From: Thiobacillus sp.
Lineage (GTDB): Bacteria > Pseudomonadota > Gammaproteobacteria > Burkholderiales > Thiobacillaceae
Length of the DNA stretch: 20,747 nucleotides
Reading direction: 5' to 3'
Assembly (NCBI GenBank): GCA_024710445.1
Contig: JANJUT010000043.1
Location: 1 to 20,747, forward strand
Positions 1 to 20,747 of the stretch are shown piece after piece. The position numbers and the translations under genes were made by a program. Position 1 is the stretch's first letter. Every line of letters begins with the position of its first letter. The notes beneath the pieces are model-generated. The model was not told the DNA's origin, ran no database searches, and saw only the letters and a list, made by a program, of their open reading frames with translations.

Positions 1-117
1 ATCGACGATCTGCAGACGTGCGTTATCGACCGATGAGTGCTCGGCGATGAGGCGTTCCAGGAGGGAAGATTGGCCGACAAGAGCCAGATGCAGCGAGGGG
101 TATAACAGCTGCCGATT
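1..117 (-). pseudogene. PlsX-like reading frame without visible start (cut by window edge)
   Basis: On the minus strand an open frame runs from just after the diguanylate cyclase stop to the window edge. It reads approximately [16 protein letters not shown], then [20 protein letters not shown] and IVD. The LALVG...ERLI..H....RLQIV pattern resembles the segment of phosphate acyltransferase PlsX that follows its N-terminal MGGD motif. No ATG, GTG or TTG lies in this frame, and the roughly 35 N-terminal residues expected of PlsX are missing, because the preceding in-frame codons belong to the cyclase. It may be a truncated plsX remnant or a chance open frame. The assignment is by eye from only 39 residues, so it is weak. 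Confidence 0.3.
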
Positions 118-1626
118 CTACCCTGTGTCCTTTTCACCCAATGCAGCAGCGAATACCAACTGGCCACGCCCACGCTCCTTGGCCTGATACAGTGCGCGGT
201 CTGCACGCGCCAGCGCTTGGCCGATGGTGTCGGATTCCACATCCTGCAGCCAGGTCTGGCCGGCGCTGATCGTATTGCCGATATTCAGGCCCGCAGCACG
301 AAGCTCGCCTTTGAAGTGATCCGCCATGCGCCGATACCAGGCCAGCATGCCCTGATTGTCCAGTCCGGACAGCAACACGACAAACTCGTCCCCGGCCAGG
401 CGGGCTGCCATGTCCGAGCTCCGCGTCAGCGCCTTGAGCGTGTTGGCCAGCGCAATCAGGGCCTGGTCTCCGGCGGCGTGGCCCAGCTGGTCGTTAATGG
501 TCTTGAACAGGTCGAGGTCCAGCAACACCAGGGCCGTGGGACGACCCCGTTCAGCCAGGCCCAGCATGTGCGGAAAACGGGTTTCAAATGCACGGCGATT
601 GGGTAGTCCGGTCAGTGAGTCCGTGTGACTCAGCCGGTCGAGTTGCTCGCGCTGTTCATGCAGATGCACCGCGATCCGGTTGATGGATTCGGCCGCATGG
701 GCGAATTCGCTGTAGCGGGTAACAATGGGCGGAGGGGATTCATCGCGCGTCAGACAGGCAAGCGCGTCCAGCGCCGCTTCGATATCCTGCAAAACCGGGT
801 GGCGCAGCCGTTGCACCACCACAATGAGCAAAACCAGCACACCTGCCAGGGTGAGCATCCCGACGAAAATTTGCATCAAGCCGCTGTAGCTGAGACGCTG
901 CAAGGGCGATTGAACGACCAAACTCCACCCTGTTTTTGGCAATGGCACGCTGATCTCCTGAACAGCACCCTGCAGGGAACCGCTACTGACCACTGGCTTG
1001 CCCGCACCATCACACAGGGTAATAGCATGTCCAGGCTGAGTGGAGTCATCGATGACGCGTTGCAACTGCTCCAGCCGCACACTCACGAATACCTTGCCGA
1101 GTGCTTCATCATCAGGTCCGCGCACCTCAGCGATAAGATCGACATGCTCCAACCCCACCACATCGCGATGGATCGGAGCCTGATTGAGAATACTCGCGCC
1201 GCCCTGGCGAAGGTCGCGCCGACAACTCGGCCCCACGCGCAACAAATTGGTATCGCCATATATTTCGCCTTCCAGGCTCACCAGCGCCAGTCCCAGGATA
1301 CTCGGCACCAATCGCCGACGTGAGTCCGCCCATTGCTCTTTGTCTTCAATCGAGCCGACCAGCATCAGATCAATCAGTTGCGGATCGTGCGAAAGGTTAT
1401 TCACCAAGTCCCGGTAATAATCCCAGTGCCGCATTACATTGGCTTTCGCCTGCACTGCTTCCACATTCAGCAGATGCGCTACAGCGGCCTCATTCGAACG
1501 CAAACTGAATACCAGGCTCAAGGCCATGCCCGCCGTGAACAGGCCCACCACCCCGATCAGCAACCACAGGAAGCGGCGACGCAACGATACAAGCTTGGGG
1601 CCGGGTCCGTGTGGCGTGATCCTCAT
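118..1626 (-). CDS. Membrane-anchored diguanylate cyclase (GGDEF domain)
   Basis: Predicted to make cyclic di-GMP from two GTP at the inner membrane. The 502-residue product has a basic N-terminus, a transmembrane segment at about 18-40, a periplasmic sensor region of about 200 residues, a second transmembrane segment near 250-275, a linker, and a C-terminal GGDEF domain that begins at DSLTGLPNRRAF. The active-site loop reads AGDEF (about 411-415), an accepted variant of GGDEF. Five residues upstream is RSSD, a match to the RxxD inhibitory site, so product inhibition is likely. The DLDLFKTINDQLGH metal/GTP-binding segment is intact. I chose the ATG at 1624-1626, 4 bases after the ruvA stop; a longer in-frame start would overlap ruvA by over 130 bases. 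Its position implies co-transcription with ruvA. The ligand of the periplasmic region cannot be read from the sequence. Confidence 0.9.
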   Translation of the reverse strand: MRITPHGPGPKLVSLRRRFLWLLIGVVGLFTAGMALSLVFSLRSNEAAVAHLLNVEAVQAKANVMRHWDYYRDLVNNLSHDPQLIDLMLVGSIEDKEQWADSRRRLVPSILGLALVSLEGEIYGDTNLLRVGPSCRRDLRQGGASILNQAPIHRDVVGLEHVDLIAEVRGPDDEALGKVFVSVRLEQLQRVIDDSTQPGHAITLCDGAGKPVVSSGSLQGAVQEISVPLPKTGWSLVVQSPLQRLSYSGLMQIFVGMLTLAGVLVLLIVVVQRLRHPVLQDIEAALDALACLTRDESPPPIVTRYSEFAHAAESINRIAVHLHEQREQLDRLSHTDSLTGLPNRRAFETRFPHMLGLAERGRPTALVLLDLDLFKTINDQLGHAAGDQALIALANTLKALTRSSDMAARLAGDEFVVLLSGLDNQGMLAWYRRMADHFKGELRAAGLNIGNTISAGQTWLQDVESDTIGQALARADRALYQAKERGRGQLVFAAALGEKDTG

Positions 1627-1630
1627 GGCT

Positions 1631-2206
1631 TTAGGGGCGCGACAGGCTCCGTAACGCAGACCGGATGGCTTCGCCGACCGGGAGGTCGGCAGGAAGTTGT
1701 CGCAAGGCCTCGGTGGTCTCGCGCTCGTTATACCCCAGTGCCAGCAGCGCTTGTCGCACATCATCCGACACCCCTGCAGGCGCCGCGCTGGCGATGGCGC
1801 CGGCGAATACCAGCTTGCCCTTGAGTTCGAGCAGCAAGCGCTCCGCAGTCTTCTTGCCGATTCCCGGGACTTTCACGATACGGCCGATTTCCTGCTCGGC
1901 AATGGCCACCGACAGATCATTGACCGACAAGCCGGACAGCACGGACAAGGCGGTCTTGGCGCCGATTCCCGAGACCTTCAGCAACTCGCGAAACGCCGCA
2001 CGTTCAATATCGCTGCCAAAGCCATAAAGCAGATGCGCGTCTTCACGAATCGCCAGATGGGTCAGCAGACTGACCTTTTCACCGATGGCGGGGAGGTTGT
2101 AGAACGTGCTCATGGGCACGTCGATTTCGTAGCCGATGCCGTTCACATCCACCAGTACCTGCGGCGGCTGCTTGGCGGCAAGCACGCCGGTAATCCGGCC
2201 TATCAT
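1631..2206 (-). CDS. ruvA: Holliday junction DNA helicase subunit RuvA
   Basis: RuvA binds four-way DNA junctions as a tetramer and loads the RuvB motor for branch migration in recombination and repair. The 191-residue product starts with the family's MIGRITG and has the expected near-200-residue length. Two helix-hairpin-helix DNA-binding motifs are visible: [20 protein letters not shown] and [19 protein letters not shown]. The C-terminal RuvB-binding domain follows a short Ala/Pro-rich linker ([15 protein letters not shown]) and ends in [12 protein letters not shown]. It lies 91 bases after ruvC on the same strand. Downstream is a diguanylate cyclase rather than ruvB, the usual next gene, so ruvB must be elsewhere. 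Confidence 0.97.
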
Positions 2207-2297
2207 TTGGCGCGTCCATTCATGGTATGCGGCCGACCCTCAAAGTCTTTCGATAGTGACAGGATACCCGCGGAAGGTTCAACTGGCGGCCGGGAGT

Positions 2298-2858
2298 TCA
2301 TACCAGGCGCCCGCCCTTGACGCGATACCCCGCTGTGGAATGCGCCCCCAGGCGGCTGCCGTGCGCATGGGTGATGGCACACGCCAGCGCGTCCGCCGCA
2401 TCCGCCGTCGGCGCGACAGGCAGGCTCAACAAGCGCTTGACCATTTCCTGCACCTGTTCCTTGGCGGCCTTGCCCTGGCCCACCACGGATTGCTTGATCT
2501 GCAGCGCCGTATATTCGGCCACCAGCAGTTCGTTGGACACCGCTGCGCAGATTGCCGCGCCGCGCGCCTGCCCGAGCAGCAGCGTCGATTGCGGATTGAC
2601 GTTGACGAAGACAATCTCGACCGAGCAGGTATCGGGCTGATACGTAGCGATCACCTCATTCAATCCCGCAAACAGCACGCCCAGTCGTTGCGGCAGGCTG
2701 CCCTCCCCGCTTTTGATCACGCCGCTGGCGACATAGGCCAGCTTCTGGCCGGTCTGCTCGATCACGCCAAAGCCGGTGAGCCGCAGACCGGGATCGATAC
2801 CCAGTATGCGTGAGGGGTGAGGGGTAAGGGGTGAGGAGGCAAGGTTGGGGGCTGTCAT
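2298..2858 (-). CDS. ruvC: Crossover junction endodeoxyribonuclease RuvC with repeat-encoded N-terminal extension
   Basis: RuvC is the dimeric nuclease that resolves Holliday junctions together with RuvAB. The four metal-binding acidic residues are present as D22 (GIDPG), E81 (SVEIVFVN), D153 and D156 (TADAADALA). Each is exactly 15 positions later than in E. coli RuvC (D7, E66, D138, D141). The 186-residue protein therefore carries an extra N-terminal stretch, [16 protein letters not shown], encoded by the GAGGGGT-type tandem repeat at 2808-2836. No other ATG, GTG or TTG lies between that stretch and the conserved RILGIDPG, so the extension should be translated. Its ATG overlaps the TGA of the upstream four-helix-bundle gene (ATGA), which suggests translational coupling. 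Confidence 0.96.
2808..2836. repeat. Heptamer tandem repeat (RAGGGGT), left boundary of the four-helix-bundle cassette
   Basis: On the plus strand GCGT is followed by GAGGGGT, GAGGGGT, AAGGGGT and GAGG, a 7-base tandem repeat. An inverted, shorter copy (GCGTAAGGGGTAAG on the minus strand) lies at 3220-3233 on the other side of the small gene. The repeat is translated as part of the RuvC N-terminus. Low-complexity CCTCACCCCTTACCCC tracts like this recur near S23-type genes in some proteobacterial genomes; that statement is from memory. Confidence 0.8.
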
Positions 2859-3217
2859 GTTCTATCTGATTCCTGCTGGGATTTGAGTAGCCCACCCAAT
2901 AAACTGAAAACACGGTCTATCTGCATTTCCAGTTCGCTCTGCGGTGGACAAAAAACCAAATCCTGGGCGATTCTGAATTGCGTATCCAATTCGCTCAGCG
3001 AACCACGCGCCACGATCAGAAACTGTGCAAACTCACGCTTGGACTGGCGTGCTGCGCCCTCAGCAATATTGCTGGGGATCGACACAGCCGCACGCCGCAT
3101 TTGCGCCACCAGTCCGAATCGCTCGTCAGCAGGAAACCCCGCTGTCAATTCGTACACCTGCCTCACCAGAAGCATGGCTTGCTGCCAAGCTACCAGCTCA
3201 TGGTGAACCCGCTTCAC
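2855..3217 (-). CDS. Four helix bundle protein (S23 / 23S rRNA intervening-sequence protein family)
   Basis: A 120-residue, almost wholly alpha-helical protein with the family signature [13 protein letters not shown] at about 45-57 and the usual N-terminal [20 protein letters not shown]. Relatives are encoded in intervening sequences of 23S rRNA genes or stand alone; the Avd accessory protein of diversity-generating retroelements shares the fold. A molecular function is not established for stand-alone members. It starts with GTG (3215-3217) six bases after an AAGGGG Shine-Dalgarno that is itself part of the flanking repeat. Its TGA overlaps the ruvC ATG. It sits between yebC and ruvC, normally adjacent genes, and inverted repeats bound it, so it looks like an inserted cassette now transcribed with the host cluster. 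No rRNA sequence is present around it. Confidence 0.9.
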
Positions 3218-3219
3218 GT

Positions 3220-3233
3220 CTTACCCCTTACGC
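3220..3233. repeat. Inverted copy of the GCGTRAGGGGTRAG motif, right boundary
   Basis: Minus-strand GCGTAAGGGGTAAG matches plus-strand GCGTGAGGGGTGAG at 2808-2821 in 12 of 14 positions; the two differences are A/G exchanges. The two copies are in inverted orientation around the four-helix-bundle gene. This copy also serves as that gene's ribosome-binding site. Confidence 0.75.
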
Positions 3234-3234
3234 C

Positions 3235-3867
3235 TCACTCAGGAAGCACGGCGTTAGTGTAGACATCCTGAACATCGTCGAGCACATCGAGCGCGTCGAG
3301 GATTTTCTGCATCTGGATCGCATCGTCACCCGCCAGTTCGGTTTCCGCCTCGGCGCGCATGGTGATTTCAGCCACAGCCGGCTTGAACCCGGCTTTTTCC
3401 AGCGCTTCTTTAACCGCCTCGAAGGTGCTGGGATCGGGCGAGGTCAGCACCTCGATCGATCCATCCTCGTTCGGGATGATGTCGTCGGCGCCTGCATCCA
3501 GCGCGGCTTCCATCACCGCTTCTTCGCTGGCGCCCGGCTCCAGGATGATCTGGCCACAATGCTTGAACTGGAAGGCCACGCAGCCGTCGGTGCCCATATT
3601 GCCGCCGTATTTATTGAAGGCGTGACGCACATCGGCCACGGTCCGCACCTTGTTGTCGGTGAGGCAATCGACGATGACCGCGACACCGCCGATGCCGTAA
3701 CCCTCGTAGCGCGCCTCTTCATAGTTCACGCCTTCGAGCTGGCCGCTGCCGCGCTTGACCGCATTTTCAATATTGTCCTTCGGCATCGATTCAGCCTTGG
3801 CCTTCTCGATCGCCAGCCGCAAACGCGGGTTCATGCCGACATCGCCACCACCCATTTTGGCAGCCAC
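3235..3867 (-). CDS. yebC: YebC/PmpR family protein, main open part of a gene interrupted near its 5' end
   Basis: YebC-family proteins are described as DNA-binding regulators, and more recent work links members to relief of ribosome stalling. This frame holds 210 residues with the conserved [41 protein letters not shown] and final [15 protein letters not shown] segments. A normal homologue is about 240-250 residues and starts [15 protein letters not shown]. That start is present in the same frame at 3966, but codon 31 (3874-3876) is TAA where Glu is expected ([19 protein letters not shown]). The listed start is a GTG three codons after the stop and has no good Shine-Dalgarno. So the gene is a recent pseudogene, is re-initiated, or carries a sequencing error. 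It heads the cluster that continues into the four-helix-bundle gene and ruvC. Confidence 0.8.
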
Positions 3868-3873
3868 GGTGAT

Positions 3874-3966
3874 TTACTTGATAAGCTTGGTAAAGACCTT
3901 GCCGCGCTTGGCATCCTGGCGCCCCTTGCGGTGCTGGATGTTGGCCCATTTCGAATGTCCTGCCAT
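3874..3966 (-). pseudogene. yebC: Separated N-terminal fragment of yebC, ending in premature TAA
   Basis: From the ATG at 3964-3966 the frame encodes [19 protein letters not shown] then [11 protein letters not shown] and stops at TAA (3874-3876). This is the canonical YebC N-terminus. The remainder continues in the same frame directly after the stop, so a single-base change from GAA is the simplest explanation. There is no frameshift. Confidence 0.85.
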
Positions 3967-4007
3967 GTTGATTCCAACGCAAATTAAATAGCCGGAGATT
4001 TTACACC

Positions 4008-5048
4008 TTGGCTCCCTATCTACGATTCGGCATTGACCTCGGCGGCACCAAAATCGAGCTGATCGCGCTCGACGCAGACGGACAGGAAATCCTGCGCCGC
4101 CGTGTGGCCACCCCGCAAAACGATTACCCGGCCACCGTTACAGCCATTGCTGCGCTGGTACAGCAGGCCGAAATCGAGCTTGCCGCAGGCGGCTCGGTCG
4201 GCATTGCAACACCCGGTGCAATATCGCCTGCCACCGGGCGGATAAAAAACGCCAACTCCACCTGCCTCAACGGCCAGCCGCTGCAACAGGACCTCGAACA
4301 TGCCCTGGGCCGCCCCGTCCGGCTGGCCAACGATGCCAACTGCCTCGCACTGTCCGAGGCGACCGATGGCGCGGCTGCCGGCGCTGCGATTGTCTTTGGC
4401 GTGATTCTCGGCACCGGCGTGGGCGGCGGCATTGTCGTCAACGGCCAGGTACTTAACGGCGCCAATGCGATTGCCGGCGAATGGGGGCACAGCCCGCTGC
4501 CCTATTTCCAGTTCGCGCACGCCCAGGCCGACCGTGCCTCCACCGGCATGCACCCCGCTACCGGCGAAGCCCTGCTGCACCCCTGGCCCAGCCCGCGCGA
4601 ACTCGACGCCGCGCCGGCCTGTTACTGCGGCAAAAAAGGCTGCATCGAAACCTGGCTCTCCGGCCCCGCACTGGCAGCGGACCATGTCCGTTACGGCGGC
4701 GAAGATTTGCCCGCGCACGAAATCGCGCAACTGGCACAGGCGGGCTATGGCCCCTGCAGTGCCACGCTGGCGCGTTACGAGGAAAGGCTGGCACGCGCGC
4801 TGGCCGGCATCATCAACCTGCTCGATCCCGATGTCATCGTGCTCGGCGGCGGCGTGTCCAACATCAGCCGGCTGTATGACACCATCCCCCGGCTATGGCC
4901 ACGCTATGTGTTTTCCGACCGTATCGACACCAGGCTTGTGCCGCCGAAATTTGGCGACTCCAGCGGGGTGCGCGGCGCAGCATGGTTGTGGAGCGTGGTT
5001 GTTGACGCTTCAGCGGCCATACAACCACGGCCTACCCCTTGCGGGTAG
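4008..5048 (+). CDS. ROK family sugar kinase (fructokinase / N-acetylglucosamine kinase type)
   Basis: ROK kinases phosphorylate hexoses or N-acetylhexosamines with ATP in the cytoplasm. The 346-residue product shows the phosphate loop DLGGTK (10-15), the catalytic Asp in NDAN (D109), and [10 protein letters not shown]. The ROK zinc site is complete: H161 in GEWGHSPLP plus the cysteines in [15 protein letters not shown] (C205, C207, C212). There is no helix-turn-helix N-terminus, so it is an enzyme rather than a ROK repressor. The start is TTG at 4008, with GGAG ten bases upstream and no alternative ATG before DLGGTK. It is divergent from yebC with only 41 bases between. The substrate cannot be settled from these motifs. 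The Pro-rich last 20 residues are not family-typical. Confidence 0.92.
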
Positions 5049-5121
5049 AACGATTAGCCGGCCTTGGCGAGCCAGCATTCGAAGTCGCTACAATTTCAGC
5101 ATTACGCTTACAGGAACCGTC

Positions 5122-6624
5122 ATGATCGAACCCCTGCTCATCGCAAAAAACGCCACCACCGACCTTTACCTGCTCCCGCAAATGGCTAACCGCCACGGCC
5201 TGATCACCGGCGCCACCGGCACCGGCAAGACCGTCACCCTGCAAACGCTGGCCGAGCACTTTTCCGGCATCGGCGTGCCGTGTTTCATGTCGGACGTGAA
5301 AGGCGATCTGTCGGGAGTTTCGCAGGCGGGGGGCGGCAACGCCAAGGTGGCCGAGCGTGTCGACATGCTGAAGCTCGAAGGCTTTTCCCATCAGGCTTAT
5401 CCCGTCACCCTGTGGGACCCATTCGGCACCAGCGGCCATCCGGTACGCGCCACGGTTTCAGACATGGGCCCACTGCTGCTGGGACGGATACTGGACCTGA
5501 ACGAAACCCAGAGTGGCGTTCTGAATCTCGTGTTCAAGGTGGCGGACGACAATGGCATGCTGCTGCTGGATCTGAAGGACCTGCGCGCGATGCTCGCCTT
5601 CGTCGGCGAAAACGCCAAGACATTCACCACCGATTACGGCAACGTCTCGCCCGCTTCGATCGGCGCGATCCAGCGCGGCCTGCTGTCTCTGGAATCGCAG
5701 GGCGGCGAGCAGATTTTCGGCGAACCCATGCTGAACATCGCCGACCTGATCCAGACCGACCGCGGGCGCGGCGTGATCAACATTCTCTCGGCCGACACGC
5801 TGATGCAGTCACCCAAGCTATACGCCACGCTGCTGCTGTGGATGCTGGCCGAACTGTTCGAAAACCTGCCCGAAGCGGGCGACCTCGACAAGCCCAAGCT
5901 GGTGTTCTTTTTTGACGAAGCTCATCTCCTATTCAACGACGCGCCCGATGCGCTGGTGGAAAAAATCGAGCAGGTGGTACGCCTCATCCGCTCCAAGGGC
6001 GTGGGCGTGTATTTTGTCACCCAGAACCCGGCCAACGTGCCGGACAAGATCCTGTCGCAGTTGGGCAACTGCGTGCAGCACGCCCTGCGCGCGTTTTCCC
6101 CGCGCGACCAGAAAGCCGTCAAGGCCGCCGCCGAAACCATGCGCGACAACCCCGAACTCGACGAAGCCAGCACGATTACCGAGTTGGGGGTAGGCGAAGC
6201 ACTGGTGTCCTGCCTCGACGCGAAAGGCCGCCCTGGCGTGGTCGAGCGCGCCTTCATCGTGCCGCCACAGGGTCAGATCGGCCCCATCACCGCAGCGCAA
6301 CGCCAGCACCTGATGCAGACTTCGCTGGTGGCCGGCGCCTACGACAAGGCCATCGACCGCGAATCCGCCTACGAGACCCTGAAGGCACGTGCAACCCAGG
6401 CCGCCGAGGCTGCCGAGGCTGCCGCCGTGCAGGCGCAGGAAAAACAGCCAGCCAAAGCCGCCGCAAATGGTGGTGGCCTGCTTGAAGGATTGCTGGGGGG
6501 AAACGGCCGCCGCCAGGGCGTAGCGGAAGCGATGGTGAAATCTGCGGCCCGTTCCATCGGTAGCCAGGTGGGCCGGTCGATCATTCGGGGGGTGCTGGGG
6601 AGTTTGTTTGGCGGAAAAAAATAA
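5122..6624 (+). CDS. HerA/YjgR-like ATPase (DUF853 family)
   Basis: A 500-residue P-loop NTPase of the HerA/FtsK-like superfamily; E. coli YjgR has the same length and layout. Walker A is GATGTGKT at 30-37 and Walker B is LVFFFDEAH with D265/E266. A sensor-like [32 protein letters not shown] segment follows. The C-terminus is an Ala/Glu-rich helix, a Gly-rich stretch ([13 protein letters not shown]), then a short amphipathic segment ending in LGSLFGGKK. HerA proteins translocate DNA with a nuclease partner, but the role of the YjgR branch is not established. I chose the ATG at 5122 because AGGA precedes it by six bases and the homology begins there; the frame stays open farther upstream only by overlapping the ROK gene. 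Confidence 0.9.
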
Positions 6625-6799
6625 TTCTTCGGTTGCCTGTCGGTATATAGGGAGTAGCTGAGGTGGTTTTCTGACAACGGCTCGTTGGCCGGGGGTAGCC
6701 CTAAATTTAGGGCTCAAACACCTTCGCCGCTGATCCGCCCGGCAGGCTCGATTTCCGGCGGGACCGTGAGGAGAGGAAAGCAAAACCAGGGCGGGAATG
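6625..6799. other. Non-coding stretch with degenerate repeat and an 18-bp perfect palindrome
   Basis: Between the YjgR-like gene and the first 69-bp repeat I see no convincing gene. The main structure is the palindrome AGCCCTAAATTTAGGGCT at 6697-6714, followed by CAAACACCTTCGCCGCTGAT-type sequence that resembles an extragenic repeat seen in other betaproteobacteria (from memory). A 75-codon plus-strand frame across it and the next repeat looks spurious. No T-tract terminator follows the upstream gene. Confidence 0.5.
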
Positions 6800-6868
6800 A
6801 CTGGACGTTTTGGGTGCTTGTGTTGCGACGCATATCCGGCGCAATGCCCTTCGGTTATTGCTCCCTAC
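6800..6868. repeat. 69-bp direct repeat, copy 1
   Basis: Identical to 7571-7639 at 67 of 69 positions, in the same orientation. It contains an imperfect hairpin, GGCGCAAT...ATTGCTCC, whose intact form is in copy 2. The two copies bracket the integron-like cassette. Confidence 0.95.
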
Positions 6869-6937
6869 GCGGGCGGGCCTGTGAACTTTTATTGTGTGCC
6901 TGGCCCCTTTGATTACCGGCGTTCATGGACCGGGATC

Positions 6938-6990
6938 ATCCAACAAATGGTTCAGATCGTGGCAAGCACGATCTAACCTATTCGTTAGCC
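6938..6990 (-). other. attC-like recombination site of the cassette (site B)
   Basis: Read on the minus strand: GGCTAAC (R''), spacer GAATA, GGTTAGATCGTG, loop CTTGC, CACGATCTGAACC, spacer ATTT, GTTGGAT (R'). The 12- and 13-base inner arms pair with one unpaired base, as in attC sites, where extrahelical bases direct the integrase. R' fits the GTTRRRY consensus exactly. R'' is the complement of the cassette's own first bases (G + TTAGCC at 7461-7467), the expected relation in an excised circular cassette. The TAA stop of the cassette gene lies inside R''. Confidence 0.8.
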
Positions 6991-7466
6991 ATTCGCCCAC
7001 TGTCTGTAGGTATCCCACTTGGGCTCGATCTCCGCGTAGCATTGAACCTCGTGGGTCTTGATCTCGCCCATCAGCTTCTCGTGAATAGCCTGAACCGGCA
7101 TGCTCGGCCTCGCGTAAAATACGAACTCCTTGAACGTACCCATGGTGATAGCCAAGGCCTCGACCACGGACCCCTTCTCGCGAAGGACCTGAGTAATGCG
7201 GTCCTCGATGGACCCAAGCTGCTCGTTCTCTTCCGGATTCGGCAGCCCGCCGGGGTTCGGATTATTCAGGGGGATTGCGAAGCCGATCTTCAGCGTATGG
7301 TCCGACTTTCCCACGAAAGGCTTGAGATTGTCGTTTACGCGTAGGATGACCGGCGCCTCTTCGATTAGGCCCTGAGCCACACGCCACGAGCCGTCCCCGA
7401 ACAGAAGACCAGCATCGGGCTGCTTCCCAAACAGTGCCACCGCATCTACCCCCTTGATATGGCTAA
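6944..7466 (-). mobile_element. Integron-like gene cassette, 523 bp
   Basis: The unit runs on the minus strand from TTAGCC (after the G of the R' core of site A) to the G of GTTGGAT in site B. It holds one gene that starts 27 bases after the 5' boundary and stops inside its attC, the compact layout of integron cassettes. No integron integrase gene is in the window, so this is either a remnant or an integrase-less attC cluster (CALIN type). It lies between two 69-bp direct repeats. Confidence 0.75.
6985..7440 (-). CDS. DUF695-like protein carried on the integron cassette
   Basis: A 151-residue soluble protein of unknown function without signal peptide or transmembrane segment. The pattern IGFAIPLNNPNPGGLPNPEE, then LGSIEDRI, an ALAITMGTFKEFVFYA strand and the C-terminal HEVQCYAEIEPKWDTYRQW resembles the DUF695 family. 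The assignment is by eye. The start is GTG at 7438-7440 with AAGGGGG eight bases upstream. The TAA stop is part of the R'' box of the attC-like site. There is no obvious promoter between site A and the start, so expression may depend on readthrough from the PEP-CTERM gene upstream on the same strand, whose stop is at 7520. Confidence 0.8.
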   Translation of the reverse strand: MALFGKQPDAGLLFGDGSWRVAQGLIEEAPVILRVNDNLKPFVGKSDHTLKIGFAIPLNNPNPGGLPNPEENEQLGSIEDRITQVLREKGSVVEALAITMGTFKEFVFYARPSMPVQAIHEKLMGEIKTHEVQCYAEIEPKWDTYRQWANG

Positions 7467-7506
7467 CGTTCGCCCAAGGCCGTCCGCGTTGATGGCGTTG
7501 TTAGCC
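7461..7506 (-). other. attC-like site A, upstream of the cassette
   Basis: On the minus strand GGCTAAC and GTTAGCC form perfect 7-base outer boxes at 7506-7500 and 7467-7461. Inside them CGCC[AT]CAA pairs with TTGGGCG, leaving two unpaired bases, around a GC-rich loop. The start GGCTAACAACGCCATCAACG closely resembles the 5' end of many attC sites. At 46 bp it is shorter than usual and may be trimmed. No cassette gene of its own is recognisable upstream. Confidence 0.65.
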
Positions 7507-7519
7507 ATTATTTTATGTT

Positions 7520-8440
7520 TTAACTCAGCCACGAGAACTCACCATGTATATCTTTTGCTAGAGCTACTGCACTGGACGTTTTGGGTGCTTGTGTTGCGAC
7601 GCACATCCGGCGCAATGCCCTTCGGTTATTGCGCCCTACTCGAGCTATGCGGGCTGCAACTACCGCCATCAAGCCACAACCAAACAACCACGACACTCCC
7701 GGCTCAGGAACCGCGCTGACATAAAACGCTTGCGTTGAACTGTACGAAGAATCAGCACCATACACGCCCTGCGAATACACCAATCCGCGCGCATCCCATG
7801 GAGCAAAGTAAGTCATTACGATCGACGAACCATCACTCTGATAGTTTAATTGCAGAAGATTGAGCCGCGCGCTGAACCCGGAATCCATCACAGGCGGCAA
7901 TTCCCCGGACAAGCTTCCCCTGTCGAAACCATACGGATCATACGTATACGTATCATACGTATCATACAATTGTCGATATGCGCCGCCTGCCAGCAAATCG
8001 GCAGTCGTCATAAACAAAGACAAGTCGCCACTTTGACCATAAAAACTTCCTGGAACAGGCGCTACCTTATCCAGGAATAGTGTCACAGGGTGCGCTGCCT
8101 CATCAGCACGATAAACGCTTTGGACCCGCATCCACAAATAACCATTGAACGCAGTTGTTATCTGTGTGGTGCTATCAACGTCATAATCGAAATAACCACG
8201 GGTCACCCCGGATGGTTGAGCCAGTTCGTATCTCATTAGCCAACCGCCAGGGTCCCGCCCGGATATCTGGAATGCACTCACACGGTCAAATTCGTATGCG
8301 CTCGAAAGATTGACGCTACAGGCCCCTGTCGCTACGCAGGATTGTATGGAGGCGGGAAGCTCGGAAACGCTTATCGCCTTGGCAGACAACGGAAACACAG
8401 ACAAACAAAACAAGACAGACGCTACCGGAAACGAACGCAT
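7520..8440 (-). CDS. Secreted PEP-CTERM protein with repeat-derived C-terminal tail
   Basis: A 306-residue exported protein. It has a signal peptide (MRSFPVASVLFCLSVFPLSAKA) and, near 244, VPEPGVSWLFGCGLMAVVAARIAR, the exosortase sorting signal: a PEP motif, a hydrophobic segment and basic residues. Such proteins are usually cleaved and attached to the surface or the exopolysaccharide matrix by an exosortase (XrtA/EpsH), not present here. A typical member ends a few residues after the basic cluster. This one continues for about 37 residues, the first 23 of which (VGRNNRRALRRMCVATQAP and on) are encoded by the 69-bp repeat. The repeat therefore seems to have replaced the original 3' end. A YDTYDTYTYDPYG low-complexity stretch lies mid-protein. 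I chose the ATG at 8440 because AAGGGGGGGG precedes it. Confidence 0.85.
   Translation of the reverse strand: MRSFPVASVLFCLSVFPLSAKAISVSELPASIQSCVATGACSVNLSSAYEFDRVSAFQISGRDPGGWLMRYELAQPSGVTRGYFDYDVDSTTQITTAFNGYLWMRVQSVYRADEAAHPVTLFLDKVAPVPGSFYGQSGDLSLFMTTADLLAGGAYRQLYDTYDTYTYDPYGFDRGSLSGELPPVMDSGFSARLNLLQLNYQSDGSSIVMTYFAPWDARGLVYSQGVYGADSSYSSTQAFYVSAVPEPGVSWLFGCGLMAVVAARIARVGRNNRRALRRMCVATQAPKTSSAVALAKDIHGEFSWLS
7571..7639. repeat. 69-bp direct repeat, copy 2, overlapping the PEP-CTERM gene
   Basis: The second copy of 6800-6868. It contains a perfect hairpin, GGCGCAAT (7609-7616) and ATTGCGCC (7628-7635), with an 11-base loop. It resembles widespread palindromic extragenic repeats. It is read as coding sequence for the tail of the PEP-CTERM protein. 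Confidence 0.95.
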
Positions 8441-8517
8441 ACCCCCCCCTTTTTTATTTACGCGACTTGGCGTTCTCCGGGGCACACTTCTCCGGCGCGC
8501 CTCTTGGTTTATTTATA

Positions 8518-9990
8518 CTATGCCGTCCCGCCCACCGTCAAACCGTCGATCCTGAGCGTCGGCTGCCCCACACCAACCGGCACGCTCTGGCCTTCCTTGC
8601 CACACGTCCCCACGCCCGAATCCATTTCCATGTCGTTGCCGATCATGCTGACGCGGGTCAGCACTTCGGGGCCGTTGCCGATCAGGGTGGCACCTTTGAC
8701 CGGATAGGTGATCTTGCCGTTTTCGATCATGTAGGCCTCGGCAGCGGAGAAGACGAACTTGCCGCTGGTGATGTCGACCTGGCCGCCGCCGAAGTTGACG
8801 GCGTAGAGACCGTTCTTCACGGAGGCGATGATTTCGTGGGGATGCTTGTCGCCGCCGAGCATGAGGGTGTTGGTCATGCGCGGCATGGTGAGATGTGCGT
8901 AGGACTCACGCCTGGCGTTGCCGGTGGTCGGCATGCCCATCAATCTCGCGTTCATCATGTCCTGCATGTAGCCGGTGAGGATGCCGTCTTCGATCAGGGT
9001 GGTGCGCTGGGTGGGGTTGCCTTCGTCGTCGATGTTGAGCGAGCCGCGGCGCAGCGGGATGGTGCCGTCGTCGATGACGGTGACGCCGGGTGCGGCGACG
9101 CGCTCGCCGATGCACCCGGAAAACGCCGAACTGCCCTTGCGGTTGAAATCGCCTTCGAGGCCATGGCCGATGGCTTCGTGCAGCAGGATGCCGGGCCAGC
9201 CGGCGCCGAGGACGACAGTCATGGTGCCGGCCGGTGCGGGGCGGGCGTCGAGGTTGACGCTGGCCTGGTGTACGGCCTGGCGCGCGTATTTCTCCAGAAC
9301 ATCATCAGTGAAATAACTGTAGTCGAAGCGACCGCCGCCGCCACCGCTGCCCTGCTCGCGGCGCCCGTCCTGCTCGGAGATCACCTGCAGCGACAGGCGC
9401 ACCAGCGGGCGCACGTCCGCCGCCAGATGGCCATCGGAGCGGGCGACGTAAATCACTTCGTATTCGGAGGCGAGACTGGCCATGACCTGGATGACGCGCG
9501 GGTCCATGGCGCGGGCTTTCTTTTCCAGGCGTTCCAGCAGGGTGACTTTGGCGGCATCGTCCAGGCTCGCCAGCGGATCGACCGCGTGATACAGCTGGCG
9601 GCCATCGGCGCGACGCGCCACGGCAATCTGCCGTTCCTGTCCGGCGCGCGCAATCGCGCGGGTGGCATCGGCGGCCGCACCCAATGCATCGAGGCTGATG
9701 TCGTCGGAATAGGCGAAGGCGGTTTTTTCACCGGAAATCGCGCGCACGCCGACGCCCTGGTCGATATTGAAGCTGCCGGATTTGACCTGGCCTTCTTCCA
9801 GGCTCCAGCCCTCGGAACGCGAATACTGGAAATACAGGTCCGCGTAATCGACGTCGTGCGTCAGCAACCGGCCGAACACCGGCGCCAGCTTGTCTGCGTC
9901 AAGACCGTTCGGTGCCAGCAGCGTGGCCTCTGCCGATTGAAACAACTGCTCGGCAGTCTGAATGGGGACGAATGCGTCGGTGGGGTTCAT
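8518..9990 (-). CDS. tldD: Metalloprotease TldD
   Basis: TldD forms a heterodimeric zinc protease with TldE/PmbA that trims unfolded peptides, for example in microcin and CcdA processing. The 490-residue product has the zinc site HEAIGH at 271-276 followed by GLEGD, as in the family. The N-terminal domain (YADLYFQYS...[10 protein letters not shown]) and the conserved C-terminal stretch [20 protein letters not shown]...IGNGPEVL...[21 protein letters not shown] are complete. I chose the ATG at 9990 because AGGA lies upstream and it leaves 19 bases after the preceding gene's stop; a longer in-frame start would overlap that gene. tldE is not in the window. The gene is last in the yhdP - nitrilase - tldD run. 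Confidence 0.97.
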
Positions 9991-10009
9991 GGCTGGTTCC
10001 TGATGCGTG

Positions 10010-10972
10010 TTACTTGGTTGACTCGCCCCCATGCGGGGACAAGCGCTTGGCTACGGTGCGGCGCTCGATCACATCGACCGCGATTTCCTGACATTGAATG
10101 ATGCGGTGCTTGAGCGCGGGCAGGCTCTTGCGCAGGCTGGCCTGGTAGGCCGGATTGATGTTGGCGATGGCCACGCCCGAGCCGCGCGACAGGCGCTCGA
10201 GCACCACGCCCCACGGGTCGACAATCATGCTGTCGCCGTGGGTTTCGCGGCCGGACAAATGGTAGCCGCCCTGCGCCGGAGCGATCACGTAGGCCAGGTT
10301 TTCGATTGCGCGCGCACGGATCAGCGTCTCGAAATGCGCACGGCCGGTGGTGGCGGTGAACGCCGACGGCACCATGATGATGTCGACGTCGGGCATGGCG
10401 CGATACAGTTCGGGAAAGCGCAGGTCATAACAGATCGACAGGCCGATGCGGCCAAACGGGCTGTTGATCACCACGACCTTGTCGCCCGGTTCGATCAGAT
10501 TGGCCTCCTGGTACTGCTCATTGCCGAGATTGAGGCCGAACAGGTGAATCTTGTCATAGCGTGCGACCTGCTTGCCGCGGTCGTCATAGACCAGGCAGCT
10601 GTTGCGCACCTTGTTCGCCGCCCCCGCTTCCAGCGGTACCGAACCGCCTATCAGCCAGATGTGATGCTTTTTGGCCATGCGCGACAGAAAGGTCTGGATC
10701 GGGCCGGATCCTTCCGCTTCGCGCACCTTCACCACGTCGGCATCTTTCATGGCCATGATGCAGAAAAATTCCGGCAATGCGACCAGACGCGCACCGGCAT
10801 CGACAGCCAGTTCGATCAGCTGTTCGGCCTCGGCCAGGTTGGCCGATACGTTGGGGCCGGAGGCCATCTGGATTGCCGCCACGCGAACCGTGTCAGGCTG
10901 GGAAGCGATTTTCTTGACGGCTGCGCCTTTGGGGCGAGCCACAGAAGATTTAGCGATTTTTTTCGTCGTCAT
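10010..10972 (-). CDS. Carbon-nitrogen hydrolase (Nit1/Nit2-like, nitrilase superfamily)
   Basis: A cytoplasmic amidase of the nitrilase superfamily. The Glu-Lys-Cys triad is E68 (LPEFF), K141 (YDKIHLFG) and C181 ([13 protein letters not shown] context, written here as [10 protein letters not shown]). The LFG and RFPELYR motifs fit the Nit1 branch, whose characterised members hydrolyse deaminated glutathione; the exact substrate is inferred. The product is 320 residues, longer than the usual 270-280, because it begins with a Lys/Ala-rich stretch ([21 protein letters not shown]) before the catalytic domain starts at about residue 28. The ATG at 10972 is 13 bases after the yhdP stop, so the two genes are probably co-transcribed, and tldD follows. 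Confidence 0.95.
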
Positions 10973-10985
10973 GTGAATTCCACTA

Positions 10986-13900
10986 TCAGGGTTCGGTCAC
11001 CTGGGTTTCTGCTTTAGGCTTGGTTTTGGTCAGTTTCTTTACGTCAGGCGCCAGCCACGATCCCGTTACCATGTACTCCTTGCTGATGGCTTCTTCAAAC
11101 GGATCCCGCAGCAGTTTTTGCGCCGCCAGCGCGCCCACGCCTGCCAATGGCCCGCCGATCAAGGCACCTGCCACAGCCACGCTCTCGGACAGTTTCGGGA
11201 TTACCTTCACGCGCAACTGCACGGATTCCTGATTGAGATCTGCCAGCCCGGACATGTTGACCTTGGCTGACGGGCCGCGCATCTTGAAATCGTCGCTGTA
11301 CACCACACCGCGTGCAACGCGCAAAGTGGCACCGATACTGTCGAAGGCGTAGCCTTCGTTGAAGATATCACGGAAATCGAAGTTCAGCCGCCGTGGCAGC
11401 GATTGCAGGCTCAGCACGCCGAGCAGCTTGCCCACCCCCGGGTCGACCTTGAGGAACTGCCCGGTCTGCGCCTTGAAGTCGAGCTGCCCGGCCAGCGTGC
11501 CAAACGCAAAATCAGCCGGCGACCCCTCCCAGGTGGCGTTGCCTTCTATGTCCGCACTACCGCGTTTGAGCGTGTCAGGGAAGCCAAACCGGGTCAGGAA
11601 CTTGCCTGCATCCAGCACGCTCAGGCTCAGATCCGCGCGGGTTTCGCTGATGCCACTGTCGCGCCACAGACCGCTCATGCGGAACACGCTATCGGGATGG
11701 GACAACTGCAAGCTCTCGATCATCAACCCTTGCGGCGCACCGCGTGCCACGGCTTCCAGGCGTCCCATTGCGCGTTCCTGCAGACGGAAATCCTCCACCG
11801 TCAAATCGAGCAGCGGGAAATCCGCTGCCTTCATGTTCGTTCCGTTGGCCACACCGGGTGCGGATGCCGGGGCTACATCGGGGATCGTCAACTGCCTGAA
11901 TTGCGCGGACACACGGGCCGGCTGATCCCTAAGGGACTCCGATCCACTACGGGCTGAAGCCCCTGTGGAATCGTATGCCCCCGCCGGACGATACGTCAGC
12001 ACGCCATTCATCTCCCGTCCGCTGATTTGCGTGCGCAACAGGCCACCACGGGTTCTGCCTTGCAAAGACACATCCTGATAGCGCCGCCCCATCAAATCGA
12101 AAGCATCGAAGTTCAGGTCGATCGACGACAACGACATGCCATCCCCGCCATCGCTACGCCCTCCGGGCACCAATGCCATCCATCCGGTTATATCCAGGCC
12201 GCTGCCACTGCCGGCCAGGCGCAAACCGGGTTCGCCCGGCATCACGGCATATCCGCCAAAGCGAATTTCACCTTTTGAAAATCCCCTATCCGGCGTGCTG
12301 CGCCACACCGCACCCACCGTTTTCCCCAGCCTGACTTCATGTTGCTTGCCGTTGGCCTGCGGTTGGCTGGTAAACCATAACGGCAGCGCCTGTGCTGCCG
12401 GCTTGGCCAACGGTGCCGGCAAACTCGAAGCCAGCCCGACCAGGTCAGACTCGATATGCACGCGTTCGCCTGCCGTCTCCAGATCGATCTGGCCGCGCCA
12501 CGCAGCCTGGCCCGACAGACGCTTGTCCCATGCCGTGCCGAGCCAGGCGATCAGACCATCAGCCGTCGCCCGCCCTTGCGCCAGAATCCGCACCTGGCCA
12601 TTGGTCGTCGCCGTGTCGACGCGAAGCGGTCCCCCCAAAAACTGGGCGCTCAGGTTTTTTGCCGTCAGACTTTCCTGAGTGAAATCGATGTCGCCCCGTA
12701 TCGGCTCAAGTCGCGGCAATCCGGACAAATTGGCCGCGTTGCCCTGAAATGACAGTTTTCCATCCAAGGTGGTGTCATGACTGTGGTGCAACGGCACCTG
12801 CATTTGCAATGCGAGTTGCATCGGTCCGCCCCCCTCCAGTGCGGTGGTCAGTCCGCGCAAGCGGTCGCCCACCGGGCTGGCGTTGGCGAAGCGAATGAAA
12901 TCCTGGAATGGCCCATTTGCACGCCCGTCTATGTGCAACTGCTCATCGTGATGCAGCAAATCCGGAATGACGGCCTTGACGGCAGACAGCGACACGCCAT
13001 AAATCCTGGCCTGATCCGATGTCACCTCCATCACTTTGTCCCTGAACACCATGCGCGCCTGGATGCCCTCGATACGCGGCCACCCCGACACATAATCAAT
13101 CACCGCATCCTTGATCCGCGCATCGACGACAAATCGCCCGCCCCCCTGATCAAACGGAAATTTTGTCAGGTCGCCCTGCAAGGTCAACAGCACATTATCG
13201 GAATAGCCTGAGACAACGGCATCCCGGGTCCAGTTGACGGTCCTGTCGCCAATCTTTTTCGGCAGATAACGGTAGACAGCGGTGCCGTCCGCACGCGTCA
13301 GGTGCGCACTCAAATCGATCACACCCGGATGGCCGGCGATCGCCTCGTAGCTGCCCTTGGCCGTGCCGGCGGCATCACGATTGGAAAATACAGCCTCATC
13401 CAGAATCAGCAGGCGCCCACGCGTGGTTTTCTTCCAGCCGCCACGCGCCCGAATTGCGTCCAGATCAAACACGGGTTCCCGAAAAAGCACAGGTAAATTG
13501 ATGGCCGCCTGCTTCGACGCAATCTCGAACACACCCGCCCGGTAATCGCCTTCAATGCGTCCGGACAGATTGCTCAAACCGGGTTGACGGTCGACCGCCG
13601 TCACCCCCACCCCGGAGAAGCGGCTGGCCACCTTGAAATTGTCCAGCCCCGGTTGCGTCCCGGTCCAGCGAAACGTCAAGCTGTCCAGGCGTCCCTGCGG
13701 CTTCAGTATCTGCAGACGCGAGCGCAAGGCATCCTCCATGGGCAGGCTCGGCAGCATCGATTCCCACCCGCTCAGACTGAGTGCGCGCGCGGTGATTTCG
13801 TGACCCGCTGTGCCCCAGGCCAGCCCCATATCAAACGGCGCACCCAGGGCCGAACCCGATCGCGCCACGCGCAGGTTTTCAAACGCCATGCGCTGACCTT

Positions 13901-14837
13901 CTGCATGGCCCTGCCACACGGCCTGACCACGTACCCGGTCCAGACGAAGCGCCGGCAAACCCTCCCCCAGCACGGTTTCAATTGCCCGCAAATCCAGTCC
14001 CGCCCTGATTTCTGATAACGCGCCCTGCGTCACGCTAAAGTTCACGTGCAGCGCGCCCCACCCCTGATGTGGCTGATACGGCAACTGCAGCCAGGGGGCC
14101 AGACGGGGAAAGGACACCCCAGCCACCTTTGTCTCGATCACGCCGCTCCAGGTTTTGATATCGTCCACGTCACGCGCAGTCAACTCTGCCTCGATTGTCA
14201 GCGGACGCGCCACACCAGCCGGCGGTATCGCATGCAGCTTCAGATTGTGTGTTCGACGCGCATTGATCAGGGTCAAGTCGACCGCCTCCAGCATCAGTGG
14301 CGGCGCATCGCGCACTTCATCCAGCCAGTTGAGTGTGGCCGTTCCGACATGTACGCGGCCCTGGCGCAACAGCCAGCTGGAAAACCCGCTGTCGGGGTCG
14401 GCTGGATTCACCGGTATGCCGCCGACATAAAAATGCTTGTCGCGCGCACGCCGTACGTCCAGAGTCAGTCCCTGCAACTCGATACGGGTAAAGCGCGGCT
14501 CCAGAAACAGCAGTGAGCGCCAGGCAAACGTGGCATCGACTTCGGGCAAATTCAGTGCCAGTCGATCCTGCTTGTCGTACAGACGCACGCCCTGCAGACG
14601 AAATGCCGGGCTCGCCTGTTGCCACGCCCCTGTTACGGACTCGATTGTCACGCGCTGCCCCAGCGCACGCGACATCAGATTCGCCACGGTTTCCCGATGC
14701 TCGGCGATATTGGGCAACACCCAGAAAAACATCCATGCAGCCGCGACCGTAAAACCCACCGCACCCAATGCGACCAGCGCGGCCAACCAGCGCGACGCGC
14801 GACGCATAAAAAGAGTGAGGGCGGGAGAAACGGTCAT
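10986..14837 (-). CDS. yhdP: YhdP family AsmA-like envelope protein
   Basis: YhdP belongs to the AsmA-like bridge proteins that span the periplasm and help move phospholipids between inner and outer membrane. The product is 1283 residues, the usual size of about 1270-1300. One N-terminal transmembrane anchor lies at about 15-40 (WLAALVALGAVGFTVAAAWMFFWVL). A long beta-rich body follows, with the family's opening RVTIESVTGAWQQASPAFRLQGVRLYD and the C-terminal segment GKLLGVLSLQSLPRRLNFDFRDIFNEGYAFD...GLADLNQESVQLRVKVIPKLS, then a final hydrophobic AGALIGGPLAGVGALAAQKLL. The ATG at 14837 is preferred over a GTG two codons earlier; neither has a clear Shine-Dalgarno, and an ATG at 14807 is also possible. 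It heads the run into the nitrilase-like gene and tldD, an arrangement common in betaproteobacteria. Confidence 0.95.
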   Translation of the reverse strand: MTVSPALTLFMRRASRWLAALVALGAVGFTVAAAWMFFWVLPNIAEHRETVANLMSRALGQRVTIESVTGAWQQASPAFRLQGVRLYDKQDRLALNLPEVDATFAWRSLLFLEPRFTRIELQGLTLDVRRARDKHFYVGGIPVNPADPDSGFSSWLLRQGRVHVGTATLNWLDEVRDAPPLMLEAVDLTLINARRTHNLKLHAIPPAGVARPLTIEAELTARDVDDIKTWSGVIETKVAGVSFPRLAPWLQLPYQPHQGWGALHVNFSVTQGALSEIRAGLDLRAIETVLGEGLPALRLDRVRGQAVWQGHAEGQRMAFENLRVARSGSALGAPFDMGLAWGTAGHEITARALSLSGWESMLPSLPMEDALRSRLQILKPQGRLDSLTFRWTGTQPGLDNFKVASRFSGVGVTAVDRQPGLSNLSGRIEGDYRAGVFEIASKQAAINLPVLFREPVFDLDAIRARGGWKKTTRGRLLILDEAVFSNRDAAGTAKGSYEAIAGHPGVIDLSAHLTRADGTAVYRYLPKKIGDRTVNWTRDAVVSGYSDNVLLTLQGDLTKFPFDQGGGRFVVDARIKDAVIDYVSGWPRIEGIQARMVFRDKVMEVTSDQARIYGVSLSAVKAVIPDLLHHDEQLHIDGRANGPFQDFIRFANASPVGDRLRGLTTALEGGGPMQLALQMQVPLHHSHDTTLDGKLSFQGNAANLSGLPRLEPIRGDIDFTQESLTAKNLSAQFLGGPLRVDTATTNGQVRILAQGRATADGLIAWLGTAWDKRLSGQAAWRGQIDLETAGERVHIESDLVGLASSLPAPLAKPAAQALPLWFTSQPQANGKQHEVRLGKTVGAVWRSTPDRGFSKGEIRFGGYAVMPGEPGLRLAGSGSGLDITGWMALVPGGRSDGGDGMSLSSIDLNFDAFDLMGRRYQDVSLQGRTRGGLLRTQISGREMNGVLTYRPAGAYDSTGASARSGSESLRDQPARVSAQFRQLTIPDVAPASAPGVANGTNMKAADFPLLDLTVEDFRLQERAMGRLEAVARGAPQGLMIESLQLSHPDSVFRMSGLWRDSGISETRADLSLSVLDAGKFLTRFGFPDTLKRGSADIEGNATWEGSPADFAFGTLAGQLDFKAQTGQFLKVDPGVGKLLGVLSLQSLPRRLNFDFRDIFNEGYAFDSIGATLRVARGVVYSDDFKMRGPSAKVNMSGLADLNQESVQLRVKVIPKLSESVAVAGALIGGPLAGVGALAAQKLLRDPFEEAISKEYMVTGSWLAPDVKKLTKTKPKAETQVTEP

Positions 14838-14915
14838 AAACACGGTGGCTCGAATCCTTTAATTCTATGCGTTTGCCGACCTCCGCGGCGGCATGGGCGG
14901 GTAATTTCTTGTAAT

Positions 14916-15314
14916 CTACTCGTTGGTAAAACGATGAATCTGTCGGCGGTCACGTTTGGTCGGGCGGCCCTTGATCTCCGCCGCCGGGTTGCTTGCCAGT
15001 TTGCGCTCACTTACCTGTTGTTGGCGACGCGCATGACTGGCAGGGTCTTCCTCATACAAAAGCTGCGCAACGGGGGCCGGCCCACGATGCAGGGACAGCG
15101 CCCGCACGGTCAATACCCAGTCGAAGTCGCCGATATGGATCATCAACCGATCCCCTGGCTTGACCTCCCGTGCAGGTTTAACGCGCTCGCTATTGAGTTT
15201 CACCTGGCCATGATCGATTGCCTGGGTGGCCAGACTACGGGTTTTGAAGAAGCGCGCTGCCCATAGCCACTTGTCGAGCCGCATACCAGTAAGCAGGGTG
15301 GGATCAGGTGGCAT
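14916..15314 (-). CDS. hslR: Heat-shock S4-domain RNA-binding protein HslR (Hsp15)
   Basis: Hsp15 binds stalled 50S subunits that carry a nascent chain and helps recycle them after heat shock. The 132-residue product matches the family length of about 133. An S4 RNA-binding domain is visible from residue 11: MRLDKWLWAARFFKTRSLAT, then AIDHGQVKLNSERVKPAREVKPGD. A basic C-terminal tail ends in KGRPTKRDRRQIHRF. I kept the ATG at 15314, with GAG nine bases upstream; the internal ATG at 15284 (MRLDKW) is a possible alternative start. It is divergent from the FMN reductase gene across a 161-base intergenic region. Confidence 0.95.
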   Translation of the reverse strand: MPPDPTLLTGMRLDKWLWAARFFKTRSLATQAIDHGQVKLNSERVKPAREVKPGDRLMIHIGDFDWVLTVRALSLHRGPAPVAQLLYEEDPASHARRQQQVSERKLASNPAAEIKGRPTKRDRRQIHRFTNE

Positions 15315-15391
15315 TGTGCATTCTCAAAGTAGTTGACCAGGGCAATGAAAGATACGTTCCTGATTGTGCCGGGATTATGGGAACGAAACCA

Positions 15392-15408
15392 TGCCACACG
15401 GTGTGGCA
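15392..15408. promoter_or_regulatory. 17-bp perfect palindrome, candidate operator
   Basis: TGCCACAC-G-GTGTGGCA lies in the divergent hslR/FMN reductase intergenic region, 68 bases upstream of the reductase ATG. It is followed by TACAAT at 15444-15449, a possible -10 element without a good -35 partner. An operator for a dimeric regulator is inferred; the regulator is unknown. Confidence 0.4.
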
Positions 15409-15475
15409 ATGCGGACGCAACATAAGCGTTAACACGCCTTGGGTACAATGGCTGGTTTTCATGCAAGGAAACCTC

Positions 15476-16051
15476 ATGCCCAAAATCCTCGCTTTTTCAG
15501 GCAGCATTCGCCGCGATTCATGGAACCGCAAACTCATTCAGGCTGCGGTGGACGCCACCCGCGCCGCAGGCGGCGACGTTACCCTGATCGACCTGGCGGA
15601 CTACCCGCTGCCCATCTACAACGGCGATCTGGAAGACAAGGAAGGTCTGCCAGACAACGCCCTGCGCCTCAAGGCCCTGTTCAAGGAACATGATGCCCTG
15701 TTGATTTCCAGTCCGGAGTACAACAGCTCGATCCCACCGTTGCTGAAAAACACGATCGACTGGGTGACCCGTGAATGGCAAGGTGAATCAGGGCTGGTCC
15801 CCTACCAGAACAAGGTGGCCGCCATCATGAGCGCATCACCCGGATCACTCGGCGGCATGCGGATGCTGCCGCATCTGCGTCAAATCCTGAATGCACTCGG
15901 CGTGCTGGTGCTGCCCGGCCAGTTCGCCCTGGCCCATGCCGACACGGCTTTCGATGCGGAAAATGGCGCACTGCAATCGCCTGAACGCCTCCACGCTCTG
16001 GTGCTGGAACTGGTGACCACCCTGGTGGCGCTTGCGCCAGCCAGAAAATAA
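15476..16051 (+). CDS. NADPH-dependent FMN reductase family protein (ChrR/YieF-like)
   Basis: A 191-residue flavodoxin-fold oxidoreductase that uses NAD(P)H and FMN to reduce quinones, azo compounds or metals such as chromate. The FMN phosphate-binding loop is SGSIRRDSWNRKL at about 8-20. The second family motif, SPEYNSSIPPLLKNTIDW, is complete, as is the SASPGSLGGMRMLPHLRQIL segment that contacts flavin and the dimer partner. AAGGAA lies six bases before the ATG at 15476; an ATG five codons earlier would place the Shine-Dalgarno inside the gene. It is a single-gene unit that converges with the protease gene. The physiological substrate cannot be inferred from the sequence. Confidence 0.93.
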   Translation: MPKILAFSGSIRRDSWNRKLIQAAVDATRAAGGDVTLIDLADYPLPIYNGDLEDKEGLPDNALRLKALFKEHDALLISSPEYNSSIPPLLKNTIDWVTREWQGESGLVPYQNKVAAIMSASPGSLGGMRMLPHLRQILNALGVLVLPGQFALAHADTAFDAENGALQSPERLHALVLELVTTLVALAPARK

Positions 16052-16058
16052 ACCCCGT

Positions 16059-16082
16059 AAAAAAAAGCGCCCCGAAGGGCGC
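16059..16082 (-). terminator. Rho-independent terminator of the S8 protease gene
   Basis: On the minus strand GCGCCC-TTCG-GGGCGC is followed by eight T. The perfect 6-bp stem has a stable TTCG loop. It lies 29 bases after the protease stop. The plus side has no T-tract, so it should not end the FMN reductase transcript efficiently. Confidence 0.93.
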
Positions 16083-16110
16083 CAGCTGCTGCAGAGCAGG
16101 GCGAAATTGC

Positions 16111-17964
16111 TTATTTGTAAACCGTAACGGACCGGGTGGTGACGTTGCCCGTGTTGTCGGTAACCTGCACCGTGACCGTGTGGGCACCGCTGACCACTTT
16201 ACGGGTATTCCAGTTGTAGCGGAGCGAACTGCCATACGCAGTGGCCACTTCTTTGCCGTCGATCGACAGCGAGATCTTGGCAACACTCTGGTTGTCTGTG
16301 GCGCTCACGTTAATCGTCTGCTTGCCACCGGAGAGGCTCATGCCATCCGTGAGGTTGAAGCTTCCGATCGTGGGTGCAGCGCTGTCGTTGCCAACCGTGA
16401 CCGTAACGGGTTGCGACTCCCTGCGATTACCCGCTGCGTCCACCGCCAGCACTCTCAGGCTGTAACTGCCATCAGCCTTGCCTGTGGTATCCCATGCGAA
16501 TGCAAATGGTGCCAGCTCGTCTGTGGCGACCAATTGACCATTCACGTGAAGTTCGACGCGCACGACGCCTACATTGTCGGAAGACTCGATATCGATCGGC
16601 ACCACACCGGATACCTGCCCGCCCGTGGGTGACGCGATGCTGACGGATGGGGGTTGAGTGTCGACCACGACGATCGGCTTGGCTGCCAGAACCGCAGCCG
16701 CCGCATTGACGCGACCGAAACCGTAGTATTGATCATAACCAGATGACCCGAGATCGATGCTCTTCCCGGTCAGGAAACGGTCTACATCGGCGGGGGTCAG
16801 CTTGCTGTTGGCCGACAGCATCAACGCGGCCGTAGCGGCCACCACGGGACTGGCGAACGAAGTGCCGGAAGCGTTGGCATATCCCCCGCCTCGTGTCGAA
16901 GTGTAGATACTCACGCCAGGCGCAGACAGGTCGACATAGTCACCGTAGCTGGAAAAACTGGCGCGCACATCGTTTTTGTCTGTTGCCGCCACCGTCATCA
17001 ACGCATCATTCGACGCAATGTTTTCCAGTGCGCCACTGTTGCCGGCAGCCACCACCACGACCCCACCCTTGTTGCGCATATATTGCGCCGCCGCCTGAAT
17101 GGTCAAACTGCCCGACACACCGTTGTAACTGATGTTTGCAACTTTGGCGCCATGATCGGCTGCCCAGTAAATACCCTGCGCCACCGTGCTCCAATATGCG
17201 TAGCCATTGGGGTCGGCAATGCGCACCGGCATGATCCGGGCCCCCCAGGCCACACCCGCACTGCCCGCACCGTTATTCGCCGCCATCGCCACCACCCCGG
17301 CCACCGAGGTGCCGTGGCCATGGACATCCGCCGTGTTGGCGTTGTTGTCGAATACGTTCCAGCCGGGCACCATGTTCGCGGCCAGATCCGGATGCGTGCC
17401 ATCCACCCCGGTATCCAGGATGGCAACCGTGACACCGCTGCCATTGGCGCTGTCCCATGCAGTGGGTGCCTGGATTTTCGGCAGCGCCCAACTGCTGCCG
17501 TAGGCTGGATCCGTCACCGACCCGGCGTGGGCCACGGCCATATCCAGTTCGACATATTTGAGGCGGCGATTCTTGCGCAGCTCCTTCATGGTCGCCAGTT
17601 CATCGGCGCCCGCAGGCAATTCGACAACATGCGTATTCAATTGCCGAATATAGCCTTTGGAACGGCCCTTGAATGGCTTCAGCGCCTGATCGAATTCACC
17701 TGCCGGCAAGCCGGCACGCGGCGCCACCAGCAAGCGCCCCCTGGCCCATCCCAGATAGGGCTGAACCCTGGCGGGAGCAGCAGCCGGCGCCACGGCATTG
17801 TCATTGCCCCGAGCCTTGCCGGAGGGAGCCGCATGACTAAAACCCGCATAGCCCATCAAGGCCGCCACCAGCGCAAGACACAAGGTAAAACCCGGTGCGG
17901 TACCTGTTTGGTAGCTGCAGCGGCTATTGGTTGAACGGACGGGGAACGGGCATTGGTGTGACAT
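16111..17964 (-). CDS. Secreted subtilisin-like serine protease (S8) with two Ig-like domains
   Basis: A 617-residue exported protease. After a long basic n-region comes a hydrophobic signal core (FTLCLALVAALMGYAGFSHA, about 26-45). A propeptide-like segment spans roughly 70-145. The S8 domain has its triad at D184 (AILDTGVDGTHPDL), H217 (VHGHGTSVAG) and S369 (GTSFASPVVA), with the oxyanion Asn N309 (AAGNSG). Two beta-sandwich repeats follow at about 430-525 and 527-617, each starting D..PP/AP and ending AGN..SQPVTVTV or TGN..TRSVTVYK (Big_9-like). These usually serve binding or spacing outside the cell. There is no PEP-CTERM or lipobox. AGGAG precedes the ATG at 17964. The leader carries a cyclic di-GMP riboswitch, so production probably depends on the second messenger. 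Confidence 0.95.
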   Translation of the reverse strand: MSHQCPFPVRSTNSRCSYQTGTAPGFTLCLALVAALMGYAGFSHAAPSGKARGNDNAVAPAAAPARVQPYLGWARGRLLVAPRAGLPAGEFDQALKPFKGRSKGYIRQLNTHVVELPAGADELATMKELRKNRRLKYVELDMAVAHAGSVTDPAYGSSWALPKIQAPTAWDSANGSGVTVAILDTGVDGTHPDLAANMVPGWNVFDNNANTADVHGHGTSVAGVVAMAANNGAGSAGVAWGARIMPVRIADPNGYAYWSTVAQGIYWAADHGAKVANISYNGVSGSLTIQAAAQYMRNKGGVVVVAAGNSGALENIASNDALMTVAATDKNDVRASFSSYGDYVDLSAPGVSIYTSTRGGGYANASGTSFASPVVAATAALMLSANSKLTPADVDRFLTGKSIDLGSSGYDQYYGFGRVNAAAAVLAAKPIVVVDTQPPSVSIASPTGGQVSGVVPIDIESSDNVGVVRVELHVNGQLVATDELAPFAFAWDTTGKADGSYSLRVLAVDAAGNRRESQPVTVTVGNDSAAPTIGSFNLTDGMSLSGGKQTINVSATDNQSVAKISLSIDGKEVATAYGSSLRYNWNTRKVVSGAHTVTVQVTDNTGNVTTRSVTVYK

Positions 17965-18029
17965 GGGGACTCCTGGTTCAAAAAACTGCCTGAATCAGGG
18001 ACCAACGCACCAGCCAAAAAACGATTTTC

Positions 18030-18105
18030 TTCGGCAACCCCGCTATCTTTTGCAAGACCGGAAGCTTTGCGTCCCCACCTCGCGATGGGTTTGCCCTTGT
18101 ACAGG
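18030..18105 (-). promoter_or_regulatory. Cyclic di-GMP-I riboswitch (GEMM-I) in the protease leader
   Basis: Read on the minus strand the GEMM-I blocks appear in order: GGGCAAACC (18096-18088); hairpin P2 CCCATC-GCGA-GGTGGG (18089-18074) with a GNRA loop; GGACGCAAAGC (18074-18064); CCGG; hairpin P3 TCTT-GCAA-AAGA (18057-18046); and TAGCGGGGTTGCC (18045-18033). The positions that match G20, A47 and C92 of the Vibrio Vc2 aptamer are conserved, and GGCAA is complementary to the closing TTGCC. The aptamer ends about 66 bases before the protease ATG. After it, GCCGAAGAAA can pair with TTTTTTGGC and overlaps the closing strand, so a switching element is plausible. The direction of control cannot be read with certainty. 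Confidence 0.92.
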
Positions 18106-18168
18106 TTATCAACAGTAACGACGAAATTTCGACGGACTTTAGGCTTGGGAAATAAAACCGTTAAAAAT

Positions 18169-18198
18169 AATATATTTAAATTTCAATCGGTTAACCAA
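18169..18198 (-). promoter_or_regulatory. Possible sigma-70 promoter for the protease transcript
   Basis: On the minus strand TTGGTT (18198-18193) and TATATT (18174-18169) are 18 bases apart in an AT-rich tract. This would start transcription some 60 bases before the riboswitch. The -35 match is weak. Confidence 0.35.
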
Positions 18199-18222
18199 TT
18201 CATACCTGAACAACACCGCCAA

Positions 18223-18241
18223 AGTGTGAAATTTTCACACT
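18223..18241. promoter_or_regulatory. 19-bp perfect palindrome, candidate activator site
   Basis: AGTGTGAAATTTTCACACT has 9-base arms around one central T. It lies about 25 bases upstream of the proposed -35 of the protease promoter, where an activator would bind. It resembles CRP sites but has TGTGA-N5-TCACA rather than N6. Confidence 0.4.
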
Positions 18242-18313
18242 CGACCAATCCGGTTTCAGCAGCCATCCACATCCATCGATTCCGCGGTCGAGACCCGCCT
18301 TTCGTCACCCATG

Positions 18314-18342
18314 AAAAAAGCGCCGACACGCGGCGCTTTTTT
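18314..18342. terminator. Bidirectional Rho-independent terminator
   Basis: Six A, then GCGCCG-ACACG-CGGCGC, then six T. The A and T tracts on both sides let it act on either strand. It lies 17 bases after the stop of the second PEP-CTERM gene and separates it from the protease leader. Confidence 0.92.
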
Positions 18343-18359
18343 GTCGAACCAACGCGTTT

Positions 18360-19031
18360 TCAGGACAGCTTGCGACGCGCTGCAAATCCAACCAGCCCCA
18401 AACCGGCCAGCAACATGGCATAGGTTTCGGGTTCGGGGATGGCGGCGATCGATCCGGCACCGGCCTCACGTCCGAATACTGTCATGTGCGAAAGATTAGG
18501 GATTTGACCACCTTTATTCTCGAAGACAATGGTGAAAGTGCCGCCATCCGTACCATCGACGACGACATTATCGAATCCCCACAAGGCGTACCTGTCACTC
18601 GCCTTCAAAGCCACCACAAAATCGAGAGCAACAGGAAAGTTCAATGGGAAACTGCCATTCGTGTCTGTACCCGTAAGCGTCCAGTTTCCGCCAGTAGTGG
18701 TAGGTGCGGCTACCGTGAACTCAAGGCCCATCCAGGTAGCATTTGATGCATCGGTTGAATCCAGATAGGCCCAGTTATTTCCCCAGGTCAGATTCAAGCC
18801 ATTTACATCCGCAGCGCTATTAATATTACCGCCTACTACCCCGTAACAGTCATTAGAAATCATGCTGTTGAGCGTCACATTCCCGACGGTAAGTCCATCG
18901 GTAGCCGTAGCACCCGAGCAATAACCCGGCGTAAAAATGGCTTGGGTTGCCTGGGCCTGAGAGGCGACCCCCATCATTCCGACAGCGACCAGCGCGCCCA
19001 ACACGGCGCAATTCATTTTTTGATGCTTCAT
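18360..19031 (-). CDS. Secreted PEP-CTERM sorting domain protein
   Basis: A 223-residue exported protein. The signal peptide is MKHQKMNCAVLGALVAVGMM then GVASQAQA. The C-terminus, IPEPETYAMLLAGLGLVGFAARRKLS, is a canonical exosortase sorting signal: PEP, a hydrophobic helix, then basic residues. Between them lies a beta-rich domain with GNWTLTGTDTNGSFPLNFP and YALWGFDNVVVDGTDGGTFTIVF, typical of this class and without a known enzyme motif. Two cysteines (CSGATA and NDCYGV) could form a disulfide. A strong GGAGGAGAG Shine-Dalgarno fixes the ATG at 19031. A sigma-54-type promoter about 110 bases upstream fits the known RpoN/PrsR control of PEP-CTERM genes. The likely role is in matrix or cell surface; the exact function is unknown. 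Confidence 0.93.
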   Translation of the reverse strand: MKHQKMNCAVLGALVAVGMMGVASQAQATQAIFTPGYCSGATATDGLTVGNVTLNSMISNDCYGVVGGNINSAADVNGLNLTWGNNWAYLDSTDASNATWMGLEFTVAAPTTTGGNWTLTGTDTNGSFPLNFPVALDFVVALKASDRYALWGFDNVVVDGTDGGTFTIVFENKGGQIPNLSHMTVFGREAGAGSIAAIPEPETYAMLLAGLGLVGFAARRKLS

Positions 19032-19141
19032 AACTCTCCTCCAATCCGTTTGTTCTGGATGCTTCGTCACATTCCCTCACTCTGCGTTGAAGTGAATGCA
19101 TGCGTGTTATTACAGCCTGTTATGATCCGCCCAAAGCAAAA

Positions 19142-19157
19142 TGCAAAATGCGTACCA
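19142..19157 (-). promoter_or_regulatory. Sigma-54 (-24/-12) promoter of the PEP-CTERM gene
   Basis: The minus strand reads TGGTACGCATTTTGCA, matching TGGCAC-N5-TTGCA with one change and the exact GG-to-GC spacing. It lies about 110 bases upstream of the ATG at 19031. I see no competing sigma-70 promoter. Confidence 0.65.
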
Positions 19158-19270
19158 GAAACAATTTCCAGTCAATAAAATCTGATTCTGATTTGTTTTT
19201 GTTGAGAAAAACAACGCGCTCTTGCCCGTTTACAAAGCTTCAAACATTCAAGCCTGTAAAAAATACCGAC

Positions 19271-19297
19271 AAAAAAAGCACCCCGCAGGGTGCTTTT
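19271..19297 (-). terminator. Rho-independent terminator of the eRF1-like gene
   Basis: On the minus strand GCACCC-TGCG-GGGTGC is followed by seven T. The hairpin is a perfect 6-bp stem. It lies 39 bases after the stop at 19336. Four T on the plus side make weak bidirectional action possible. Confidence 0.9.
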
Positions 19298-19335
19298 CCC
19301 GAATATCCCTTCCTGAAGCAAGGGAATACGTTTGG

Positions 19336-19725
19336 CTACTGCGACAGCATCCGGTCCTTGGCCACAAAGTACTTGCGGGCATAAGCCACCAGTTGGGCGT
19401 CGCTCGGATGGTCCACCGTTTCCACCCCAACCACCTGCTTGGTGGCTTCATGGTCGTGGGAATGGATATGCTTGATCAGTTCGAGCTTGGCCTGGCCGGG
19501 GCCGACGATCAGGACCTCGGCGGCGCCTTTCATGGCTTCCACGATCTCATGATAGTAATGCTGGTCCTCGGGCTGGCGGCTGCCGCTGACCGACCCGCGC
19601 TTGCGGTGGAGATTGCGGTGTGGCGTGGCCGGGCTCACCACGGATTTTTCGACATCATCCGGGCTGATGTGCATGACATGGGCTTCATTGTGATCGAGCC
19701 AGACGACTGCATGGTAGTGAGACAT
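19336..19725 (-). CDS. Small eRF1/Pelota domain-3-like protein (translational machinery protein type)
   Basis: A 129-residue soluble protein that starts MSHYHAVVWLDHNEAHVMHI and has the core strand-loop AEVLIVGPGQAKLELIKHIH. That pattern resembles the C-terminal domain of eRF1/Pelota release factors and the bacterial family annotated as 'translational machinery protein' or host-attachment-like. It lacks the other eRF1 domains, so a release-factor role is not implied. The His-rich HIHSHDHEATK and HRNLHRKRGS segments are notable. AAAGGG lies before the ATG at 19725. It appears to be a single-gene unit with its own terminator. The function is unknown. Confidence 0.8.
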   Translation of the reverse strand: MSHYHAVVWLDHNEAHVMHISPDDVEKSVVSPATPHRNLHRKRGSVSGSRQPEDQHYYHEIVEAMKGAAEVLIVGPGQAKLELIKHIHSHDHEATKQVVGVETVDHPSDAQLVAYARKYFVAKDRMLSQ

Positions 19726-19827
19726 TGTTTCCCTTTCGTTGAGTGAAATCTTCCTGCTTTCAGTTTAGGGCGCTCAGGCGGGTATTCAAGAGTGAGGGGT
19801 CGTCTTTTGGACGCTCCCTCATCGTGC

Positions 19828-20747
19828 CTACTTCACCGCTTCCTTCAACTGATCCAGGATAGCCGGGTTTTCCAGGGTGGAGATGTCCTGGGTGATTTCC
19901 TCGCCCTTGGCGATCGCTCGCAGCAAACGCCGCATGATCTTGCCGGAACGGGTTTTTGGCAGGTTGTCGCCAAAACGGATTTCATCAGGCTTGGCGATGG
20001 GACCGATTTCCCTGGCCACCCAGTTGCGCAATTCAACGGCAATGTTGCGCGCTTCCTCGCCGCCAGGACGCGTCCCTTTCAGCACCACATACGCCACTAC
20101 CGCTTCGCCCTTGATGTCATGCGGACGCCCCACCACGGCAGCCTCGGCCACGCGCGGGTTGGACACCAGCGCGGATTCGATCTCCATGGTACCCAAGCGG
20201 TGGCCGGATACGTTCAGCACGTCGTCGATGCGGCCCATGATCCAGAAATAGCCGTCCTTGTCGCGATGCGCCGAATCACCGGCAAGATAGGTCTTGCCGC
20301 CAAGTTCCTCGGGAAAATAGGTCTTGAGGAAGCGTTCGGGATCGCCCCACAGGGTACGCAACTGCGACGGGAAGGGCCGCTGGATCACCAGAAAGCCGCC
20401 CTGGCCCTTTTCCACCGGATGCCCGGCCTCGTCAGTGATCGCGGTCATGATGCCGGGCAGCGGCAAGGTACAGGAGCCAGGTTTGGTCGGCACCGCGCCG
20501 GGCAAGGGCGCGATCATGTTGGCGCCGGTTTCGGTCTGCCACCAGGTATCTACAATCGGGCAGCGCCCGCCGCCGATGACCTCGTGATACCACATCCAGG
20601 CCTCGGGGTTGATCGGCTCGCCCACCGTGCCGAGCAGACGCAACGACGACAGGTCGAACTTGGCGGGCTGGTGCGCGCCCAGCTTGATCAGGCTGCGGAT
20701 CGCGGTCGGCGCAGTGTAGAAGGTGGTGACCTTGTGCTTCTCGACGG
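19828..20747 (-). CDS. acs: Acetyl-CoA synthetase, C-terminal part (cut by window end)
   Basis: The enzyme activates acetate with ATP and CoA through an acetyl-adenylate. About 306 residues are inside the window; the N-terminal half lies beyond it. Visible adenylate-forming motifs are [28 protein letters not shown], the acetate/ATP-site [18 protein letters not shown], the hinge region [20 protein letters not shown], and the catalytic-lysine motif [15 protein letters not shown], whose Lys is the site of reversible acetylation in characterised Acs. The sequence ends [14 protein letters not shown], as expected for a full C-terminus. The frame is uninterrupted to the window edge, so the TTG-initiated short frame at 20643 is internal. 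Confidence 0.96.

Follow-up and report, generated by a model that had tools for sequence, protein, structure and literature searches.

Does a Thiobacillus cell connect the production of an exported protease to cyclic di-GMP (c-di-GMP), with the RNA leader of the protease gene as the switch? The window, by which we mean the whole 20,747-nucleotide stretch of DNA that was analysed, comes from a genome assembly that is 76.6% complete (2.4 Mb in 292 contigs). An earlier sequence-only reading had placed a GEMM-I riboswitch in the minus-strand leader of a subtilisin-like gene in this window. The features concerned are the following, in the direction of transcription.

18115..18141, minus strand: sigma28-like promoter motif, TAAAGTCC-N11-GTCGTTAC (pattern match in the same genome)
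18105..18029/18030, minus strand: c-di-GMP class I riboswitch aptamer (RF03167 and RF01051)
18094-18093/18070-18069, minus strand: aptamer helix P1b (position from the cmscan alignment, pairing checked)
18089-18074, minus strand: aptamer helix P2 with its loop (cmscan alignment, pairing checked)
18066-18036, minus strand: aptamer helix P3 with its loop (cmscan alignment, pairing checked)
18035-18033, minus strand: terminal GCC of the aptamer (cmscan alignment)
18013..18035, minus strand: candidate competing hairpin GCCGAAGAA/TTTTTTGGC, which would engage the aptamer's terminal GCC
17972..18000, minus strand: hairpin CCCTG..TTCAGG/TTTGAA..CAGG covering part of the Shine-Dalgarno sequence (predicted by folding)
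17970..17974, minus strand: Shine-Dalgarno sequence AGGAG
17969-17965, minus strand: spacer TCCCC, complementary with its neighbours to the P2 3' strand GTGGGGAC
16111..17964, minus strand: exported S8 (subtilisin/thermitase-like) protease, 617 aa (Pfam; structure match to thermitase, 1thm)
17824..17964, minus strand: conserved leader formed by the first 47 protease codons, with a single hydrophobic segment and a long n-region (occurs as a short ORF of its own in 13 Thiobacillus genomes)
16066..16083, minus strand: intrinsic-terminator-like hairpin with a T tail, 3' of the protease gene

When the whole window was searched with cmscan, the aptamer was the sole RNA family match at gathering level. 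It scored 67.1 bits with RF01051 (minus strand 18105-18029; gathering score 35) and 63.7 bits with RF03167 (gathering score 59, E-value 3.4e-13), and clan competition within Rfam assigns it the name c-di-GMP-I-GGC (RF03167). The conserved blocks GGGCAAA, GGGACGCAAAG and GCGGGGNNGCC are present together with P3, the core columns are kept, and GNRA loops read from the sequence cap both P2 (GCGA) and P3 (GCAA). The 3' end of the aptamer lies 65 nt from the protease start codon (17964..17962). The GEMM-I assignment, the blocks, the two GNRA loops and the coordinates proposed earlier all hold, and the lack of a significant RF01051 score, named then as a refutation, did not occur. By its match in sequence and structure above both curated thresholds, the element is a genuine class I c-di-GMP aptamer, with ligand binding predicted. 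Passages of the literature seen on c-di-GMP-I-GGC list or use the model and have no bearing on the protease locus.

The window copy differs from both Rfam families in its P1, a very poor helix that is the weak point of this aptamer: two of the three model pairs are non-standard in the cmscan alignment. A lenient automatic count of contiguous P1 pairs, covering 42 of the 43 protease-linked aptamers described below, gave 2 for L133, whose P1 strands are identical to those of the window; of the other 41, 36 had 3-5 pairs and five had 1-2. A P1 among the six poorest of the 42 would fit an aptamer that is intact in outline and has lost switching in the window's lineage, leaving the protease constitutive from its promoter. 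Against such a loss stand the kept core columns, the scores over both Rfam thresholds and the retention of an aptamer by L133, a relative with a 97% identical protease. We regard it as unlikely, and return below to two further observations in its favour.

Class I variants with changed ligand specificity are known, and the ligand could in principle be another cyclic dinucleotide, 3',3'-cGAMP. We take the second G of GGGC to be the c-di-GMP-type residue and an A in its place to be the cGAMP-type variant. This A is found in two relatives, L090 (class C, see below) and L018 (another family). The window copy has G, and a protein with a GGDEF domain (Pfam) is encoded in the same window (118-1764, minus strand); with both points against it, cGAMP is a very improbable ligand here. 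A search for the specificity residues by name found none in the accessible part of PMC6274999.

The downstream gene product contains a fervidolysin-like prodomain, a Peptidase_S8 domain at residues 175-417 (E 1.5e-51, 175.9 bits vs a cut-off of 21.8) and two Big_7 Ig-like stretches (Pfam), and its N-terminus is signal-peptide-like by eye, in agreement with the proposal of an exported subtilisin-like protease with Ig-like domains. Asp184, His217 and Ser369, which we take to be the S8 catalytic triad, are invariant across seven protease sequences. The closest solved structures by sequence are thermitase (the best, 1thm) and subtilisins, and the protease is 97% identical to that of Thiobacillus sp. 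MAG_64. Since the terminator-like hairpin at 16083-16066 ends the gene, the aptamer and the protease look like one unit. Elsewhere in the window, the protein encoded at 7520-8485 (minus strand) has no Pfam match and ends in a tail that by eye we take to be PEP-CTERM-like.

If the aptamer serves the protease, the two should stay together in other genomes. A profile built from seven proteases of the genus gave 65 loci in species-representative genomes; 60 of these were searched at the Rfam gathering level and all 65 with a custom model based on 23 aptamers from the genus and its order. A same-strand aptamer lies just upstream of the protease start in 43 of the 65 loci, at -20 to 167 nt by automatic start choice. 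Rfam detects 39 of the 43, and the remaining four (L133, L147, L148 and L152) were seen by the custom model only because they were outside the Rfam runs. The 22 loci without an upstream aptamer include one that has no upstream DNA (L162) and two in which the aptamer is downstream of the protease instead (L159 and L167). Strong aptamers elsewhere in the 446 kb of these loci number only five. In a protease tree with 64 members (all 65 except L195, which was short), the presence of the aptamer requires 7 changes, compared with a mean of 18.5 for shuffled labels, and none of 500 shuffles was as low. All 18 entries of the Thiobacillus and Nitrotoga clade, one of them titled Nitrosomonas eutropha, have the aptamer, and the six of a clade of Mitsuaria and relatives lack it, as do the entries from Armatimonadota, Acidobacteriota and Planctomycetota. 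By title the aptamer-bearing loci are mostly betaproteobacterial; L192 is titled Gammaproteobacteria and L166 Gemmatimonadetes. As judged from these sequences, the association of a class I aptamer with the 5' leader of the exported S8 protease is conserved and follows the protease tree.

Further class I aptamers lie near, not before, proteases at L159:6255-6341, L167:6106-6192, L160:1937-2024 (minus strand) and L185:5611-5694 (minus strand), and a Betaproteobacteria toxic small RNA (RF02278; L174:2586-2647) is found 5' of an aptamer-less protease.

Within the genus, 34 of 36 Thiobacillus genomes contain a class I aptamer match. The 58 matches were sorted by sequence and downstream gene into class A (31, before DUF1631-type genes, Pfam having been run on one), class B (21), class C (4, before a DUF1540-type protein, again with Pfam run on one) and two others, one of which is below threshold. 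Of the class B aptamers, 20 stand before the protease in whole, broken or leader-only form and one before a different exported protein. A near-full-length protease is present in 9 of the 36 genomes, two of the nine being cut by contig ends. The genome of the window has one further over-threshold aptamer, on contig C100, and the orthologue of its downstream gene in G006 is a DUF1631 gene. This copy (L071:1839-1931) and the 30 other class A aptamers have a P1 that looks good by eye and, some 45 nt upstream, a sigma28-like motif. The genes after aptamers in G048, G049 and G057 resemble DUF1631-type genes by eye. The class C aptamers (L074, L030, L079 and L090) precede a short DUF1540-type protein, and a class B aptamer (L022, G035:C32) precedes an exported-looking protein with, by eye, a similar long n-region.

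From where would the leader be transcribed? The sigma28 (FliA) promoter consensus consists of TAAAGTTT-N11-GCCGATAA-like boxes, and motifs within about 110 nt were scored against this consensus (maximum 16, threshold at least 13). In class B, 16 of 21 leaders reach 13/16, all at 7-11 nt before the aptamer (shuffles, 0.1%). The threshold is also reached by 29 of 31 class A leaders, 28 of them at 43-46 nt before the aptamer and one oddly placed, and by all six Nitrotoga-type leaders, compared with 3 of 23 other protease leaders (a further two had too little upstream DNA to be counted), none of the four class C leaders, 1 of the 11 remaining aptamers and 0.1-0.7% of shuffled sequences; these counts are of related leaders and so of non-independent sequences. 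A strict pattern occurs at 3, 4 and 4 sites in three genomes (1, 0 and 0 for a reversed-pattern control), and proteins downstream of the strict-pattern sites carry GGDEF, EAL-HDOD, dynamin and outer-membrane transport domains (Pfam, four proteins); another such site precedes a DUF1631 gene.

The motif is similar to the FliA motif described in the part of PMC3627812 that was available. Assignment of the promoter to FliA was rejected, as in the flagellin-type control no motif of that score lay within 220 nt of the matched domain at any of 16 loci from eight Thiobacillus genomes. Because flagellin-type loci of the genus lack the motif, the sigma factor is unproven, and the motif before the aptamer is best described by its sequence as sigma28-like, with no closer assignment. 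Two FliA-type sigma factors score above the curated cut-off in 26 of the 36 Thiobacillus genomes, so a FliA paralogue with its own specificity is possible. Five of the flagellin-type loci (L211, L212, L213, L216 and L222) share TTAACTTT-N11-GACGATTC about 120-135 nt 5' of the matched domain, perhaps another promoter variant. If the motif in the window is used, transcription would start at about 18109-18106, at the 5' end of the aptamer; an RNA that begins almost at the aptamer would fit the short P1.

We then asked of the leader sequence how an aptamer placed in this way could act on the gene. No terminator-like site was found between the aptamer and the ATG, which leaves translation, Rho or RNA decay as the level of control. 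The sequence-only reading had proposed two switching elements. Its competing stem, GCCGAAGAA with TTTTTTGGC, is stable in the window (-7.7 kcal/mol, z -2.8) and was rejected as a conserved switch, since over 22 Thiobacillus leaders the terminal strand showed no preference in pairing for the downstream region of its own leader over the regions from other species (p 0.78). Its pairing of the Shine-Dalgarno sequence with an upstream CCTG is likewise predicted by folding, and CCTGATTCAGG of this hairpin recurs in several other Thiobacillus leaders, but the stretch that holds it folds no better than shuffles (z 0.12). An analogous hairpin covering the Shine-Dalgarno sequence is common to the six Nitrotoga-type leaders, where 96.9% of cells are paired compared with 32-44% when the structure is slid; no two-sided changes were found among these six.

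The free fold of the window leader contains two such pairings, that of the P2 3' strand with the spacer and ATG (P 0.86) and that of the aptamer's terminal GCC with a downstream GGC (P 1.00). A fold constrained to form the aptamer has a mean openness of 0.42, up from 0.13, over the 8 nt that run from spacer to ATG, but the ATG triplet taken by itself loses openness (0.34 to 0.17), and the Shine-Dalgarno sequence stays nearly as it was (0.20 to 0.22). This constrained fold is weaker than the free one by 14 kcal/mol, which makes switching at equilibrium implausible, so that the aptamer has to be assumed to fold co-transcriptionally; the same energy gap is the second observation that favours a window lineage without switching. 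The pairing of the P2 strand with spacer and ATG is strongest in the window (-18.7 kcal/mol) and in G011 (-16.8 kcal/mol). As a conserved device it was discarded, own partners being no better than mismatched ones over the 22 leaders (p 0.25). In the same permutations, p was 0.27 for the aptamer with the Shine-Dalgarno sequence, 0.25 for the P2 strand with the Shine-Dalgarno sequence and 0.78 for the terminal strand with the platform; platform and Shine-Dalgarno sequence paired somewhat better with their own partner (p 0.056). An alifold analysis of the 22 Thiobacillus platforms gave no consensus structure.

Control of the protease is probably translational. Folding was rejected as a guide to its direction: Shine-Dalgarno openness over 28 leaders (one of 29 was skipped) showed no trend, bound exceeding free in 12, and in the window leader the spacer opens while the ATG closes. 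Both directions of control are known from other bacteria. In C. difficile, c-di-GMP lowered six class I-linked loci and raised one (PMC6200980, as far as seen), and V. cholerae is described, in the part of PMC6366702 available, as using both directions without termination. With the folding evidence mixed and these precedents on both sides, c-di-GMP may switch the protease either ON or OFF, the two being almost equally probable and each at somewhat less than even odds.

The first 47 codons of the protease raise a separate question, namely whether the riboswitch mainly serves the leader peptide, with the protease as one of several attached bodies. In 13 Thiobacillus genomes the N-terminal leader occurs without the catalytic body as a separate ORF of 44-84 aa: 12 have 62-84 codons, and that of G031, which stops after 44, may be decaying. 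The ORF of G014 keeps some prodomain sequence. Two of the 13 genomes (G030 and G035) have a whole protease besides the leader-only ORF, and three more genomes (G021, G012 and G003) have a broken protease, with decayed protease sequence still following the leader in G021 and G012. Several leader-only loci end in the same type of terminator as the intact gene, so the protease body probably disappeared in place. In a 31-genome DUF1631 tree, several changes are required to explain the leader-only state, and a genome with an intact gene may stand next to a leader-only one.

Nine of the 13 were compared over codons 1-47, and each of the 36 pairs gave a pN/pS between 0.11 and 0.39 (Fisher p ≤ 4.4e-4); pairs within the G020-G032-G034 group of the DUF1631 tree, which has no intact protease (support 85/86, some long branches), lay at 0.25-0.28. 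The median dN/dS of these codons is 0.15 (66 unsaturated of 78 pairs among all 13) vs 0.17 in seven intact copies; as the DUF1631 tree suggests, part of the constraint on the leader may predate loss of the body. A protein search that admitted only proteins near the query length returned 42 clusters of 62-113 residues; none has a precomputed Pfam domain and several are named hypothetical protein. The structure model of the leader, based on 27 of the 42 proteins, is a single helix (24-41) with a mean pLDDT of 58 and is uninformative. The leader motif PGFTL resembles a prepilin site and was rejected as one, since the Glu usual in such sites is absent and the motif does not occur in all copies.

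An over-threshold aptamer lies upstream at 8 of the 13 leader-only loci. Aptamer remnants were recognized by eye at three others (G020, G029 and G032), and none is listed at the second copy of G030 and at G031; dependence on the aptamer can thus be lost, which is the third point in favour of a window lineage that no longer switches. The persistence of the leader at these five loci also counts against a riboswitch devoted mainly to the leader peptide, as does a member of another family (G051) in which the signal peptide of the protease behind the aptamer is unrelated. The separate ORFs, eight of them behind an aptamer, their low pN/pS and the 42 protein clusters speak for such a role, which we nevertheless judge improbable. 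Somewhat less doubtful, and still speculative, is that the 47-residue leader is a functional small protein, the protease body having been lost in place repeatedly in Thiobacillus while the leader was kept under protein-level constraint, often with promoter and aptamer, so as to form a family of c-di-GMP-regulated signal-peptide-like microproteins. In L129 and L130 (G019 and G033) a different protein, about 275 residues long, starts with a relative of the leader, and in L072 (G035:C44) and L080 (G030:C128) the leader-only ORF is near and after a whole protease, in G035 each with its own aptamer.

The reading that we favour, with a probability of roughly 80%, is that the leader works as a class I c-di-GMP riboswitch and so adjusts production of the exported subtilisin-family protease, most likely at translation. 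Transcription would probably begin at the 5' edge of the aptamer, from the sigma28-like promoter; the aptamer would fold co-transcriptionally, ahead of equilibrium; and binding of c-di-GMP would compete with the pairings that hide the Shine-Dalgarno sequence, the spacer and the start codon, so that protease output is adjusted, most likely as translation.

A secreted protease under a c-di-GMP riboswitch has a precedent in C. difficile, a Firmicute, and the novelty claimed for this pairing was overstated. In C. difficile the secreted metalloprotease gene zmpI is negatively regulated via the class I riboswitch Cdi-1-12 (PMC6200980, in the passages available), so that in both systems a secreted protease gene has a class I c-di-GMP riboswitch in its leader. 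They differ in that ZmpI is a zinc metalloprotease and the window protease a subtilisin, and in that zmpI is regulated negatively and the class I riboswitches of C. difficile are described as transcription terminators (PMC6366702, in part), whereas no terminator is seen in the window leader. Five of the 12 class I aptamers of C. difficile are counted there as nonfunctional (PMC6366702, same part), a point against a working switch in the window. The merRNA of Bdellovibrio, a c-di-GMP riboswitch RNA, is abundant in the attack phase, in whose programme a FliA-like motif dominates (PMC3627812, in part), and it resembles our case as a c-di-GMP riboswitch RNA within a motile-phase programme with sigma28-like promoters; no conserved ORF lies downstream of it, and the table seen of that paper does not mark it for a FliA promoter, whereas the window aptamer precedes a conserved gene. 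LapD-type control of periplasmic proteolysis also ties c-di-GMP to proteolysis outside the cytoplasm, but through a protein receptor and no RNA (PMC3032553, as far as available), in place of the RNA aptamer of the window.

In the full-text literature searched, the pairing of a c-di-GMP riboswitch with a subtilisin/S8 protease is unreported in the titles and passages returned; the GEMM- and GGC-defining papers might mention it. With the present analysis, c-di-GMP riboswitches would have a second protease family among their targets, in a link conserved in Betaproteobacteria that include nitrifiers (loci titled Nitrosomonas, Nitrosospira and Candidatus Nitrotoga) and Thiobacillus. That the arrangement is kept in many related bacteria suggests that extracellular protein cutting is adjusted at the switch between swimming and settling. 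The leader-only loci pose the question of a signal peptide that outlives its protein, and the aptamer-bearing proteases that of whether c-di-GMP turns extracellular proteolysis up or down when the cells attach.
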